Positions 1 to 64,000 are shown, counted from the first letter of the stretch. The stretch is DNA of 64,000 bases from Fibrobacter sp. UWT2 (GCF_900142545.1 NZ_FRBF01000001.1:1-64000), one strand, 5' to 3'. Notes: a model not told the origin generated them from the sequence alone. Numbers and translations: made by a program.

Positions 1-95
1 AACTGCGTTTAAACGGAATGAGCCCGGTTCAATACCGGACCCATAACTCAATTTTATCCTAACTTTAACCTGTCCAACTTTTTGGGGTCGGTTCA
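1..95 (+). mobile_element. Right end of an IS3-family insertion sequence (partial)
   Basis: The window opens in the last codons of a transposase (3-62). These are followed by a GTCCAACTTTTTGGGG-type segment (72-87), the kind of sequence commonly found at IS3/IS150-group termini. The element probably ends near position 95. Its left part lies outside the window, so whether it is complete cannot be judged. Confidence 0.6.
3..62 (+). CDS. IS3-family transposase OrfB, C-terminal end only
   Basis: Reading from position 3, the last 19 codons end with TAA at 60-62 and contain GMSPVQYRTH. This matches the conserved 'LNG(M/L)SPVQYR' tail of IS3/IS150-group OrfB integrases (DDE recombinases), found after the catalytic core. 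The catalytic residues are outside the window. Family assignment rests on this short but very characteristic motif. Intactness and copy number are unknown. Confidence 0.65.
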   Translation: MRLNGMSPVQYRTHNSILS

Positions 96-135
96 GGCGA
101 AGGGGTGCGCGGAAGACCCGGTTAGGGCGGGCAAA

Positions 136-166
136 GGAGATGCCCGCTCGGAGGCGGGCATGACAA
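136..166. repeat. GC-rich palindromic (REP-like) element
   Basis: TGCCCGC (141-147) pairs with GCGGGCA (154-160), flanked by GGAGA on the left and TGACAA on the right. The same architecture (palindrome bordered by TGACA/TGTCAT) recurs at 12.97 and 13.06 kb. A second small hairpin, GGGGGA/TCCCCC, lies at 194-209. No gene is apparent between 96 and 213. Confidence 0.55.
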
Positions 167-213
167 TGAGGGGTGGGGCGGGGCTGTAGCGCAGGGGGAG
201 GCTTCCCCCTTCC

Positions 214-252
214 ATAAAAAGAAACCGCCGAGGTGATTGCCTCAGCGGTTTA
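214..252 (-). terminator. Rho-independent terminator of pheT
   Basis: On the minus strand an AAACCGC...GCGGTTT stem (222-252, with an inner GAGG/CCTC pairing) is followed by TTTCTTTTTATGG. It lies about 20 nt beyond the pheT stop codon. Confidence 0.8.
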
Positions 253-272
253 ATTTTTGATAGGAAGTGCGA

Positions 273-2708
273 TTAGCGGAGCACGATGTCGCCGTTTGCG
301 ACGAGCTTGTCACGCAGCTTGTTGTGTGCCTTGTTGACTTCGTCGTCGGTAAGGGTGCGGTCCATGGCCTGGTAGGTGAGGCTGTAGACCATGTTCTTCT
401 TGCCGGCTTCGATCTTGTCGCCTTCGTAGATGCTCTTGAGCGTAATCTTCGCGAGGTTCTTCGGGTTCAGACCCTTGATGCGGGCAAGAATCTGCTCGTG
501 AGTCATGGTCTTTTCGACTTCGATAGAAATGTCGCGGCTAGACGGTACCTGGCGGCTGAACGGTTCGAACACGATCTTCTTGTGGGTGGCGTGTTCCATC
601 TTGTCCATGTCGAGTTCCATCACGTAGGTGGTGTAGCCGATATCGAAGGCGGCCATGGCGGTCGGGTGGAGTTCACCCATGGTGCCGAGCACCATGCCGT
701 CGGCGAGGACTTCGACTTGCTTGCCCGGGTGCAGGAAGAGTTCTGCCTTAGCCGGAACGCGGAATTCTACCACGAGGCCCACGCGCTTGAGGAAGCTCTG
801 CACCAGGCCCTTGAAGGCGGCAAAGTCAATCTGTGCGGGCTTGTCGTTGAGCGGGTTCACGTCGAAGGAGCCTGCAATCGTGAGGGCGACCAAGTTCGAT
901 TCGTCGAAGCCCGGATCGCGTACATCCTTGCGGTCGCGCTTGAACTGGCCCTTGGCAACTTCGAACAGACGAACGGAACCGGGGCGGTTCTTTTCGTTTT
1001 CGGCAACGCTCTTGAGCAAGTTCGGAAGGAGGCTGGTCGGAACCACGCCGAGTTCATCGGAAAGAGGGTTGAGGAGCGCTGCGGGCTTGCTGCGGCGGTC
1101 ATCATTTTCGGCGCCGAACAGAGCTTCGGTGCGGGCCTTGCTCGTAAAGCGGAGGCTCAAGCATTCGTGCAGACCCATTGCAGACAAGGTCTTGCGGATC
1201 TTACGGTTCAGGACTTCAATCGGCGGAAGTTCGTTCGGCTGCATCTTGAAGCTCGGCAGCGTGTACGGGATGTTGTCGAAACCGATAAGGCGGGCGACTT
1301 CTTCAATGAGGTCGACTTCGCGTTCGAGGTCGGGGCGGTAGCCCGGAATCTTGAAGGTGATAGATTCGGCATCCTTCTTCACGACTTCGAGGGCGATACC
1401 CGTGAGGTACTTTTCGATGTCTGCTGCGGCAATCTTCATGCCGATGACCTTTTCGGCGCGTGCCGTACGGAGCGTGACTTCGTTCAAATTCTTCTTGTGG
1501 TCGTCGCCGGTGTATTCGACGGAGCCCTTGAGAATGCGGCCACCCGCGACTTCCTGAATCATGGCGCAGGCGTAGCGGCTGTATTCGTCTTGGGTAGTAA
1601 AGTCAATTTCGCGTTCGAAGCGGTAGCTGGAATCCGTCGAGATGCAGAGGCGCTTGGCCTGCTTGCGGACGATGGTCGGGTTGAACCAGGCGCTTTCGAG
1701 GAACACATTCTTGGTGGCATCGACAATTTCGGATTCAACGCCGCCCATCACGCCGGCTACGCAAGCCGGACGGTCACCATCGCAAATCACGAGGTCGCTT
1801 TCCAAAAGTTCATGAGCGGTGTGGTCGATGGTTTCAATCTTTTCGCCCTTGGCGGCGCGGCGGACCTTAATCTTGTTGCCGTGCAACTGGTCCATGTCGA
1901 AACTGTGGAGCGGCTGGCCCACGTCCATCAGAATGAAGTTCGTGATGTCGACCACGTTGTTGATGCTGTTCATGCCCACGGCATGCAAAAGCTTGGCGAG
2001 CCAAGCCGGAGACTTTTCGACCTTTACGTCCTTGATGACGCGACCCACGTAACGGGAGCAACCGCAACCCGGAACCACTTCGAGGCTGATAGCAGAGCTA
2101 GCGGCTTCGGAATCTTCCTTGAGTTCGTAAGCGAGCGGCTTGAGCGGACGGCCGAACTTGGCGGCGAGTTCGCGGGCCACGCCACGGTGGCTGAGGGCGT
2201 CCGGACGGTTCGGGGTCACGTTCAGTTCAAAGCAGACGTCGTAGAGGCCGAGGCTCACGAATGGGGTGCCTGCAGGAATGCTGTCATCGAGAACCATGAT
2301 ACCGGCGTGGTCGTCGCTGAGGCCGATTTCGTCTTCGGCGCAAATCATACCGAAACTTTCGACGCCGCGAATCTTGGACTTCTTCATCTTGAGCATGGTG
2401 CCGTCGGGGAGCGGAAGTTCTGCACCAATCGGGGCGAGCACCACGGTCTGGCCGGCGGCCACGTTCGGGGCGCCGCAAACAACCTGGATGGTTTCTTTGC
2501 CGTTATTGACGGTCGTAATGTGCAAGTGGTCGCTATCCGGATGGGGTTCGCAGGTAAGAACCTTTGCCACAACGAGCTTTTCATAAACCTTGCCCGGTTC
2601 TTCGGTACCTTCGACTTCCAAGCCGATGGAGGTCAATGCCTTTGCAACTTCTTCCGCATTTTCCGGAAGATCCACATGACGTCTGAGCCAATTCAAAGAA
2701 ACTTTCAT
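273..2708 (-). CDS. pheT: Phenylalanine--tRNA ligase beta subunit
   Basis: The 811-residue protein is full length for bacterial PheT. It begins MKVSLNWLRRHVDLP, the usual PheT start, followed by an EMAP/tRNA-binding-like OB domain (about 40-150, with HPDSDHLHI), B3/B4 and B5 domains in the middle, and a C-terminal anticodon-binding FDX-ACB domain (about 715-811, SSRDISIEVEKTMTHEQI). With PheS it forms the heterotetramer that charges tRNA-Phe; the beta chain carries the B3/B4 editing site. pheS is not beside it in this window. AAAGGAT sits 6-7 nt before the ATG and supports the start. A terminator follows immediately. Confidence 0.97.
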   Translation of the reverse strand: MKVSLNWLRRHVDLPENAEEVAKALTSIGLEVEGTEEPGKVYEKLVVAKVLTCEPHPDSDHLHITTVNNGKETIQVVCGAPNVAAGQTVVLAPIGAELPLPDGTMLKMKKSKIRGVESFGMICAEDEIGLSDDHAGIMVLDDSIPAGTPFVSLGLYDVCFELNVTPNRPDALSHRGVARELAAKFGRPLKPLAYELKEDSEAASSAISLEVVPGCGCSRYVGRVIKDVKVEKSPAWLAKLLHAVGMNSINNVVDITNFILMDVGQPLHSFDMDQLHGNKIKVRRAAKGEKIETIDHTAHELLESDLVICDGDRPACVAGVMGGVESEIVDATKNVFLESAWFNPTIVRKQAKRLCISTDSSYRFEREIDFTTQDEYSRYACAMIQEVAGGRILKGSVEYTGDDHKKNLNEVTLRTARAEKVIGMKIAAADIEKYLTGIALEVVKKDAESITFKIPGYRPDLEREVDLIEEVARLIGFDNIPYTLPSFKMQPNELPPIEVLNRKIRKTLSAMGLHECLSLRFTSKARTEALFGAENDDRRSKPAALLNPLSDELGVVPTSLLPNLLKSVAENEKNRPGSVRLFEVAKGQFKRDRKDVRDPGFDESNLVALTIAGSFDVNPLNDKPAQIDFAAFKGLVQSFLKRVGLVVEFRVPAKAELFLHPGKQVEVLADGMVLGTMGELHPTAMAAFDIGYTTYVMELDMDKMEHATHKKIVFEPFSRQVPSSRDISIEVEKTMTHEQILARIKGLNPKNLAKITLKSIYEGDKIEAGKKNMVYSLTYQAMDRTLTDDEVNKAHNKLRDKLVANGDIVLR

Positions 2709-2815
2709 CGTATTATCCTTTATGACACGAATAATGCCGCGGTTTTATGGGGTCGCTGCAAAATACGTGCCTGCTTAAATTTTCGCAGGTAAATGTAGAA
2801 AATATGGTTAGGCTT

Positions 2816-3883
2816 TTACCGGGAAAAGCCGCGATGCAGGGGCTTTAGCTGGTTTATCACCGATTGCAGTTCCTTAGGGAGCGGGCAATCGAGTACGATT
2901 TTATCGCCGTGCCAGGTGAATTCCAGGCGGCAACTGTGCAAGAAAAGGCGGTGTAGTCCGAGCTGCTTTTTGACTTCGCGGTTGAGGGCGAAATCGCCAT
3001 AGCGGGTGTCGCCGAGGAGCGGGTGCCCGATGCTTGCGAAGTGGGCGCGAATTTGGTGCATGCGGCCTGTTTCAAGCTTGATTTTTACGAGGTCGTAGCC
3101 TTCGTAATGCTGCTTGACGCGGTAGTGGGTGACTGCCTTTTGGGCGTCCTTGCCGGTTTCGCCGACCTTCATTTTACTTCCCTTGGCGGCATCGGTGCGG
3201 GTGAGTGTTTCGTTGATGGTGCCTTTGTCTTTTTTGAGGTTCCCTTTGACGAGGGCGAAGTAGAATTTGTCGACTTCGTGTTCGCGGATCATGCGCGTGA
3301 GTTCACGGAGGGTGTCGCCGTGGAGGGCCGCAATAATCATGCCCGAAGTTTCCTGGTCAAGGCGGTGGGCGATGGTGGGTTTGAAGTCAAGCCCTTCGCG
3401 GCGTCCCCATTCCCACAAGTATTCTACAAGGCTCTCACCGGGTTTGGTTCCCGAACCGGGTTGGCTTGCAAGTCCCGAGGGCTTGTTGATGACTACGTAG
3501 TCTTCGGTTTGAATCACAATGTCGAGTTCGCTTGCACCCCAGCCGCTTTGCTTTTCCGACGGCGAGGTTGCCTTGCCCCAGGTGGATTTTGCTTTTGCAA
3601 AACCGGTGTTAGATTTTGCTTCTTCGCTTTGGCTTGCGGGGAATTGGATGACGTTGGTGGCGCCTTGGGAATCCGCATCGACGCTTTTAAAGTTCTCGTA
3701 AATGCAGACGGTGTCGCCTTCCTGCAACATTTGATTTGCTTTACCCACGACGCCATTCACGCGGACTTTCTTCTTGCGGATGACGGCGAAAAAGACCGAC
3801 AGCGATTCGTCGGGGAATGCCTTGCGCAAAAAACGATCGAGGCGCATGTTGGCAAAATTGCGGTCAATGACTCGGGTAATCAT
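2816..3883 (-). CDS. RluA-family 23S rRNA pseudouridine synthase (RluC/RluD-like)
   Basis: The protein has 355 residues. An S4 RNA-binding domain (about 14-68) precedes a catalytic RluA domain (about 120-320). The signature HRLDQETSG lies at 173-181, so Asp176 is the expected catalytic aspartate that isomerises uridine. The later RMHQIRAHFASIGHPLLGD block is also typical. The exact rRNA target cannot be read from sequence. Residues 70-118 form a hydrophilic Ser/Lys/Gln-rich linker, longer than usual between the two domains. The gene is followed upstream and downstream by minus-strand genes but is separated from them by 60-110 nt, so it may be monocistronic. A heptamer repeat abuts its start codon. 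Confidence 0.9.
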   Translation of the reverse strand: MITRVIDRNFANMRLDRFLRKAFPDESLSVFFAVIRKKKVRVNGVVGKANQMLQEGDTVCIYENFKSVDADSQGATNVIQFPASQSEEAKSNTGFAKAKSTWGKATSPSEKQSGWGASELDIVIQTEDYVVINKPSGLASQPGSGTKPGESLVEYLWEWGRREGLDFKPTIAHRLDQETSGMIIAALHGDTLRELTRMIREHEVDKFYFALVKGNLKKDKGTINETLTRTDAAKGSKMKVGETGKDAQKAVTHYRVKQHYEGYDLVKIKLETGRMHQIRAHFASIGHPLLGDTRYGDFALNREVKKQLGLHRLFLHSCRLEFTWHGDKIVLDCPLPKELQSVINQLKPLHRGFSR

Positions 3884-3884
3884 A

Positions 3885-3940
3885 GGCAGTAGTCGGTAGG
3901 AAGTTAGAAGTAGACAGTGGTTAGTAAACAGGGGTTAGGA
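3885..3940. repeat. Degenerate 7-bp tandem repeat (8 units)
   Basis: Eight consecutive heptamers can be read (GGCAGTA, GTCGGTA, GGAAGTT, AGAAGTA, GACAGTG, GTTAGTA, AACAGGG, GTTAGGA). They fill the whole gap between the RluA-type gene and the next gene. Related arrays occur at 5605, 25884, 47398, 59235 and 59301. Confidence 0.8.
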
Positions 3941-3943
3941 ATT

Positions 3944-5545
3944 TTATTGTTCCTTTCTTGCATAATGGGCGAGTCGTACGCCGTCGGCAGCGCTGGTGAC
4001 GATACCGCCGGAATATCCGGCACCTTCGCCGAGCACAAACAGGCCTTTGGTATTCACGCTTTCAAGCGTCTCGTTATTGCGACTCATGCGCAGTGGGCTG
4101 CTGGTGCGGGTTTCGGGGGCGACGATCAGGCCTTCTTCGATGAATCCGGGAATCTTCTTGTCAAAATTCTGGAATCCTTCGGCGAGGCTTTTGCAAATGG
4201 TTTTGTCCATCCAGTCCCACAGATTGCTTTGTACAAGTCCGCAGGGGTAGGTGGATTTTGGGAGCGATTTGTCTTCGCGGTGGGCGAGGAACGCCTTGAT
4301 GGTTTGGGCCGGAGCGGCATAGCTTTTGCCGCCGACCGCGTAGGCGTCGCTTTCGATTTTGCGCTGGAATTCAAGCCCGCCGAAGAGCTTGTCGCTTGCG
4401 GCAATGGGCACGGCGATGGCGCCATTGGCAAAGGGACCGTTGCGACGGCTGTAACTCATACCGTTGGTGGCAAGGGTCCCAGGTTCCGAGGCGCAGGGCA
4501 CCAGAACGCCACCCGGACACATGCAGAAACTGTAGGCGCTGCTTGATTTGTTCAGTGTCGGGGTGGCGAGGAAATATTCGGCGGAACCCGTGAGCTTGGT
4601 ATCTACATTCAAGCCGAGTTGGCGCATGTTGATAAGCGCTTGCGGGTGCTCGACGCGCACGCCCATGGCAAAAGCCTTACTTTCGAGTGCGACGCCACGG
4701 GCGTGGAGCATTTCGTAAATGCTCCGGGCAGAATGCCCGACGGCGAGCACCAAGGCTTCGCAGGGTTGCCAATTTGCCTGAGAATTGGGCGTTGAAACGT
4801 CTCGCAGCTGGATCGCCGCAATGCGGCCATCTTTAATTTCGATGTCTTCAAGTGCGGTGCTAAAGTGAATCTTGCCGCCAAGCTTTGCAATTTCGGCGCG
4901 CAGTTCTCGCAGCAATAAAACCAAACGGTCCGTGCCGATATGCGGCTTGGCGAAGGTCACGACAGACTCGTCGACTCCAAAGTCGACCATGTCGTGTAGA
5001 ACCTGTTCCACGAACAGGTTCCGGGTGCGGGTATTGAGCTTTCCATCGCTAAAGGCCCCCGCACCGCCTTCGCCAAAAAGCACGTTACTGTAGGCGTTAA
5101 AATTCCGGTCGACAAAGAATCGGCGAATATCGCGGAAGCGTTCTTCCACGCATTTGCCTTGTTCGTACAAATCGACTGCAAAACCTTTCCGCAGCAAATG
5201 CAATGCCGCCCAAAGTCCACTCGGACCTGCGCCAATCACATCCGCATGGCCGGGCATCGCGACGCTGTTTTTCTGCGGGTCGCTTTCAAGAGTTTCTTTG
5301 TCACGCGTAGCCGCTACAAGTCCCTTGGCGTGATTTCCGATGGCGCGGACTTCGCGCTTCAAGTCAAAAATAACGTTGTAAGACCACTTAGGGTCTCCTT
5401 TGCGACGGCTATCCAACGAAAAACGCTCTACCTGCAAATTGAAGATTTCTTCGGGGTGCAGGCGGAGTTCCTTGGCCAAAGCCTCGCGGTACTTGCCTTT
5501 CTTGGCAAGCGCAACGCTTAGTTCTCTGTAACGGTAGGTGAACAT
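3944..5545 (-). CDS. NAD(P)/FAD-dependent oxidoreductase (COG2509-type uncharacterized dehydrogenase)
   Basis: The protein has 533 residues. A basic N-terminal region of about 95 residues precedes a Rossmann dinucleotide-binding fold with GAGPSG at 105-110 and an acidic residue at the end of beta-2 (DLYEQG). The C-terminal segment GLFVLGEGAGYSGGIVTSAADG (about 498-519) is the second FAD-contacting motif. This arrangement matches the family of 'FAD-dependent dehydrogenases' related to GidA/HI0933-like flavoproteins, whose substrate is unknown. No membrane segment or signal peptide is seen, so it is probably cytosolic. Its neighbours give no functional hint. A heptamer repeat flanks each end of the gene. 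Confidence 0.85.
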   Translation of the reverse strand: MFTYRYRELSVALAKKGKYREALAKELRLHPEEIFNLQVERFSLDSRRKGDPKWSYNVIFDLKREVRAIGNHAKGLVAATRDKETLESDPQKNSVAMPGHADVIGAGPSGLWAALHLLRKGFAVDLYEQGKCVEERFRDIRRFFVDRNFNAYSNVLFGEGGAGAFSDGKLNTRTRNLFVEQVLHDMVDFGVDESVVTFAKPHIGTDRLVLLLRELRAEIAKLGGKIHFSTALEDIEIKDGRIAAIQLRDVSTPNSQANWQPCEALVLAVGHSARSIYEMLHARGVALESKAFAMGVRVEHPQALINMRQLGLNVDTKLTGSAEYFLATPTLNKSSSAYSFCMCPGGVLVPCASEPGTLATNGMSYSRRNGPFANGAIAVPIAASDKLFGGLEFQRKIESDAYAVGGKSYAAPAQTIKAFLAHREDKSLPKSTYPCGLVQSNLWDWMDKTICKSLAEGFQNFDKKIPGFIEEGLIVAPETRTSSPLRMSRNNETLESVNTKGLFVLGEGAGYSGGIVTSAADGVRLAHYARKEQ

Positions 5546-5604
5546 TATTCCAAATTTAAAAAATAAAGAGCCGCTTCCTGTAAAAGCGACTCTCTACTAA
5601 AGCT

Positions 5605-5635
5605 CTGTCTACTGCCTACTGCTAACTGTTTACTG
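5605..5635. repeat. Degenerate 7-bp tandem repeat (4+ units)
   Basis: CTGTCTA, CTGCCTA, CTGCTAA, CTGTTTA and a partial CTG run from 5605. Weaker related units extend left to about 5590. The array lies between the flavoprotein gene and the 3' end of the beta-barrel gene. It is the same family as the arrays at 3885, 25884, 47398, 59235 and 59301. Confidence 0.8.
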
Positions 5636-5648
5636 CGCCAAAGGCGCG

Positions 5649-8600
5649 TTAGAATACGTAATTTACGCGAATGCCGCCGTAAACATCCTTGTATTCGTCG
5701 CTGATATTGTCTGGACGATAGAAGAAGGCTGCTCCGGTGTACCATTCTGTGCTTAAACGCTTGGTGTGGTTTACGCGAAGGCTTACGCTGCCCAGAACAT
5801 CGGTTTCGGATTCGTCAACGTCGGTGCCGTTGTCTTCCCATTCAATGTCCATGTGACGGAATTCGCCCGAAAGACCCAAAATCAGGAACCTTTTCAAGAA
5901 GGATATTTCAAGATTGTCGTTGATGGTGAATTCGCGTTCGGTCATGTCGTTGCGCTTGTAGTTCTTGAATCGCGGAATGAAACCGAATTGGTTTTGCACC
6001 TGCTTCAGAGTCGTTGTCGCAGACAGCGGGTAGGCCTGTTCAAAGTAGTTGGCGCCGCCAAAGTAGTAACCCAGTTTGGCCCAAGTGGCATTGGAAAGGT
6101 CCATATCCTTGATATTGTCGTCCTTGTAGAATTTGGAATCATCGGTACGGAGCGTCCAGCGGCCGGCAGCCTTGAATACGGTTTTAAATGCTTGAACAGA
6201 AAGACCCAGGTTCCAGGTGTTCTTGTAGATTCTTTCTTGGAACTTGGAGGCGAGATAATCTTCTGAGGACAAGCTGTTATATTCAGCCCAACGAGCGGAA
6301 TCGACTAACGTTGTGTCTTTGTAGTCATCGATAATTTCGGTCGTAGCCTTGTCCTTGCGTGCGGCAAACCAACCATCCCTATAGATTCCGTCTTCCAGGA
6401 TGTAGTCTCCGTGGAGCTGGTAGGGACGGTATTGCGTACGGTATTCCAGGTTGTATCCGACGTTGACATCTACGTGCTTGCCAATTTTAAAGCTGTTGTT
6501 CAAAGTCCAGTTCTGAATGTACTTGGTTCTGCCGTAATCCAGTTCATGTTCTTCGAACCACGGAGAATCTTCGTCGTTAAAGAGACCCCAGTGGGTTCCT
6601 TCTCCAAGACCGAAGATGTTGGTCATTTCGCCGTTGGCGGCGTTTTCGATATTGAGTAAGTAACCGAAGTTCAGTGTCCAGAAGTTTGTAATAATCTGCT
6701 CGATTTCGCCGCCGAATTCACGAGTATTTGCCAGCTGGTCTGCAGAACCGGCACTGTAGAAGTCTTCGCCAATATACTTCAAGTGGCCAGAAATTGTTGT
6801 CTTGTAAATGTTCCAGTAAAGCGAGGCTCCGATGGCGAAATTCTGGCTGCCCCAGTTGAGGCCCATAACGCGGTCGTCGTCGCGGTCGCTTTCGTAATCC
6901 TTCTTGAGCTGCTTGGCTTCACGAACCAAGGTACGCAAGGAATCACGCATTTCGCTGCGGTTCAGGGTGGTGTTGCCGCCAAAGATTTCGTCCAGTTCTT
7001 CAGCCGAAAGGGAATTGATTCTGCTTTCGCTGACCATGAGCTGGCGAAGCTTGCCCATAGAAGCGGTATTCAGCCCCGCTTTGGTGAAGACTTCGTTAAT
7101 GGCACGTTCCCTGTAGACGTCTGCGGTATCGGCGCGGCCGACGGCAATTTGTCCGTTCAATTCGATGTCGCCGGGGTAGAACAGCCAGTTTCCATCGGCG
7201 TACAAGGTAAAGGACTTCTGCAAGGGTTCGCTTGTAATAGAAGCCCTGCTTCCGCCATCGCGCAGGAGCGGGTCGTGAATTTCATCGTCGGCATAAATGG
7301 CGCCGAAGGTAGCGTCAAAGCGGCGGAGCGGAGCCCACTTGATGGATCCGCCGTAGGCAAGGCGCTGTGCCTGAGCTTCGCCGTCTTCGATGTAGTTCTT
7401 GTAAATGTCGGGGTGACGGTCGCCGATCTGGTAAGGCTTGCGGTTTTCACCAAAGAATCCGTTCAGTTCCAGCAGGGGCTGGTTCACGTTGTTCTTCAGG
7501 AGCGAAAGGGTGTAGCTTGCACCGAAAATGGGCAATCCCGCCATATAGGTTTCGCCACCGATCCTGGTAAAGTCGCCTAAGATCAGCTGGTTGTAGTTGT
7601 CAGTGTAAGTCAACGTTACCGGATTCGGCGAGAACTGATTCCATTTGTCTCCGGTGTAATCGGCGCTAAGTTCAATGGACTTTCCGTCGGGAGACTGCAT
7701 CAACAAGTAAATGCTTGCTTCAGTTCCAAAACCGGGAACCTGGAACGTATTCTTGTAATGGTCGCCAGGCTGGATCGTGTCGCCGGAAATCTCGACGGGG
7801 GATTCCCTGTCGTTCTTGCGCATCAACACATGGTGGTAATGGTTGCCGAACATGACGCTACCAATGACGTTCCAGGACTTCTGAGTAGAATCAGCCTTTT
7901 CTTCGTCTTCAGCTTTTTTTGCAAGCAGAGCGCCAATGTTGTCATTGGCGTCTACAGGGCGGCTTTCAATGCCCGGAATTTCGGGATTTGTAGGCAATGT
8001 CTGGGCGACACCGCTAAAGTCCTTGTTGAAGTTGGTTTCGTTTTCGCCAATGCTTTCAATCACGTTCTTGTCGAGAACGTCGCCTGCGCTAGCACCCACC
8101 TTGTTTTTGCTAACGGTAGAGTTGTCAAGAGACAAGTAGCTGTTGCCCATGTCCAAAATAGCGTAGGTGTTGTTCTGGAAATTCGACGATGCTACGTTGG
8201 TGATGGCGAGTTCCGAATTGTACAAGGCGACCTTGTTGCCGTCAAACTTCACGTCACTAATCGTGGCGTCACTGTAGCTGTCGATATGGACTGCAGCACC
8301 GTCGTTCTTTTCGAATTGGCTTCCGCTAATGGATACCTTGGAATTCTTGGCATAGACGCCGCGGCCAGAAGTCTTTTCGATTTTGCTAGAAAGAATGCTG
8401 ACGGAGGTGTTTTCTGCTACGATACCGTTGGCAGCTCCACTAATGGTGGCGTTCCGGATTTCAGAAGATTCCGAACCCGAAAGGAAGATGCCTTTCCAGT
8501 CGCCGTTTTGAGGCGTGGCCGATGCAGAAACAAATTCTGCCTCGCCGGCTACGACCAACTGGCCTTTGACGTAGAGACCAGTGCCCGGGGCAAACTGCAA

Positions 8601-8801
8601 CTTGACGCCGGGGACAATCACCAGCACTTGGCCGTCTTCGACGGTAAGGTCTTCCGTTACCAGGTAGGGAGACTGCTCTGCCTTGATAAAACCACGAACG
8701 GAACCGTTAATCGGTGTGCCTTGAACTGGGGCTGCTGGTTCTTGGGCGTAAGCCAGTGCGGTGGTCAGGGCGATAATCGAAAAAAGAGAAATGTTTTTCA
8801 T
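5649..8801 (-). CDS. Outer-membrane protein: N-terminal right-handed beta-helix plus large beta-barrel
   Basis: The protein has 1,050 residues. A signal peptide (1-19, cleavage near LAYA-Q) is followed by about 200 residues of short repeats with the look of a right-handed parallel beta-helix (for example SGAANGIVAENTSVSILSSK, about 120-250). An acidic linker comes next, then about 740 residues of alternating amphipathic strands rich in aromatic residues. The chain ends in a terminal phenylalanine (RVNYVF), as expected for a BAM-inserted barrel. The helix could be a surface passenger or a plug; this is inference. The ATG lies 2 nt after the stop of the FecR gene, so the two are surely co-transcribed. 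No specific family name is recognised. A substrate-uptake or adhesion role is possible but unproven. Confidence 0.75.
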   Translation of the reverse strand: MKNISLFSIIALTTALAYAQEPAAPVQGTPINGSVRGFIKAEQSPYLVTEDLTVEDGQVLVIVPGVKLQFAPGTGLYVKGQLVVAGEAEFVSASATPQNGDWKGIFLSGSESSEIRNATISGAANGIVAENTSVSILSSKIEKTSGRGVYAKNSKVSISGSQFEKNDGAAVHIDSYSDATISDVKFDGNKVALYNSELAITNVASSNFQNNTYAILDMGNSYLSLDNSTVSKNKVGASAGDVLDKNVIESIGENETNFNKDFSGVAQTLPTNPEIPGIESRPVDANDNIGALLAKKAEDEEKADSTQKSWNVIGSVMFGNHYHHVLMRKNDRESPVEISGDTIQPGDHYKNTFQVPGFGTEASIYLLMQSPDGKSIELSADYTGDKWNQFSPNPVTLTYTDNYNQLILGDFTRIGGETYMAGLPIFGASYTLSLLKNNVNQPLLELNGFFGENRKPYQIGDRHPDIYKNYIEDGEAQAQRLAYGGSIKWAPLRRFDATFGAIYADDEIHDPLLRDGGSRASITSEPLQKSFTLYADGNWLFYPGDIELNGQIAVGRADTADVYRERAINEVFTKAGLNTASMGKLRQLMVSESRINSLSAEELDEIFGGNTTLNRSEMRDSLRTLVREAKQLKKDYESDRDDDRVMGLNWGSQNFAIGASLYWNIYKTTISGHLKYIGEDFYSAGSADQLANTREFGGEIEQIITNFWTLNFGYLLNIENAANGEMTNIFGLGEGTHWGLFNDEDSPWFEEHELDYGRTKYIQNWTLNNSFKIGKHVDVNVGYNLEYRTQYRPYQLHGDYILEDGIYRDGWFAARKDKATTEIIDDYKDTTLVDSARWAEYNSLSSEDYLASKFQERIYKNTWNLGLSVQAFKTVFKAAGRWTLRTDDSKFYKDDNIKDMDLSNATWAKLGYYFGGANYFEQAYPLSATTTLKQVQNQFGFIPRFKNYKRNDMTEREFTINDNLEISFLKRFLILGLSGEFRHMDIEWEDNGTDVDESETDVLGSVSLRVNHTKRLSTEWYTGAAFFYRPDNISDEYKDVYGGIRVNYVF

Positions 8802-8803
8802 TA

Positions 8804-10699
8804 TTAGACCTTGTATGGCTTAGTTTGCGTAAGAATTTCGCCGCTCTTCAGCTTGACCGTGATTTTGACGATGGTTGTTCCGCGTTTTAGTTCAATCTGC
8901 TGGTCGATTCTGTTAGAAAGCATATCCGAACCGCGGATAATAATAGTCTTGCCCAGATAGGCAATCTTGATTTCCCTGATATAGTCCGGATCGTTCTGCG
9001 GAAGACCCGCAATAGTGAAACTCAGCTGTCTGTGAATCTTGCTGTTGACGCCTTTGGGCGGCGGGGGCGGCACGGGCACGTGTTCCAGACCATCGCCACC
9101 GTCAATGACAATCTTTGCGTTCCTGATGGGCGGGTAGCATTCAAGTTTCTTGTTGATTTCGACATGGTTGCCAGCCAAGTCCTCTACGTGGAAGGTGTAG
9201 TTGTGGGTTCCACGGGAGAGCTTGTCGTTAAACTGGCGGTCGCTATCGATGTAGACGTTCTTTTGGGGCTGCCCATCAACAGAAAGGGTGTAAATGGCCC
9301 TGTCCCCAGTGGTTTGACCAAGTTCCAACCATACCTTGCACTTGTTGGCGGTCATGGCCAAGGTCGGCGGCAACAGATTGACTGTCTTGCAACTCTTGTT
9401 CACCTTGAGAGGAACCGTTGCCGATTGGTCGCCGTTTTCGGATTCATAGTTTATGACGATTGCATTCTCGTTCCAGTTGCCGGCCTTGTCGGATACAGAA
9501 ATGGAATGGGAGAATTTTCCGTTTGCGCTCAGGGGTACCAGGTTATTCGAAGTGTATTTGCCGAGCTTGACGGTGAGGGTGGCGTTACTGTCCGAAGGAT
9601 CGAATACGCCTTCAATGGTTGCCATGGCGGGGTCGCAGACTTCGACGGGCGTATTTGAGGTGATTGTCAGGGGAACAGGTCTGCTCGATTCATCTCCTTC
9701 TTGGTTGCCTGCGTAATAGGTTGTCACCAAGCCGCACTGAATGGTGTTGGTGGAATCATTGCCGTAGAAACAGGTTAACGGGAATTTCTTGGGACCGACC
9801 GTGCTGGCCGCCCACTTGACTACCAACTGGATTTCGCTACCGTCAGAAAGAACTGGTTCGTCAAAGATACGGATATGGGTGCCTTCGGTACAGGTGGCGA
9901 CAATGGTCTGTTCTGCGGAATGAACCACATCGGGGAGGGGAGTGACATTACACTGAATTTTGGCCTTCAGGGCGTTCTGCTTTTCGGAAATCTTCTTGTC
10001 TGCTTCTTCGGTAGCCTTGCGGATAGCGTCTGCCGATAAGGTGGTGTCTGTCAAAACGGAATCGATGGCCTTGAAAAGATCCTGATTACCCGAAGATTTC
10101 AGGTCCATCACGAGGAAATCCTTTTTGCAGTAAATAATAGTCTGGCCACCCGAGATGGAACGGGTTGCTTGTTCGTTGTCGTTGTCGGCAAACTCAAGGC
10201 TTCCTGTTGAGAGGGATGCCACGGAGCAACTTTTCGATGTTCCGACGAAGCCGTCAGTACCGCGGATTGCTGCGGTTGCGGTTCCAGTCTTGAATTTGAA
10301 TTTGCTCTTGCCGTTCGCCTGCTTTTGCACGTCGAACTTCATGCTTCCCCTCTTGACTTCGGTGACGAAGTTGTTTTCGCCGTCTTCAAAGGAGAGCTTG
10401 GTAATGGAAACAACGGTGTTTTCCTGAACGTTGAAGGAACTTCCGTCCGGAAGCCCGATTGTTACTTCGGATTCCTGCTGGGTGATGATGTCGTCACGTT
10501 CCTTGACACTTTTTGCTTTTTTGAGCTTATTCTTGTCGGGATCATTGCTCTTGATGACCATTTCGGAGCCACCACGGTGCACGAAAACTTCGCCTACGGC
10601 ATAGTGAACTTTACCCGTTTGCGATTTTGCGGCGAAAGACGCCCCTACAAATATGGCCAAAAGGGCGGTTTGTAGCTTAAAAAAACGTGAAAAGGACAT
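8804..10699 (-). CDS. FecR-domain secreted protein with Ig-like modules
   Basis: The protein has 631 residues. A signal peptide (about 1-23, ending ASFAA) leads to a FecR-like domain (about 28-190) with the typical DGSSFNVQENTVVSI, GSMKFDV and ATAAIRGTDGFVG blocks. A short Lys/Glu-rich helical stretch (about 225-250) follows, then several beta-rich, cysteine-containing Ig/Big-like segments and a VPVPPPPPKG hinge near 545. Classical FecR is an inner-membrane anti-sigma partner, but this protein has no transmembrane helix beyond the signal peptide, so it is more likely periplasmic or surface-exposed. It is first in a two-gene unit with the beta-barrel protein, which suggests that the two work together. 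GCGAGGC lies before the ATG. Confidence 0.8.
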   Translation of the reverse strand: MSFSRFFKLQTALLAIFVGASFAAKSQTGKVHYAVGEVFVHRGGSEMVIKSNDPDKNKLKKAKSVKERDDIITQQESEVTIGLPDGSSFNVQENTVVSITKLSFEDGENNFVTEVKRGSMKFDVQKQANGKSKFKFKTGTATAAIRGTDGFVGTSKSCSVASLSTGSLEFADNDNEQATRSISGGQTIIYCKKDFLVMDLKSSGNQDLFKAIDSVLTDTTLSADAIRKATEEADKKISEKQNALKAKIQCNVTPLPDVVHSAEQTIVATCTEGTHIRIFDEPVLSDGSEIQLVVKWAASTVGPKKFPLTCFYGNDSTNTIQCGLVTTYYAGNQEGDESSRPVPLTITSNTPVEVCDPAMATIEGVFDPSDSNATLTVKLGKYTSNNLVPLSANGKFSHSISVSDKAGNWNENAIVINYESENGDQSATVPLKVNKSCKTVNLLPPTLAMTANKCKVWLELGQTTGDRAIYTLSVDGQPQKNVYIDSDRQFNDKLSRGTHNYTFHVEDLAGNHVEINKKLECYPPIRNAKIVIDGGDGLEHVPVPPPPPKGVNSKIHRQLSFTIAGLPQNDPDYIREIKIAYLGKTIIIRGSDMLSNRIDQQIELKRGTTIVKITVKLKSGEILTQTKPYKV

Positions 10700-10753
10700 A
10701 AAGCCTCGCTTTATAGTTACATTCGTTCGTAAATATATGTATTTTTTTACAGT

Positions 10754-10777
10754 CCCGAGCAGAAATGTATACTCGGG
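10754..10777. promoter_or_regulatory. Inverted repeat in a divergent promoter region
   Basis: CCCGAG (10754-10759) and CTCGGG (10772-10777) are separated by 12 nt, between the divergent FecR gene and the 94-residue gene. There is no T-run, so it looks more like an operator or leader structure than a terminator. Confidence 0.35.
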
Positions 10778-10846
10778 GTAACAAAACTGTGACTTTTTTC
10801 AAAGTTTTTTGGAAGAAGGTCAAAACCTATAACTACAGGACTAAAT

Positions 10847-11131
10847 ATGGAAGTTGAAGAACTGACCGTTGCCTATAGCGATGAAGATACCGGTGAAGAA
10901 GTCATCAAGGAAATCGGCAAGGAAATCCTTTCGAAGGGTGCATGGCCGACCGTGATGTTCTTTTACCAGGAACGTGACCCGAAGTCCGGTGAATTTACGG
11001 AACCCAAGGTGTCGTTGCGCCGCTACCGCAAGATGGCGGGCAATTTCAAGCCCCAGGGCAAGTTCAAGATCACGGGCAAGGCTCAGGCCGAAGCTATCAT
11101 TGACGTCCTCAAGAAGTGGTATAACATTTAA
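10847..11131 (+). CDS. Small hypothetical protein upstream of ybeY
   Basis: This 94-residue, soluble, charged protein starts MEVEELTVAYSDEDTG and contains KVSLRRYRKMAGNFKPQGKF followed by a helix ending KKWYNI. No family is recognised and no catalytic motif is visible. Its TAA overlaps the ATG of ybeY by one base (TAATG), so the two are translationally coupled. In many bacteria phoH occupies the place in front of ybeY; here this small protein does. It is probably a genuine gene because of the tight coupling and normal codon use. Confidence 0.7.
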   Translation: MEVEELTVAYSDEDTGEEVIKEIGKEILSKGAWPTVMFFYQERDPKSGEFTEPKVSLRRYRKMAGNFKPQGKFKITGKAQAEAIIDVLKKWYNI

Positions 11132-11613
11132 TGCCAGACCCTGCTAGTCGAAAGAAGAAGTATAATATCGAGTTCCTTTGCGAGGGGGACATCGAGGCTT
11201 TTCCGTATAAGGACAAGTTTGAAAAGATGGCTCGCAAGCTCCTTGCCGAAGAAGGCAAGGAAAAAGACGTGAATATCGTGCTCTGCACCGACGAGTTCGT
11301 TCGTGTCATGAACCGCGACTACCGCGGTCTTGACAAGGTGACGGACGTTCTTTCCTTTGAATGGAAGAACGAACTGGGCGTTGAAATCCCCGAAGACGAA
11401 GCGATGCTCGGCGAAATCTACATCGCCCGTGAGCAGGTACGTCGCCAAGCTCCTGAATATGGCAATACCTTCTATGCCGAACTCAAGCGTGTGATCGTCC
11501 ATGGACTTTTGCACCTTTCCGGCTACGACCATATCAAGGCTGCTGACCGCAAGGTAATGCGTGCTCGTGAATGTGAGTTCCTGGGTCTGGACCCCTACAA
11601 GGAGAAAGACTGA
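11131..11613 (+). CDS. ybeY: Endoribonuclease YbeY (16S rRNA 3'-end maturation)
   Basis: The protein has 160 residues, the normal family size. The zinc-binding signature H-x3-H-x5-H is present as HGLLHLSGYDH (His124, His128, His134). It is a single-strand-specific metallo-endoribonuclease acting in rRNA maturation and ribosome quality control. The start overlaps the stop of the 94-residue gene, and the stop overlaps the ATG of the CNNM gene (TGATGG), giving a tight three-gene operon. The ybeY-corC pairing is common in bacteria. Confidence 0.96.
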   Translation: MPDPASRKKKYNIEFLCEGDIEAFPYKDKFEKMARKLLAEEGKEKDVNIVLCTDEFVRVMNRDYRGLDKVTDVLSFEWKNELGVEIPEDEAMLGEIYIAREQVRRQAPEYGNTFYAELKRVIVHGLLHLSGYDHIKAADRKVMRARECEFLGLDPYKEKD

Positions 11614-12962
11614 TGGAAAATCCTGAAAGTTGGGCCATAGCGTTCCTTATCATTTTTGTATTCGTTTCGTTCTCGTTTTCGCTGATCAAGGCGGCTTTCA
11701 GTGGCATTTACGCCAAGCGCGATGCCCGTGACCGCGAAGGTCGCGAAGAGGTGGTTGCCTCGTTGGTGGAACTGCCGGGCTTTAACGAAACGATTTCGAT
11801 CGGCCGCATCTTTTGTAACGTGGGTGCGGGCGTTTTGGGCTTTTATCTGTTCCAGATGATTCCTTGGAACTGGGTGCAAGATTACTGGTTCCTGGCTTTT
11901 GCCGCTTATCTGGTGGTCGCATGCATCGGCATTTACACCATTACAGTGTTCTTGGCGAACCTGCTCGGAAACTTGAAGCCGGACACTTTTGCTGTGGTGC
12001 TGATTCCGCTGTTCAAGTTCATTCGCCTCCCGTTTGCACTGCCGGCAAAGATTTGTCACTTGCTGTTCGTCAAGATTCTGAAGGGCTTGGGCTACGACTC
12101 CAAGCTCAGCTTCTTGCCTGAAGAACGCCGCGACGCCGTGCAGGCGCAGGCCGACCTTTCGGACGAGGCGGATCCTGACGCCGAAGGCCTGGAACAAGAA
12201 GAACGCCAGATGATTTTGAATATCTTCGATTTCGTGGAAACTCCGGTGCGTGAAATCATGACGCCTCGTGTGGATATGTGCGCGGTCGAAGTCGGCACTC
12301 CGCTCGAAGAACTGGTAAAGGTGTTGAATACGGAACGTCATTCCCGTTTGCCGGTGTACAAGGAAACCGTCGATAACATCGTGGGTATCCTTTCGAATCG
12401 CGACTTTTTGGAATGGTACACCGAACACCGTGACGAACCGTTTGATATCATGAAGCTCGTGATGCCGCCGGTATTCGTGCCTTACCACAAGAAGATTGAC
12501 GACATGCTCACCGAACTGCGCAAGACGGGTAACCAGCTCGCTATCGTGGTCGATGAATATGGCGGAACCGCAGGTCTTGTTACGCTCGAAGACATTCTCG
12601 AAGAAATCGTGGGCGAAATCAAGGACGAAGATGACGTGGACGAAGATGAAGACGTGCAGCGCCTCAAGGACGGTCGTTTCATTCTCGACCCGATCATGAC
12701 GCTTTCCGATTTGGAATACAAGCTTGGCGTGGAACTTGAAGCCCCCGAAAATTCCCATGTGGAAACGCTTTCGGGCCTGATTCAGGCTACGCTCGGCATT
12801 ATTCCGTCTCCTGGTGCCGAAGTCACCATCAAGGGCTACACCTTCCGCGTGCTCAAAATGGATGGCACCCGTATGGAAAAGGTGCTCATGATTCAGCCCG
12901 GCAAGGGCAAGACCAAGAACATCAAGGCCGTGCCGCGTACACAGGCTTTTAAGGTGGTGTAA
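11613..12962 (+). CDS. CNNM/HlyC-CorC family transmembrane protein with CBS pair
   Basis: The protein has 449 residues. The N-terminal part holds hydrophobic helices (about 8-30, 70-95, 96-118, 120-150) of a CNNM-type domain. Two CBS domains follow (about 210-330, starting [17 protein letters not shown] and including [22 protein letters not shown]), and then a CorC_HlyC domain (about 345-435). Family members act in magnesium/cobalt homeostasis or as Na+/Mg2+ exchangers; 'hemolysin' is an old label. It is last in the operon with ybeY. A bidirectional terminator follows. Confidence 0.9.
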
Positions 12963-12971
12963 CCCATTTTG

Positions 12972-12995
12972 TCATGCCGGACTTAATCCGGCATT
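12972..12995. repeat. Palindromic element (TGCCGGA/TCCGGCA)
   Basis: TGCCGGA (12975-12981) and TCCGGCA (12987-12993) flank CTTAA and are preceded by GTCA. It belongs to the same intergenic palindrome class as 136-166 and 13063-13086, and sits just before a terminator. Confidence 0.55.
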
Positions 12996-13010
12996 GGCAT
13001 CATTTATAAC

Positions 13011-13044
13011 AAAAAGGCGAACCTGTAAAGGCTCGCTTTTTTTT
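13011..13044. terminator. Bidirectional terminator between convergent genes
   Basis: The sequence AAAAAGGCGAACC...GGCTCGCTTTTTTTT forms a stem with an A-run on the left and a T-run on the right. It serves the CNNM gene (plus) and the topoisomerase gene (minus). Confidence 0.75.
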
Positions 13045-13062
13045 GCTTAAGTAGAAAAGCTG

Positions 13063-13087
13063 ATTCCCGCCTGCGCGGGAATGACAA
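13063..13087. repeat. Palindromic element (ATTCCCGC/GCGGGAAT)
   Basis: ATTCCCGC (13063-13070) and GCGGGAAT (13075-13082) flank CTGC and are followed by GACAAG. It lies right after the stop codon of the minus-strand topoisomerase gene. Near-identical 'TCATTCCCGCGCAGGCGGGAAT' palindromes are known between genes in many bacteria. Confidence 0.6.
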
Positions 13088-13096
13088 GTTGTAGGG

Positions 13097-14941
13097 CTAC
13101 AGCTCTTCCACGGCTTCGGCGCGGAGGTTCTGCACGATGTGGTCCTGACGCTGCGGCGTGTTGTTGCCCATATAGTAGGCGAGCATCTTGCCGAACGAGG
13201 CATCGGGCGGAAGCACCACCGTTTCAAGGCGCATGTCTTCGCCGATGAACTGGCCGAATTCTTCCGGAGAAATTTCGCCTAGACCTTTGAATCGAGTGAT
13301 TTCGAGACCGGTCTTGCCGATTTCCTTGGCAGCTCTGTCGCGTTCCGTTTCGTCGTAGCAGTACTTGGTCACCTGCTTGTTACGCACGCGGAAAAGCGGC
13401 GTCTGCAGAATGAACAGGTGTTTCTGTTCCACGAGTTCGGGGAAGAACTGCAAGAAGAAGGTCATCAGGAGCAGACGAATGTGCATACCGTCCACATCGG
13501 CATCGGTCGCGATAATCACCTTGTCGTAGCGGAGGTTCTCGAGACCGTTTTCGATATCGAGAGCGTGCTGCAGCAGGTTGAATTCTTCGTTTTCGTACAC
13601 CACCTTCTTGGTCATGCCAAAGCTGTTGAGCGGTTTACCGCGCAAGCTGAACACGGCCTGCGTCTGCACGTTACGAGCCTTGGTAATGGAACCCGAAGCA
13701 GAGTCACCTTCGGTAATGAAGATCATGGTTTCGCGGTTGAGCGCGTTCTTTGCATCGGTCAGATGAATCTTGCAGTCGCGGAGCTTGCGGTTGTGCAGGT
13801 TCGCCTTTTTCGCGCGGTCGTTCGCGAGCTTCTTGATGCCCGCGATTTCCTTGCGCTCGCGTTCGTTCTGCGTAATGCGGTTTAAAAGTGCCTTTTCAGT
13901 TTCCGGATTCTTGTGCAGGTAGTTGTCGAGCTGCGAGGCCACGTAGTCTACAATCCAGGTACGCAGCTGGGCGCCACCCGGAGCAACTGTCGTCGAGCCG
14001 AGCTTGGTCTTGGTCTGCGATTCGAAAACCGGTTCCTGAATGCGTACGGAGATGGCGCCGATAATGCAGTTACGTACGTCGGCCGGGTCCAAGTCCTTCT
14101 TGAAGTGGTCTCGGGCACCCTTCACAATACCTTCGCGGAAGGCCTGCTGGTGCGTACCGCCCTGCGTGGTATGCTGACCGTTCACAAAGCTGTAGTAGTG
14201 TTCGCCGTACTGGTTGCCGTGTGTAAAGGCGACTTCGATGTCGTTTGCCTTAAAATGGGCCACCGGGTAGCGGATAGAATCGTCCACGTGGTTCTGCAAC
14301 AGGTCCAGAAGGCCGTTCGGGCTGTTGTAGGTCTTGCCGTTCATCACCAGCGAAAGGCCGTTGTTCAGGTAGGCGTAGTTCCATACCTTTTCTTCCATAT
14401 AGCCCGGCAAGAAACGGAAATTCTTGAAAATGCTGGCATCCGGTTCGAAATAGATTTCGGTACCGTTCTTTTCTGTCGTATTCTTTTCGCGTTCTTCGCG
14501 GACAAGCTTGCCCTTGCTGAATTCGGCTTCCTTGACGCGGCCGTCGCGGAAACTCCTGACGATAAACTTGGTCGAAAGTGCGTTCACCGCCTTGGTACCC
14601 ACACCGTTCAAGCCCACAGACTTCTGGAAGGCTTCGGAGTCGTACTTACCACCGGTGTTAATCTTCGATACGCAGTCAATGACCTTGCCCAGCGGAATGC
14701 CGCGGCCATAGTCACGTACGCGGGCGCTGTGGTCTTCGATGTCAATGATAATCTGCTTGCCGGCACCCATCACGAATTCGTCGATGGAGTTGTCGATAAT
14801 TTCCTTGACCAGCACGTAAATGCCGTCGTCGGGGCTGTTGCCGTCGCCGAGCTTGCCGATGTACATACCCGGACGTTCGCGGATATGTTCGTTCCATTCC
14901 AGTGTTCTAATGCTGTCTTCGGTATACTTTGCTGCTGCCAT
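13097..14941 (-). CDS. parE: Type IIA DNA topoisomerase B subunit (ParE-like)
   Basis: The protein has 614 residues. The GHKL ATPase domain has [10 protein letters not shown] (48-56), DYGRGIP (77-83) and [14 protein letters not shown] (110-123). The TOPRIM domain has EGDSASG (411-417) and DADVDG (480-485). With the A subunit it passes one DNA duplex through another using ATP. The short length (no insert in TOPRIM) and the [16 protein letters not shown] opening resemble topoisomerase IV B subunits of the Bacteroidetes type more than GyrB. No A-subunit gene is adjacent. GyrB remains a possible alternative. Confidence 0.85.
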
Positions 14942-14993
14942 AGTAATTAGAAACTCTCGTTAAAATTTAAGTCGGTACAAAGATAAACAATTT

Positions 14994-15015
14994 TTTTGAC
15001 AGCTGAGTGTCAAAA
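14994..15015. promoter_or_regulatory. Perfect inverted repeat TTTTGACA-N6-TGTCAAAA
   Basis: Arms at 14994-15001 and 15008-15015 are perfect 8-bp mirror images in the 196-nt divergent region between the topoisomerase gene and psd. Each arm contains a TTGACA-type -35 sequence facing outward. It may be an operator or a back-to-back promoter pair. The remainder of 14942-15137 shows no gene. Confidence 0.45.
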
Positions 15016-15137
15016 TCGTTCCAGACACAATATACAAAAAATACAACTAGTGTGCAAGTGTGCAGTTTGTTTGCTATTAATAATGAATCAGGGGCGGTCA
15101 ATGACCAACAAGTTGGATTTTTCTACTTTTAGCCCGT

Positions 15138-15989
15138 ATGAATACTGCTTTTTATGTCTTTATGAAGTTGTTGCCGAAGAATGCCGCTAGCCGTGCCTTC
15201 GGTGCTTTGACTCGCCTCAAGTTGCCTGTGATTTCGAAGGCAATGCGTAATGCTTTTGCGAGTTACTACAAGCTGAATATGGAAGAATCGGAATTCCCGA
15301 TTGATCATTACGCCAACATTGGCGAACTTTTTATCCGTAGGCTCAAGCCGGGTATGCGCCCGATTGCTGATTCCGAAATTGTGTCGCCGGTGGATGGCGT
15401 GCTTTCGCAGACGGCAACTTTTGACGATAAGCAGGAATTGATTCAGGCGAAGGGCAAGACTTATACGCTCAAGGACCTGCTCCGCGACGAAGAAATGGCT
15501 GCCCGCTTTGAAGGTGGCGCCTTCGCGACGATTTACCTTGCTCCGTTCAACTACCACCGCATTCATAGCCCCGTGAAGGGCGAAGTGGTGGGCGCAAGCT
15601 ACTGCCCGGGTACACTCTGGCCGGTGAATGTCGGCAGCGTGGAACGCGTGGAAGGCCTGTTCTGCATCAACGAACGCCTCACGAGCCATATCCGCTTGGA
15701 CGATGGTTCTGAAATGCTGGTGGTCAAGGTCGGTGCCACGAACGTGGGCCGCATCGGTGTCGCCTACACGGACGAACTCTTGGTGAATGCGGGCAAGCTT
15801 CCGCGCAACTGCAAGCGCTACGACTGGAAACCCGCTCAGAAAATCACCGTGGAAAAGGGTGGCGAACTTGGCCGCTTCGAAATGGGCAGCACCGTGATCC
15901 TCGTGGTCGACAAGAAAATCCGCGAAAGGAATCCGGGACTCTTCCAGAGCCGCGTAGGAACTGCCGTGAAGGTGGGCGAGGCCCTCTAA
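15138..15989 (+). CDS. psd: Phosphatidylserine decarboxylase proenzyme
   Basis: The protein has 283 residues. The GST self-cleavage site lies at 250-252 (EMGSTVIL); Ser251 becomes the pyruvoyl group. The SPVDG aspartate (Asp86) and the FNYHRIHSP histidines (His140, His143) are the expected processing and decarboxylation residues. The enzyme converts phosphatidylserine to phosphatidylethanolamine at the inner membrane. A TACTTT box ends 8 nt before the ATG with no Shine-Dalgarno sequence, so the message may be nearly leaderless. pssA is not adjacent. Confidence 0.93.
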   Translation: MNTAFYVFMKLLPKNAASRAFGALTRLKLPVISKAMRNAFASYYKLNMEESEFPIDHYANIGELFIRRLKPGMRPIADSEIVSPVDGVLSQTATFDDKQELIQAKGKTYTLKDLLRDEEMAARFEGGAFATIYLAPFNYHRIHSPVKGEVVGASYCPGTLWPVNVGSVERVEGLFCINERLTSHIRLDDGSEMLVVKVGATNVGRIGVAYTDELLVNAGKLPRNCKRYDWKPAQKITVEKGGELGRFEMGSTVILVVDKKIRERNPGLFQSRVGTAVKVGEAL

Positions 15990-16006
15990 TATTTTAGGTT
16001 TTGCCG

Positions 16007-16873
16007 ATGGTTTCGGTCAAGCGATTTATTCACGATGAGCCCGCGTTGTTCAAGGCGACGGCGGAATTCGTGCGGTTGTTTGCTCGAATTGATGACCCGG
16101 TCCTTACGGTCGCAAAGCAAGAAAAGGGTGCGAACGAACGCATCGCCTGGACGCTTTTAGGAACGGCGCTTTTTCAAGATGTCAGCTTCCCGGAATTTGT
16201 GACGCTTTTGCAGGCGCTGAACGAAAAGTTCCCTGGCGAAAAACTCTGGACGCTGCCGGTGCCGAAGGCGCAGGATATTGAAGCTTGCGTAGAATCTGCA
16301 TTCGGTTGCCGCACCTGGTCCATGTTCGAAAATGTGGCGGGAATTTTCTGGAGTGTCGGTCTGTTTGTTCGCCGGCATGGAAATTTGCAGGAATGGCTCT
16401 GGTCCCGCACGCCCGAAGAAATCTGGCGCGATTTAGGCGAGATTTACTTTATGGGCAAGGGAAACCCGCGCCCGAAAGTTTGCGCCGCGATTTACCGCTT
16501 GCTCGCGCCCGCTCCGGTGGGGCTTTCGCTCGACTGTGCGCCTTCGCCTAAATGGCCGCCCTTGCCGCTGACCATGGGCGCTCGCCGCTACCTCTCGATT
16601 CTAGGGCCTGCAAGCGACGGCTTTGCGGACTTGGAGCCCGCTCAAAAGCAAAAGCTTGCGACGGACATGTATGTGGCACTTGTACAGCATTTGATGGAAC
16701 AGTCCGATAATGTCGAGGTGAAAAAGTCGAAGGTTGACGCCTTGACCGCCTACGTGGCCGCACATAGCCTGCAGTTCTACTTGGAAGACGGAACTGACGG
16801 CTTTATTTGCCGACTTTCTACCGACCGTTGCCGCAAATGCCCCCTGCGGGAATATTGCAGCTACGCGGAATGA
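16007..16873 (+). CDS. Divergent endonuclease III-like (HhH-GPD superfamily?) Fe-S protein
   Basis: The protein has 288 residues from the ATG at 16007 (a TTG at 16001 is the alternative). The C-terminus carries Cys268-x6-Cys275-x2-Cys278-x5-Cys284, exactly the 4Fe-4S loop spacing of endonuclease III/MutY. Upstream, ERIAWTLLGTALFQDVSF resembles the family's first helices. MGKGNPRPKVCAAIY may replace the helix-hairpin-helix (LPGVGRKTA), with Lys157 where the catalytic lysine would be. GLSLDCA (Asp176) may match the catalytic 'VDTH' aspartate. These placements are inference, since overall similarity is weak. It could be a base-excision glycosylase with unusual specificity or a non-catalytic relative. 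It lies 17 nt after psd. Confidence 0.55.
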   Translation: MVSVKRFIHDEPALFKATAEFVRLFARIDDPVLTVAKQEKGANERIAWTLLGTALFQDVSFPEFVTLLQALNEKFPGEKLWTLPVPKAQDIEACVESAFGCRTWSMFENVAGIFWSVGLFVRRHGNLQEWLWSRTPEEIWRDLGEIYFMGKGNPRPKVCAAIYRLLAPAPVGLSLDCAPSPKWPPLPLTMGARRYLSILGPASDGFADLEPAQKQKLATDMYVALVQHLMEQSDNVEVKKSKVDALTAYVAAHSLQFYLEDGTDGFICRLSTDRCRKCPLREYCSYAE

Positions 16874-16892
16874 TTTTTACTAAATTGTGGCT

Positions 16893-17732
16893 ATGCGTTT
16901 TTCTTCTCGATTCTTTAAGATGGCTCTAGTCGCAAGTGTGGTCGCGCTTGTGGCGGGCTGCCAAAAGAAAGTGGAAAAACCGATTGATTATTCCTCGATT
17001 GCCTACAAGCGTCTGAGTCCGGCATCGTTCAAGGCCGATTCTTCGAAAAATGCCGAAATTCCTTCGCTGGAACGCCGCTACGAATACCGCTACGCCATTA
17101 TGCTCGGCGATACGCTCGGTGTGACGGTGCTTGAATTCAAAAGCGATGTGTACGCGCTGGATTATTACATGAACAGCGGACACTTCCAAGGCAGCATCCC
17201 AATTCTGAGGGGCAATTTCTTGGAACAGAGTTTCCGCGCCGACAAGCGCATCTTTATCTTTAGGCATGACAGTTACCGCCGTTACGAGCGCGCCGACCTC
17301 GAAGATTACGTGCGCAAGTTCCCGGGCTACCATGGCGGATTCCCACAGGCGTTCTTGAGCTTGCCTTTTGAACACCGCGAACAGGGGCGCGCCTCGATCG
17401 AAACCCGATTCTTCTTGGGCGTCAAGGCGAGCTTCCCGGTGCTGGTGCAAAGCTACCGCGACGGTAACTTGCGCTGGAATGTGGCCCGCAGCTGGGACCA
17501 GGTAGAATCGGATGCGTTTGAAAAGTGGGTGTCGGGCCTTAAGCAGGTGACTCCGAACGAAATTGTTCCCGCAAATGACTGCGTTTACTTTGAAGCGGGC
17601 GAAGGCTCTTACGGAATCGCAAGTCGTTTGTCTGGTGGGCGAGTCGCTGTTGTCTGGGGCTATATGTCTTGGCCGGACTTGGAACGCACGTTCTTTACCG
17701 CCAGCGACCGCATTTTTGAGGCGCGTTTTTAA
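16893..17732 (+). CDS. Predicted lipoprotein of unknown function
   Basis: The protein has 279 residues from the ATG at 16893. A GTG 6 nt upstream is less likely because it directly abuts the TAAATT box (16881-16886) that would start a leaderless message at the ATG. The signal peptide has a basic start, a hydrophobic core (MALVASVVALV) and lipobox VAGC, so the mature protein begins Cys-Gln-Lys-Lys. The mature part is alpha/beta with many Tyr/Arg residues and no recognised domain; it recalls none of the well-known envelope families. It sits between the Fe-S protein and gerW on the same strand. Confidence 0.75.
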   Translation: MRFSSRFFKMALVASVVALVAGCQKKVEKPIDYSSIAYKRLSPASFKADSSKNAEIPSLERRYEYRYAIMLGDTLGVTVLEFKSDVYALDYYMNSGHFQGSIPILRGNFLEQSFRADKRIFIFRHDSYRRYERADLEDYVRKFPGYHGGFPQAFLSLPFEHREQGRASIETRFFLGVKASFPVLVQSYRDGNLRWNVARSWDQVESDAFEKWVSGLKQVTPNEIVPANDCVYFEAGEGSYGIASRLSGGRVAVVWGYMSWPDLERTFFTASDRIFEARF

Positions 17733-17743
17733 CTTTTATTTGT

Positions 17744-17749
17744 TATATT
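17744..17749 (+). promoter_or_regulatory. TATATT -10 box, leaderless-type promoter
   Basis: TATATT ends 6 nt before the ATG of the GerW/YtfJ gene, with no Shine-Dalgarno sequence. Transcription starting 6-7 nt downstream of the box would begin at the start codon. It is the clearest case of a pattern also seen at 16881, 24845, 59221 and 63402. Confidence 0.55.
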
Positions 17750-17755
17750 AAAGAC

Positions 17756-18088
17756 ATGGCTATTGAAAAACTTGCAGAAACTCTTTTGGAAAAGCTCCGT
17801 TTCATCACTAAGGCGGAAACGGTTATCGGTAACCCCATTCAGGCCGGTGAATCTACCGTTGTGCCCGTGAGCCGCGTGTCGGTGGGCTTCGGTTTTGGTG
17901 GTCACCAGTCCAAGGGTGATACTTCTGCCTCTGGCGGTGGCGCCTCGGTGGAACCGGTCGCATTCCTCGTGATTAAGGGTGACGATGTGCGCGTGATGCC
18001 CATCAGCAAGGACAGTTCGCTTGTCTCCAAGGTCATGGACATTGTACCTGACGTGGTGAACAAGTTCAAGAAGAGCGAAGACCAATAA
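17756..18088 (+). CDS. GerW/YtfJ family protein
   Basis: The protein has 110 residues. The N-terminal KAETVIGNPIQAGESTVVPVSRVSVGFGFGG, the Gly-rich segment and the following VEPVAFLVIKGDDVRVMPI match the YtfJ/GerW family, named for a Bacillus spore-coat germination protein but widespread in non-sporulating bacteria, where its role is unknown. Length is normal. It has no signal peptide. A palindromic repeat and a bidirectional terminator follow it. Confidence 0.85.
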   Translation: MAIEKLAETLLEKLRFITKAETVIGNPIQAGESTVVPVSRVSVGFGFGGHQSKGDTSASGGGASVEPVAFLVIKGDDVRVMPISKDSSLVSKVMDIVPDVVNKFKKSEDQ

Positions 18089-18089
18089 C

Positions 18090-18123
18090 GTCATTGCGAC
18101 CCTCGAAGTGGGGAAGCTATCTT
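18090..18123. repeat. Intergenic repeat of the GTCATTGCGA...GAAGCTATCTT type
   Basis: The segment starts with GTCATTGCGA and ends with GAAGCTATCTT. This resembles the widely seen 'CGTCATTGCGA...GAAGCAATCT' bacterial intergenic repeats. It directly follows gerW and precedes a terminator. Confidence 0.45.
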
Positions 18124-18140
18124 AATCGATTTTATAAACG

Positions 18141-18170
18141 AAAAAGCCTCGGTTTTCACCGAGGCTTTTT
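18141..18170. terminator. Bidirectional terminator
   Basis: AAAAAGCCTCGG...CCGAGGCTTTTT is a perfect 12-bp stem with a 6-nt loop, shared by gerW (plus) and serC (minus). Confidence 0.9.
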
Positions 18171-18197
18171 GAATTGTTTCGAGAGGGTTCGGATTAA

Positions 18198-19304
18198 TTA
18201 ACCGAGAACCTTCTTTTCGAAGTCGCCGAGGCAGTCAACGAGAGCCTGAACGCCTTCGACCGGCATAGCGTTGTAGATGGATGCGCGGAAGCCACCCACG
18301 GAGCGGTGACCCTTGAGCTGCTGCAGACCGCGAGCCTTAGCGAATTCGAGGAATTCCTTGGCGAGATCGTCAGCCTTGTCAGCGGCAACCACGTCCTTGT
18401 TGAACACGAACGGAACGTTCATGATGGAGCGGTCTTCCTTAGCAGCGGTACCGACGAACACCTTGGAGTTGTCGAGGGCGCTGTAAAGGAGAGCGGCCTT
18501 GGAGCGGTTCACCTTTTCGATAGCGTCCACGCCACCGAATTCCTTGAGCCACTTGAGGGTGCGGTTCATCACGTACACGGCGAATACCGGAGGTGTGTTG
18601 AACATGTTGGCAGCGTCAATGTGAGTCTGGAAGTTGAGCATGGTCGGGATGGTGCGGTTCACCTTGCCGAGGAGGCCCTTCTTGATGATGGTAACAGTCA
18701 CGCCAGCGCAGCTGATGTTCTTCTGGGCGCCACCGTACACAACGCCGAAGTCGGACACGTTGATCTTACGGGCGAGGAAGTCGGAGCTCACGTCAGCCAT
18801 GAGGAAGCCAGACTTCGGCTTCGGGAAGTTGTGCCATTCGGTACCGTAGATGGTGTTGTTGGCAGTCACGTGGAGGTAGCTAGCGTTGTCGGAAAGCTTC
18901 AGGTTCTTGTCGATGCGGCTGTAAGTTTCAGACTTGGTGTCGCAAGCGGCGAGAGCGTTACCGAACTGCTTAGCTTCCTTGTAAGCCTTGTTTGCCCAGA
19001 CACCGGTCAGAGCGTAGTCTGCCGTAGCGTCCTGGTCGAGGAAGTTCATCGGGAGCATGCAGAACAGAAGGGAGCAACCACCACCGAGGAAAACGATGTC
19101 GTAGTCTTCAGGGATGCCCATCAATTCACGGAGGTACTGTTCCGTCTGGGCGAACATGTTTTCAATCGGCTTTGAACGGTGACTCATGGAGAGAATGCTG
19201 ATGCCGCTGTTTTCGAAGTCGATGCATGCAGCAGATGCTTCCTTGAGTGCCTGTTCGGGCAGGACAGACGGTCCTGCGCTAAAGTTATAGACTTTATTTG
19301 CCAT
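18198..19304 (-). CDS. serC: Phosphoserine aminotransferase
   Basis: The protein has 368 residues from the ATG at 19304, which has AAAAAGGAAC just upstream; an in-frame ATG 30 nt further out is unlikely. It starts MANKVYNFSAGPSVLPEQ, the hallmark SerC opening. PLP lysine context YGGAQKN and the C-terminal KGHRSVGGFRASIYNA are present. It converts 3-phosphohydroxypyruvate and glutamate to phosphoserine in serine synthesis, and also acts in pyridoxal phosphate synthesis in some bacteria. No serA or serB lies nearby. Confidence 0.96.
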   Translation of the reverse strand: MANKVYNFSAGPSVLPEQALKEASAACIDFENSGISILSMSHRSKPIENMFAQTEQYLRELMGIPEDYDIVFLGGGCSLLFCMLPMNFLDQDATADYALTGVWANKAYKEAKQFGNALAACDTKSETYSRIDKNLKLSDNASYLHVTANNTIYGTEWHNFPKPKSGFLMADVSSDFLARKINVSDFGVVYGGAQKNISCAGVTVTIIKKGLLGKVNRTIPTMLNFQTHIDAANMFNTPPVFAVYVMNRTLKWLKEFGGVDAIEKVNRSKAALLYSALDNSKVFVGTAAKEDRSIMNVPFVFNKDVVAADKADDLAKEFLEFAKARGLQQLKGHRSVGGFRASIYNAMPVEGVQALVDCLGDFEKKVLG

Positions 19305-19430
19305 GGTTGTGTTCCTTTTTGTTTTGCCCCGCATGGTTTACGGGGACTCTTAAATTACGCGCGTAAAAATAGCAAAATACGGCTTTTTCGGCTACATTGA
19401 AAGCAATAAAAAATTTTGATGAGCGGATAA

Positions 19431-19456
19431 AAAAAAGCCCCGAATGGACGGGGCTT
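19431..19456 (-). terminator. Terminator of the HD-like gene
   Basis: On the minus strand AAGCCCCG...CGGGGCTT (19435-19456) is followed by a run of T. It lies 70 nt beyond the stop of the gene at 19528. Confidence 0.85.
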
Positions 19457-19468
19457 GGCTTAATGGAT

Positions 19469-19520
19469 TGAGATCCTTCGACGGAGTTTACCCTGAGCGT
19501 GTCGAAGGGCCTGGATGACA
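19469..19520. repeat. Palindromic element CCTTCGAC...GTCGAAGG
   Basis: CCTTCGAC (19475-19482) and GTCGAAGG (19501-19508) enclose GGAGTTTACCCTGAGC, and the element ends in GGATGACA. It is one of the 'CTTCGAC...TCGAAG' intergenic repeat types and sits between a stop codon and its terminator. Confidence 0.55.
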
Positions 19521-19527
19521 CTGTAAA

Positions 19528-20052
19528 TTACACGCCGAGGGCTTCGATTGCAGCCTGGTACTTCTTGAGGCGGAACTTAGTCTTGAGTTCGCGGCGTTCT
19601 TGACGCTTGATGTACTTGTCTTCCAGAAGCACGTTCAAAATGGCGCTTTTGGCCTTGGCCATCAGCGGGTCGTTCTTGAGGGTGCCCATGAACTTCACGA
19701 ATTCCTTTTCGCGGGCTTCGTAGTTTGCTTCTTCGGCGGGGACACCTTCGGCCATAAGCTTGCAGCTGTATTCGTCGATCCAGCCCTGGTTCTTGTGGTA
19801 AGTCATCTTCTGGATCTTTTCGACCATGTCGGCCGGAACGCCCATGGCGATCACTTCTTCAGGGGTTTTCTTGGTCGTATCGGTAATCAGGTCCTGCAAA
19901 ATGGCGAGTGTCTGAACCTCTTCGGATTCACCCTTGTTTTTGAGGTAATCTGCGACATTCTGCAGAAAATCAATGTAGGGGCCGCCGGCCTTGTCCATCT
20001 GGTTCTTGTGGACGTCGGCTGCAATTTTGTAGGCTTCAGCGTAAGAAAGCAT
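19528..20052 (-). CDS. SpoT/RelA HD-domain-like protein lacking the metal ligands
   Basis: The protein has 174 residues from the ATG at 20052, supported by AAGGAT; an upstream in-frame ATG has no ribosome site. The order of blocks follows the (p)ppGpp-hydrolase HD fold: AADVHKNQMDKAGGPYIDF (11-29), LAILQDLITDTTKKTPEEVIAMGV (49-72), then VEKIQKMTY. However, the 'HP' after PYI is Phe-Leu, the central 'HD' is Gln53-Asp54, and the late 'KxADRxHN' aspartate region reads KAKSAILNVL. Only His15 of the usual ligands remains. It is therefore probably not a hydrolase; nucleotide sensing or a structural role is possible. It has its own terminator. Confidence 0.6.
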   Translation of the reverse strand: MLSYAEAYKIAADVHKNQMDKAGGPYIDFLQNVADYLKNKGESEEVQTLAILQDLITDTTKKTPEEVIAMGVPADMVEKIQKMTYHKNQGWIDEYSCKLMAEGVPAEEANYEAREKEFVKFMGTLKNDPLMAKAKSAILNVLLEDKYIKRQERRELKTKFRLKKYQAAIEALGV

Positions 20053-20203
20053 AATTATCCTTTTTAAAAACTTTGGGGTGCTACACCGGCACCATAGTCT
20101 CAATATATATAAACAAATCTTGTAAAAGTGTCACGTTTTTGTCAAATATCCAAAAAGTGAGCTTTTTTTGTTGTTTTTTGAGCTAGGTGCCGGAATAAAG
20201 CTC

Positions 20204-22477
20204 TTATTTGTTGTTCGCACGAATCAGGTTGAGGGCGGAACCAGCCTTGAACCATGCCCACTGCTGTTCGTTGTAGGTGTGGCTCAGGGCGATGTTGTCG
20301 ACAGAGCCATCCTTGTGGTGAGCAACGAGGGTGAACTCGGAACCCGGAGCGAACTTGGTGAGGCCCACGATGTCGAATACGTCCTGTTCCTGGATCTTGT
20401 CGTAGTCGGCAGCGTTCTTGAAGGTGAGGGCGAGCATGCCCTGCTTCTTGAGGTTCGTTTCGTGGATGCGGGCGAAGCTCTTCACGATCACGGCCTTCAC
20501 ACCGAGGAAGCGCGGTTCCATGGCGGCATGTTCGCGGCTGGAGCCTTCGCCGTAGTTTTCGTCTCCGATCACGATGGAGCCCGTACCCTTGGCCTTGTAA
20601 ATCTTGGCAAGTTCGGGGACTTCCTTGTAGCTGCCGCACTGGCAGAGAACCTTGTTCGTTTCGCCGTTGAAGGCGTTCACGGCGCCGATGAGCATGTTGT
20701 TCGAAATGTTTTCGAGGTGACCGCGGTAGTTGAGCCACGGACCGGCCATGGAGATGTGGTCGGTGGTGCACTTGCCCTTGGCCTTGATGAGGAGCGGGGC
20801 ACCGGCGATGTCCTTGCCGTCCCAAGCCGCGAACGGAGCGAGAGCCTGGAGGCGCTTGCTTTCGGGGTTGATGGAAACGGTAATCTTGGAACCGTCTTCT
20901 GCCGGAGCCTGGTAGCCTGCGTCCTTGACTTCGAAGCCCTTCGGCGGGAGTTCGCACTGTTCCGGCGGGTCGAGCTTTACGGCCTTACCCTCATTGTTCA
21001 CGAGAGTGTCGGTCATCGGGTTGAAGCGGATGTCGCCGCTGAGCGCTGCAATCACGGCCATGAGCGGGCTAGCCACGAATGCGTGCGTGTTCGGGTTGCC
21101 GTCGGCGCGCTTGGCGAAGTTGCGGTTGAAGCTGTGGACGATGGTGTTGAGTTCCTTCTTGTCGGCACCGGCACGGTCCCAACGGCCAATGCAAGGACCG
21201 CAGGCGTTAGTCATGATGGTGGCGCCGAACTGCTTGAACAAGTCGATGAGGCCGTCGCGTTCGGCGGTGTAACGCACTTGTTCAGAACCCGGGTTGATGA
21301 GGAGCGGGCACTTCGGGCTGAGACCCTTCGCGAGGGCCTGCTTGATCATGTTGGCTGCCATGAACAAATCTTCGTAGCTGGAGTTCGTGCAGCTACCGAT
21401 GAGGGCGGCGCTTACGACCGGCGTAGATTCCGGCTTGGTTTCGGTGGCCTTGAGGCTTTCTGCCATATCGGTCACGGCGAAAGCTCGGTCCGGGCTGAAC
21501 GGGCCGTTGAAGTGCGGCACGAGTTCGCTCAGGTTGATTTCCACGACGCGGTCAAAATACTTTTCCGGATTTGCTTCGACTTCGGGGTCGGCCTTGAGGT
21601 GTTCTGCAATCTTGTCGGCGGCGGCGGCAACGTCGGCGCGGCCGGTCACCTTGAGGTAACGGCTCATGGAGTCGTCGTAGCTGAAGGTGGAGCATGTTGC
21701 GCCCACTTCGGCACCCATGTTCGCAATCGTTGCCTTGCCTGTTGCGGAGAGGCTGCGTGCGCCTTCGCCGAAGTATTCGATAATGGCATTGGTGCCGCCC
21801 TTCACGGTCAAGATGCCTGCGAGCTTAAGGATGATGTCCTTCGCGGTAGCGAAACCTTGGAGCTTGCCGGTGAGCTTCACGCCGATCATCTTCGGGTACT
21901 TGAGTTCCCACGGGAGGCCGACCATGGCGTCCACGGCGTCTGCACCGCCCACGCCAATCGCGAGCATGCCGAGACCGCCAGCGTTCACGGTGTGGGAGTC
22001 AGTACCGATCATCATTCCGCCCGGGAAGGCGTAGTTTTCGAGCACCACCTGGTGGATGATGCCTGCGCCCGGGAGCCAGCAGTCAATGCCGTATTTGGCA
22101 GACACGGACTGGAGGAAATCGTAAACTTCCTTGCTTTCTTCTTTGGCGCGGGGCAAGTCCTTTTCGACACCTTCGCGGGCGATAATCAGGTGGTCGCAGT
22201 GCACGGAGCTCGGCACTGCCACGCGGGCCTTACCGGCGGTGGTGAACTGCAAAAGGGCCATCTGGGCGGTTGCGTCCTGCATGGCCACGCGGTCGGGGTG
22301 GAATTCGGCAAAATCCTTGCCGCGTTCATAAGTCCTGTTCTCGGCGCCATCGATCAGGTGGCTGTAGATAATCTTTTCGGCGAGGGTGAGCGGACGGCCC
22401 AGCTGCTTGCGTGCAGCTTCAACGCGGGCAGGAATGCGGGCGTAGACGCCCTGGATCATGTCGAAATTGAAAAGCAT
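20204..22477 (-). CDS. Aconitate hydratase (mitochondrial-type)
   Basis: The protein has 757 residues from the ATG at 22477; a longer in-frame start runs through promoter DNA and is unlikely. Three 4Fe-4S cysteines are visible in [11 protein letters not shown] and [12 protein letters not shown]. The substrate-binding TDSHT and the C-terminal swivel domain ([20 protein letters not shown]) are present. It isomerises citrate to isocitrate in the TCA cycle. The length and the [16 protein letters not shown] start fit the mitochondrial/eukaryote-like aconitase class found in Bacteroidetes and relatives, rather than AcnA or AcnB of E. coli. Confidence 0.93.
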
Positions 22478-22513
22478 AGTCTCTTGGGGGTTTAGGTTGA
22501 ATTTTCGGGCGTA

Positions 22514-22577
22514 AAGATAGAAAATTATTTGGTTGCTTTTTTTTACCCTTAACAAAGGGTGTAAATTTTCCTAAATT
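22514..22577. promoter_or_regulatory. Divergent promoters of aconitase and the SulP gene with an inverted repeat
   Basis: TATCTT on the minus strand (22514-22519) is a candidate -10 for aconitase. TAAATT (22572-22577) is a candidate -10 for the SulP gene. Between them ACCCTT-AACA-AAGGGT (22545-22560) forms an inverted repeat that could be an operator. Confidence 0.4.
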
Positions 22578-22607
22578 TGGCCGCGTTCCTAAGATTGGAG
22601 AACCCCC

Positions 22608-24515
22608 ATGTCCAATATAAACGCCAAAGATTCCGTCAAGAATTTCCTTGCTGGAGTCAAGACGACCGTTACTCCCGAACTGTTTCGCACGATCCGCAGG
22701 GGCTACGACAAGAAGAACTTCGTAAGCGACCTCATGTCGGGCCTGATTGTGGGCATTTTGGCCTTGCCGCTTGCCATTGCGTTTGCTATCGCTTCGGGTG
22801 TGGGTCCGGAACAGGGCCTTTACACGGCCATTATCGCGGGCTTTACCATTTCGCTCTTGGGCGGTTCCCGCTTCCAGATTGGCGGCCCGACGGGTGCATT
22901 CATTGTGATTGTCTACGGCATCGTGAGCCAGTACGGTTACGACGGTCTTGCTTCGGCCACCCTTTTGGCCGGTATCTTGCTGATTATCTTTGGCTTGGCC
23001 AAATTTGGCGCGATTATCAAGTTTATCCCGTATCCGGTGACCGTAGGCTTTACCGCCGGTATCGCTATTATTATTGCTCTTGGCCAGGTGCCGAACTTCT
23101 TTGGCCTGCGTTTCCTTTCCAAAGACCCGGCCGATGCCGTGGGCAAAATCAAGCTTTACGCCTCTTCGCTTGATACTGTTAATATTTATGCCGTGATTGT
23201 GGGCCTTGTGGCTTTGGCCGTTTGCATTCTGTGGCCGAAGATTACGACGAAAGTTCCGGGTTCCCTGATTGCCATTATTGTGGCGACCGTCATGGTGAAG
23301 GTTTTGGGCTGGGATGACCCGATTACGGGCCACGGCGTGGTGACCATTGGCATGAAAAACCACATTCCGAGCGGTTTCCCGGTTCCGCATTTGCCAAACA
23401 TTAGCCTTGAAATGATGCAGAAGGTGTTCCAGCCGGCTTTGACCATTGCCATTTTGGGTGCTATTGAATCCCTTTTGTCTGCCGTGGTGGCCGACGGTAT
23501 GACCTCGACCAAGCACCGTTCGAATACCGAACTTTTCGGCCAGGGTGTCGCTAACGTGCTTTCCCCGATGTTTGGTGGTATTCCGGCGACCGGTGCCATT
23601 GCCCGTACGGCAACCAACATCCGTAACGGTGCCGTGAGCCCGATTTCTGGCTTGGTACACGCGGTTGTTTTGCTCCTCATTATGCTTGTGCTCGGTAAGT
23701 ACGCCGAAATGATCCCGATGGCAGCGCTTGCCGCCGTGCTTTTCCAGGTGGCATTCAATATGTGCGGCTATCGCAGCTTTATCAAGATGTTCAAGGCCCC
23801 GAAGAGCGATGTTGCTGTGATGCTTGTGGCCTTTTTCTTGACCGTGATTATCGACCTGACGGTTGCAATCGAAGTGGGCGTGCTTTTGGCCGCAGTGCTC
23901 TTCATTAAGCGCATGAGCGATGTTGCCGAAGTGGAAACGGTGACTGAAGCCCTTAAAGAAGACGACGAAGAAGCTGCTCATAACGAGCTTAGCCGCCAGG
24001 TGCCGAAGGGCGTTGCCGTGTACGAACTTGCCGGTTCGCTCTTCTTTGGTGCGGTCGACAAGTTTAAGGATACCATGGCCCGCATCTCCGACAAGCCGAA
24101 GATTCTTATTCTGCGCATGCGTAGCGTGTCTAGCATCGATGCCGCCGGTATCCAGATGATCGAAGACTTGCTCAACCGTTGCAACCGCGAAGGCACTCAG
24201 CTGTTGCTCTCGGGCGTGCATGCCCAGCCGGTGGTGGCCTTGACTCGCGCCGGCGTGCTCAAGCAGCTCGGCGAAGAAAACGCCCTCGGAAACATTGATG
24301 CTGCCCTTAATCGTGCCCGCGAACTCTTGGGCCTTCCGATTGTGGATACCTCGCACGAAATGCCGCAGGCGCCTACCGTTTCTTGGGAAAAGAGCCTCGA
24401 TAAGCCGTGGATGCCCGAAGAATCGAACGCTGCCGTGGCCGAAGAAACGCCGGAAGTTATCGCCGAAAAAATGCTCGACGAACCGGTCGTGAAAATCGAA
24501 GAAAAAACAAAGTAA
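22608..24515 (+). CDS. SulP-family anion transporter with STAS domain
   Basis: The protein has 635 residues. A cytoplasmic N-terminus is followed by about 12 hydrophobic helices between residues 40 and 440, including the family region DLMSGLIVGILALPLAIAFAI and RFQIGGPTGAF. A STAS domain (about 460-570, with the phosphate-loop-like SVSSIDAAGIQMIEDLLNRC) and an acidic tail follow. SulP proteins move sulfate, bicarbonate, C4-dicarboxylates or chloride across the inner membrane; the substrate cannot be read here. GGAG lies 7 nt before the ATG. It is transcribed divergently from aconitase. Confidence 0.92.
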   Translation: MSNINAKDSVKNFLAGVKTTVTPELFRTIRRGYDKKNFVSDLMSGLIVGILALPLAIAFAIASGVGPEQGLYTAIIAGFTISLLGGSRFQIGGPTGAFIVIVYGIVSQYGYDGLASATLLAGILLIIFGLAKFGAIIKFIPYPVTVGFTAGIAIIIALGQVPNFFGLRFLSKDPADAVGKIKLYASSLDTVNIYAVIVGLVALAVCILWPKITTKVPGSLIAIIVATVMVKVLGWDDPITGHGVVTIGMKNHIPSGFPVPHLPNISLEMMQKVFQPALTIAILGAIESLLSAVVADGMTSTKHRSNTELFGQGVANVLSPMFGGIPATGAIARTATNIRNGAVSPISGLVHAVVLLLIMLVLGKYAEMIPMAALAAVLFQVAFNMCGYRSFIKMFKAPKSDVAVMLVAFFLTVIIDLTVAIEVGVLLAAVLFIKRMSDVAEVETVTEALKEDDEEAAHNELSRQVPKGVAVYELAGSLFFGAVDKFKDTMARISDKPKILILRMRSVSSIDAAGIQMIEDLLNRCNREGTQLLLSGVHAQPVVALTRAGVLKQLGEENALGNIDAALNRARELLGLPIVDTSHEMPQAPTVSWEKSLDKPWMPEESNAAVAEETPEVIAEKMLDEPVVKIEEKTK

Positions 24516-24548
24516 TCTTTGTAAGGTTTTCTTAAGTTTGTGAGCGAC

Positions 24549-24574
24549 AAACGCCTCGTATTAACGAGGCGTGG
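24549..24574 (+). terminator. Hairpin after the SulP gene (weak terminator)
   Basis: ACGCCTCG (24551-24558) and CGAGGCGT (24565-24572) form a strong stem 35 nt after the stop codon, but no T-run follows. Termination may be Rho-assisted, or this may be an RNA-stabilising hairpin. Apart from this and the small ORF at 24702, nothing is seen in 24516-24840. Confidence 0.4.
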
Positions 24575-24701
24575 TTGCGAGAGCGAGCGCTTTGGGTACG
24601 TACTTAGTAAGATTGGGCGCGAGCGGTCTGTAAGTGTGACGGGAATCGCAGTGTGATTTCCGTCTCTTTAATTTTAGTTATGTTATATCTAAATTAGGGG
24701 C

Positions 24702-24818
24702 ATGGTTAAGAGACATGCTTTGACGAGTTCTGAAAGGACGCACATCTTTTGGCACTTCATCGTGAACTATCTGCTTGCCTTCTGGGCAGTTGGATTGGTC
24801 CTGATGAATATCTGCTAG
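24702..24818 (+). CDS. Possible 38-residue single-span membrane peptide
   Basis: An ATG at 24702 opens a 39-codon frame ending in TAG (24816-24818). The N-terminal half is basic and polar (Lys3, Arg4, Arg12). Residues 16-36 are hydrophobic and aromatic (FWHFIVNYLLAFWAVGLVLM), enough for one membrane helix. TAAATT lies 6 nt before AUG plus AGGGGC, and TATATCT is just upstream, matching the promoter pattern of confirmed genes here. It fills most of an otherwise empty gap before purN. No homologue is recognised; it could be a chance frame. Confidence 0.45.
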   Translation: MVKRHALTSSERTHIFWHFIVNYLLAFWAVGLVLMNIC

Positions 24819-24844
24819 TCTCAAACAATCCTTGATTATTTTTC

Positions 24845-24850
24845 TATCTT
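24845..24850 (+). promoter_or_regulatory. TATCTT -10 box of purN, leaderless-type
   Basis: TATCTT ends 7 nt before the purN ATG with no Shine-Dalgarno sequence between, so the transcript probably begins at or beside the start codon. Confidence 0.5.
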
Positions 24851-24857
24851 TGGCGCC

Positions 24858-25448
24858 ATGTTTAAAATCGGCGTCATGGCTTCCGGTGGTGGAAGCAACT
24901 TTAAAGCAATAATTGACCGTATAGGCGAGGGCGACCTCGAAGCCCAGTGCAAATTCCTGATTACTAACAATGGTGGTTGCGGGGCTGTCGGTCATGCTGA
25001 ATCTTACGGGATTCCTGTTTACCACATTTCTGGTAAGACCCACCCCGATACGGCTGCCTATGAAGCCGCACTTTTAGAAGTGATCGATCGTTACGATATC
25101 GATTTGCTGATTTTGGCTGGCTACATGAAGGCCTTGCCGGTAAGCCTCATTAAAAGGCTCCCGGACCGCATCTTGAACATTCACCCGTCGCTTTTGCCCA
25201 AGTACGGTGGCAAGGGCTTCTGGGGAATTCACGTGCATGAGGCCGTAATCGCCGCCAACGAAAAGGAGTCGGGCCCGACGGTTCACCTGGTGAGCGAAGA
25301 AATCGACCAGGGTCGAATCTTGGCGCAGACCCGCGTGCCAGTTGAAGATGGCGATACGCCTGAAACGCTCGCTGCTCGTGTGCTGGTGCAGGAACACGCC
25401 CTTTACTGGAAGACGATTAAGGAATATGCCGCTCAAATAGGCGTGTAA
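24858..25448 (+). CDS. purN: Phosphoribosylglycinamide formyltransferase
   Basis: The protein has 196 residues, normal length. It starts with KIGVMASGGGSNFKAI (substrate-phosphate loop), includes the NIHPSLLPKYGGKGFWG active-site block (catalytic Asn-His) and the later DQGRILAQ. It transfers a formyl group from 10-formyl-THF to GAR in purine synthesis. The stop is 3 nt before the rnhB start, so the two genes are likely co-transcribed. Another purine gene, purC, lies 32 kb away. Confidence 0.95.
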   Translation: MFKIGVMASGGGSNFKAIIDRIGEGDLEAQCKFLITNNGGCGAVGHAESYGIPVYHISGKTHPDTAAYEAALLEVIDRYDIDLLILAGYMKALPVSLIKRLPDRILNIHPSLLPKYGGKGFWGIHVHEAVIAANEKESGPTVHLVSEEIDQGRILAQTRVPVEDGDTPETLAARVLVQEHALYWKTIKEYAAQIGV

Positions 25449-25451
25449 CTC

Positions 25452-26210
25452 ATGAAATTCAAAGTCCCGGCATTTCTCGAAGGAATTGAATTCCCTGTCG
25501 ATGGCGAAGTTGCCATGCGCAAATTCGCTGCATCCCAGATGGGGGAGAATGCCGTGGTCGTGGGCATTGACGAAGTGGGTCGCGGCCCTTTGGCAGGCCC
25601 TGTGGTGGCGTGTGCCGCTGTCCTTAAGGCGCCCGACGCACTCCTGACACTCAACGATTCCAAAAAGCTCACGCGCCCGAAGCGCGAAGCCATGTACCAG
25701 GACGTGCAAGATGCTTGCGCCTGCTTTGCCGTGGCAAGCGCCTCGGTCGAAGAAATTGACCGCATGAACATTCTGGAAGCGGACTTTTTGGCGATGCGCC
25801 GAGCCTTGCAGGCTCTCGGTATGCCCGGTTTGCACGAATCTGTCCCCCAAATTCCGATTTTCCAGAAAGGCTCCTTTGCGTCCCTAACCACTAGCCACCA
25901 ACCACTAACCACTTTAATTGCTGTCGACGGCAACCTCAAGATTCACGGAATCCCCGAAGAATTGCAAATTCCGGTAGTCAAGGGTGATGGCCGTATCGCA
26001 AGTATCTCGGCGGCCTCGATTTTGGCGAAAGTCTTCCGTGACCGCTACATGGACGACCTGGAAAAGAAATTCCCCGGCTACGGTTTTGACAAGCATGCCG
26101 GTTACGGAACCAAGGCTCACCTTGACGCAATCCGCCGTCTCGGCATGACCCCTGAACATCGTAAAAGCTTTCACCCCAAGAGCTTACAGACAGAGCTGGA
26201 TCTTTTTTAA
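25452..26210 (+). CDS. rnhB: Ribonuclease HII with an in-frame heptamer-repeat insertion
   Basis: The protein has 252 residues. The catalytic DEVGRGPLAGPVVA (Asp and Glu at about 38-39), DSKKLTRPKRE and ISAASILAKVFRD (acidic ligands downstream) are present, as is the C-terminal YGTKAHLDAIRRLGMTPEHRKSF. It cleaves the RNA strand of RNA-DNA hybrids and misincorporated ribonucleotides. Between the helix ending RRALQALGMPG and the strand IAVDGN there are about 30 residues not expected in the family; part of them (LTTSHQPLTT) is encoded by a 7-bp tandem repeat. The fold around the active site looks intact, so the enzyme is probably functional. Confidence 0.93.
   Translation: MKFKVPAFLEGIEFPVDGEVAMRKFAASQMGENAVVVGIDEVGRGPLAGPVVACAAVLKAPDALLTLNDSKKLTRPKREAMYQDVQDACACFAVASASVEEIDRMNILEADFLAMRRALQALGMPGLHESVPQIPIFQKGSFASLTTSHQPLTTLIAVDGNLKIHGIPEELQIPVVKGDGRIASISAASILAKVFRDRYMDDLEKKFPGYGFDKHAGYGTKAHLDAIRRLGMTPEHRKSFHPKSLQTELDLF
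25884..25913. repeat. 7-bp tandem repeat inside rnhB
   Basis: CTAACCA, CTAGCCA, CCAACCA, CTAACCA and a partial CT lie within the rnhB coding frame, encoding a Thr/Ser/Pro-rich loop. It is related to the intergenic heptamers at 3885, 5605, 47398, 59235 and 59301. Confidence 0.75.
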
Positions 26211-26305
26211 GGTACAATTGTGATGAAACGCATATCGTCAAACATTTTGCTTGACTTTTAGGATTGCAGGAATTATTTTTGGGCTAATCAATATAGGGGA
26301 ATCCC

Positions 26306-27909
26306 ATGAATAATATTGCAAACTTTTGTAAACAAAAAAACAAAGCGGCGTCTTTTCTTTAATTTGTGCCGCTAGTATAGGGCTTTTTGGCTGCGGGAGT
26401 GATTCCAGCAGCAGTGGCCCTGACGCGACGAACGATTTGTGCTCCGTTACCAAGACGGGAAACTCCGTTACTGTAAAAACGGCTGCAAATGGAACTGCGA
26501 CGACTACCGTCTATGTGTTTGGCGCGGATGGAAATATGGTTTCGCAATCCACAATTACCGATTATTCTCAAATGGGGGATGACGTTACTGCTAAGGCTGT
26601 TTGCGAAGCCTCGGGAACGGTAGAGGGATTTAGTGCGACCTACGAAGCCGGTAAGTGCACGGTTAATCAGACCGTTGGCTTGGTAGGCACTTTGGATGAA
26701 ATTTACGATGCTCAAAATGCAGTTTGTGAAGCAACTAACGAAGTCGCCAAGCCTGCAAGCAGCAGTGGCTCCAGCGAAAGCTCTTCTAAATCCGTGAAAA
26801 GCCTGGTTGAACTTTTCCAGTCCCCCTGTGCTGAATCTAATTCTGGCGAAACGGTCAAAGTGACCGGAGAAAAATCCGATTATATTTGCGCTTCTATTGA
26901 TTTGGGTATGGGAATGACGACATACACGTGGGCGCCTGCCGTTAGCAAAATAGAGGATATGGACGAATGCTCGCAAAGCTGGGCCATCGCAAATCCCCAA
27001 AAGACCTATGCCTATGACAAGTCCAAAAAACAGATTTATACGTGTTCCATGGATCCTGAATCCTTGACTTGGAAATGGTCGGCTTTGGGGGCCGCGCTTG
27101 ATATTGCCGATGATGACGAAGAAGATGGCGATGAAGTCGATAACCTCGGTTCTTCCAGCTCTACCAAGGCAGATCCTTCGGAAACCTCCACGCCAGAGTC
27201 TTCTAGCAGCTCCGGACCAAAGGAAAAGGTTGTAACCTTCGAAGACGGTATCATGTACACATCCACCTACGGTGACCGCGTTCGAACCTTCTTCAACACC
27301 GTTGACGAATATACCTTCTTTGACGACAACAAGGAAACGAAGGATAGTTCGGGCTGGTGGTTCAGTTTTGATGATAGTGCTGATAGAGGATATTCCACCG
27401 TATACACGGGATCCGAGATGGGCGCGTACACGGCAGAAATCGACCTCGTATACGACTGGGAGTATAATGGGGAATATATGGAAGCCGTTCCGTATCCCTA
27501 TGCCGCCATCGGTTTCAATATGTCCCCGTCGGGAACCTCCGTAAATATGTCCGATTGGGAAGGAATGTGTGTCACCTATTCTGCAACGAAGAAGGTTGCG
27601 TTTACTTTGAAGAGCTTTGGTGACGGAAGAAGCTCCTGGTATGCGACCTTGCCGAGTGGTACCGTCAAAACGGTGGATCTTGCATTTAACACGAAAACTT
27701 TCCATCAACCCAGTTGGGCTATTGATCAAAAAATCAGTTATCCGACTTTTAATGGAGCGCTGTCTAGTGTTCTGGCCATCCACTTCAAGTATTCCAACGA
27801 CGAGGCTGGCGTTTCGTGTCCTGTTTCGTTGGAAGGGAACTGCGTTACTACGTCCGTCAATAGCATCAAAATTCACAAGATCGGCAAGTACGGCGCCTGC
27901 TCGAACTAG
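26306..27909 (+). CDS. Secreted lipoprotein with frame break in its signal peptide (A7 tract)
   Basis: An ATG at 26306, preceded by AGGGGA, encodes MNNIANFCKQKNKAASFL and then hits TAA at 26360. The -1 frame continues open from 26350 to 27909 and supplies the rest of a signal peptide (LICAASIGLFGC, lipobox LFGC, then a Ser-rich start). A seven-A tract at 26334-26340 followed by C forms A-AAA-AAC, where a -1 slip would join the two. Without it no good start exists; the next ATG, at 26437, lacks a signal. The mature protein (about 500 residues) has a polyserine linker near two-thirds of its length and a C-terminal beta-rich module resembling carbohydrate-binding jelly rolls (inference). Phase variation, programmed slippage or a sequence error are all possible. 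Confidence 0.65.
26334..26341 (+). other. A7C slippery tract at the frame junction
   Basis: Seven A then C. In the frame of the upstream ATG it reads A-AAA-AAC, a -1 slippage heptamer, and the -1 frame is exactly that of the downstream lipoprotein. An extra A would also restore the frame. Confidence 0.6.
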
Positions 27910-27940
27910 ATGCCTTTTACCGTTCCCAAAGTTGCGGCTC

Positions 27941-28066
27941 TCAGTATTTCACCTGTTCGGGAGTGCACTGAAAGAGTCTTTCTTTGGGGATTGTCAAGAA
28001 ATACTTGACGAGTTCGGCATCCAGCTGCGTACCGGCAACATCCTTGATAATCTGGATTATTTTATG
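27941..28066 (-). pseudogene. Relic of an HD-GYP-domain gene (last 41 codons)
   Basis: The minus strand reads HKIIQIIKDVAG, then AGTQLDAELVKYFL and a short tail to TGA at 27941-27943. This is the characteristic C-terminal end of HD-GYP cyclic-di-GMP phosphodiesterase domains ('AGTQFDPELV..F'). Upstream of 28066 the frame meets a stop and turns into the start of the FISUMP lipoprotein, so the catalytic part is gone. It points to a rearrangement or insertion that placed the lipoprotein genes here. Confidence 0.65.
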
Positions 28067-30298
28067 ATTTTAAAGAAAAAGTCTCTATTGGCTTTGGGCT
28101 TTGCCTCCTTGATGTTTGTTGCCTGTGGCGATGAATCTTCCAGCGATTTGACTAGTTCAAATCCTTCTGACGACAAGGGAGATTCTTCAACTTCCTGGGT
28201 GGAGGCTGTAGAATCCATTTACGATCTTGGCAAGTGCGATAGCAAGCGCGATGGTCATGTGGTTTTCGTTGAAGACGACGATGTTTACTATGTTTGTGAA
28301 AATTCCAAGTGGCATGAGACGGAAGAACCTTCTTCCAGTTCCCAGAAGGTAGAATCTTCTTCTAGTTTCCAGAAGGTAGAATCTTCTTCGTCTGTGAATG
28401 GTGGTTCCAAGGATGAATCCTCGAACTCAAAGAGCGAAGGATCTTCTTCTTCGAAGGGGGGGAATTCCAATCCCAAGGACGATTCCGGAGGCAAAACCGA
28501 ATCTTCTTCGTCGGGCAAGTCCTCCTCTTCTGTTGCGGAGTCCAGCTCCAGTGTTCCTAGGGACAATGAAGAAATTGAGAACATTGCTATTTCCAAAAAG
28601 GTTTTTACCGGTGTTGTCGAAAAGGGACCCTATGCAAGTGGAACTGCAGTCAAAGTTTCTGAATTGGATGACGAACTGGATGCTACGGGAACTTCTTTTG
28701 AGTGGGAGGTCATCAATGACAAGGGCGCCTATACTTCGGCAAAGGTTTCTTTGAAATCCAGATATGCACTTTTGCAAGCATCCGGATTCTATCTGAATGA
28801 AGTGACCAACAAGTCTTCGGACAGTCAGCTAGCTCTTCGCGCTTTGGTTGATCTTGGCGAAAAGGATGGGGCTAACATCAATGTGCTGACCCATTTGGCG
28901 GTGCGTCGCACCATCAATCTTTTTACCCAGTCTGGACAGTACAAGAACGTGATTGCAGCCAAGGCCAAGGCTGAGCAGGAAGTGATGGAAGCCTTCTTTA
29001 TGCCCAAGGTAAATCATTCCTTTGAAGACTTGACCGTCTTTGGTTCTGGCGAAGATGACGCCAAGCTACTTGCTGTTTCGCTCCTTGTGCTGGCAAACAA
29101 CACAGACGCCGATGTTTCCAAGTTGATCGCTAATGTCGCCAACGGTCTTGAAGCTGATGGCAAGTGGGATGAGGGCGATGACGAAAACTACAAGGCCGTG
29201 ATTATTGGCATGGCCGACTGGGCTTATAGTGCAGATTTAGCCAAGATTCGCGAAAATCTTGAAAAAATTGGGGATGTTCCTGATTTTGAAAAGTATGTCT
29301 ATCACTTTATGGCTAAGGCATACGGCATGTCTTCTTGCTTGGAAAAGAGCGATGGATACATTGAACGCAATACCGCTCCCAGCAGCAAGTTCCTGGGAGA
29401 TACTCTTACTTGCGATGGTTCAATATACAGAAAAATCCATGCTAGTGAAATTTCTATGCAATACGCCTGCACAAAGTCGCGTGAAGGCGAAATCCGTGCG
29501 AAACCCTATACAACTACAGATTACATTTGCCACAGTGGAAATTGGACTCTAGCTGGGGTTTATGATTATCCCAAGAGCCATTACTTCAACGCCGATTACA
29601 AGTATGGCACCTTAAAGGACGATCGTGATGGCAAGGAATACAAGACCACGACTATCGGCAATCAAACTTGGATGGCCGAAAACCTGAACTTTTATGATCG
29701 TTCCAATCCGGACCTTGCAGAACTTTACACCTACTGTTATGAGCGTAAAGATGAGAACTGCGATGTTGCAGGCCGTCTGTACACTTGGGCTGCCGCATTG
29801 AATATTGATACCAAGTATCACACTAGTTCTGTTGCTGACGCAGGTGTTGTCGACAAGAAGCATCGTGGCGCTTGTCCTGATGGCTGGCACATTCCAACCC
29901 TTGCTGAATGGGGCGTTCTCGCTGACTATGTGAAGGAAATGTCCACCGCGACGTCTCCTGCCTATGCTCTCCAGGTGTTGAAGTCTGCTTATGGCTGGAA
30001 TACCACTTCTTCGGATGCTGTGACTGGCGGATCTACTGACGAGTATGGTTTCTCTGTGATTCCTGCGGGGGCCTACTATGGCGTGTATGCAAGCTCAAGT
30101 GTAGCTGCCTTTAGTACTCATACTTTTGATGATGTTAGTTATTTTGCCAACTTCTGGACCGCCGACGAAGGCGATCTGAAGCCCGCGACTACCGCAAGCT
30201 ACGTCGCATTCGACTTCCGTTCAAGAAACATGATTCTGGAAACGGACAGCTATAACGAAAAGAAACGCGGCTTCTCTGTTCGTTGCGTAAAGGACTAA
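28064..30298 (+). CDS. FISUMP-domain lipoprotein
   Basis: The protein has 744 residues from the ATG at 28064; the open frame extends far upstream but only this ATG gives a signal peptide (MILKKKSLLALGFASLMFVAC, lipobox FVAC). Ser/Glu/Lys-rich low-complexity linkers occupy about residues 85-170. A helical middle domain begins FTGVVEKGPYASGTAVKVSELD and is a recurrent lipoprotein module of unknown role. The C-terminal 230 residues form a FISUMP domain (DGKEYKTTTIGNQTWMAENL ... CPDGWHIPTLAEW ... KKRGFSVRCVKD). Such proteins are surface-anchored in Fibrobacter; function is unknown. A 2-nt gap joins it to the next FISUMP gene. Confidence 0.85.
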   Translation: MILKKKSLLALGFASLMFVACGDESSSDLTSSNPSDDKGDSSTSWVEAVESIYDLGKCDSKRDGHVVFVEDDDVYYVCENSKWHETEEPSSSSQKVESSSSFQKVESSSSVNGGSKDESSNSKSEGSSSSKGGNSNPKDDSGGKTESSSSGKSSSSVAESSSSVPRDNEEIENIAISKKVFTGVVEKGPYASGTAVKVSELDDELDATGTSFEWEVINDKGAYTSAKVSLKSRYALLQASGFYLNEVTNKSSDSQLALRALVDLGEKDGANINVLTHLAVRRTINLFTQSGQYKNVIAAKAKAEQEVMEAFFMPKVNHSFEDLTVFGSGEDDAKLLAVSLLVLANNTDADVSKLIANVANGLEADGKWDEGDDENYKAVIIGMADWAYSADLAKIRENLEKIGDVPDFEKYVYHFMAKAYGMSSCLEKSDGYIERNTAPSSKFLGDTLTCDGSIYRKIHASEISMQYACTKSREGEIRAKPYTTTDYICHSGNWTLAGVYDYPKSHYFNADYKYGTLKDDRDGKEYKTTTIGNQTWMAENLNFYDRSNPDLAELYTYCYERKDENCDVAGRLYTWAAALNIDTKYHTSSVADAGVVDKKHRGACPDGWHIPTLAEWGVLADYVKEMSTATSPAYALQVLKSAYGWNTTSSDAVTGGSTDEYGFSVIPAGAYYGVYASSSVAAFSTHTFDDVSYFANFWTADEGDLKPATTASYVAFDFRSRNMILETDSYNEKKRGFSVRCVKD

Positions 30299-30300
30299 AG

Positions 30301-31497
30301 ATGAAGAAACACTTTATTTTCCCTGCTCTACTTGTTGCATCGGCTTTTTGGGCTTGTGGCGATGATTCTTCTGCTAATTCCAGCGAACCGGGGCCTTCGT
30401 CAAAAAAACTGGAAGAGGTTGGCTCCATCTTTGAATTGGGCAAATGCGTCAAAGACCGTAAGGGGGAAGTGATTTTTGTCGTGGATGAAGGCAAGGATTT
30501 CATTTGCGTTTCTGACAGGTGGATTGCCGAGGATGATCTAGATGGAGTAATAGCTTCCAGTAGTAGCGCTGCAATCGCAATCTCCTCTAGCGACGAATCG
30601 ATATCCAGTTCTTCCAAAACAGTGGAAAAACTCTCCTCAAGCAGTAATCTGGTTTCTATTTCTTCCAGTAGCGAATCTGAGATAGTTTCCTCCAGCAGCG
30701 AGCCTGTGGTAATTTCTTCCAGTAGTGAATCTGTTACTGTTTCCTCCAGTAGCGAATCTGAGATAGTTTCCTCCAGCAGCGAGCCTGCGGTGATTTCTTC
30801 CTGTAGCGAATCTGTTACTATTTCCTCCAGTAGCGAGGTTGTAAAAAGCTCCTCAAGCAACGAAACAGGTTCCGACAGTTCCGACTCCTTTTTCGATCAG
30901 CCGGGAAAGGACGACCTCATTGATACTCGTGATGGCAAATTCTATAAGACTGTGAAAATTGGCGGCGATGTGTGGATGGCCGAAAACCTGAATTATTCAG
31001 GTGACGAAATCAAGGGTGTGTGCTATGACAGGGATCCTGAAAATTGTACGAGGTATGGTCGCCTGTATACATGGGAAAATGCAATGAAGGCATGCCCCAC
31101 GGGCTGGCATCTGCCAATTTATTTTGAATGGGTTAATTTGATGCAAAATGTTTCTGGGAACACCTTGGATAAAAGCGGAACTTTCCCGAGCGTCAAAAAC
31201 GCCGGTCTGCATCTGAAGTCCAGTTCCGGTTGGTTTTCTTCGGAATATTACAGGGGAAATGGCTTGGATTCCTTTGGTTTCAAGGCCCTTCCTGGAGGTT
31301 TTATGACTGATGATGGAAAATTTGGTGGTATCCAAATGGAGGCTAGCTTTTGGACGGGCTCGTCCAACGGAGGCTCTACCACGGAATCCATCAAGATTAA
31401 CATTAACTACGTCAAGGATGAAGGATTTTTTGCCGGTGGCAAGAATTCCGGCGGAATGTCTGTTCGTTGTATAAAGTCCGCTACTTTTGGTGACTGA
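30301..31497 (+). CDS. FISUMP-domain lipoprotein with polyserine repeat linker
   Basis: The protein has 398 residues. The signal peptide MKKHFIFPALLVASAFWAC (lipobox FWAC) is followed by a short module sharing SIFELGKC..RKGEVIFVVDEGKDFICVS with the preceding protein. Then comes a Ser-Glu-rich linker (about 85-195) built from 9-residue repeats, and a FISUMP domain (about 200-398, DGKFYKTVKIGGDVWMAENL, CPTGWHLPIYFEW, GMSVRCIKS). It is the second gene of an operon with the larger FISUMP lipoprotein. The shared N-terminal module suggests duplication. Surface display is inferred; ligand or enzyme activity is unknown. Confidence 0.85.
   Translation: MKKHFIFPALLVASAFWACGDDSSANSSEPGPSSKKLEEVGSIFELGKCVKDRKGEVIFVVDEGKDFICVSDRWIAEDDLDGVIASSSSAAIAISSSDESISSSSKTVEKLSSSSNLVSISSSSESEIVSSSSEPVVISSSSESVTVSSSSESEIVSSSSEPAVISSCSESVTISSSSEVVKSSSSNETGSDSSDSFFDQPGKDDLIDTRDGKFYKTVKIGGDVWMAENLNYSGDEIKGVCYDRDPENCTRYGRLYTWENAMKACPTGWHLPIYFEWVNLMQNVSGNTLDKSGTFPSVKNAGLHLKSSSGWFSSEYYRGNGLDSFGFKALPGGFMTDDGKFGGIQMEASFWTGSSNGGSTTESIKININYVKDEGFFAGGKNSGGMSVRCIKSATFGD
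30661..30822 (+). repeat. 27-bp coding tandem repeat with 81-bp higher-order period
   Basis: Six 27-bp units (TCTTCCAGTAGCGAATCTGA-type) encode SSSSESEIV, SSSSEPVVI and SSSSESVTV, and this trio then repeats with few changes, so the array has an 81-bp super-period. One unit carries a Ser-to-Cys change (SSCSE). Confidence 0.85.
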
Positions 31498-31591
31498 TTG
31501 CTGTAGAACCGTAAACTACCTTGATTATTTGCTCTAGCTCACATTCCTTACGTAATTGTTTTTTTTTCTTTACTTTCTAGCCGTTTTAAGC

Positions 31592-31597
31592 TATATT
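31592..31597 (+). promoter_or_regulatory. TATATT -10 box of the cellulase gene
   Basis: TATATT lies 26 nt before the ATG at 31624, and CGAGGACT precedes the ATG as a Shine-Dalgarno sequence, so this gene has a conventional short leader. The rest of 31498-31591 shows only AT-rich sequence. Confidence 0.45.
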
Positions 31598-31623
31598 TAT
31601 CTCGATAGCACAACGAGGACTCT

Positions 31624-34600
31624 ATGCTCAAAAAACTAATTGCAGCCCTTTTATTCGTATGCCCCCTGGTTTTTGCCAACTGGGAAGGCGACTTGCTTAA
31701 GCCTACGTCTCGCGATATAGACGGCAAGACTTTTTACGAGCTTTCTTCTCCGGAGCATTTAGCCTGGTTTGCGATGCAGGTGAACAAGGGCAACGTGGAA
31801 TACAACGCAATCCTCAAGGACGATATTGTCATTTGGGAAACTCCTGTTTCTGCTTTGACTACGGAGTGGATTCCCATAGGAACAGCGGATTCCAAATATG
31901 CAGGTGTTTTTGACGGCGATGGTCACAAGATTTCTGGCATATACATTGCTGAAAGCCAACTCTATGCAGGGCTTTTCGGTGCGGTGGCAAAGGGGAGTGT
32001 CATCAAAAATTTGACCCTGGAAAATGTTTCCATCACAAGCTCCACTATGGGCAGCAGTACCTCCTTTTCTGGTGGAATTGTGGCCCGCTTTGCAGGTGAT
32101 TCTCTTTTGAATTGTGAATTCAACGGCTTTGTAAGAGATACTAATTATGCGGCGGGTATCGCTGGTGCTATTCTTGGTACATCTTATATTGGCAATGTGC
32201 GTAACAATGGCACCATTGAGGGAGCTTACTCTGCTGGCGGTCTTATAGGAATTGCCGCACAGGGTTCATCAACGACAATTAAGAACTCTGTAAACGACGG
32301 TAGCGTGAGTGGACGCGACAATGGTGGCTTTATTGGAATGGTTTATGGTAAGGTATCCATTGATAGTTGCGTGAACAATGGCGATGTGTTGACTGATTCC
32401 GCAGGGTCGTCTGGAGGATTTATTTATGGTATAGCGAAGAATAGTTCCTTGACCTCCATAAAGAATTCTGTAAATAGGGGATATGTGGTTTCGGGGTATG
32501 AGTCCAAAGAAGGACTTGTTGTGGGCGGCTTTGTTGCCGTGAACGAGGGTGTTCTGGAAATAGACAATTGCGTAAACGAAGGCAAAGTGTCTAAAAATAA
32601 AAAAAATTCGGGGGTTGGCGGAGGCTTTGTTGGCTGGGGCAGAAATAATGTTTCTATAACGAGGAGTGTGAATAAGGGGAATGTCTATGCAGGACGTAGT
32701 GCGGGCTTTATTGGAAAGACGGATTCTGTGGGAGTTTATCTTATTAAGGATTGCGTAAACGAAGGGCAAATTGGTTCCGGCATTCTTTCGTCTATTCAGA
32801 CCAATAGTGGGTTTGTAACAAATGCCACAGGAAGATTCACTATTGATGGTGTTGTCAACAAGGTAGATATTGTTGGTGGCTTAGTCGCAGGAATCGTTGG
32901 TGTGTTTAGGGGAGGAAGCTATTCCTATAGCAATAGTTATACCTCTGTTTTGAACCTGAAGAATGCGGTAAACGAAGGCAATCTTACGGGTATGACAAAT
33001 GTGGGCGGTATTGTTGGCAAAATATTTAACATAAGCGAGTCCGATCATGGTAACTATGTCCATCAATTGACGAATGTGGTGAATCGCGGGCATTTGTCAC
33101 TTGTGACAAAGGGGGGATGCGACATCGGTGGAATCCTGTCGTATAATTCCGATTCGTCTACGGTTATGACCAATGTGAAAAATTATGGCGACATTTTTAT
33201 CTATACGTCGCCAGCGGGCGCTTATTGTAGCGGGAATGGCTATTATGGCGGTATTGTTGGTTATGGGTATTATACGAAAATTCTTGATTCGGAAAACCAT
33301 GGCAATATCGACTATATTGACGAGTCCGGCTTGGCGACTAAGACGGGTTATTTTGGCGGTTTAGTTGGCTACAGGACTTGGAGCGTGAATCGAAGCAATA
33401 ATTACGGAAATATTTACGTCCAGCCTTCGGCAGATACCTCCGGAAAACATTATTTTGCTAGTGGCATTGTTGGCTATTTTCCGGATACCGTTGATTACTG
33501 CATCAACGAGGGACGTATAGAAATTGTTGGAAAAGAGTCGTACAGTGCCCTTGCGGCGGGAATATCTCAATACACGTTGGTGGCGGGCGCTAACATCAAT
33601 AGGGGCAATGTGATTGTTCGTTGGGCCAGTAACGATTCTAATGTTGCTGCCTTGTATCGTGATTCAAGAAAAAATGCATATTTTGCGGGAGCGTACAGCA
33701 CTGCGGATTCCATCATGGCTAGTGGCAAGAATGTGGCGGGAGCGTCGGTCAATACATGCTCGTACATGGATAGAAGTCGCCTTGGAATTGATTCCATGGG
33801 CACAAACACCAAAACCACATCGGAAATGCAAAACTTGGATTTTGCATGGCTTTTGAATACCTGTAACGGAAAAACTTTGAATCAGAAATTTTGGAGCTGG
33901 AATGGTTCCGGCTACCCGGTCTTTGCAGATGACAAGAATCGTCCCATATATAAGGTGTCTTTTCTGGATTCCTCGAAAACTATTCGCGTAAAGACTTATT
34001 ATATCGGTACATCCTACACGGATTATACAGGCCATTTGGCAAGTCCCATAAGTGAACCGGATCCGACCGTTGTTGATGACGAATTGAAATTTGATTATTG
34101 GGTATCTAAAGGGAAAGCCTTTAAGACGGATGACGTCATGACGGGCGATGATTCGCTTTACGCTGTGTTCTCGGAGATATCCTCAGAACCTGGGCTAGTC
34201 CAATTCGTTGTAGAAGGCGATACGGTTTTAAGGTATGTTCTTTCGGGCAAGAGTACCTCGATCACAATGCCCTCGGACGATGCTCCGGGACGCAAGCTTT
34301 TAGGTTGGTATGATGGTGAAACCGCTGTGGGAACGATAGGGAAAAGTCGCTCGTTTTCGACTCCGGTGGTTCTTGTTGCAAAATTTGAGTACAGTCGCTA
34401 TGCCATCGATTTTATGAACGGATTGGATGTTTTGCAGAACGATTCCGTTTCCTATGGTGAACTTCCCGTATATAAGGGAGAAACTCCCGTAAGCAAGGAT
34501 TACGAGTTTGCTGGCTGGAATCCGGTTGTTGCCCCTGCAACACGAGATGTTCGCTATATGGCTTACTTTACAGATCCGAACGCAGAACCTTATAGCTTCG

Positions 34601-37329
34601 CCTATTACGTAAGTTCCAGTTCTGTTTCAGCTGTTTCCAGTTCTAGTGCAAAGAGTAGCTCCTCTAGCTTTAATTATGCGGAAGTAATTCATGACCCTGA
34701 CTGGGTGGGGGATGCGTTGGAAGGTTGTGGAAACTTTTCTGATGGCGGACATACATATAATTATTTAAGCAACTGCTGGACCGTTAATGCGGGAACGGCG
34801 GGTGCAGTGGAGTTTGAAATAGATGACGACGGCTATGAGGTGCTCAAGTTCTGGTCTTCTTATGAAAGCAATAAGGCCTATGCATTGCAAGCTCGTCATA
34901 CAATAACCTTGACGAAGGGACATTCCTATAAGATTGTCGGGAACGGGTATCTTTTTGATGATGCAACATGGGACTCTGTCTATGTGGGCGTTATGCAGTC
35001 AACGACGCCGAATACGGTATACTTTGAACACCTTTTCTCTTTGGATGGAGATTTTGAATCGGATACTTATGATTATTGCGGCTCCACCACTTCGGCCACC
35101 TTCTATATCAATGGTGGTGCGCGTTATGGCGGATTTGCCATTCGAAATGTCAAGGTTGAAGAACGTGAAATTCAGTGCCCGGGAGAGGTTTATGCGAACC
35201 AGGTTGCTTATAGGAAAAATGGCTTCAAGGAATTCCTCCTGCGATTTGGAAACGATAATGTGGTTCAGTTTTTAGATCAGGATGGCAAGGTTGCTTATTC
35301 CGCTATTCCTGGTGAATCTTCCTTCTTTGCGGCGGGTGGTGTTCGAGTGCGTCCCGTAGAATTTACTGGTTTAGACAAGGTTGGTTCTTATATTGTGCGG
35401 CAGGGCGCGGATACCATCTATAAGGATCTTGTTGTGACTGATGCCCCTTATGAGGATATATTAAAGGCGTCTCTCAAATTCTTCTACTATCAACGAGCGT
35501 CCATGGATTTGGATTCGGTGTATGCGGGAGTCTACAAGCGTAGTGCGGGCCACTTGGATACGGCTGTCCGTGCGCATACTTCTACAGGGGATGATCGCGT
35601 GTTTAACAGTGGCAAGGGATGGTACGATGCCGGCGATTATGGAAAGTATATCGTCAATTCGGGTATAACCACTTACACGTTGCTCGCTTTGTACGAACAT
35701 TATCCCAACTACTTCAAGTCTCTCAAGTGGAATATTCCGGAAGAAGGAAATCTGCCCGATTTGCTTGCTGAAATAAAGTACAATTTGGATTGGATGCTCA
35801 CGATGCAGGCTCCTGATGGAGGCGTTTATCATAAGGTTTCGGGACTTGCGTTCCCCAAGACGGTTATGCCGGTTGATGATACGGGTAAGCGGTATGCAAT
35901 AGGTAAGAGTGTAACTGCTACTTACGATTTTGCAGCGGTCATGGCGAAGGCTTATCGCGTTTACAAAAAGTTTGATGCAGTGTTTGCAGAAAAATGTCTG
36001 TCTGCTGCGGAAAGGGCGTATGCTTGGGCCGGATTCAACCCGGAAGCGCTTTATTATGCGAATCCCATAGGAGTGGAAACGGGTGCTTACGAAGATGCGG
36101 ACGCTTCTGACGAATATCAATTTGCTTCGACGGAACTTTATGTTGTGACAGGAAATCCTGATTACAAAACGGTTGGGGTTTCGGGAGATGTTCCTTCATG
36201 GCAGAATGTCTATGGTCTCGCCAATTACGACAAGTCCGTTTATAAGGACAAGTATGGTGCAAGTGCTTACGAAAAATTGATTGCTACAGCGGACAAACTT
36301 GTTGAAAATGCAAGTAAGGGCTTTATGGTTCCTATGACTTCGGATGATTATGTGTGGGGCTCGAACGCCGTCGCTGCCAATCAGGGCGTGTGGCTGCTTC
36401 ATGCATACTATATGACAGAAGATGAAAGGTATTACAATGCTGCTGTTAATGTGGTGGACTATCTATTGGGCGAAAACCCGCTTGGTATGAGCTTTGTCAC
36501 CGGATTCGGTTCTAATTCTCCACAAAATCCGCACCACAGAATTTCCCAGGCTGACAGAATCAAGGCTCCTGTGCCCGGTATGCTGGTGGGTGGTCCGCAG
36601 AATAAGGACAATAGCGATGTTGGCTCTAGCTGTAGTTATTCCAGGACTTATCCGGCGACGGCTTATTATGACAATAGCTGTAGCTATGCGACTAATGAAG
36701 TGGCTATCAACTGGAATGCTCCTCTTGCTTACCTTGTGGGTGCTTTGGAAGCGCTTGCAACAGGTGAAACTCCAACATTTGCTGAAATCCCTGTTTACAC
36801 GGGAAGTTCTTCAAGCAGCTCGGTTGTGTCGTCTTCGAGCCAAGCGAAGTCTTCGTCGTCTGTGGCTCCGTCCAGCAGTTCTCAGGCGAAATCGAGCAGC
36901 TCTGTCGCACCTTCTAGTTCTTCAGTGAAGTCCAGCTCGTCTGTGGCTCAGTCCAGTAGTTCTCAGGTGAAGTCGAGCAGCTCTGTCGCTCCTTCTAGCT
37001 CTTCAGTGAAGTCCAGCTCGTCTGTGGCTCAGTCCAGCAGTTCTCAGGCGAAATCGAGCAGTTCTTCTGCAAAGCAAGGTTCGTCCTCGTCCTCGAAGGG
37101 AACGGGTTTTGTCAGGAATGCTGTACGGCCTACGTTCAACCTCGCGGTAAACGGTATGACTCTCACGCTGACAAACACGCAGGGTGGCGTTGTTCGCATA
37201 TTCGATAGCCTTGGTCACCTGGTTACGGCTAGGTCGCTAGCCGATGCAACGACAAGCATTACCTTGCAGACTCCCGGCAGTTACATTGTCCGAGTGAACG
37301 GGATAAGCAAGAGTGTGACGCTGAAGTAA
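31624..37329 (+). CDS. Giant secreted GLUG-repeat / family 9 glycoside hydrolase (cellulase) with T9SS-like sorting tail
   Basis: The protein has 1,901 residues. Order: signal peptide (1-18); about 17 GLUG-type repeats (about 95-690, for example GGFIGMVYGKVSIDSCVNNG); Flg_new/InlB-like beta modules (about 775-990); polyserine linker (about 996-1016); a beta-sandwich resembling CBM4/9 (about 1022-1180); Ig-like CelD_N domain (from about 1185); GH9 catalytic domain. GWYDAGDYGKY gives Asp1335 and Asp1338 (general base), PHHR is at 1636-1639, and NEVAINWNAP gives Glu1692 (acid). A long polyserine linker (about 1725-1820) precedes a 65-residue Por-like C-terminal sorting domain. It probably hydrolyses beta-1,4-glucan outside the cell; the GLUG part may anchor or bind. 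Confidence 0.85.
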   Translation: MLKKLIAALLFVCPLVFANWEGDLLKPTSRDIDGKTFYELSSPEHLAWFAMQVNKGNVEYNAILKDDIVIWETPVSALTTEWIPIGTADSKYAGVFDGDGHKISGIYIAESQLYAGLFGAVAKGSVIKNLTLENVSITSSTMGSSTSFSGGIVARFAGDSLLNCEFNGFVRDTNYAAGIAGAILGTSYIGNVRNNGTIEGAYSAGGLIGIAAQGSSTTIKNSVNDGSVSGRDNGGFIGMVYGKVSIDSCVNNGDVLTDSAGSSGGFIYGIAKNSSLTSIKNSVNRGYVVSGYESKEGLVVGGFVAVNEGVLEIDNCVNEGKVSKNKKNSGVGGGFVGWGRNNVSITRSVNKGNVYAGRSAGFIGKTDSVGVYLIKDCVNEGQIGSGILSSIQTNSGFVTNATGRFTIDGVVNKVDIVGGLVAGIVGVFRGGSYSYSNSYTSVLNLKNAVNEGNLTGMTNVGGIVGKIFNISESDHGNYVHQLTNVVNRGHLSLVTKGGCDIGGILSYNSDSSTVMTNVKNYGDIFIYTSPAGAYCSGNGYYGGIVGYGYYTKILDSENHGNIDYIDESGLATKTGYFGGLVGYRTWSVNRSNNYGNIYVQPSADTSGKHYFASGIVGYFPDTVDYCINEGRIEIVGKESYSALAAGISQYTLVAGANINRGNVIVRWASNDSNVAALYRDSRKNAYFAGAYSTADSIMASGKNVAGASVNTCSYMDRSRLGIDSMGTNTKTTSEMQNLDFAWLLNTCNGKTLNQKFWSWNGSGYPVFADDKNRPIYKVSFLDSSKTIRVKTYYIGTSYTDYTGHLASPISEPDPTVVDDELKFDYWVSKGKAFKTDDVMTGDDSLYAVFSEISSEPGLVQFVVEGDTVLRYVLSGKSTSITMPSDDAPGRKLLGWYDGETAVGTIGKSRSFSTPVVLVAKFEYSRYAIDFMNGLDVLQNDSVSYGELPVYKGETPVSKDYEFAGWNPVVAPATRDVRYMAYFTDPNAEPYSFAYYVSSSSVSAVSSSSAKSSSSSFNYAEVIHDPDWVGDALEGCGNFSDGGHTYNYLSNCWTVNAGTAGAVEFEIDDDGYEVLKFWSSYESNKAYALQARHTITLTKGHSYKIVGNGYLFDDATWDSVYVGVMQSTTPNTVYFEHLFSLDGDFESDTYDYCGSTTSATFYINGGARYGGFAIRNVKVEEREIQCPGEVYANQVAYRKNGFKEFLLRFGNDNVVQFLDQDGKVAYSAIPGESSFFAAGGVRVRPVEFTGLDKVGSYIVRQGADTIYKDLVVTDAPYEDILKASLKFFYYQRASMDLDSVYAGVYKRSAGHLDTAVRAHTSTGDDRVFNSGKGWYDAGDYGKYIVNSGITTYTLLALYEHYPNYFKSLKWNIPEEGNLPDLLAEIKYNLDWMLTMQAPDGGVYHKVSGLAFPKTVMPVDDTGKRYAIGKSVTATYDFAAVMAKAYRVYKKFDAVFAEKCLSAAERAYAWAGFNPEALYYANPIGVETGAYEDADASDEYQFASTELYVVTGNPDYKTVGVSGDVPSWQNVYGLANYDKSVYKDKYGASAYEKLIATADKLVENASKGFMVPMTSDDYVWGSNAVAANQGVWLLHAYYMTEDERYYNAAVNVVDYLLGENPLGMSFVTGFGSNSPQNPHHRISQADRIKAPVPGMLVGGPQNKDNSDVGSSCSYSRTYPATAYYDNSCSYATNEVAINWNAPLAYLVGALEALATGETPTFAEIPVYTGSSSSSSVVSSSSQAKSSSSVAPSSSSQAKSSSSVAPSSSSVKSSSSVAQSSSSQVKSSSSVAPSSSSVKSSSSVAQSSSSQAKSSSSSAKQGSSSSSKGTGFVRNAVRPTFNLAVNGMTLTLTNTQGGVVRIFDSLGHLVTARSLADATTSITLQTPGSYIVRVNGISKSVTLK
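36805..37080 (+). repeat. Polyserine linker DNA repeat in the cellulase gene
   Basis: Alternating blocks encode SSSSQAK, SSSSVAP, SSSSVK and SSSSVAQ. Segments of about 80-100 bp recur nearly identically (for example GTGAAGTCCAGCTCGTCTGT at several places), indicating recent tandem duplication. Confidence 0.75.
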
Positions 37330-37369
37330 GCCTAATTGCCCCTTAACGTTTGTTTTGGGGCTTTTCTAT
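37066..37369 (+). repeat. 3' module shared with the second GLUG gene (copy 1)
   Basis: From the end of the polyserine linker through the sorting domain, stop codon and terminator, this segment is almost identical to 42051-42355. By eye there are about 18-20 differences in about 245 bp after the linker. The matching extends into non-coding DNA. Confidence 0.85.
37338..37367 (+). terminator. Terminator of the cellulase gene
   Basis: GCCCC (37338-37342) and GGGGC (37357-37361) with a TTTTCT tail follow the stop codon by 8 nt. The stop codon of the convergent DinD-RhuM gene lies inside this hairpin. Confidence 0.7.
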
Positions 37370-38740
37370 TTCAAGTTTCTTGACCACTTTGTCGAAATCA
37401 GAAAGAAATTCGCGATCCTGAACAAGTTTGAACTTGTCATATTCCGCAAAGGCTTTTTGCTTTGCGTCTTCTGCGGATACGGTTCCGGCGTTCTGGAGAA
37501 TGTCGTACTTGTAAAGTCCGAGAAATTCCTCCAGTTGCTGCCGCCAGTCACTCATGCTCATGATGATGTGGCGTTCTGCCTGGCTTTCGGCTAAGTCCAG
37601 GAATGCGGTCGAGATTCGATTCAGAGCAGTGACCTCCTTGTCGGAGAGATAGTTCTTTGCGACAATCGTATCGGATCTTTGCACGCGTCCGTCGGGCGCC
37701 CTTTTCCACGTGGTTAAACCCATGTGCGGCCTTTCGGCATCTGCCCTGGAGTAGATGATTTCGGCGGCAGTCTGGTGTGTGACCGCCCAGTGCATCATGT
37801 TCTGGACAATCTTGAAGAACTGCTGCGTCGTTTCGGCTTTGGGGTCGTAGTCGGCGCTGCATTCCGCATAGATGTCGGTAATCTTTTGGTAGTACCTGCG
37901 TTCCGACGCCCGGATTTCACGAATCCGTTCCAGCAAGTCGTCGAAGTAATCCTTACCAAAGTGCGTCCCCTGCTTGAGGCGTTCGTCGTCAAGCACGAAC
38001 CCCTTCACGATCATTTCTTTCAGCACCGTTGTTGCCCAGATGCGGAACTGGGTCGCCTGGTAACTGTTCACTCGGTAGCCGACGGCGATAATGGCGTCGA
38101 GATTATACAGCATTTGCGGGCGGGTTACCTCACGTTCACCTTCGTTTTGAACTATCCCAATTTTTCGGATAGTTGCCGTTTCGGTAAGTTCTCCCGATTC
38201 ATAAATTTCTTTAAGATGGTAGTTTACGGTTCTTACATCAACCCCATACAATTCCGCCATGCGTTTTTGAGGCATCCAGAATGTGTCGCTGTTGAAAATC
38301 ACCTCGATACGCGATTCCCCTTGACTCGTCTTATATAGCAGAATGCTTGAAAAATCGGCGTTTGCGGCGGTTGGGAGCGGTTTTTCGCCCTGAGAAAAAT
38401 AGGCCAAGGCAACTTGCACTTGAGGCTTTTTGCGGTCGGCATTTCCAGCGACTAAAAGACATGCTTCGCGGGAAAGATGGACGTTTTCCACCTCGCGGAA
38501 AGCCCCAGACCCGAGCTTGACCATTTCAACCACCCGGTTAAAATGGTTTTCCAAGTTCATGCCTTTTGCCTGTGCCGACGTCGTCGATTTATCCAGAATA
38601 CGGCTGAATTTTTGGTAGGTGCTATAGCCCAGGGCGGAAGATAGTTCCCTCGCGCTCCAGAAAATGCGCCCGTCGGCATCAGTTCTTTTGATTTGGTCAA
38701 AATCGGACTGTAACGGCAAAATCACGTTTTCGTTCTGCAT
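37343..38740 (-). CDS. DinD-RhuM fusion protein
   Basis: The protein has 465 residues. Residues about 10-120 match DinD-type (DNA-damage-inducible protein D) domains: FWSARELSSALGYSTYQKF, NHFNRVVEMVKLGSGAFREV, LSREACLLVAGNAD. Residues about 135-290 match the RhuM family: EVIFNSDTFWMPQKRMAELYGVDVRTVNYHLKEIYESGEL with a helix-turn-helix look, then NLDAIIAVGYRVNS and RIWATTVLKEMIVKGFVLDDERL. The C-terminal helical part (RYYQKITDIYAECSADYDP onward) is the usual RhuM extension. RhuM is known from Salmonella pathogenicity island 3 and from mobile or defence-associated loci; its biochemistry is not settled. It lies between two GLUG genes, convergent with the first. Confidence 0.85.
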   Translation of the reverse strand: MQNENVILPLQSDFDQIKRTDADGRIFWSARELSSALGYSTYQKFSRILDKSTTSAQAKGMNLENHFNRVVEMVKLGSGAFREVENVHLSREACLLVAGNADRKKPQVQVALAYFSQGEKPLPTAANADFSSILLYKTSQGESRIEVIFNSDTFWMPQKRMAELYGVDVRTVNYHLKEIYESGELTETATIRKIGIVQNEGEREVTRPQMLYNLDAIIAVGYRVNSYQATQFRIWATTVLKEMIVKGFVLDDERLKQGTHFGKDYFDDLLERIREIRASERRYYQKITDIYAECSADYDPKAETTQQFFKIVQNMMHWAVTHQTAAEIIYSRADAERPHMGLTTWKRAPDGRVQRSDTIVAKNYLSDKEVTALNRISTAFLDLAESQAERHIIMSMSDWRQQLEEFLGLYKYDILQNAGTVSAEDAKQKAFAEYDKFKLVQDREFLSDFDKVVKKLEIEKPQNKR

Positions 38741-38914
38741 AAAACACCCTGTTTATACATTTGTTCACTATAAATATACGCAAAAAGTGGGATGCTGTCA
38801 ATAGATGGGGATTTCTGGCTGGAAACACGCTAAAACTCGTAAAATGTATCGTTTTCTTTGCAAAGCCGACTGCGATAATATATATTTAGGAATAATCTTT
38901 CCAAGGAGCCGCCT
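38741..38914. promoter_or_regulatory. Divergent promoter region of DinD-RhuM and the second GLUG gene
   Basis: AATATATATTTAGG (38876-38889) is a candidate -10 region for the plus-strand gene, whose ATG at 38915 is preceded by AAGGAG. AT-rich sequence near 38755-38780 probably serves the minus-strand gene. No operator is obvious. Confidence 0.4.
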
Positions 38915-41900
38915 ATGACCGCCCAGATCTGCCCCTCCCGTCCGAGTCGTTTCTCGACTTTCAAGGCAATCATCCTCTGCCTGCTGGCAGGGCTTTCTTT
39001 ACCAACCATGCTATATGCAGATTGGGATGGTGGTGTAAAAAAGCCCTCGATTATCGAAAAAGATGGCAAGACATTCTATGAAATCGAGTCAGCCGAAAAC
39101 CTAGCGTGGTTTGCGACGCAGATAAATAAGGGTAATACCGGTTATAACGCAGTCTTGAAAAGAGATATTGCCATTGTGGACACTGCTGTGGGGGCGAATT
39201 CAGTCAAATGGACGCCGATTGGAGATGCAGATAGTGTTAGTTACAAGGGTGTGTTTGACGGTGATGGGCATACGATTTCGGGAGTTTATTCAAATGCAAA
39301 GTATGCAGGTTTCTTCGGGTTTATTGGACCTGGCGCGGTTATTAAAAATCTAAATCTTCAAAATGCATTGGTTCAAAGTTATTTTGGAGTAACATCTAGA
39401 GCAGGCCTACTGTCTAGTATGTTCTCTGGAGATTCCGTTATTAATGTTTCTGTTGCGGGAACTGTTTCGGATACCACATATGCAGGAGGTCTTGCCGCCA
39501 TTATCAAGAGCAAGGCTTATATTGACGGCTTTAGGGGCGATGTTTACTTTGTAGGAAAAGCAAAAAAATATAACGAATATATTGTATATTCTACAAAACA
39601 AGTTGCTGGTGGTGTCGCTGCGCTGGTGTTGGATTCCGTAAGGATTTTGAATAGTCGTGTTTCAGGAAGTGTGGATAGCACTGACGTAAGGGGGTATGTG
39701 GGGGGATTTATCGGAATCGACTCCGCGTATGCCTATTTTGAAAACGATACCAACGATATTAATATGAAGTTGGGCAGTTATCCTTATATCTTGGGTGGGT
39801 ATGTGACACGAGTGACTGTTAGGGCCGCTGCTGATTTTGTTGGGTGTCTAAATCGGGGGAATATTTTGGGAGCATCTAATAATGTTGCTGGTTTTGTGGG
39901 CAAAAATGAAGGAAACCTGTCGTTTTCAAAATCTACGAACGAAGGAACTGTTAAGATGACTGCGTCATCGTTGGCTTATGCGGGGGGATTTGTCGGCCAG
40001 TCCCGTTTAGATAAGGATTCTGATACGATTGAGGTTTCTTTTGAGTATTGCATAAATAAAGGTTATGTTTATTCGCCTCACAGTTCCGGTGGATTTGTGG
40101 GAGGCGCCTTTTACACAAAGCAGAGCATTACTGCTTCTGAAAATGCAGGTAAAGTGAGCGGGAAGGAATATGTAGGGGGCTTTGTTGGTTATGTATCGAG
40201 CCATTTAACTTACATTGATTATAGCCGAAATACGGGAAACATTGTTGGCCCCAAAGTAGGCGGTTTTGTTGGGGTTACATACGGAAAAGTTACTATTGAC
40301 CATAGCATAAATGATGGCAATATTTCTGGACTCGGGAGCTATACGGCGGGTTTTATCTCTTGCATAAATAAGAATGCTCCTACAGTTAATGTTAAAAATT
40401 CCGCCAATAGAGGGAAAATTACTGCGGGCGACGAATCTGACGTTGGCGGTATTCTTGGTGCAACAGGTGGTTCTAATGCCGTTGCTACAAATTGTGAAAA
40501 CTATGGAGAAATTTTAGTTGAGTCTACGGATTCTTCTTCAATAGCAAATGTTGGGGGCATAATAGGTAATTATGGAACAGCAAAAAATTGTAGAAATTAT
40601 GGAAACATAACCACATCGATTGCTTCTCCGCATGTAGGCGGTATTGCTGGTTATGGCGGTCATGCAGAAAGGTGTATTAATAAAGGAACAATTACGGCAA
40701 ATGCTAAAGGTGGTCAGATTTGCGCTGGCGGAATTGGTGGGACTGCAAGTACGCTGCTTTCGTTGAATGAAGGACGTGTGGTCGCGCATGCAACGAGTTC
40801 AACTGCTGCAAAGTGTTATGTTGCCGGCATAACGGTAAGTGTGATTTCGTCATCACGTTTTAAAATGGGAGGAAACATCAATAAAGGAACTGTCGCGGTG
40901 GATGGCGGTGTAGGACATGTTTATCCTTTGTTTGGGACTACGACTTCGGCAAGAGCCATGGCAGGTAGTATTTCGTTGTCTGATTCCATTGTCAATAACG
41001 GTCGACTGACAGCAGGCTCTACACGGCGTGCTGACAAGGACACCGTCGCGATGTGTTCTTTCTTTGATAAAGATGCTTTATTGGTAGAGGATGATTCGCT
41101 TGGATTTGGCGTATCGGCAGCTGAAATGCAAACTGAGGAATTTGCGTGGCGTTTGAATACATGTAACGGCAAAATCAAGAATAATGGTTATTGGAGTCAG
41201 CGTGGTGAAAATTATCCGATTCACGCAGATTTGGATAATCGTGCAATACGAAAAATTACATTCAGGGATTCGTCCAAGGTGATAAATGTCAAAGATTACA
41301 TAGTCGGTGAAAGCTTTACGGATTATACTGGAAAAATTATCCATATGCCTGAATCGCCGAATCCAAGCGATGCCGATGAAGACTTGAAATTCGGCTATTG
41401 GGCTGTGGGAAATGATATTATAGATGAAAATACTGTAATCCTTAATGAGTTCTCTGTGTATGCCTTCTACGTGTCAAAAAAATCGCCTCCCGAAATTTTG
41501 GTATTCAATCAAGATGGCGATATTCGCACAAGTTATGCTATTTATGACAAGACTACAGAAATTTCGTTGCCGAGTGCGCTTTCTAAAACAGGCTACGAGT
41601 TTATTGGATGGTACAATGGTGACCAGTTTGTGGGTACTACAGGTACAAAAATTATTCCAAATGGTTTGTCCGTACTAAATGCAAAATATGAGCCGATTTT
41701 ATACAAGATATCTTTTATGAACGGATCGGAAGTTTTACAGATGGAAAATCTCGCTTACGGGAAAATACCTGAATACAGGGGACAGAAACCGTCTAGTGGC
41801 AATGCCGATTATGTCTTTGATGGATGGACACCTCTTGTTGCGGCAGTTTCTTCAGATATAAACTACTATGCGCATTTTGCAAGTATTGTCGTTGAAAGTT

Positions 41901-42316
41901 CCTCAAGCGTTGCATCGAGTTCGTCACAGATGCCGAGTAGCAGTTCTGTGATTGCATCTAGTTCTTCTGATGAGTCCTCTTCGAGCAAGGCCGAGACTTC
42001 GTCTTCTGCAAAGTCTGAATCATCTTCCTCGTCGAAGGAGAATAGTAGTTCCTCTGCAAAACAGGATGCGTCTTCGTCTTCGAAGGGAACGGATGTTGTC
42101 TGGAATGCTGTACGGCCTACGTTCAACCTCGCGGTAAACGGTATGACTCTCACGTTGACAAACGCGCAGGGTGGCGTTGTTCGCATATTTGATAGCCTTG
42201 GTCACCTAGTTACGGCTAAGTCGCTAGCCGATGCAACGACAAGCATTACCTTACAGACCCCTGGTAGCTACATTGTCCGCATGAATGGCATGAGCAAGAT
42301 CGTGTCGCTGAAGTAA
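38915..42316 (+). CDS. Secreted GLUG-repeat protein with T9SS-like sorting tail
   Basis: The protein has 1,133 residues. A basic signal peptide (cleavage near residue 37, LYA-DWDGG) leads into a segment homologous to the start of the cellulase protein (DGKTFYEIESAENLAWFATQINKGNTGYNAVLK). About 18 GLUG-like repeats (about 100-680), Flg_new/InlB-like modules (about 750-990, AGWTP/GWYNG motifs), a polyserine linker (about 995-1065) and the same 65-residue C-terminal sorting domain follow. No catalytic domain is present, unlike its paralogue. Probably displayed on or released from the surface; adhesion to plant fibre or cells is a guess. Base composition is AT-rich compared with housekeeping neighbours. 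Confidence 0.85.
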   Translation: MTAQICPSRPSRFSTFKAIILCLLAGLSLPTMLYADWDGGVKKPSIIEKDGKTFYEIESAENLAWFATQINKGNTGYNAVLKRDIAIVDTAVGANSVKWTPIGDADSVSYKGVFDGDGHTISGVYSNAKYAGFFGFIGPGAVIKNLNLQNALVQSYFGVTSRAGLLSSMFSGDSVINVSVAGTVSDTTYAGGLAAIIKSKAYIDGFRGDVYFVGKAKKYNEYIVYSTKQVAGGVAALVLDSVRILNSRVSGSVDSTDVRGYVGGFIGIDSAYAYFENDTNDINMKLGSYPYILGGYVTRVTVRAAADFVGCLNRGNILGASNNVAGFVGKNEGNLSFSKSTNEGTVKMTASSLAYAGGFVGQSRLDKDSDTIEVSFEYCINKGYVYSPHSSGGFVGGAFYTKQSITASENAGKVSGKEYVGGFVGYVSSHLTYIDYSRNTGNIVGPKVGGFVGVTYGKVTIDHSINDGNISGLGSYTAGFISCINKNAPTVNVKNSANRGKITAGDESDVGGILGATGGSNAVATNCENYGEILVESTDSSSIANVGGIIGNYGTAKNCRNYGNITTSIASPHVGGIAGYGGHAERCINKGTITANAKGGQICAGGIGGTASTLLSLNEGRVVAHATSSTAAKCYVAGITVSVISSSRFKMGGNINKGTVAVDGGVGHVYPLFGTTTSARAMAGSISLSDSIVNNGRLTAGSTRRADKDTVAMCSFFDKDALLVEDDSLGFGVSAAEMQTEEFAWRLNTCNGKIKNNGYWSQRGENYPIHADLDNRAIRKITFRDSSKVINVKDYIVGESFTDYTGKIIHMPESPNPSDADEDLKFGYWAVGNDIIDENTVILNEFSVYAFYVSKKSPPEILVFNQDGDIRTSYAIYDKTTEISLPSALSKTGYEFIGWYNGDQFVGTTGTKIIPNGLSVLNAKYEPILYKISFMNGSEVLQMENLAYGKIPEYRGQKPSSGNADYVFDGWTPLVAAVSSDINYYAHFASIVVESSSSVASSSSQMPSSSSVIASSSSDESSSSKAETSSSAKSESSSSSKENSSSSAKQDASSSSKGTDVVWNAVRPTFNLAVNGMTLTLTNAQGGVVRIFDSLGHLVTAKSLADATTSITLQTPGSYIVRMNGMSKIVSLK

Positions 42317-42355
42317 GCCTAATTGCCCCTTAACGTATGTTTTGGGGCTTTTCTG
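42051..42355 (+). repeat. 3' module shared with the cellulase gene (copy 2)
   Basis: This is the counterpart of 37066-37369, including the sorting domain, the stop codon and the GCCCC/GGGGC terminator. Confidence 0.85.
42325..42354 (+). terminator. Terminator of the second GLUG gene
   Basis: GCCCC (42325-42329) and GGGGC (42344-42348) are followed by TTTTCT. It differs by one base in the loop from the terminator at 37338. Confidence 0.75.
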
Positions 42356-42443
42356 CAAAAGCCTCAATTTTGTAAACTTTTATTTCTTACGATATTGTTG
42401 CAAATTTTACCAAAGTCACAAAAATTTTGTGGCCGGTGTTTGC

Positions 42444-42465
42444 TATATTGTTGTCAAACAACAAG
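42444..42465 (+). promoter_or_regulatory. Promoter and inverted repeat of the tol operon
   Basis: TATATT (42444-42449) is a likely -10 box. TTGTTG-TCAAA-CAACAA (42449-42465) is a perfect 6-bp inverted repeat at the expected transcription start, either an operator or a 5' hairpin. Confidence 0.45.
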
Positions 42466-42499
42466 ATACGAGTCTTTTTCCGGCTAACGGGAGGTGATT

Positions 42500-43192
42500 T
42501 TGAACAATTCGGTACCTTTACTCCAGATGCTTACGCAGTCCGACATTGCGACGATTGTAATTTTGGGCATTTTGGCGGTCATGTCGCTCGGTTCGTGGGG
42601 CATTATCATCGTAAAGTACATCGTGAACATGAAGAATCAGCGTGCGAACGTGGTGTTCTTCCGCAAGTTCGTGAATGTACGTCAGTTCGTGGAACTGCAG
42701 AGCCTTTGCGAAAACGAAGACGACAGCGCACTGAAGAGCCTCACTTCTGAAGTGCTGAAGGAAGCTTCCAAGTTCAGTAACTTTGTGAGTTACGACTCTA
42801 TCCAGCACCGTGCATCGCTTCTGGAAGATACCATCCAGCGTTCGATCGAAGGCCTGCGCCTGACCGAAGACCGCTACTTGGGCTTCTTGGCCACATGCTC
42901 CAACCTCTCTCCGTTCTTCGGACTTTTGGGTACGGTGTGGGGAATCATGGTGGCCTTCTTCCAGATCGGTCAGCATGGTTCGGCAGACCTGACTGTGGTT
43001 GCTCCGGGTATCGCTATGGCTTTGATTACTACGGTTGCAGGCCTTGTGGTTGCAATTCCCGCATCTGCCGGCTATAACTACTTCACTGCCCGCAACGGTC
43101 AGAACGAAATTTCGTACTTCAACTTTGGCTCCCAGGTGCTCAGTCTCTTTAAGCGCGGTGACTTGCTCGCCCTTGAAGAAGTGGCCGGCTAG
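42500..43192 (+). CDS. tolQ: Tol-Pal proton channel subunit TolQ (MotA/TolQ/ExbB family)
   Basis: The protein has 230 residues if started at TTG 42500, which has GGGAGG 5-6 nt upstream; GTG at 42494 overlaps that site and is less likely. Three membrane helices are visible: about 15-38 (ATIVILGILAVMSLGSWGIIIV), about 135-155 (NLSPFFGLLGTVWGIMVAF) and about 168-190 (PGIAMALITTVAGLVVAIPA), the conserved MotA/ExbB core. With TolR it forms the proton-driven motor of the Tol-Pal system at the division site. First gene of a six-gene cluster. Confidence 0.92.
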   Translation: MNNSVPLLQMLTQSDIATIVILGILAVMSLGSWGIIIVKYIVNMKNQRANVVFFRKFVNVRQFVELQSLCENEDDSALKSLTSEVLKEASKFSNFVSYDSIQHRASLLEDTIQRSIEGLRLTEDRYLGFLATCSNLSPFFGLLGTVWGIMVAFFQIGQHGSADLTVVAPGIAMALITTVAGLVVAIPASAGYNYFTARNGQNEISYFNFGSQVLSLFKRGDLLALEEVAG

Positions 43193-43200
43193 GAGGCATA

Positions 43201-43611
43201 GTGAAGCGCAGTCGCGGAAAAGAACTTAAGCAGGAGATGAACCTGACGAACATGATCGATATCGTGTTCGCCATCCTTATCGTGTTCATCATTTCTGCGC
43301 CTCTCATGAGCCAGGGTGTCAAGGTGGACCTGCCTAAGGCAGAAGCACCGACCATGGAACAAGAAAAGCTTTTGAAGGTCTCGATCACTAAAAACGAGGA
43401 ACTCTATATCGCCGACATGATGGTGGATTTCGCGAGTTTCAACAACGTGTTCAAGTCGCTCTGGAATGGCGAGATGGCGGTGGTCATCAATGCCGACGAG
43501 TCTGTGAACTACGGCCTGGTGATGAAGGTGGTGACTCAGGTGCAAAAGCTCGGAGTGACAAAACTCGGTTTCTTGACGATGAATCCCAAGGAAAGACCAG
43601 GGAAGAAATAG
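43201..43611 (+). CDS. tolR: Tol-Pal system protein TolR (ExbD family)
   Basis: The protein has 136 residues from GTG 43201, with AGGAGG 4-5 nt upstream. A short cytoplasmic N-terminus (KQEMNLTNMIDIVFAILIVFII) contains the membrane helix whose aspartate (Asp20) is the expected proton-relay residue. A periplasmic ExbD-type domain follows. It works with TolQ to energise TolA. The next gene starts directly after its stop codon. Confidence 0.92.
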   Translation: MKRSRGKELKQEMNLTNMIDIVFAILIVFIISAPLMSQGVKVDLPKAEAPTMEQEKLLKVSITKNEELYIADMMVDFASFNNVFKSLWNGEMAVVINADESVNYGLVMKVVTQVQKLGVTKLGFLTMNPKERPGKK

Positions 43612-44367
43612 GTGAGCGCAGAGAGAAACATCCAATATTTTTCGTCTAACGATGACGGAATGATGGTGAAAATCATCGTGTGTGCGGTGGTTTTCCATTT
43701 GCTCATTGCGGGCATTTGCATTGCGTTCCATTTTGTGAATTTCAAGCACGAACCCGAACCCATTCCTGTGTTCGAAATGGTGCAGGTCCAACAGGCTGTT
43801 CAGCCGCGTCCGCAGCCGCCGCGCCCCAAGCCGATGGAACCCAAACCGCCCGAACCGAAACCGCTGGAACCCAAGCCCAAGCCGGAACCTAAACCGAAGG
43901 TTGACCAGCAGTTGCCGCCTGAGCCCAAGGTGGAGGATAAACCGCCCGAACCGGAGCCGGTGGAAGAACCGAAGCCGGAACCGGAACCTGAGCCGGAACC
44001 GCAGGATGACTTTGAAGTTGACGATTTGGATTTGCCGACTGCTGTTGAAGCGCCCAGCTTGAACCCGGTGGGTTCCGTGGATATGGACCCGCTGATGCAA
44101 GTTTATCTGGAACGTTTAAAACAAATTATTATGAGCAATTTTAATCCGCCCTCGAACCTGAACGTGCGTCGCGACGTAAAGACGACAGTGCAGTTTACGG
44201 TGGACCGTTTTGGCGGCATTACGGCGATTACCCTCAAGCGCAGTTCCGGCAACAAGACCTGGGACCACTTGTCTGTGCGTGCGGTGCAAATTTCGAAGGT
44301 GCCTGAGCTCCCGCCTAACTTTAGAGCTCCGTCGCTGGTGTTGCACTTCAATTTCACGCCAAATTAA
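43612..44367 (+). CDS. tolA: TolA/TonB-like energy-transducing protein
   Basis: The protein has 251 residues from GTG 43612, immediately after the TolR stop. One membrane helix (about 18-42) is followed by a Pro-Lys/Pro-Glu-rich rod (about 48-140) and a C-terminal TonB/TolA-like domain (about 160-251, with FTVDRFGGITAITLKRSSGNKTWD). The rod is Pro-rich as in TonB rather than the Ala-Lys-rich helix of E. coli TolA, and the protein is shorter. Its position between tolR and tolB makes TolA function most likely; TonB is an alternative. Confidence 0.85.
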   Translation: MSAERNIQYFSSNDDGMMVKIIVCAVVFHLLIAGICIAFHFVNFKHEPEPIPVFEMVQVQQAVQPRPQPPRPKPMEPKPPEPKPLEPKPKPEPKPKVDQQLPPEPKVEDKPPEPEPVEEPKPEPEPEPEPQDDFEVDDLDLPTAVEAPSLNPVGSVDMDPLMQVYLERLKQIIMSNFNPPSNLNVRRDVKTTVQFTVDRFGGITAITLKRSSGNKTWDHLSVRAVQISKVPELPPNFRAPSLVLHFNFTPN

Positions 44368-44427
44368 CGGTGCTGTGGTCTGGGGTAGCGAAAAATTGTA
44401 TTATATTGAATAAACGAGTGGATTAGA

Positions 44428-45726
44428 ATGGAAAAAATGAGATTTCTTGTAAGCGTTGCGGCCTTTGCGCTGGCCTTGCTGCCGGTGACATCGCATGCGA
44501 CCATCGATACGATTGCCGTAGACGTGGGTATTTCTGTCTTCAAGACGATGCCCATTGGCGTTGTTCCCTTTGCAGAAAAGAAGTCCATTGACTGGATCGA
44601 AGAAAAGCCGCATTTGATTGTGACTCGCGATGCCAACCTTTCGGGTCGCTTTGACGTGATTTCCTCGGACAAGTTTGACTTGCCGAAATTCAGTAAGGCC
44701 CATGCCAAGCACTATATTACGGGCAAGGTAACGCCTGTCGGCAAGATGCTGAAGGTGGAATGTTTCTTGTATGCATCGCAGACCAAGGATGTGTTGCTCG
44801 GTGAAGCTTACACGGTGGAACAGAAGGATATGCGCCGTGCCTTGCATCAGTTCTTTGACCAGGTGATTTACCGCCTGTGGGGTGAACGCGGTGTCGCTTC
44901 TACCAAGCTTGCTTATGTGTCCAAGATGGATGGCGTCAAGCAGGTGGTGGTGTCTGACTATGATGGTTTCCATCGCAGCCAGATTACCCGTGATACGACT
45001 ATTAGCATGATGCCTGTGTGGATGAAGGGTAATGCAGGTCTTTATTATGTGAATTTCAAGACGCACCGTCCGAAGCTCTATTCCAAGACTTTTGGTGGCG
45101 TGGAAAAGTCGGTGTTCCCGCAGTTGGAACAGACTTATAGCCCTGCTGTGAACCCGAAGACCGGAGAACTCCTGTTCTCGAGCACGGTGGACGGCAAGAC
45201 GGATTTGTATATCGGTGATCCTTCTACGGGCAAGGCTAAGAAGTTTGCTTACCTGAAGTCTAACCAGACGAGCCCGGCTTGGAGCCCGTATGCTTCTGAA
45301 GTGCTCTTTACGAGTGACCGTGGCGGTGGCCCGCAGATTTTTGCGATGGGCAAGGATGGTTCCGATTTGCGCCGCGTGACCTTTATGGGCCGCTACAATG
45401 AACGCGCTGCCTGGTCTCCTGAAGGAGATCGCATTGCCTACACCTCGATGGATGCTGGCCACATGAACATTTACACCTGCGCACTTGATGGCTCTGACAT
45501 CGTGCAGCTCACGAGCAACGCCGGTAACAACGAACACCCGACTTGGTCGCCCGATGGCAAACTGATTGCCTTTGCGAGCAACCGTAGCGGTTCGTACCAG
45601 ATTTACATTATGAGAAAGGACGGTTCCAACGTTACGCGAATCACCAACTCTGGTGAAAACACTTCGCCGACGTGGTCGTTCTTCTATGACGATTTTAAAC
45701 AACCAAAAAAGGAAGGTAAAAAATGA
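44428..45726 (+). CDS. tolB: Tol-Pal periplasmic protein TolB
   Basis: The protein has 432 residues. A signal peptide (1-23, ending SHA) leads to the N-terminal TolB domain and a six-bladed beta-propeller with repeated WSPDG/WSPEGDRIAYTS motifs (TolB/WD40-like, about 200-425). It binds Pal and the TolA system in the periplasm. A TATATT box at 44402-44407 could give an internal promoter. Its TGA overlaps the pal ATG (ATGA), so the two are translationally coupled. Confidence 0.95.
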   Translation: MEKMRFLVSVAAFALALLPVTSHATIDTIAVDVGISVFKTMPIGVVPFAEKKSIDWIEEKPHLIVTRDANLSGRFDVISSDKFDLPKFSKAHAKHYITGKVTPVGKMLKVECFLYASQTKDVLLGEAYTVEQKDMRRALHQFFDQVIYRLWGERGVASTKLAYVSKMDGVKQVVVSDYDGFHRSQITRDTTISMMPVWMKGNAGLYYVNFKTHRPKLYSKTFGGVEKSVFPQLEQTYSPAVNPKTGELLFSSTVDGKTDLYIGDPSTGKAKKFAYLKSNQTSPAWSPYASEVLFTSDRGGGPQIFAMGKDGSDLRRVTFMGRYNERAAWSPEGDRIAYTSMDAGHMNIYTCALDGSDIVQLTSNAGNNEHPTWSPDGKLIAFASNRSGSYQIYIMRKDGSNVTRITNSGENTSPTWSFFYDDFKQPKKEGKK

Positions 45727-46310
45727 AGAACTTCGTTAAACTCGCTGTAGTGGCATCTGCCGCAGCCCTCTGCCTTGTCGCTTGCGCCAAGAAGCAGCAG
45801 CCCCAGACCGAACCGGAAGCAGAACCGGCTCCTGCCGCTGTCGCTCCGGCTGCTGAACCCAATGCAGATTCCCTGGCTGCTGAACAGGCTCGCCTCGAAG
45901 CTGAACGCCTGGCTGCCGAACGTGCCCGCCTCGAAGCCGAACGCGCTCGTCTCGAAGCCTTGATCAACCAGATCATGAGCGAAGACGTGTACTTTGACTT
46001 TGACCGTTCTGAACTCACCGAAAAGGCTAAGGAACTCTTGGCTCAGGTGGGTGAACTCCTGATTAAGGAAGAACGCTTCACGATCACGATCGAAGGTCAC
46101 ACCGATGCTCGCGGTACTGAAGATTACAACTTCACTCTCGGTGCAAAGCGTGCCATGAAGGTGAAGGAATTCCTCGTTGCTTACGGCATTGACGCCAAGC
46201 GCATGGAATCGGTCAGCTACGGTAAGGAAGCTCCGAAGGTTGAAGGTGCAACCGAAGAAGCCTACTCCCAGAACCGTCGCGCCAACTTCCGCGTGAACAT
46301 CAAGGAATAA
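45723..46310 (+). CDS. pal: Peptidoglycan-associated lipoprotein Pal
   Basis: The protein has 195 residues. Lipobox LVAC puts the lipidated cysteine near residue 21. An Ala/Glu/Arg-rich predicted coiled coil (ARLEAERLAAERARLEAERA, about 55-80) precedes the OmpA_C domain (about 88-195). Peptidoglycan-binding motif GHTDARGTEDYNFTLGAKRA and the later RRANFRV are intact. It tethers the outer membrane to the cell wall as part of Tol-Pal. The coiled coil is longer than in E. coli Pal. Confidence 0.95.
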   Translation: MKNFVKLAVVASAAALCLVACAKKQQPQTEPEAEPAPAAVAPAAEPNADSLAAEQARLEAERLAAERARLEAERARLEALINQIMSEDVYFDFDRSELTEKAKELLAQVGELLIKEERFTITIEGHTDARGTEDYNFTLGAKRAMKVKEFLVAYGIDAKRMESVSYGKEAPKVEGATEEAYSQNRRANFRVNIKE

Positions 46311-46333
46311 GATTCTTTAAATTTCGTCATCGT

Positions 46334-46355
46334 CTTGCCTGATACTGCAGGCAAG
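46334..46355 (+). promoter_or_regulatory. Hairpin between pal and cpoB
   Basis: CTTGCCTG and CAGGCAAG form an 8-bp perfect stem with a 6-nt loop, followed by a weak GAATTTT. It could be a leaky terminator or mRNA stabiliser reducing cpoB expression relative to pal. Confidence 0.45.
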
Positions 46356-46388
46356 GAATTTTGCGGATAACAAAAAAGAACTTGTTAT

Positions 46389-47336
46389 ATGAAAAACAAA
46401 AAATTGAACATCGTATTTCCCTTGCTTATGGTCGCAGCCCTGACGGGTTGCAGCCAGATGACGGTGCTCCGTACACAGGAAATGAAGGCTGTCGGCGCCG
46501 AAGTTCAGGCAAACCTTGATTCTGTGTCGGCTCAGCTTCAGGCTCAAAACGATTCTCTGCGTGCCGAGCTGGATGCGGCTGCGCTTGCGCAAAAGCGCAT
46601 GCAAGCCGAAATCACTATGCTTTCGCGTCGCGTGGCCGACGAATCCGAACGTAACGATTCTAGGCAAGAAGAAATCATCTACCGCTTGGATATGTTGCTC
46701 GGCAAGTCCGACAAGATCTTGGCGAAGAAGGTGGTCGTGAGCGGTGCGCCTGCTGCACCGGTCTCCATGGATAGCCTGGAACGCGAAGCTGAAAAGCTCG
46801 TGGAAGCCGAAGCGATGTTCAATACGGCCCGCTCCGATTACCATCGCGGTGAATTCAAGCTGGCCTACAGCGGCTTCAAACAGGTTTATGAACAGATGAA
46901 AGAAGGCGAACTCGCCGAGAATTCGCTTTACTGGATGGCTCTTTGCTTGATTGATGTCAACCAGATTGACAAGGCGAAAAAGGTCTTTGCCCGCATGTCG
47001 GAAGCCTTCCCCGACGGCCAGAAGACCTGCCCCGCATTGTTCAAGCTTTCTGGCCTTTATGGCGAAGAATGCGACATCAACATGCAGAAGCAGTACCTGC
47101 AGAAGATTCTTTCGACCAAGTCTTGCGAAAAGTCTGCCGAATTTGAACAGGCTGCCGAAATGTTGCAGGAAATCTTGGAAAAAGAAGACAAGAAGTCTGC
47201 AGGTGAACCTGTAGAACGTTGCGTGCCTGTGGTGCGTGAACCGGTTGCCCCGACTTCTCGCGTAAAGCCTGCGGAAGAGAAACCCGCGGAACCGACTGCC
47301 AGCGCAACCGCTGAATCTACGGAAGCCGCACTGTAA
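46389..47336 (+). CDS. CpoB/YbgF-like Tol-associated lipoprotein
   Basis: The protein has 315 residues. Signal peptide with lipobox LTGC (Cys about 21), a coiled-coil N-terminal region (about 35-105), then TPR-like repeats (about 135-260, ARSDYHRGEFKLAYSGFKQVYEQM) and a Pro/Glu-rich tail. This order and its place after pal match CpoB, which links peptidoglycan synthesis to Tol-driven constriction. CpoB of E. coli is periplasmic rather than lipidated; the lipobox here is a difference. A TATATG promoter-like box overlaps its start codon region. Confidence 0.8.
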   Translation: MKNKKLNIVFPLLMVAALTGCSQMTVLRTQEMKAVGAEVQANLDSVSAQLQAQNDSLRAELDAAALAQKRMQAEITMLSRRVADESERNDSRQEEIIYRLDMLLGKSDKILAKKVVVSGAPAAPVSMDSLEREAEKLVEAEAMFNTARSDYHRGEFKLAYSGFKQVYEQMKEGELAENSLYWMALCLIDVNQIDKAKKVFARMSEAFPDGQKTCPALFKLSGLYGEECDINMQKQYLQKILSTKSCEKSAEFEQAAEMLQEILEKEDKKSAGEPVERCVPVVREPVAPTSRVKPAEEKPAEPTASATAESTEAAL

Positions 47337-47358
47337 TAGTTCGAAAAATCTTTAAAAA

Positions 47359-47395
47359 GAAAACTCCGACGATTGCTTCGCCGGAGTTTTCTTTA
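47359..47395 (+). terminator. Terminator of the tol-pal operon
   Basis: GAAAACTCCG...CGGAGTTTTC with a T-rich flank (47359-47395) follows cpoB by 22 nt. The A/T arms could also serve murA from the other strand. Confidence 0.8.
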
Positions 47396-47397
47396 TA

Positions 47398-47432
47398 ACT
47401 GTCTACTTCCTACTGTCTACCGTCTACTTCTT
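47398..47432. repeat. Degenerate 7-bp tandem repeat (5 units)
   Basis: ACTGTCT, ACTTCCT, ACTGTCT, ACCGTCT and ACTTCTT fill the space between the tol terminator and the murA stop codon. They belong to the same family as the arrays at 3885, 5605, 25884, 59235 and 59301. Confidence 0.8.
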
Positions 47433-48710
47433 CTATGGTTCGTCCGCGTCAATGATGACTCGCTTGACTTCGGCGCCGAGCTTTGCCATTTTAGCTTCGA
47501 AGTCTTCGTAACCGCGGTCGAGGTGGTAAATGCGGCTGATCTTGGTTTCGCCTTCGGCGATTAACGCGGCGAGCACGAGGGCTGCGCTTGCACGCAGGTC
47601 GGAGCCCATGACGTCGGCACCTTCGAGCGGGAGCCCGCCCTTGATGGTGGCGGTGTTGCCGCTGAGCGTAATGTTTGCACCCAAGCGTTCCATTTCGGCC
47701 ACATGCTTAAAGCGGTCGTTATAGACGGTGTCTTGAATCACGCTGTTGCCCGGAACCGAGAGGAGCGTTGCCATGAGGGGCGCCTGCATGTCGGTGGGGT
47801 AGCCCGGGAACGGGAGCGTCTGAATCGTAATCGGCTTGAGTTCCACATTGCGGGCATCGACTTCGGCCCAGTCGGGGCCGACAGATACCTTGCAGTTCAT
47901 GTCGCGGAAGGCATCGAGCGTCGATGCGATGTGTTCGGGAATAATCTTGGTGACCTTGACGCGGCCACGCGTAATGGCGGCACCACAAAGGTAGGTGCCT
48001 GCTTCGATACGGTCGGGAATGGTGACGCCATTACCCGGGCGTAGAGCTTCTACGCCCTGCACCGTAAGGGTGCGCGTGCCGCGTCCTTGAATCTTGGCGC
48101 CCATGCCGATGAGGTAATCGACGAGGTTATCGATTTCAGGTTCGAGGGCAGCATTCTGCAACACGCTCGTGCCCTTGGCAAGCGTTGCGGCCATGAGCAC
48201 GTTCACCGTGGCGCCCACGCTCGAAATCGGAAAATGGAATGTACCGCCGGGGAGGCGTCCGTCGCAAGTGGCTTCTACGTAGCCGTGAGTCACGGTAATC
48301 TTGGCGCCCAAGGCTTCGAGGCCTTTCAGGTGCAAGTCCACAGGGCGCGGACCCCATGCGCAACCGCCCGGGAGAGACACGCGGCAGCGGCCAAAGCGAG
48401 CTACCAGAGGACCGAGCACATAGAAGCTTGCGCGCATGGTCTTCACGAGTTCGTAAGGGGCTTCCAGATGGTCGGCACCACGGGTGTCGATTCTTAAGGT
48501 GTGGGCTTCGCCACCGATGTGGCAACCGATCACGCGCAGCACATCGGACATAGTCTTCATGTCTTTGAGGTGCGGAACGTTCGTGATTTCGGAGACGCCG
48601 TCGGCCAAGAGGGCTGCTGCCATTACGGCAAGGACTGCGTTCTTGGCGCCGGAAATTTCAACTTCGCCGTCGAGCGGCTTTTTAACCTGAGGTACAATAA
48701 ACTGGTACAT
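47433..48710 (-). CDS. murA: UDP-N-acetylglucosamine 1-carboxyvinyltransferase
   Basis: The protein has 425 residues. The N-terminal LDGEVEISGAKNAVLAVMAAALL, with the catalytic-site Lys-Asn, and the loop PGGCAWGPRP with Cys117, the residue alkylated by fosfomycin, are intact. It adds enolpyruvate to UDP-GlcNAc, the first committed step of peptidoglycan synthesis. The start codon is preceded by AT-rich sequence with no strong Shine-Dalgarno. It is monocistronic in appearance. Confidence 0.97.
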   Translation of the reverse strand: MYQFIVPQVKKPLDGEVEISGAKNAVLAVMAAALLADGVSEITNVPHLKDMKTMSDVLRVIGCHIGGEAHTLRIDTRGADHLEAPYELVKTMRASFYVLGPLVARFGRCRVSLPGGCAWGPRPVDLHLKGLEALGAKITVTHGYVEATCDGRLPGGTFHFPISSVGATVNVLMAATLAKGTSVLQNAALEPEIDNLVDYLIGMGAKIQGRGTRTLTVQGVEALRPGNGVTIPDRIEAGTYLCGAAITRGRVKVTKIIPEHIASTLDAFRDMNCKVSVGPDWAEVDARNVELKPITIQTLPFPGYPTDMQAPLMATLLSVPGNSVIQDTVYNDRFKHVAEMERLGANITLSGNTATIKGGLPLEGADVMGSDLRASAALVLAALIAEGETKISRIYHLDRGYEDFEAKMAKLGAEVKRVIIDADEP

Positions 48711-48768
48711 AGTAAAATTAGACTTAAATTTTTTGCATTTATAAGATAGTAAAAGTACCGGGTTTTAA

Positions 48769-49530
48769 TTATTCTTTTTCTTTCGTCTCTCGTCTAATCA
48801 TATCGTGCACAACTCGTGTGCGGGCGATGTGGTCGTGGAGGGCGCGGCGCTTGGGGTCGATAAAGACAATCAGGTAGCCAAGGCCGTAGAACATGAGCGT
48901 GCATTGCGTAATCAGGCTTGCGATAAAGCGGAGCGCGGCACTTACCCAGCTCATGGGTTCACCGTGGGCGACTTCGACATGAATCTTCACGAGCATTTTG
49001 CCGGGCGTCGCCGACTTGATGGCGGTAAACGCGATAAAGTAAATGGCTTGCACGATGCCCCAGATAATCAGGAACAGGTGTGTGCCGGGAACGTCAATCA
49101 CATTGTTCAAGGCCTCTTCGGAGGTGGGATCGCTAATGTAGGCGTTCATGGCATCGCCAAGGACGTTCAAGTCTATTGCCTGAACGGCGCTCATGATCAT
49201 CAGAATCAAGACGCCTGTTGCAGACAAAATAACGTTGTCGATAAAGTAGGCTATGGCACGGACAAAGAATCCGGCGTAATGCTTGCCCTTGTTGTGTTCG
49301 GCGATGATTGCTTCGAGGGCAGCCTTGATCTGTTCTTCTTCGGAAAGCGGGACTTCCTTGGATTCTTCGGTATCTTTCCAGGCGACCCAGGCTTCCATGC
49401 CCGAATGCCACACTAAAGTTTCGTCTTTGATGACGCCGTCTTTTACAAAGTCCCTGATTTCGTCGATATTAAAGGGACCTTTGCGTCGTTCACCGTCTGT
49501 TACGGTTTCATCTATGTAGTACCAAATCAT
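48769..49530 (-). CDS. GYF_2 / RDD-family membrane protein
   Basis: The protein has 253 residues from the ATG at 49530; a longer in-frame start is unlikely because it lies in the rapA promoter. The N-terminus is a GYF_2 domain (about 2-55, IWYYID...KGPFNIDEIRDF...LVWHSGMEAW). An acidic helix follows, then an RDD domain with three or four membrane helices (about 85-235; ATPGKMLVKIHV and DPKRRALHDHIARTRVV are typical). The GYF-RDD combination is frequent in environmental bacteria; the function is unknown, with ion or small-molecule transport suggested for RDD proteins. TAAATT lies 10 nt before the ATG on its strand. It is divergent from rapA. Confidence 0.85.
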   Translation of the reverse strand: MIWYYIDETVTDGERRKGPFNIDEIRDFVKDGVIKDETLVWHSGMEAWVAWKDTEESKEVPLSEEEQIKAALEAIIAEHNKGKHYAGFFVRAIAYFIDNVILSATGVLILMIMSAVQAIDLNVLGDAMNAYISDPTSEEALNNVIDVPGTHLFLIIWGIVQAIYFIAFTAIKSATPGKMLVKIHVEVAHGEPMSWVSAALRFIASLITQCTLMFYGLGYLIVFIDPKRRALHDHIARTRVVHDMIRRETKEKE

Positions 49531-49570
49531 GATGAGCCATAATTTAGAAAAAAAGCTACATTTTGGAGGT

Positions 49571-52555
49571 ATGATGAATTTCAAGATTGGCCAACGCTAT
49601 GTAAGTCAATCGGAACCTACTCTCGGGCTTGGTATAGTCACCGAGGTGCAAGACCGTATTGTTAAGATTTCTTTCCCCGCTGTAAGTGATGTCCGTTGCT
49701 ACCGTTCCATGGGTGCCCCTGTGGACCGCTTTGAACTTTCGGTGGGTGATACCGCCAAGAGCGAAAAGGGTATGTCTTTTACCGTGGAATCGGTGAAAGA
49801 GGTGGACGGCTTGTTAGTGTATACGGGCCGCGCCGGCAGACAGATGAAGGAATCTGAACTGAGCGGCAAGATTTCGATTGCGCGTCCTGCGGACTTGTTC
49901 AAGGCCCTCATGGAAAACCGCGTGTCGAATAGCGTGCAGTTCGGTCGCCGTGAATCGGCCATGGAACTTTCTTGCAAGTGGATTTCTTCGCCGGTGCGTG
50001 GCATGATTGGCCCGCGTACCTCGATGATTCCGCACCAGTATTATTTGTGCCAGCGCGCTTGCGACAGTTCGACGCTCCCGCGCTTGATGCTGTCCGACGA
50101 AGTGGGTCTCGGTAAGACGATTGAAGCTGGCATGATTTGGCATGCACTCAAGGCCCGCGGTCGCCTGACCCGTACTCTGATTATTGTGCCCGAAACGCTG
50201 AAGCACCAGTGGCTTGTGGAAATGAAGCGCCGCTTTAACCACTTGTTCACGCTGGTGGACGAAGGTTACATCAAGGGCCTGTTCGTGAACGATGACGATG
50301 ACCGCCCGAATCCGTTCACGATTGCAAACGATATTATCTGCTCGATTGACTTCTTGATCAAGCAGCCTGCATTGATTGAAGACTTGCTCAAGACGACTTG
50401 GGACATGGTGATTATCGACGAAGCGCACCACCTAGTTTGCGAAGACGGATTCACGAGCCACGAGTACTTGCTCGCTAACGCCGTGATTCAGCGCTCGAAG
50501 GGTGTGCTCCTTTTGACGGGTACGCCGCTGCAGTTCCATCCGGAATCGCAGTTCAACCGCCTCAAGATGCTCGACCCCGTGCGCTTTGCGGACTACAACA
50601 GCTTTATCAAGGACCAGGACGCTTACCGCAAGCTGGTGAACGAACTTTCGAAGTTGCCGACGGACCCCGGCCAGACCATGAGCTGGGACGACTTGAACGA
50701 ATGCGTACCGAAGAAGTCGATTATCCGCCCGTGGCTTGAACAGGAAAGCGCAAAGAGTATGCCTGCCGACGAATGGATCCGCCGCATTGTAGATGCCGTG
50801 GGTACAGGCTCGGTGGTGTTCCGCAATACCCGAAAGGGCGTGGGCGGATTCCCGAAGCGCGTGCTCGATGAAATTCCGCTCGAACCGAACAAGAATTACC
50901 GCGACATGGTGAACGTGGCTGCCGAAAACGATTTGGACATGTCCACCGACATTCAGGAAAACGGCTTGCTTTGCACGAGCTATTCCGACGCCTGGGCACT
51001 CGACGAACGCTACGTGTGGCTCAAGGGATTCTTGAAGGAACATGCTAACGACAAGGTGCTCCTGATTTGCGAATCGATTCAGGTGGTGCAGGCGCTTGAA
51101 ACGCTCTTGAATGAATACATGGGCGAGGGCGCGTTCTCGATGTTCCATGAGAACATGACGATTATGGCCCGCGACAAGGCCGCCGCAAACTTCAGCAGAG
51201 AAAACGGTGCGAACTTGTTGATTGCCTCTGAAATCGGTTCCGAAGGCCGCAACTTCCAGTTTGCTCATCATTTGATTCTGTTCGACCTGCCGCTCGATGC
51301 CGCCTTGGTGGAACAGCGTATTGGCCGCTTGGACCGTATCGGTCAGACCGAAAACATCATTATTCACGTGCCGTATGTGATGGGCTCTGGTCAGGAAGTC
51401 ATGTTCCGCTGGTACCACAACGGCTTGAACGCCTTCGGTACTCCGATGATGAGCGGTGGCGAACTGTTCCTCAAGTACACCGACGAATTGATTGCCGCTT
51501 TGGCTGAACCGCAGGCATTGCTCCAGAACTTTGTAGACACGGTGATTCCGAAGGTCAAGAAAGACTGCGACACCATGCGCAAGAATATTGAAAAGGGCCG
51601 CGACCGCTTGCTGGAATTCAACTCCCGCAACCCGGCGAAGGCAAAAGAAATCACCGACGCTATCTTGAAGATTGACGCCGACAAGGATTTGGAAACGCTC
51701 GTGTTCTCGTCGTTGATGGACCGTGGTCTTGAAATCGAAAAGAGCAAGATCAAGGGCTGCTACATTATCAGCCAAGGCACACAGGTGGAATCGGGCTCGA
51801 TTCCTGGCATGCCCGAAAGCGTTGGCATGGCGGGCGCCGGTGGCGGTGGCCGCGTGACGCAGGCTGTCGGAAACTTCGAAGAAAGCTCGGGCGGTGGTGA
51901 CGAAGATGCTCGCTTCTGCGATACCTCTAGCTTGACCGTGACCTTTGACCGCAACGTGGCCATGGTGCACGACGAAGTGGACTTTGTGAGCTTGGAACAC
52001 CCGCTTTCTCAGGGCGTGATAGACTTTGAAACTTCGCTTGATAACGGCGCCGTGGCTTGTAACATCTGGCAGAATTCCGGAATGCGCGGCCTAGTGATGC
52101 AGTACAATTTCGCGGTGGACTTCTCGGTGGCCGAAGAATGGGGCGTGTCTGACCTTGCGGGCCCGCGCTACATTAGCGTGCTCGTGAACCCGACTGGCGA
52201 AGACTTGACCGAAAAGGTTCCGGAACTGAAGGCCGCAAGCTTCAAGGATGTGCCTGTTCCGCAGGGCAATGCCGCTGTGAACATGACGCTCAAGTATTTC
52301 GGTAAAGAAGGCCTCGCCATCGCTCGCCGCATTGTGTCTGCCAAGGCAAAAGAAATTGCCGAAGTGGCCGCTGCCGCAGTCGAAGCCCGCGCCGAGCAGG
52401 AATACCAGCGTATGAACCATTTGCTTAGCATGCGTGGCAAGGCGGGTAACAATACCCAGCTGCAACAGCTCCGCAAGAATGCCCAGGAATGGAAAAAAGT
52501 AATTTCGAACCCGCAACTCCGCCTCGATGCTATCAGGCTTTTGGTGTGTAGGTAA
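49571..52555 (+). CDS. rapA: RNA polymerase-associated SNF2 helicase RapA
   Basis: The protein has 994 residues from the ATG at 49571; GGAGGT directly abuts it, so the second ATG (49574) may be used. Order: N-terminal Tudor-like RapA domain (about 1-105, FKIGQRYVSQSEPTLGLGIV), SNF2 ATPase with Walker A DEVGLGKTIEAG and DEAHH box, helicase C-terminal lobe (SEIGSEGRNFQFAHHL, QRIGRLDRIGQ), then RapA C-terminal domains. It recycles stalled RNA polymerase using ATP. It is the first gene of an operon reaching the HD protein at 57041. Confidence 0.92.
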   Translation: MMNFKIGQRYVSQSEPTLGLGIVTEVQDRIVKISFPAVSDVRCYRSMGAPVDRFELSVGDTAKSEKGMSFTVESVKEVDGLLVYTGRAGRQMKESELSGKISIARPADLFKALMENRVSNSVQFGRRESAMELSCKWISSPVRGMIGPRTSMIPHQYYLCQRACDSSTLPRLMLSDEVGLGKTIEAGMIWHALKARGRLTRTLIIVPETLKHQWLVEMKRRFNHLFTLVDEGYIKGLFVNDDDDRPNPFTIANDIICSIDFLIKQPALIEDLLKTTWDMVIIDEAHHLVCEDGFTSHEYLLANAVIQRSKGVLLLTGTPLQFHPESQFNRLKMLDPVRFADYNSFIKDQDAYRKLVNELSKLPTDPGQTMSWDDLNECVPKKSIIRPWLEQESAKSMPADEWIRRIVDAVGTGSVVFRNTRKGVGGFPKRVLDEIPLEPNKNYRDMVNVAAENDLDMSTDIQENGLLCTSYSDAWALDERYVWLKGFLKEHANDKVLLICESIQVVQALETLLNEYMGEGAFSMFHENMTIMARDKAAANFSRENGANLLIASEIGSEGRNFQFAHHLILFDLPLDAALVEQRIGRLDRIGQTENIIIHVPYVMGSGQEVMFRWYHNGLNAFGTPMMSGGELFLKYTDELIAALAEPQALLQNFVDTVIPKVKKDCDTMRKNIEKGRDRLLEFNSRNPAKAKEITDAILKIDADKDLETLVFSSLMDRGLEIEKSKIKGCYIISQGTQVESGSIPGMPESVGMAGAGGGGRVTQAVGNFEESSGGGDEDARFCDTSSLTVTFDRNVAMVHDEVDFVSLEHPLSQGVIDFETSLDNGAVACNIWQNSGMRGLVMQYNFAVDFSVAEEWGVSDLAGPRYISVLVNPTGEDLTEKVPELKAASFKDVPVPQGNAAVNMTLKYFGKEGLAIARRIVSAKAKEIAEVAAAAVEARAEQEYQRMNHLLSMRGKAGNNTQLQQLRKNAQEWKKVISNPQLRLDAIRLLVCR

Positions 52556-52558
52556 TCT

Positions 52559-53698
52559 ATGAGTGAATTAAGAAAGAATATTCTCGATGAATCCCGTCGC
52601 ATTGTCGTAAAGATCGGCTCGCGTATTTTGGTCGACTCCGAAAAGGGCGGTGTTCGTACTCGCTACATCCAGAAGCTTGCCGATTCCGTGGCTCGCCTGA
52701 TGGAAGCCGGTAAGGAAGTTGTGATTGTGACTAGCGGTGCCGTGGGAACAGGCATGAGCCAGCTCGGTTACAAGGAAAAGCCGACGGTGCTTGCCGAAAA
52801 GCAGGCTTGTGCTGCCGTGGGCCAGATTGACCTCATGTACGCCTACCGCGAAATGTTCCGCTGGATGCAGCTTTCCGTGGGCCAGATTCTTTTGTCTGCC
52901 GAAGACTTTCGCGACCGCAACCGCTACAAGAATTTGCAGAACACCATCAAGGCGATGCTTGCCCGTAAGATTGTTCCGATTATCAACGAAAATGACTCGC
53001 TTGCCGTTGCCGAAATCAAGGTGGGCGATAACGACAAGCTTTCGAGCGACGTGGCACTCTTCCTTGATGCCGACTTGCTTTTGATTTTCACGGACGAAGA
53101 CGGACTTTTCGATGACAATCCGAAGAAGAATCCGAATGCGCGACTCCTCCGCTTTGTGCCTGAAATTACGCCTGCAGTGCTTGCGCTCGCGGGTAAGCCC
53201 GGTGAAACGGGCTCCGCCGTGAGTACCGGCGGAATGCGTAGTAAGCTCGAAGCGATTCGCAACGTGACCAAGAGTGGTTGCAACGCATTCCTCGCGAGCG
53301 GCATGAAGGTGTTGCCGCACCAGGTGATTTTTGAAAATGCCGAAGGCACGCTCTTTGTGGGCTCCAAGAAAAAGCTCAATAGCCGTCAGCGCTGGCTCAG
53401 CTTCGTAACGACTCCGCGCGGTGCCGTGGTGGTCGACGAAGGCGGCGTGAAGGCTCTGCGCGAAAAGCATTCCAGCCTGCTCCCCGTGGGCGTGTGCGCC
53501 GTCAAGAAACACTTTGACAAGGGCGACCTGATTGAAGTCTTGAGTCAAGACGGCGAAGCCGTGGCACGCGGTGTCGCAAAGTTCGACAGCGAAACGTTAA
53601 AGCTTGTTCTCCGCAAGAAGACCGCCCAGGTTCATGAACTCTTGGGCAAGAACGTTCCCGACGAACTGATTCACAAGAACGACTTGGTCGTGTTCTAG
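52559..53698 (+). CDS. proB: Glutamate 5-kinase with PUA domain
   Basis: The protein has 379 residues. The amino-acid kinase domain has VVKIGSRIL, TSGAVGTGM, INENDSLAV and GTGGM-like TGGMRSKLEA blocks. A C-terminal PUA domain (about 285-370) gives the long bacterial form. It phosphorylates glutamate as the first step of proline synthesis. The start is 3 nt after rapA, so the two are co-transcribed. proA is not adjacent. The C-terminal PUA domain is associated with feedback control by proline in the family. Confidence 0.95.
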   Translation: MSELRKNILDESRRIVVKIGSRILVDSEKGGVRTRYIQKLADSVARLMEAGKEVVIVTSGAVGTGMSQLGYKEKPTVLAEKQACAAVGQIDLMYAYREMFRWMQLSVGQILLSAEDFRDRNRYKNLQNTIKAMLARKIVPIINENDSLAVAEIKVGDNDKLSSDVALFLDADLLLIFTDEDGLFDDNPKKNPNARLLRFVPEITPAVLALAGKPGETGSAVSTGGMRSKLEAIRNVTKSGCNAFLASGMKVLPHQVIFENAEGTLFVGSKKKLNSRQRWLSFVTTPRGAVVVDEGGVKALREKHSSLLPVGVCAVKKHFDKGDLIEVLSQDGEAVARGVAKFDSETLKLVLRKKTAQVHELLGKNVPDELIHKNDLVVF

Positions 53699-53724
53699 TC
53701 TAAAATTTGTATCTTGGTAAGCGT

Positions 53725-54432
53725 ATGGAAGAAAATCAGAATTTGGACGATTTGGCCGAAGAATCGGCGGAACTCCCGAAAGTCGAGAGCCAAGAGGATT
53801 TGGCCCGCATTATCCAGGCGCTCGTGTTTGCGTCTCCTGACATTGTGACGCTTAAGAAACTGCGTGAAATTCTGGGCGATTTTTTGGATGCGCGCTTGGT
53901 GTCCGATGCTTTGATTGCGGCGAACGATTCGCTGAACAAGATTAATTCCCCGTTCGAAATTGTGGAACAGGCGGGCGGTTACCGCTTTAGGACCCGCGCC
54001 AAGTATTACCCTTGGGTGCGCAAGCTGTTCCCCGAAGCAAATGCTCGCCGTTTGAGCCAGGCTGCGCTTGAAACCTTGGCGGTGATTGCTTACCAGCAGC
54101 CGATTACCAAGGCGGCGATTGAACAGGTGCGTGGCGTGTCGTCGGTGGATGGCCCGATCCGTAACCTGCTCGACAAGGGCTTTATTGCACTCGGTTCCCG
54201 TGCCGATACGGTGGGTAACCCCTATACCTACGTGACCACGCAGGAATTCATGAAGTATTTCGGCATCAATCGCATTCCCGAAGACTTGCCGCGACTCCGC
54301 GAATTCAGTGAACTTCTGGAAGCGGGCGCCTTGGTGCCGCAGTATGCGAAACCCGAATCGGTGAGCCCCGAAGAACCGGTGCAGCCCGAAGAAAATCCGG
54401 ACCAGGTTGAATTGTCGATGGGAGATGCCTAA
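53725..54432 (+). CDS. scpB: Segregation and condensation protein B
   Basis: The protein has 235 residues from the ATG at 53725; TATCTT ends 9 nt before it, so it may also have its own promoter. Two winged-helix domains are visible (about 25-190), with the signature AALETLAVIAYQQPITKAAIEQVRGVSS. The acidic tail is variable. With ScpA and SMC it forms the bacterial condensin that compacts the chromosome. scpA is not in the window. Its TAA overlaps the mutS ATG. Confidence 0.93.
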   Translation: MEENQNLDDLAEESAELPKVESQEDLARIIQALVFASPDIVTLKKLREILGDFLDARLVSDALIAANDSLNKINSPFEIVEQAGGYRFRTRAKYYPWVRKLFPEANARRLSQAALETLAVIAYQQPITKAAIEQVRGVSSVDGPIRNLLDKGFIALGSRADTVGNPYTYVTTQEFMKYFGINRIPEDLPRLREFSELLEAGALVPQYAKPESVSPEEPVQPEENPDQVELSMGDA

Positions 54433-57044
54433 TGGCTGTAACCCCGTTAATGCAGCAGTATTACGAGATCAAGAAACAGAATCCCGGCTGCATCTTGTTT
54501 TTTAGAATGGGCGACTTCTTCGAACTATTCGAAGACGATGCCGTAATTGCCTCGAAGATTTTAGGACTCACGCTCACGAGCCGCAATAACGGCGCCTCGG
54601 GAGCAACGCCCCTGTGCGGGTTCCCGCACCATGCCGCAGACCGTTACGTGCCCAAGATGGTGGCGGCGGGCTACCGCATCGCCATTTGCGAACAGGTGGA
54701 AGACCCGAAACTTGCAAAGGGTATCGTCAAGCGCGACATTGTGGAAATCATCAGTGCCGGCACCGCGATGGACGAGTCGAACCTGAATGCGAAAGAGGCG
54801 AATTACCTTTGCGCGTTCATTCCCGAAAAGGATTCGGTCTCGTTTGCGATTGCCGACGTGACGACCGGTTACTTGGCCGCGTGCAAGAGCTCGGTGCAGG
54901 CTTTCGAATGTGAATTCTGCCGCCGTATGCCCAAGGAAGTCGTGGTGCCCGAAGGAACTTCGATTCCAAGCGGAGTGATGGACTTGATCCGCTCCGAAAA
55001 CATTCTGGTGACAGAACTTCCTGCATTCCTGTTCGGTGAAGATTCCGCGAAGGATGTGCTGTTTACGCACTTTAAGGTTGAGGCTTTGGATGGTCTTGGC
55101 TTGGATGGGCGAGTGGTTGAAACGCAGGTGACGGGAGCGCTTCTCCAGTACCTGATGGACCAGAAGAAGTCCGAACTTTCGCACTTTACGACGCTCGAGA
55201 TTCTGAATCTCGACGACTACATGACGCTTGACCCGAGCACGCTGCGTAACCTGGAACTGGTGCGTCCGTTGAATGCCGACGACATCAGCAGCACGCTTTG
55301 CTACGTGCTCGACTTTACGGTGACCGCGATGGGCGGGCGCAATCTGAAGGAGTGGGTGAGCCACCCGCTGATTTCGGTGGAACGCATCAAGGAACGCGAA
55401 GAAGCTGTCGAGGAACTCGTCAACAACCCGGTCGCTCTCGACGAACTGAAGGAATCGCTGACTTCGATTCTCGATATGGAACGCCTGATGGGCCGTGTAG
55501 GCTCTGGCCGCGCGAATGCCCGCGATTTGGCGGGCATGGGCCGATCGCTTTCGCAGGCTTCTAAGGTAGCTGACGTGCTTGAAGGATTGAATTCGCCGAT
55601 TTTTGAACCGATGCGAGCGGCCCTCATTGCCGCCCGTGGCCGTGGCGAAGAGCTCCTTTCGCAATTTAACGATGACTTGCCGCTGACCGTTCGCGAGGGC
55701 GGCATGATTCGCGCGGGTGCAAACGCGGAACTTGATGCCATGAACGAAGACATCAAGGAACGCCGCGAATGGATTGCCTCGCTCGAAGTCCGTGAACGTG
55801 AACGCCTCGGAATCCCGAGCTTGAAAGTTGGCTACAACCGCGTTTTCGGTTACTACATCGAAATTACCAAGGCGCAGATGGCCAAAGCCACGAGCCCGAT
55901 TCCCGATGAATATATCCGCAAGCAGACGACGGTAAATGGCGAACGCTACATTACGCCCGAGATGAAGGAATGCGAATCCATCATCAGTAATGCCGAAGTC
56001 AACATTCACGCGCTGGAATACAAGATTTTCTGCGAACTTCGCGAACGCGTGAACAGCTGGCGTGCCGAACTTCAGGAAATCGCGAATGCGATTGCCCATG
56101 TAGATACGCTCTACAGCTTTGCCCGTGCCGCACGCAAGTACAATTACGTTTGCCCCGAAGTCTTTGAAGGCTCGGGCATCGAAATCAAGGGCGGTTTCCA
56201 TCCGGTGATTGTCGCAGTCAATTCTGACTTGGACTTTATCCCGAACGATGTGAATCTTTCGCCCGAAGCCACGCGCCTCATGCTCATTACGGGCCCGAAC
56301 ATGGCCGGTAAATCAACTTACCTGCGCCAGACGGGACTCATTGTGCTCATGGCGCAAATCGGCTGCTTCGTGCCGGCGGAAAGTGCCCGCATCGGCGTGG
56401 TGGACCGCATCTTTACACGCGTGGGTGCAAGCGACCGCCTGAGCCGTGGTCTTTCGACGTTCATGGTCGAAATGATCGAGACCGCGAACATCTTGCGCAA
56501 TGCGACTTCGCACAGCTTGGTGCTTCTTGACGAAATCGGTCGTGGGACCAGTACCTTTGACGGCCTCTCGATTGCGTGGGCGATTGTGGAAACTCTGCAT
56601 GATGAACCGGCCCGCGCCGCCATCACGCTGTTTGCAACGCACTACCACGAACTCACGGGCCTTGTAGAAAGCCTTGAACACGCCGGAAACTTCCAGGTGG
56701 GCGTTCAGGAAAAGGGCGACAAGCTCATCTTCTTGCACAAAATTCTCGAAGGAGCCTGCGACTCCAGCTACGGTATTCACGTGGCTGAAATGGCGGGCCT
56801 CCCGAACAATGTGCTTCGCCGTGCCCGCAAGATTCTCTTGCGCCTCGAAAAGCAGAAGATTGACCCGAGCGATGGTGCTACTCACAAGAAACTCATGGAA
56901 AAGCCGCAGGTCGACTTGTTCGCACCTCCCGACGAATCCACGCAGCTCCTTAAAGAAGAAATCCGCCGCTTGAAACCCGAAGAAATGACTCCGATCCAGG
57001 CGCTCCAATGCCTGATGGACCTAAAGGAGCATTACGGGAAATGA
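54432..57044 (+). CDS. mutS: DNA mismatch repair protein MutS
   Basis: The protein has 870 residues. The mismatch-binding Phe-x-Glu motif is in MGDFFELFEDDA (about 27-38). The clamp and lever domains are normal length. The ABC ATPase has Walker A TGPNMAGKST, DEIGRGTSTFDGLS and FATHYHEL. It recognises mismatches with MutL. The ATG overlaps the scpB stop (TAATG), and its TGA overlaps the ATG of the HD-domain gene (ATGA), so all three are translationally coupled. Confidence 0.97.
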   Translation: MAVTPLMQQYYEIKKQNPGCILFFRMGDFFELFEDDAVIASKILGLTLTSRNNGASGATPLCGFPHHAADRYVPKMVAAGYRIAICEQVEDPKLAKGIVKRDIVEIISAGTAMDESNLNAKEANYLCAFIPEKDSVSFAIADVTTGYLAACKSSVQAFECEFCRRMPKEVVVPEGTSIPSGVMDLIRSENILVTELPAFLFGEDSAKDVLFTHFKVEALDGLGLDGRVVETQVTGALLQYLMDQKKSELSHFTTLEILNLDDYMTLDPSTLRNLELVRPLNADDISSTLCYVLDFTVTAMGGRNLKEWVSHPLISVERIKEREEAVEELVNNPVALDELKESLTSILDMERLMGRVGSGRANARDLAGMGRSLSQASKVADVLEGLNSPIFEPMRAALIAARGRGEELLSQFNDDLPLTVREGGMIRAGANAELDAMNEDIKERREWIASLEVRERERLGIPSLKVGYNRVFGYYIEITKAQMAKATSPIPDEYIRKQTTVNGERYITPEMKECESIISNAEVNIHALEYKIFCELRERVNSWRAELQEIANAIAHVDTLYSFARAARKYNYVCPEVFEGSGIEIKGGFHPVIVAVNSDLDFIPNDVNLSPEATRLMLITGPNMAGKSTYLRQTGLIVLMAQIGCFVPAESARIGVVDRIFTRVGASDRLSRGLSTFMVEMIETANILRNATSHSLVLLDEIGRGTSTFDGLSIAWAIVETLHDEPARAAITLFATHYHELTGLVESLEHAGNFQVGVQEKGDKLIFLHKILEGACDSSYGIHVAEMAGLPNNVLRRARKILLRLEKQKIDPSDGATHKKLMEKPQVDLFAPPDESTQLLKEEIRRLKPEEMTPIQALQCLMDLKEHYGK

Positions 57045-57544
57045 TCGACTTTGCCGCCTTACAAGAGTTTGTCTATAGTAATCGAATCGTAGATTCGACG
57101 ATTCATGGACTTGCTCATTGGCGGCAGGTGGAATTCAACGGCTTGCTTCTCGCGCCCATTACAGGTGCCGACGTGACTGTCGTGCGACTGTTCGCTCTCT
57201 TTCACGACTGCAAGCGCGAAGATGACGGCTACGATGGCGAACATGGTGAACGCAGTGCCGCCTTCGCTAAAGAATGCTTCGAAAAAGGGCTTCTCGATAT
57301 TACGCAGGAACAGTTCGACAAACTGTATCACGCCTGCTTTTACCACACCAAGGAACATCAGACTGATGATCCGACCATCAACACCTGCTACGACGCCGAC
57401 CGCCTAGATCTCGGCCGTGTGGGAATGTCGCTTAATCCGAAAAAGATGGCGACAGCTCCGGGTGCAAGAATCGCCCACAAGTCTTTGCGGGCGAATGTTG
57501 ATGTCTATGAAATGCGTGAATGGCTTAAAACCATCGCGCTATAG
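57041..57544 (+). CDS. HD-domain phosphohydrolase-like protein
   Basis: The protein has 167 residues from the ATG at 57041, which overlaps the mutS stop codon. HD ligands are intact: His in STIHGLAHW, HD in LFALFHDCKRE, His in YDGEHGERSAAF, His in FYHTKEHQ and Asp in CYDADRLDL. The substrate is unknown; related small HD proteins hydrolyse nucleotides or phosphomonoesters. The coupling with mutS suggests, but does not prove, a role in nucleotide or DNA metabolism. Confidence 0.8.
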   Translation: MIDFAALQEFVYSNRIVDSTIHGLAHWRQVEFNGLLLAPITGADVTVVRLFALFHDCKREDDGYDGEHGERSAAFAKECFEKGLLDITQEQFDKLYHACFYHTKEHQTDDPTINTCYDADRLDLGRVGMSLNPKKMATAPGARIAHKSLRANVDVYEMREWLKTIAL

Positions 57545-57547
57545 AAA

Positions 57548-58432
57548 TTACAATTCAGGCTGCTTGCCGGTGAGGCGCACGAAGATTTCTTCGTACTTGG
57601 CGAGCGTGTTCTTCACGACTTCAGGCGGAATTTCCGGACCCGGATAGGTCTTGCCCCAGTCGAGAGTTTCGAGCCAGTCACGAACGTACTGCTTGTCGAA
57701 GCTTTCCTGGTTCTTGCCCACCTGGTACTTGTCTGCCGGCCAGTAACGGCTGGAGTCCGGAGTCAGCACTTCGTCGATCAAGATGGTTTCGCCATCGATT
57801 TCACCGAATTCGAACTTGGTGTCGGCGAGGATGATGCCCTTGGAGGCAGCGTAGTCGCGAGCCTTCGTGTAGATGTCGAGGGACATGTCACGGAGAGTCG
57901 TTGCAACCTTTTCGCCAACGATATCGAAAGTCTGTTCGAAGCTGATGTTTTCGTCGTGACCAACGTCGGGCTTGGTGCTCGGCGTGTAGAGCGGCTTTTC
58001 GAGCTTCTGGCAGAGCTGCAGGCCTTCGGGGAGAACGTGACCGCAGATTTTACCGGTCTTCTGGTAGTCCTTCCAGCCAGAACCCACGATGTAACCACGC
58101 ACGATGCATTCCACGGAATGGCGGTTGGCCTTCTTCACGATCATGGAACGGCCGCGGAGGTAGTCGGCGTGCTTCTTGAGCACGGCCGGGTATTCGTTCA
58201 CGTCGGCGGTGATGAGGTGGTTCTTCATGCCGAGGTGCTTGAACCAGAACAGCGAAAGCTGGTTGAGGATTTTGCCCTTACCAGGAATCGGGGTGGGGAG
58301 CACCACGTCAAAAGCGGAAAGACGGTCGCTGGCGACCATCAGGAAGCTGTCGCCCAGGTCGTACATGTCGCGTACTTTGCCCTGGTGGAACAGCGGAACT
58401 TCGGTAATGGGGGTATCAAATTTTAAGCTCAT
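57548..58432 (-). CDS. purC: Phosphoribosylaminoimidazole-succinocarboxamide synthase
   Basis: The protein has 294 residues. It contains LFHQGKVRDMYDLGDSFLMVASDRLSAFDVVLP, SVECIVRGYIVGSGWKDY and LIDEVLTPDSSRYWPADKY, the full set of SAICAR synthetase motifs. It joins CAIR and aspartate using ATP in purine synthesis. It has the single-domain form of about 290-300 residues. TAAATT lies 9 nt before the ATG on its strand, with no Shine-Dalgarno. It is convergent with the HD gene, only 3 nt apart, and no terminator is visible between them. Confidence 0.96.
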   Translation of the reverse strand: MSLKFDTPITEVPLFHQGKVRDMYDLGDSFLMVASDRLSAFDVVLPTPIPGKGKILNQLSLFWFKHLGMKNHLITADVNEYPAVLKKHADYLRGRSMIVKKANRHSVECIVRGYIVGSGWKDYQKTGKICGHVLPEGLQLCQKLEKPLYTPSTKPDVGHDENISFEQTFDIVGEKVATTLRDMSLDIYTKARDYAASKGIILADTKFEFGEIDGETILIDEVLTPDSSRYWPADKYQVGKNQESFDKQYVRDWLETLDWGKTYPGPEIPPEVVKNTLAKYEEIFVRLTGKQPEL

Positions 58433-58502
58433 AGTGACCCAAATTTAGGAAAATTAAACAGTTAAGGCAAGATTATAAGTTTCTGCTGTAGGTGGCATAG
58501 CT

Positions 58503-59213
58503 TTAAAGATCTTTATACTGCGAAAGCTTGCGTCCGCTGTTCAAGGCAATGCGGATTAAATCGTGAATTTTTTCGGTCCGGGCAGGGAAATCCACCGGGT
58601 GGAGAGCGATGCGGGGGAGCCCGACGGGAATCTTCAGAGCGAATGCGCCGAACTTGAAGGCGGCCTTGATCAAGAAGTCGGGAATGCCTGCGAAACTTGC
58701 GACAGGGGAGGCGTAGCGCTTGCCTTTGGCGGTCACCAGGGCGAATCGTTCTTCGTAGAGCATTTTTTCGGCGTGTACCTGGCTCGGCAGGAACTTGTTG
58801 CTGTACCAAGTTGGCGGAACAAATGCGGTGGGCTTTTCGGAGTCTCCAATCAAAGCTTTCCAGGCGTCTAGCCCCAGGTGCAAAAGCCTGCTCGATTCAA
58901 ATTCGCTGAGGCCTGCAAATTCGGCTTCGCCACCGGTCAGGTTCATTCCGATAAGGCCGGCGTAGCTGCGGCCCTGGCTGAATTCGGCCTGGTGCTTGTA
59001 GCCGTGGAGGGCAAGTTCGAATCCGTCTGCTTTTAGCTTCTGGAGTGTTTCGCGAAAGCCTTTGACCATGTCGGACGGGGCCTTTTCGGTATCCGGGATA
59101 ACAAGCACGCTGAAAGGTCCCCCTGCTAGGTCCTTGAGTTCTTCAAGAATCGGGGCGACTTTCTGGTAGTTCCAGACGCTGAAATCGTGAAAGCAGAGGA
59201 GGAATTTGCGCAT
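58503..59213 (-). CDS. DUF2334-type polysaccharide deacetylase-like protein
   Basis: The protein has 236 residues from the ATG at 59213; a longer frame reads into a heptamer repeat and is rejected. It starts KFLLCFHDFSVWNYQKVAPILEEL, with the NodB-like 'HD' (His-Asp in CFHDFS) and a later FELALHGYKHQAEF (His-x3-His) typical of metal-dependent deacetylases. FVPPTWY and LPRIALHPVDFP supply further active-site residues. The protein lacks a signal peptide, so it may act in the cytosol; the substrate is unknown. A perfect TATAAT box sits 7 nt upstream, suggesting a leaderless message. Confidence 0.8.
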   Translation of the reverse strand: MRKFLLCFHDFSVWNYQKVAPILEELKDLAGGPFSVLVIPDTEKAPSDMVKGFRETLQKLKADGFELALHGYKHQAEFSQGRSYAGLIGMNLTGGEAEFAGLSEFESSRLLHLGLDAWKALIGDSEKPTAFVPPTWYSNKFLPSQVHAEKMLYEERFALVTAKGKRYASPVASFAGIPDFLIKAAFKFGAFALKIPVGLPRIALHPVDFPARTEKIHDLIRIALNSGRKLSQYKDL

Positions 59214-59220
59214 GAAAAAA

Positions 59221-59226
59221 ATTATA
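59221..59226 (-). promoter_or_regulatory. TATAAT -10 box of the DUF2334 gene
   Basis: A consensus TATAAT on the minus strand ends 7 nt before the ATG at 59213. The heptamer array 59235-59276 occupies the -20 to -65 region upstream. Confidence 0.6.
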
Positions 59227-59234
59227 GAAAAAAG

Positions 59235-59276
59235 AAGTAGACAGTAGACGGTAGACAGTAGACAGAAAACAGCTAA
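59235..59276. repeat. Degenerate 7-bp tandem repeat (6 units)
   Basis: AAGTAGA, CAGTAGA, CGGTAGA, CAGTAGA, CAGAAAA and CAGCTAA lie between the divergent DUF2334 and uppP promoters. Confidence 0.8.
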
Positions 59277-59300
59277 AATGTGTCTCAAAATTGCAAAATA

Positions 59301-59330
59301 CTTCCTACTTCCTACTTCCTACTTCCTACT
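59301..59330. repeat. Perfect 7-bp tandem repeat, CTTCCTA x4
   Basis: Four identical CTTCCTA units plus CT end about 21 nt before the uppP start codon, just upstream of a TACATT box. It is the most regular array in the window. Confidence 0.9.
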
Positions 59331-59351
59331 AAAAACTACATTTACCCTACT

Positions 59352-60194
59352 ATGTTAGAATCTATTATTTTGGGCCTGTTGCAGGGCCTCGCCGAATTCC
59401 TCCCCATCTCTAGCTCCGGCCACCTTGTGCTTGGACACGAACTTTTAGGCATGAACGAAGCGGGCATGTTCTTCGATATCATGCTCCATGCCGGCACCTT
59501 GCTGTCCATCTTCGTGGTGTTCCACAAGAAGATTACCGACATCATCGTGGGTTGCCTCCGCAGAAATCCCGACCAGCTCCGCGAAGCGGGCTACATTATC
59601 TTGGCTAGCATTCCGACGGCTTTGATTGGCCTCGGTTTCAAGGACGCTCTCGAAGGCCTGTTCGAGAATCCGCGTGCCGTGTGCGTCGCCGAACTCTTTA
59701 CGGGCTTGTTGCTGTTTACCTCGCAGTGGGGCGCTACCGGAGCCAAGCATCCGGATAATGAAGGCGTCAAAATGAACTGGTGGCGCGCTCTTGTGACCGG
59801 TACCGTGCAGGGCATCGCCTGCATTCCGGGCATCAGCCGTAGCGGTTCTACCATCAGCGCCATGATGTTCATGGGCGTGAACCGCAAGTACGCCGGCGAA
59901 TTCAGCTTCCTTATGAGTATCCCTGCCGTGGGCGGTGCCGCTCTCCTCGATTGCATCAAGTGGATCAAGTGCCAGAGCATGACTCCCGAAAAGGCGCTCC
60001 TCGACCCGGAAAAGGCCATGAAGTGTGCCGACGCCGGTGGCTTTACCCCCGAACTTTTGGTGGGCATGGTCGTGTCGTTTATCTTCGGCATCATCGCCCT
60101 CAAGTGGCTCATGACCTTCTTGCAGAAGGGCAAGTTCCAGCACTTCGCCTGGTACGTATGGGCCGTGGGTATCCTCGGACTGATCTTTATCTAA
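59352..60194 (+). CDS. uppP: Undecaprenyl-diphosphatase
   Basis: The protein has 280 residues from the ATG at 59352; an upstream in-frame ATG would read through the heptamers. EFLPISSSGHLVL (about 15-27) and PGISRSGSTIS (about 158-168) are the two catalytic motifs. Seven or eight membrane helices are predicted. It recycles undecaprenyl pyrophosphate to the monophosphate carrier used for peptidoglycan and polysaccharides, and gives bacitracin resistance. Its promoter carries a perfect CTTCCTA repeat. Confidence 0.95.
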   Translation: MLESIILGLLQGLAEFLPISSSGHLVLGHELLGMNEAGMFFDIMLHAGTLLSIFVVFHKKITDIIVGCLRRNPDQLREAGYIILASIPTALIGLGFKDALEGLFENPRAVCVAELFTGLLLFTSQWGATGAKHPDNEGVKMNWWRALVTGTVQGIACIPGISRSGSTISAMMFMGVNRKYAGEFSFLMSIPAVGGAALLDCIKWIKCQSMTPEKALLDPEKAMKCADAGGFTPELLVGMVVSFIFGIIALKWLMTFLQKGKFQHFAWYVWAVGILGLIFI

Positions 60195-60211
60195 GTTCTT
60201 GAAATTGAATT

Positions 60212-60239
60212 AAGGCGGTCGAAACGGTCGCCTTTTTTT
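60212..60239 (+). terminator. Terminator of uppP
   Basis: AAGGCG (60212-60217) pairs with CGCCTT (60229-60234) and is followed by a T-run. Confidence 0.85.
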
Positions 60240-60250
60240 GTTTTTGGTGT

Positions 60251-60266
60251 TGGCATAGTTCTTGCA
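60251..60266 (+). promoter_or_regulatory. Sigma-54-like promoter upstream of htpG
   Basis: TGGCA-N6-TTGCA matches the -24/-12 consensus (TGGCACG-N4-TTGCW) with the correct GG-N10-GC spacing. The predicted start near 60278 gives a leader of about 89 nt. Confidence 0.5.
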
Positions 60267-60301
60267 TTATTTATCGCGAAAACAAAGCGGAAAGTAGATT
60301 T

Positions 60302-60318
60302 TGTTTCAAAATGAAACA
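60302..60318. promoter_or_regulatory. Inverted repeat TGTTTCA-AAA-TGAAACA in the htpG leader
   Basis: It has perfect 7-bp arms around 3 nt, 49 nt before the htpG ATG. It could be an operator or an mRNA hairpin controlling htpG. The stem is AT-rich and has no T tail, so it is not a terminator. Confidence 0.45.
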
Positions 60319-60366
60319 TGATTTTGCTAATTCGCTTCAAATTTTAACGATAAATGGAGATAAATA

Positions 60367-62253
60367 ATGGCAACAGAGAAGATGGAATTCCAGACCGAAG
60401 TTCGCGACATGCTGAACTTGATGATCAACTCCCTTTATAGCAACAAGGAAATCTTCCTCCGCGAACTCGTTTCCAACGCGGCGGACGCACTCGACAAGCG
60501 TCGTTTCCTTTCCCTCTCCAAAGCAGACCTTTTGCCGCAGGGCACGCAGCTCCGCATCGATATCTCGGTGAACAAGGAAGGCAAGCGCATCGTTGTCGAG
60601 GACAACGGTATCGGCATGAACAAGGAAGACTTGATCAACTGCCTGGGCACCATCGCCCGTAGCGGTACCAAGAACTTCATCAAGAATTTGAAGGAAGGCG
60701 ACAAGGGCAGCGTCGATTTGATTGGCCAGTTCGGTGTGGGTTTCTACTCCGTGTTCATGGTCGCAAAGAAGGTCGAAGTGTTGACCCTTAAGGCCGGCGA
60801 AACTCAGGGCTATATGTGGTCCTCCGAAGGCACAGGCGAATTCGAGATTTCTGAAGCCCCGCGCGACAAGGTGGGTACCAAGATTACGTTGTACCTGAAG
60901 GACGACGAAGACGCCGAAGATTTCGCGAGCGAATGGAAGATCAAGGACATCGTGCAGAAGTACAGCGGCTTCGTGAGCTACGGCATCTACTTCCACCCGG
61001 AAGCCACCAAGAACGACAAGGGCGAAATCGAAGAAAAGCCCGAAGAACGTTTGAACGAAAAGCAGGCCTTGTGGCGCCAGAGCGAAAAGGAAGTCACTGA
61101 AGAACAGTACAAGGACTTCTACAACGTCATCAGCCACGAAGCCGACGAACCGGCCGCCTGGAGCCACAGCCACGCCGAAGGTTCCCAGGAATTCTGGAGC
61201 CTCGTCTATATTCCGTCCAAGGCCCCGTTCAACATCTGGCACAACGACGCCTTGCACGGTCTGAAGCTCTACGTGAAGAAAGTCTTTATCATGGACGACT
61301 GCAAGGATTTGCTCCCGCCTTGGCTTCGCTTTGTGCGCGGCGTGGTAGATAGCGAAGACTTGCCGCTGAACGTGTCCCGTGAAATCTTGCAGAACAACAA
61401 GATTATCGCCAGCATCCGTAAGCACGTGATCAAGAAGGTGCTCGATACCTTGCAGAGCATGGCCGACAAGGATGCCGCGAAGTACAACGCCTGGTGGCGC
61501 GAACTCGGCATGGTCCTTAAGGAAGGCTTCTACATGAACTGGGAACATCTTGACGAACTCAAGAAGTTGCTCCGTTTCGAAAGCACCAAGACTGAAGGCG
61601 ACGCTCTCGTGGGCCTTGACGAATACGTGAAGCGCATGCCCGAAGGCCAGAAGGAAATCTACTACCTCATCGGCGACAAGAACGCCGTGAAGTCTAACCC
61701 GATGCTCGAAGCCTTCAAGGCCAAGGGTTACGAAGTGTTGCTCATGAGCGACGGCATCGACGAATTCATGATGTCTAGCCTCCAAGAATTCGGCGACAAG
61801 AAGTTCCACGACATCGCCCGCGGCGATGTGGACTTCGAAAAGACCGAAGACGAAAAGAAGGCCGAAGAAGCTAACAAGGGCATCTTCAAGGGACTCTGCG
61901 AAAACCTGCAGAAGGTCTTGGACGAAGACATCAAGGAAGTCCGCGTGTCCAGCCGCCTCAAAGACAGCCCCTGCTGCCTCGTGACCAGCGAAGACGCCAT
62001 GAGCGCCCAGATGGAACGCATGATGAAGGCCATGGGTCAGAAGAACTTGCCGAAGTCCAAGCGCATCCTCGAAATCAATCCGACGCACCCGATTTGCGAA
62101 ATGCTCAAGAAGAAGGCAGAAGCCAAGGAAGACCTGGGCGATTGGCCGAAGGCCCTCTACGGTCAGGCTCTGCTTGCCGAAGGCTCTCCGCTCCCGAACC
62201 CGGCAGAATATGTCGCTGCGATTACAAAGTTGCTGACTGCTTCCGTCAAATAG
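60367..62253 (+). CDS. htpG: Chaperone protein HtpG (bacterial Hsp90)
   Basis: The protein has 628 residues. The GHKL ATPase domain has ELVSNAADALDK, EDNGIGMNKEDL and GQFGVGFYSVFMVA. The middle domain carries LPLNVSREILQNNKI (catalytic Arg region), and the C-terminal dimerisation domain is complete. It is the ATP-dependent folding chaperone of the cytosol. GGAG lies 9 nt before the ATG. The upstream region has a sigma-54-like promoter and an inverted repeat instead of the short promoters seen elsewhere here. It is monocistronic. Confidence 0.97.
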   Translation: MATEKMEFQTEVRDMLNLMINSLYSNKEIFLRELVSNAADALDKRRFLSLSKADLLPQGTQLRIDISVNKEGKRIVVEDNGIGMNKEDLINCLGTIARSGTKNFIKNLKEGDKGSVDLIGQFGVGFYSVFMVAKKVEVLTLKAGETQGYMWSSEGTGEFEISEAPRDKVGTKITLYLKDDEDAEDFASEWKIKDIVQKYSGFVSYGIYFHPEATKNDKGEIEEKPEERLNEKQALWRQSEKEVTEEQYKDFYNVISHEADEPAAWSHSHAEGSQEFWSLVYIPSKAPFNIWHNDALHGLKLYVKKVFIMDDCKDLLPPWLRFVRGVVDSEDLPLNVSREILQNNKIIASIRKHVIKKVLDTLQSMADKDAAKYNAWWRELGMVLKEGFYMNWEHLDELKKLLRFESTKTEGDALVGLDEYVKRMPEGQKEIYYLIGDKNAVKSNPMLEAFKAKGYEVLLMSDGIDEFMMSSLQEFGDKKFHDIARGDVDFEKTEDEKKAEEANKGIFKGLCENLQKVLDEDIKEVRVSSRLKDSPCCLVTSEDAMSAQMERMMKAMGQKNLPKSKRILEINPTHPICEMLKKKAEAKEDLGDWPKALYGQALLAEGSPLPNPAEYVAAITKLLTASVK

Positions 62254-62262
62254 CCGTTTCAG

Positions 62263-62306
62263 TGTCATTCTGAGCGGAGGCGTGTAACGCCGGAGTCGAA
62301 GAATCT
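62263..62306. repeat. Intergenic repeat TGTCATTCTGAGCGGAGGC...GAAGAATCT
   Basis: It starts TGTCATTCTGAGC and ends GTCGAAGAATCT, with internal GGCGT/ACGCC pairing. It is the classic 'TGTCATTCTGAGC..GAAGAATCT' intergenic repeat of many bacteria, lying between htpG and its terminator. Confidence 0.65.
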
Positions 62307-62317
62307 ATACACTTGCG

Positions 62318-62350
62318 AAAAAGACCGCGATTCAATCGCGGCCTTTTTTG
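62318..62350. terminator. Bidirectional terminator
   Basis: AAAAAGACCGCGAT-TCA-ATCGCGGCCTTTTTT (stem 62325-62341 and flanks) lies between convergent htpG and the Omp85-like gene. Confidence 0.85.
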
Positions 62351-62364
62351 TTTCAAACTTATTG

Positions 62365-63402
62365 TTAGAACGATTCTCTTAAATCAATCGTAATGCCGAT
62401 GTGCTTGCCGTCGACAAGCGAAAGGTCGCCGCGGGCGTGCAGCTTTTCGCTTTTGTTCAAGGCGAGGCGTCCGCCGAAGCCTACGGCGTAATGTACTTGG
62501 CGCCTAAAGAGTTCGCTGAAGTAGGGCGCCGATTGCAAGGCTTCGCCAAAGATAACGCCGGCGAATCGCCAGAAGAGCGGACGGCGGAATTCCATTTGCC
62601 AGATTAAGGCTTGCGTGTCGCTCCAGATGCCCGATTCTACGCCGCGGAATCGCTTGGTGCCGTCGGGGCCGGCGAGGCAGCCGAGCGGAACATTGTCGCC
62701 GCGGCTCTGCTTTGCGTAAAGCCCGAGTGCGATAGAGGTTTCCCAGAACAGTGGAGCGTAGAATCTTGCGTCAAGCGTTTCGGTGTGGTAGCTAAAGTCG
62801 CCGCCGAAAAAGATTTCTTCGAAGCTTGCGTAGTAGCCTTTGGTGGGCCAGTTGTCGTTGTCTTTTTTATCGAGAACCAAAAGGTAGCCGCCGCCCAAAT
62901 AAAATCCGTCTTGGTAATTTTTGGGGATGTCGCTTCCGAGTTCGTTGTCGCGGGCTTCACCTTCTAATACAACGCCGTAGCGCAGAGGAATGTTGTTCGA
63001 AATGCCGAAGTTCATTTCGAAGGGAATCTTGCCGTAGACAAAGGAACTCTTGTATTCGTCTATGCGGTCAAAATCTCCGCGGGCGCCGCGCTCGAATAGC
63101 GAGTAATGCCACTTGTTCAAGTTGAGTTTTGCGGGAATGTGCAAGTGGTCACCGAATAGCCACAGGTTCGGGGCGTACTGGAATTGGAACTGCCCGCGCG
63201 TGGTACCGCGTGCGATAAAGTCCATCGAAGAAATGTTTTCGCCGCCTTGGAACGGCTTGAAGAACAAAACGAATACCGCGCCGTACTGGATCTTGGTTTC
63301 TTCGGTGTAGGCGCCAAAGGGTAGCACTGAGAATCGCTGGAAGTTGTCTTGGGCAAAGACGGAGAGCGCGAGGCACACGATAATGGTGTAGAACAACTTC
63401 AT
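62365..63402 (-). CDS. Omp85/BamA-type outer-membrane beta-barrel without POTRA domains
   Basis: The protein has 345 residues from the ATG at 63402; TATACT ends 7 nt before it. A signal peptide (1-17, ending VFA) is followed directly by barrel-like strands. The C-terminal part has the D15/surface-antigen pattern: KRFRGVESGIWSDTQALIWQMEFRRPL (the RFRG motif of the Omp85 L6 loop), then GFGGRLAL and the final aromatic residue (Phe). There are no POTRA domains, so it is not BamA itself; short Omp85-like porins or PNPLA-associated barrels are nearer. The function is unknown; lipid or protein export is a guess. Confidence 0.75.
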   Translation of the reverse strand: MKLFYTIIVCLALSVFAQDNFQRFSVLPFGAYTEETKIQYGAVFVLFFKPFQGGENISSMDFIARGTTRGQFQFQYAPNLWLFGDHLHIPAKLNLNKWHYSLFERGARGDFDRIDEYKSSFVYGKIPFEMNFGISNNIPLRYGVVLEGEARDNELGSDIPKNYQDGFYLGGGYLLVLDKKDNDNWPTKGYYASFEEIFFGGDFSYHTETLDARFYAPLFWETSIALGLYAKQSRGDNVPLGCLAGPDGTKRFRGVESGIWSDTQALIWQMEFRRPLFWRFAGVIFGEALQSAPYFSELFRRQVHYAVGFGGRLALNKSEKLHARGDLSLVDGKHIGITIDLRESF

Positions 63403-63472
63403 GGATGCAAGTATAGAAAACATTTTTTGTTATATTTATAGAAAGAATCATTTATCCCAACAATTTATAACC

Positions 63473-63521
63473 TCTCACCTCAAAGGACCTTTGGTCCGCG
63501 CTCACACCTCGAAGCGAAGCG
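63473..63521. repeat. Palindrome and direct repeats upstream of ettA
   Basis: GGACC-TTT-GGTCC (63485-63497) lies between two CTCAC..CTC direct repeats, followed by GAAGCGAAGCGAG. It ends about 8 nt before the ettA start codon. It resembles a dispersed element but has no second copy in this window. Confidence 0.4.
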
Positions 63522-63528
63522 AGCAAAT

Positions 63529-64000
63529 ATGGCCGAACAAAACAAAGCAGAAAAATTCGTTTTCTACATGTACAAGATGACCAAGTCCTATCCGCCTAAC
63601 AAAGAGGTGCTGAAGGACATTTCTTTGAGCTTCTACTATGGCGCAAAGATTGGTATTATCGGCCAGAATGGTGCCGGTAAGTCGACGCTCCTGCGCATCA
63701 TGGCTGGCATCGACAAGGAATTCCAAGGCGAGGCATGGATTGAACCGGGCCGCACTGCAGGCTACTTGCCGCAGGAACCGCAGCTGGACCCGAACCTGAC
63801 CGTCAAGGAAAACGTGATGCAGGCCGTGGCCAAGAAGCAGGCTATTCTCGACCGCTTTAACGAAATTTCCATGAAGTTTGCAGAGCCCATGGAAGACGAC
63901 GAGATGAACAAGCTCCTCGACGAACAGGCGAAGCTTCAGGACATCATTGACGCTCAGGATTTGTGGAGCCTTGACCGCAATATCGAAATTGCAATGGATG
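63529..64000 (+). CDS. ettA: Energy-dependent translational throttle protein EttA (partial, 5' part)
   Basis: 157 codons are visible; the gene runs off the window. It begins KFVFYMYKMTKSYPPNKEVLKDISLSF and has the first ABC domain Walker A GQNGAGKSTLL, then GYLPQEPQLDPNLTVKENV, all close to EttA of the ABC-F family. EttA binds the ribosomal E site and gates elongation according to ATP/ADP. The signature and second ABC domain lie outside the window. GCGAG near the ATG is a weak ribosome site. Confidence 0.9.
   Translation, partial: MAEQNKAEKFVFYMYKMTKSYPPNKEVLKDISLSFYYGAKIGIIGQNGAGKSTLLRIMAGIDKEFQGEAWIEPGRTAGYLPQEPQLDPNLTVKENVMQAVAKKQAILDRFNEISMKFAEPMEDDEMNKLLDEQAKLQDIIDAQDLWSLDRNIEIAMD

Follow-up and report, generated by a model that had tools for sequence, protein, structure and literature searches.

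A FecR-domain protein of Fibrobacter sp. UWT2 (P0001, 631 aa) and the outer-membrane protein encoded directly behind it (P0002, 1050 aa) form a conserved two-gene unit, kept in the same order across the phylum Fibrobacterota. We read the pair, at a probability of roughly 0.4, as a docking or passage station in the outer membrane for giant surface proteins, in which the FecR-Ig protein would be the periplasmic partner. Both genes lie on the minus strand of the window (the whole 64,000-nucleotide stretch of DNA that was analysed), which comes from a genome of 3.49 Mb in 49 contigs:

8804..10699, minus strand: P0001, open reading frame for the 631-aa FecR-domain protein, with signal peptide, FecR domain, helical hairpin and four Ig-like domains
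8802..8803, minus strand: gap of 2 nt, from the TAA stop of P0001 to the ATG of P0002
5649..8801, minus strand: P0002, open reading frame for the 1050-aa outer-membrane protein, with signal peptide, β-helix, linker and barrel

Both reading frames and the 2-nt spacing are as the original prediction gave them. Tight coupling is general, the barrel start overlapping or abutting the FecR stop in 89 of 104 non-redundant pairs.

P0002 is divided into a short β-helix and a large C-terminal barrel, the latter carrying a helical insertion:

8022..8717, minus strand: right-handed parallel β-helix of P0002, residues 29–260 (PF13229, AF2 and fold matches to AlgG and NosD)
5652..7871, minus strand: outer-membrane barrel of P0002, residues 311–1050, ending in a C-terminal Phe (AF2, MtrB match and hydropathy alternation)
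6882..7124, minus strand: helical insertion of P0002 in a conserved long loop, residues 560–640 (AF2 and conservation)

The β-helix is matched by PF13229 in the Pfam scan (E 5e-13, residues 104–238). Its best fold match is AlgG (Z 22), NosD is also matched, and it probably lies in the periplasm. The AF2 model, built with 70 homologues (mean pLDDT 86), lays barrel strands over residues 311–1049, with 25 long DSSP strands and one split strand at 919–931. Counting the split strand as one gives a barrel of about 26 strands, both ends of which would then be periplasmic. The barrel is thus confidently predicted and, as originally proposed, follows a short β-helix and is far larger than that of an autotransporter (about 26 strands in the model against 12). 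Strand hydropathy alternation is 2.15, compared with 1.14 ± 0.17 in shuffled sequences (maximum 1.75, n = 2000), giving independent support for a membrane barrel.

Sequence searches place the barrel in no described family. The C-terminal region of P0002 has no Pfam and no NCBIfam match, and nothing in the PDB was matched by sequence. The Pfam scan returned no LptD domain, no PF11751 and no autotransporter match, and no match to PF11854 up to E 1. Assignment by sequence to PorP/SprF or MtrB was rejected on the lack of PF11751 and PF11854; LptD was rejected on the lack of an LptD domain and the presence of a separate LptD_2 gene in the genome (C16:55046-56452). A Foldseek search with the whole model gave low-scoring barrels, which a second fold search resolved. 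Among solved barrels the closest match is MtrB (6r2q_B, Z 20.4, RMSD 3.7 over 466 residues); LptD and PorP are not among the best fold-search matches listed, an absence that excludes nothing. Conservation stands at 0.46 in the β-helix versus 0.61 in the barrel, where the long loops roughly equal or exceed the strands in conservation (678–692 at 0.79, 1029–1036 at 0.74). Typical exposed loops are not conserved in this way.

P0001 is built from a FecR domain, a pair of helices and four Ig-like domains:

10103..10615, minus strand: FecR (CJM-like, all-β) domain of P0001, residues 29–199 (PF04773, AF2 and PupR fold match)
9959..10084, minus strand: two helices of P0001, residues 206–247, at the position of the STN domain of sigma regulators (AF2)
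9710..9952, minus strand: Ig-like domain 1 of P0001, residues 250–330 (AF2, BLAST ranges and Cys counts)
9389..9664, minus strand: Ig-like domain 2 of P0001, residues 346–437, with Cys355 and Cys437 (AF2 and Cys counts)
9137..9382, minus strand: Ig-like domain 3 of P0001, residues 440–521, with Cys454 and Cys521 (AF2 and Cys counts)
8807..9037, minus strand: Ig-like domain 4 of P0001, residues 555–631, behind a proline-rich linker (AF2)

The FecR domain is found by PF04773 (Pfam scan, E 1.8e-11, residues 69–167) and superimposes on the signalling domain of PupR (6ovk_R, Z 17.7, RMSD 2.2 over 136 residues). The sequence of P0001 gives Ig-like matches as well. The AF2 model rests on 69 homologues (mean pLDDT 89); Foldseek on the whole model found generic Ig strings, again resolved by a second fold search. 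The ten cysteines of P0001 are conserved in groups, as expected of disulphides in the periplasm. Four are co-conserved in Ig-like domain 1, which is missing from the paralogous B-type partner, and Cys454 and Cys521 are present in 69/69 homologues.

Sigma regulators use their FecR portion to dock with an outer-membrane receptor or transducer, at its periplasmic domain (PMC7186176), and P0001 does combine a FecR domain of the right fold with an outer-membrane protein as neighbour. A role in signalling from the barrel to a sigma factor is nevertheless hardly credible. Beyond the signal, no 19-residue window is hydrophobic enough for a membrane helix (maximum 0.77), neither the Pfam scan nor AF2 finds an anti-sigma domain (the FecR domain starts directly behind the signal peptide), and in the model the two helices and four Ig-like domains stand in place of an STN subdomain. 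Because membrane helix, anti-sigma domain and STN domain are all absent, P0001 is not a FecR-type sigma regulator; no sigma-factor gene, and no cytochrome gene, occurs among the neighbours examined. The original prediction had likewise seen no membrane helix beyond the signal and doubted a classical anti-sigma factor, and on both points it was right. P0001 is predicted to be a soluble periplasmic protein, exported and not a lipoprotein.

We searched one phylum, Fibrobacterota, for the barrel. Of 145 barrel loci, 135 are immediately preceded by a FecR-domain gene in the same orientation, and at the other ten the contig ends 0 to 1.3 kb upstream; the pair was therefore lacking at no locus with sufficient flank, in keeping with the pairing that the original prediction expected of relatives. 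(The 145 loci overlap between collections, 104 being left after removal of near-duplicates.) The UWT2 genome encodes only two FecR-domain proteins, each directly upstream of a copy of the P0002-type barrel. The barrel profile matches 107 of 167 Fibrobacterota genomes and 22 of 40 genera. These loci are spread over several families, with the nearest relatives in Fibrobacter, where almost every genome has the pair; several genera lack the barrel. The more distant members match only in part, and all those with enough contig have the FecR gene. No relatives turned up in a viral contig collection. In a mirror-tree comparison, FecR and barrel distances correlate at r 0.72, a value reached in none of 1000 permutations. 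The partial correlation that takes ybeY and corC as controls is 0.28, as against 0.27 to 0.49 (in size) for control gene pairs. As this is no larger than the controls, the distance correlation reflects shared inheritance only.

The window copy (locus A) is flanked by divergently transcribed genes:

10847..11131, plus strand: conserved 94-aa open reading frame, divergent neighbour, no Pfam match
11131..11613, plus strand: ybeY, divergent neighbour (PF02130, E 2e-31)
11613..12962, plus strand: CorC/CNNM-type gene, divergent neighbour (PF03471 and CBS)

The neighbours of the window pair are pheT, an RluA-type gene, an FAD protein gene, ybeY, corC and a GyrB-type gene; there are no transporter genes and no giant protein beside it. 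The pair is divergent from ybeY in 80 of 135 pairs, distant families included (corC in 76/135), so the window locus is ancestral and vertically inherited. Such inheritance at a housekeeping locus throughout the phylum, along with the Ig-rod architecture and conserved disulphides, would suit a structural element of the envelope, with the barrel as outer-membrane anchor and the FecR-Ig rod linking it either to peptidoglycan or to a partner in the inner membrane. We consider this quite improbable: the Pfam and NCBIfam scans find no known peptidoglycan-binding domain in P0001, a purely structural role would not need a barrel of 26 strands whose long loops are conserved, and several genera do without the pair.

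A second Fibrobacter locus (locus B) links the pair to giant surface proteins. SUI1 lies upstream in 33 pairs and an endonuclease IV gene downstream in 26, and the C-terminal domain of cadherin giants is encoded upstream in 33/135. The B pair of UWT2 follows two giant cadherin-like proteins (1515 and 2749 aa) with a common C-terminal part of 300 residues (62 per cent identity), and a GH9 gene is nearby. FSU_2932, a 317.9-kDa ‘cadherin domain protein’, was detected in F. succinogenes S85 envelopes only when the cells had grown on microcrystalline cellulose (PMC4619616); judged by size and annotation, it is probably the linked cadherin giant. In some genomes the giants lie far from any pair.

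Outside Fibrobacteraceae the C-terminal domain of the cadherin giants is missing, whereas the pair is older. Its persistence where giants are absent favours a free-standing two-protein exporter of a dedicated substrate other than the giants, with the FecR-Ig protein as periplasmic adaptor, as does a barrel in the size class common to the secretion barrels LptD, FimD and MtrB (comparison in PMC7198977). Yet ybeY–corC are the sole genes linked phylum-wide, and there is no substrate candidate; a dedicated exporter is distinctly unlikely.

The β-helix and the giants vary between clades. At locus A the β-helix is absent in one clade (L058-L060, L107-L110, L147, L150) and at locus B in another (L062-L066, L151); it was thus lost at least twice, with barrel and partner kept. 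Its loss shows no clean correlation with loss of Ig domains in the partner: all four are kept upon loss at locus A, and the partner is shorter upon loss at locus B. The clade lacking the A-locus β-helix has no upstream cadherin gene at its B locus; instead, the barrel is followed after about 20 nt by a 1650-aa protein whose tail matches T9SS type A (TIGR04183, over cut-off). In other genera, three loci have a giant of about 1850 aa with a similar tail that begins 4 to 19 nt past the barrel; one of these scored slightly below the TIGR04183 cut-off. Of the downstream giants, that of L155 is over cut-off (27.6 bits) and that of L128 just under (21.8). The cadherin giants have no match to T9SS tail models. 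With cadherin giants upstream in some cases and giants with T9SS-like tails downstream in others, the pair has become linked to giant surface proteins in more than one gene order. With an SprA_N match and 27 Por_Secre_tail matches, the UWT2 genome has a type IX secretion system; a PorP_SprF search of it gave no match, but neither did its controls, and is uninformative.

Could the barrel instead take up large oligosaccharides such as cellodextrins, or let them diffuse through, while the β-helix and FecR-Ig protein handle sugars or act as a gate on the periplasmic side? The cellodextrin route over the outer membrane of F. succinogenes is an open question (PMC6851124), and the near-universal pair in Fibrobacter, the GH9 gene near the B pair and a β-helix fold common among carbohydrate enzymes (AlgG and polygalacturonases top the fold list) would all fit. 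A common fold proves no function, however, and this one was lost twice; the window copy adjoins no transporter genes, and the pair also occurs in distant families whose diet is not known. We regard a sugar channel as unlikely.

The original prediction had suggested an undescribed two-component surface or export system. Its two-component part holds as a conserved two-gene unit, and we found no paper joining Fibrobacter, FecR and the outer membrane. No function has been described for the pair. The surface or export part is favoured by the giant-protein linkage at the second locus and weakened by the position of the window copy beside housekeeping genes.

Our preferred reading, a docking or passage station for giants, draws on the conserved pairing, the start/stop overlap, the two FecR proteins of the genome that each precede a barrel, the barrel prediction with its MtrB-size match, the fold match of the FecR domain to PupR, the giant linkage, the presence of a T9SS, the PorP–PorE parallel and the cellulose-specific FSU_2932. 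Against it stand the giant-free window copy, the confinement of the cadherin giants’ C-terminal domain to Fibrobacteraceae, giants distant from any pair, cadherin giants lacking a T9SS tail and co-evolution not above controls. Mechanistically, P0002 would form an open-fold 26-strand barrel with its N-terminal β-helix directed into the periplasm, its conserved long loops probably lining or closing the barrel opening. P0001, a periplasmic rod of one FecR and four Ig-like domains, would dock on P0002 from the periplasmic side, in much the way that sigma regulators bind an outer-membrane receptor through their FecR part, and so brace or plug the barrel. The station could anchor or pass giant surface proteins, whether these arrive by the type IX route or it acts by itself. 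The window copy has no linked cargo, so its client would be encoded elsewhere; with no giant beside it, this copy is where the proposal is weakest. A broader version, tentative and rather doubtful, is that the pair represents an undescribed phylum-defining machine of Fibrobacterota, in which a 26-strand barrel and a FecR-Ig partner receive and display giants, the cargo being exchangeable and the β-helix dispensable.

An outer-membrane barrel with a periplasmic partner is a known kind of system; what is new is a barrel family absent from Pfam and NCBIfam. Fibrobacter ranks among the foremost cellulose degraders in the gut of herbivores; its surface assembly and the passage of sugars over its outer membrane are open questions (PMC6851124). 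Without a model in either database and with one partner gene kept phylum-wide, the barrel family is a concrete, testable candidate, and the pair may serve these cellulose-degrading gut bacteria in holding or passing giant surface proteins. It also shows a FecR domain employed outside sigma regulation, in a protein predicted to be all-periplasmic and paired with an outer-membrane barrel.

Several known systems share parts of this arrangement. The FecR domain of P0001 has similarity to Leptospira Lsa33 and LipL45 (NCBIfam E 5e-12 and 4e-7, far below family cut-offs), which have no Ig rod. We know of no barrel partner for the Leptospira FecR-domain proteins. FecR/PupR with FecA/PupB likewise present a FecR (CJM) fold beside an outer-membrane protein gene, but the P0002 barrel has neither the TonB plug nor the signalling domain of FecA/PupB. 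Classical autotransporters also place a β-helix N-terminal to a C-terminal barrel; theirs is a 12-strand translocator, whereas P0002 has about 26 strands over 740 residues and a short, dispensable helix that is probably periplasmic. LptD/LptE likewise join a 26-strand barrel to a partner protein (size comparison in PMC7198977). MtrB of MtrCAB is a 26-strand barrel (PMC7198977), as P0002 appears to be on a partly inferred count, and its periplasmic partner is encoded alongside; in contrast to MtrB/PioB, P0002 has no PF11854 and no multihaem cytochrome partner, and carries an extra N-terminal β-helix. Closest to the role proposed here is the T9SS type B surface anchoring of Bacteroidota by PorP/SprF and PorE, where a barrel and a periplasmic multidomain partner, often from side-by-side genes, hold a large surface protein: PorP does so with PorE, and the giant SprB depends on SprF for its secretion and for its attachment to the surface (PMC9143113). 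The barrels PorP/SprF belong to the FadL family and have 14 strands, and PorE is a lipoprotein, whereas the Fibrobacter pair would join a barrel of about 26 strands to a non-lipoprotein FecR-Ig partner, with giant surface proteins as its putative cargo.

Four further ORFs of the window lie outside the pair formed by the FecR-domain protein and the outer-membrane barrel protein:

10847–11131 (+), 94-aa ORF directly preceding ybeY
13097–14941 (−), 614-aa GyrB/ParE-like subunit
31624–37329 (+), 1901-aa protein with a GH9 domain (residues 1276–1704)
38915–42316 (+), 1133-aa ORF matching List_Bact_rpt

The ORF before ybeY is conserved at 53 loci of the set, and has no match in Pfam. The GyrB/ParE-like subunit scores under every NCBIfam equivalog cut-off.

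Beside the barrel, some distant families encode an exported-looking protein of 430 aa (L195:9198–10496, L070:8963–10276 and L201:1387–2676), which carries an 'xxPMDD' start region and is without a match in Pfam and NCBIfam. In one distant family (L194, L196 and L199), the barrel gene is convergent with that of a large surface-type protein possessing a FlgD-like C terminus.

Preceding the second pair of the UWT2 genome, on contig C6, are genes for two giant cadherin-like proteins of 1515 and 2749 aa (L152:5627–18759). The two giants have in common a C-terminal domain that closes with a conserved motif of the FGYKRP type. Of the Fibrobacter genomes examined, nearly all encode cadherin-like giants with this domain.
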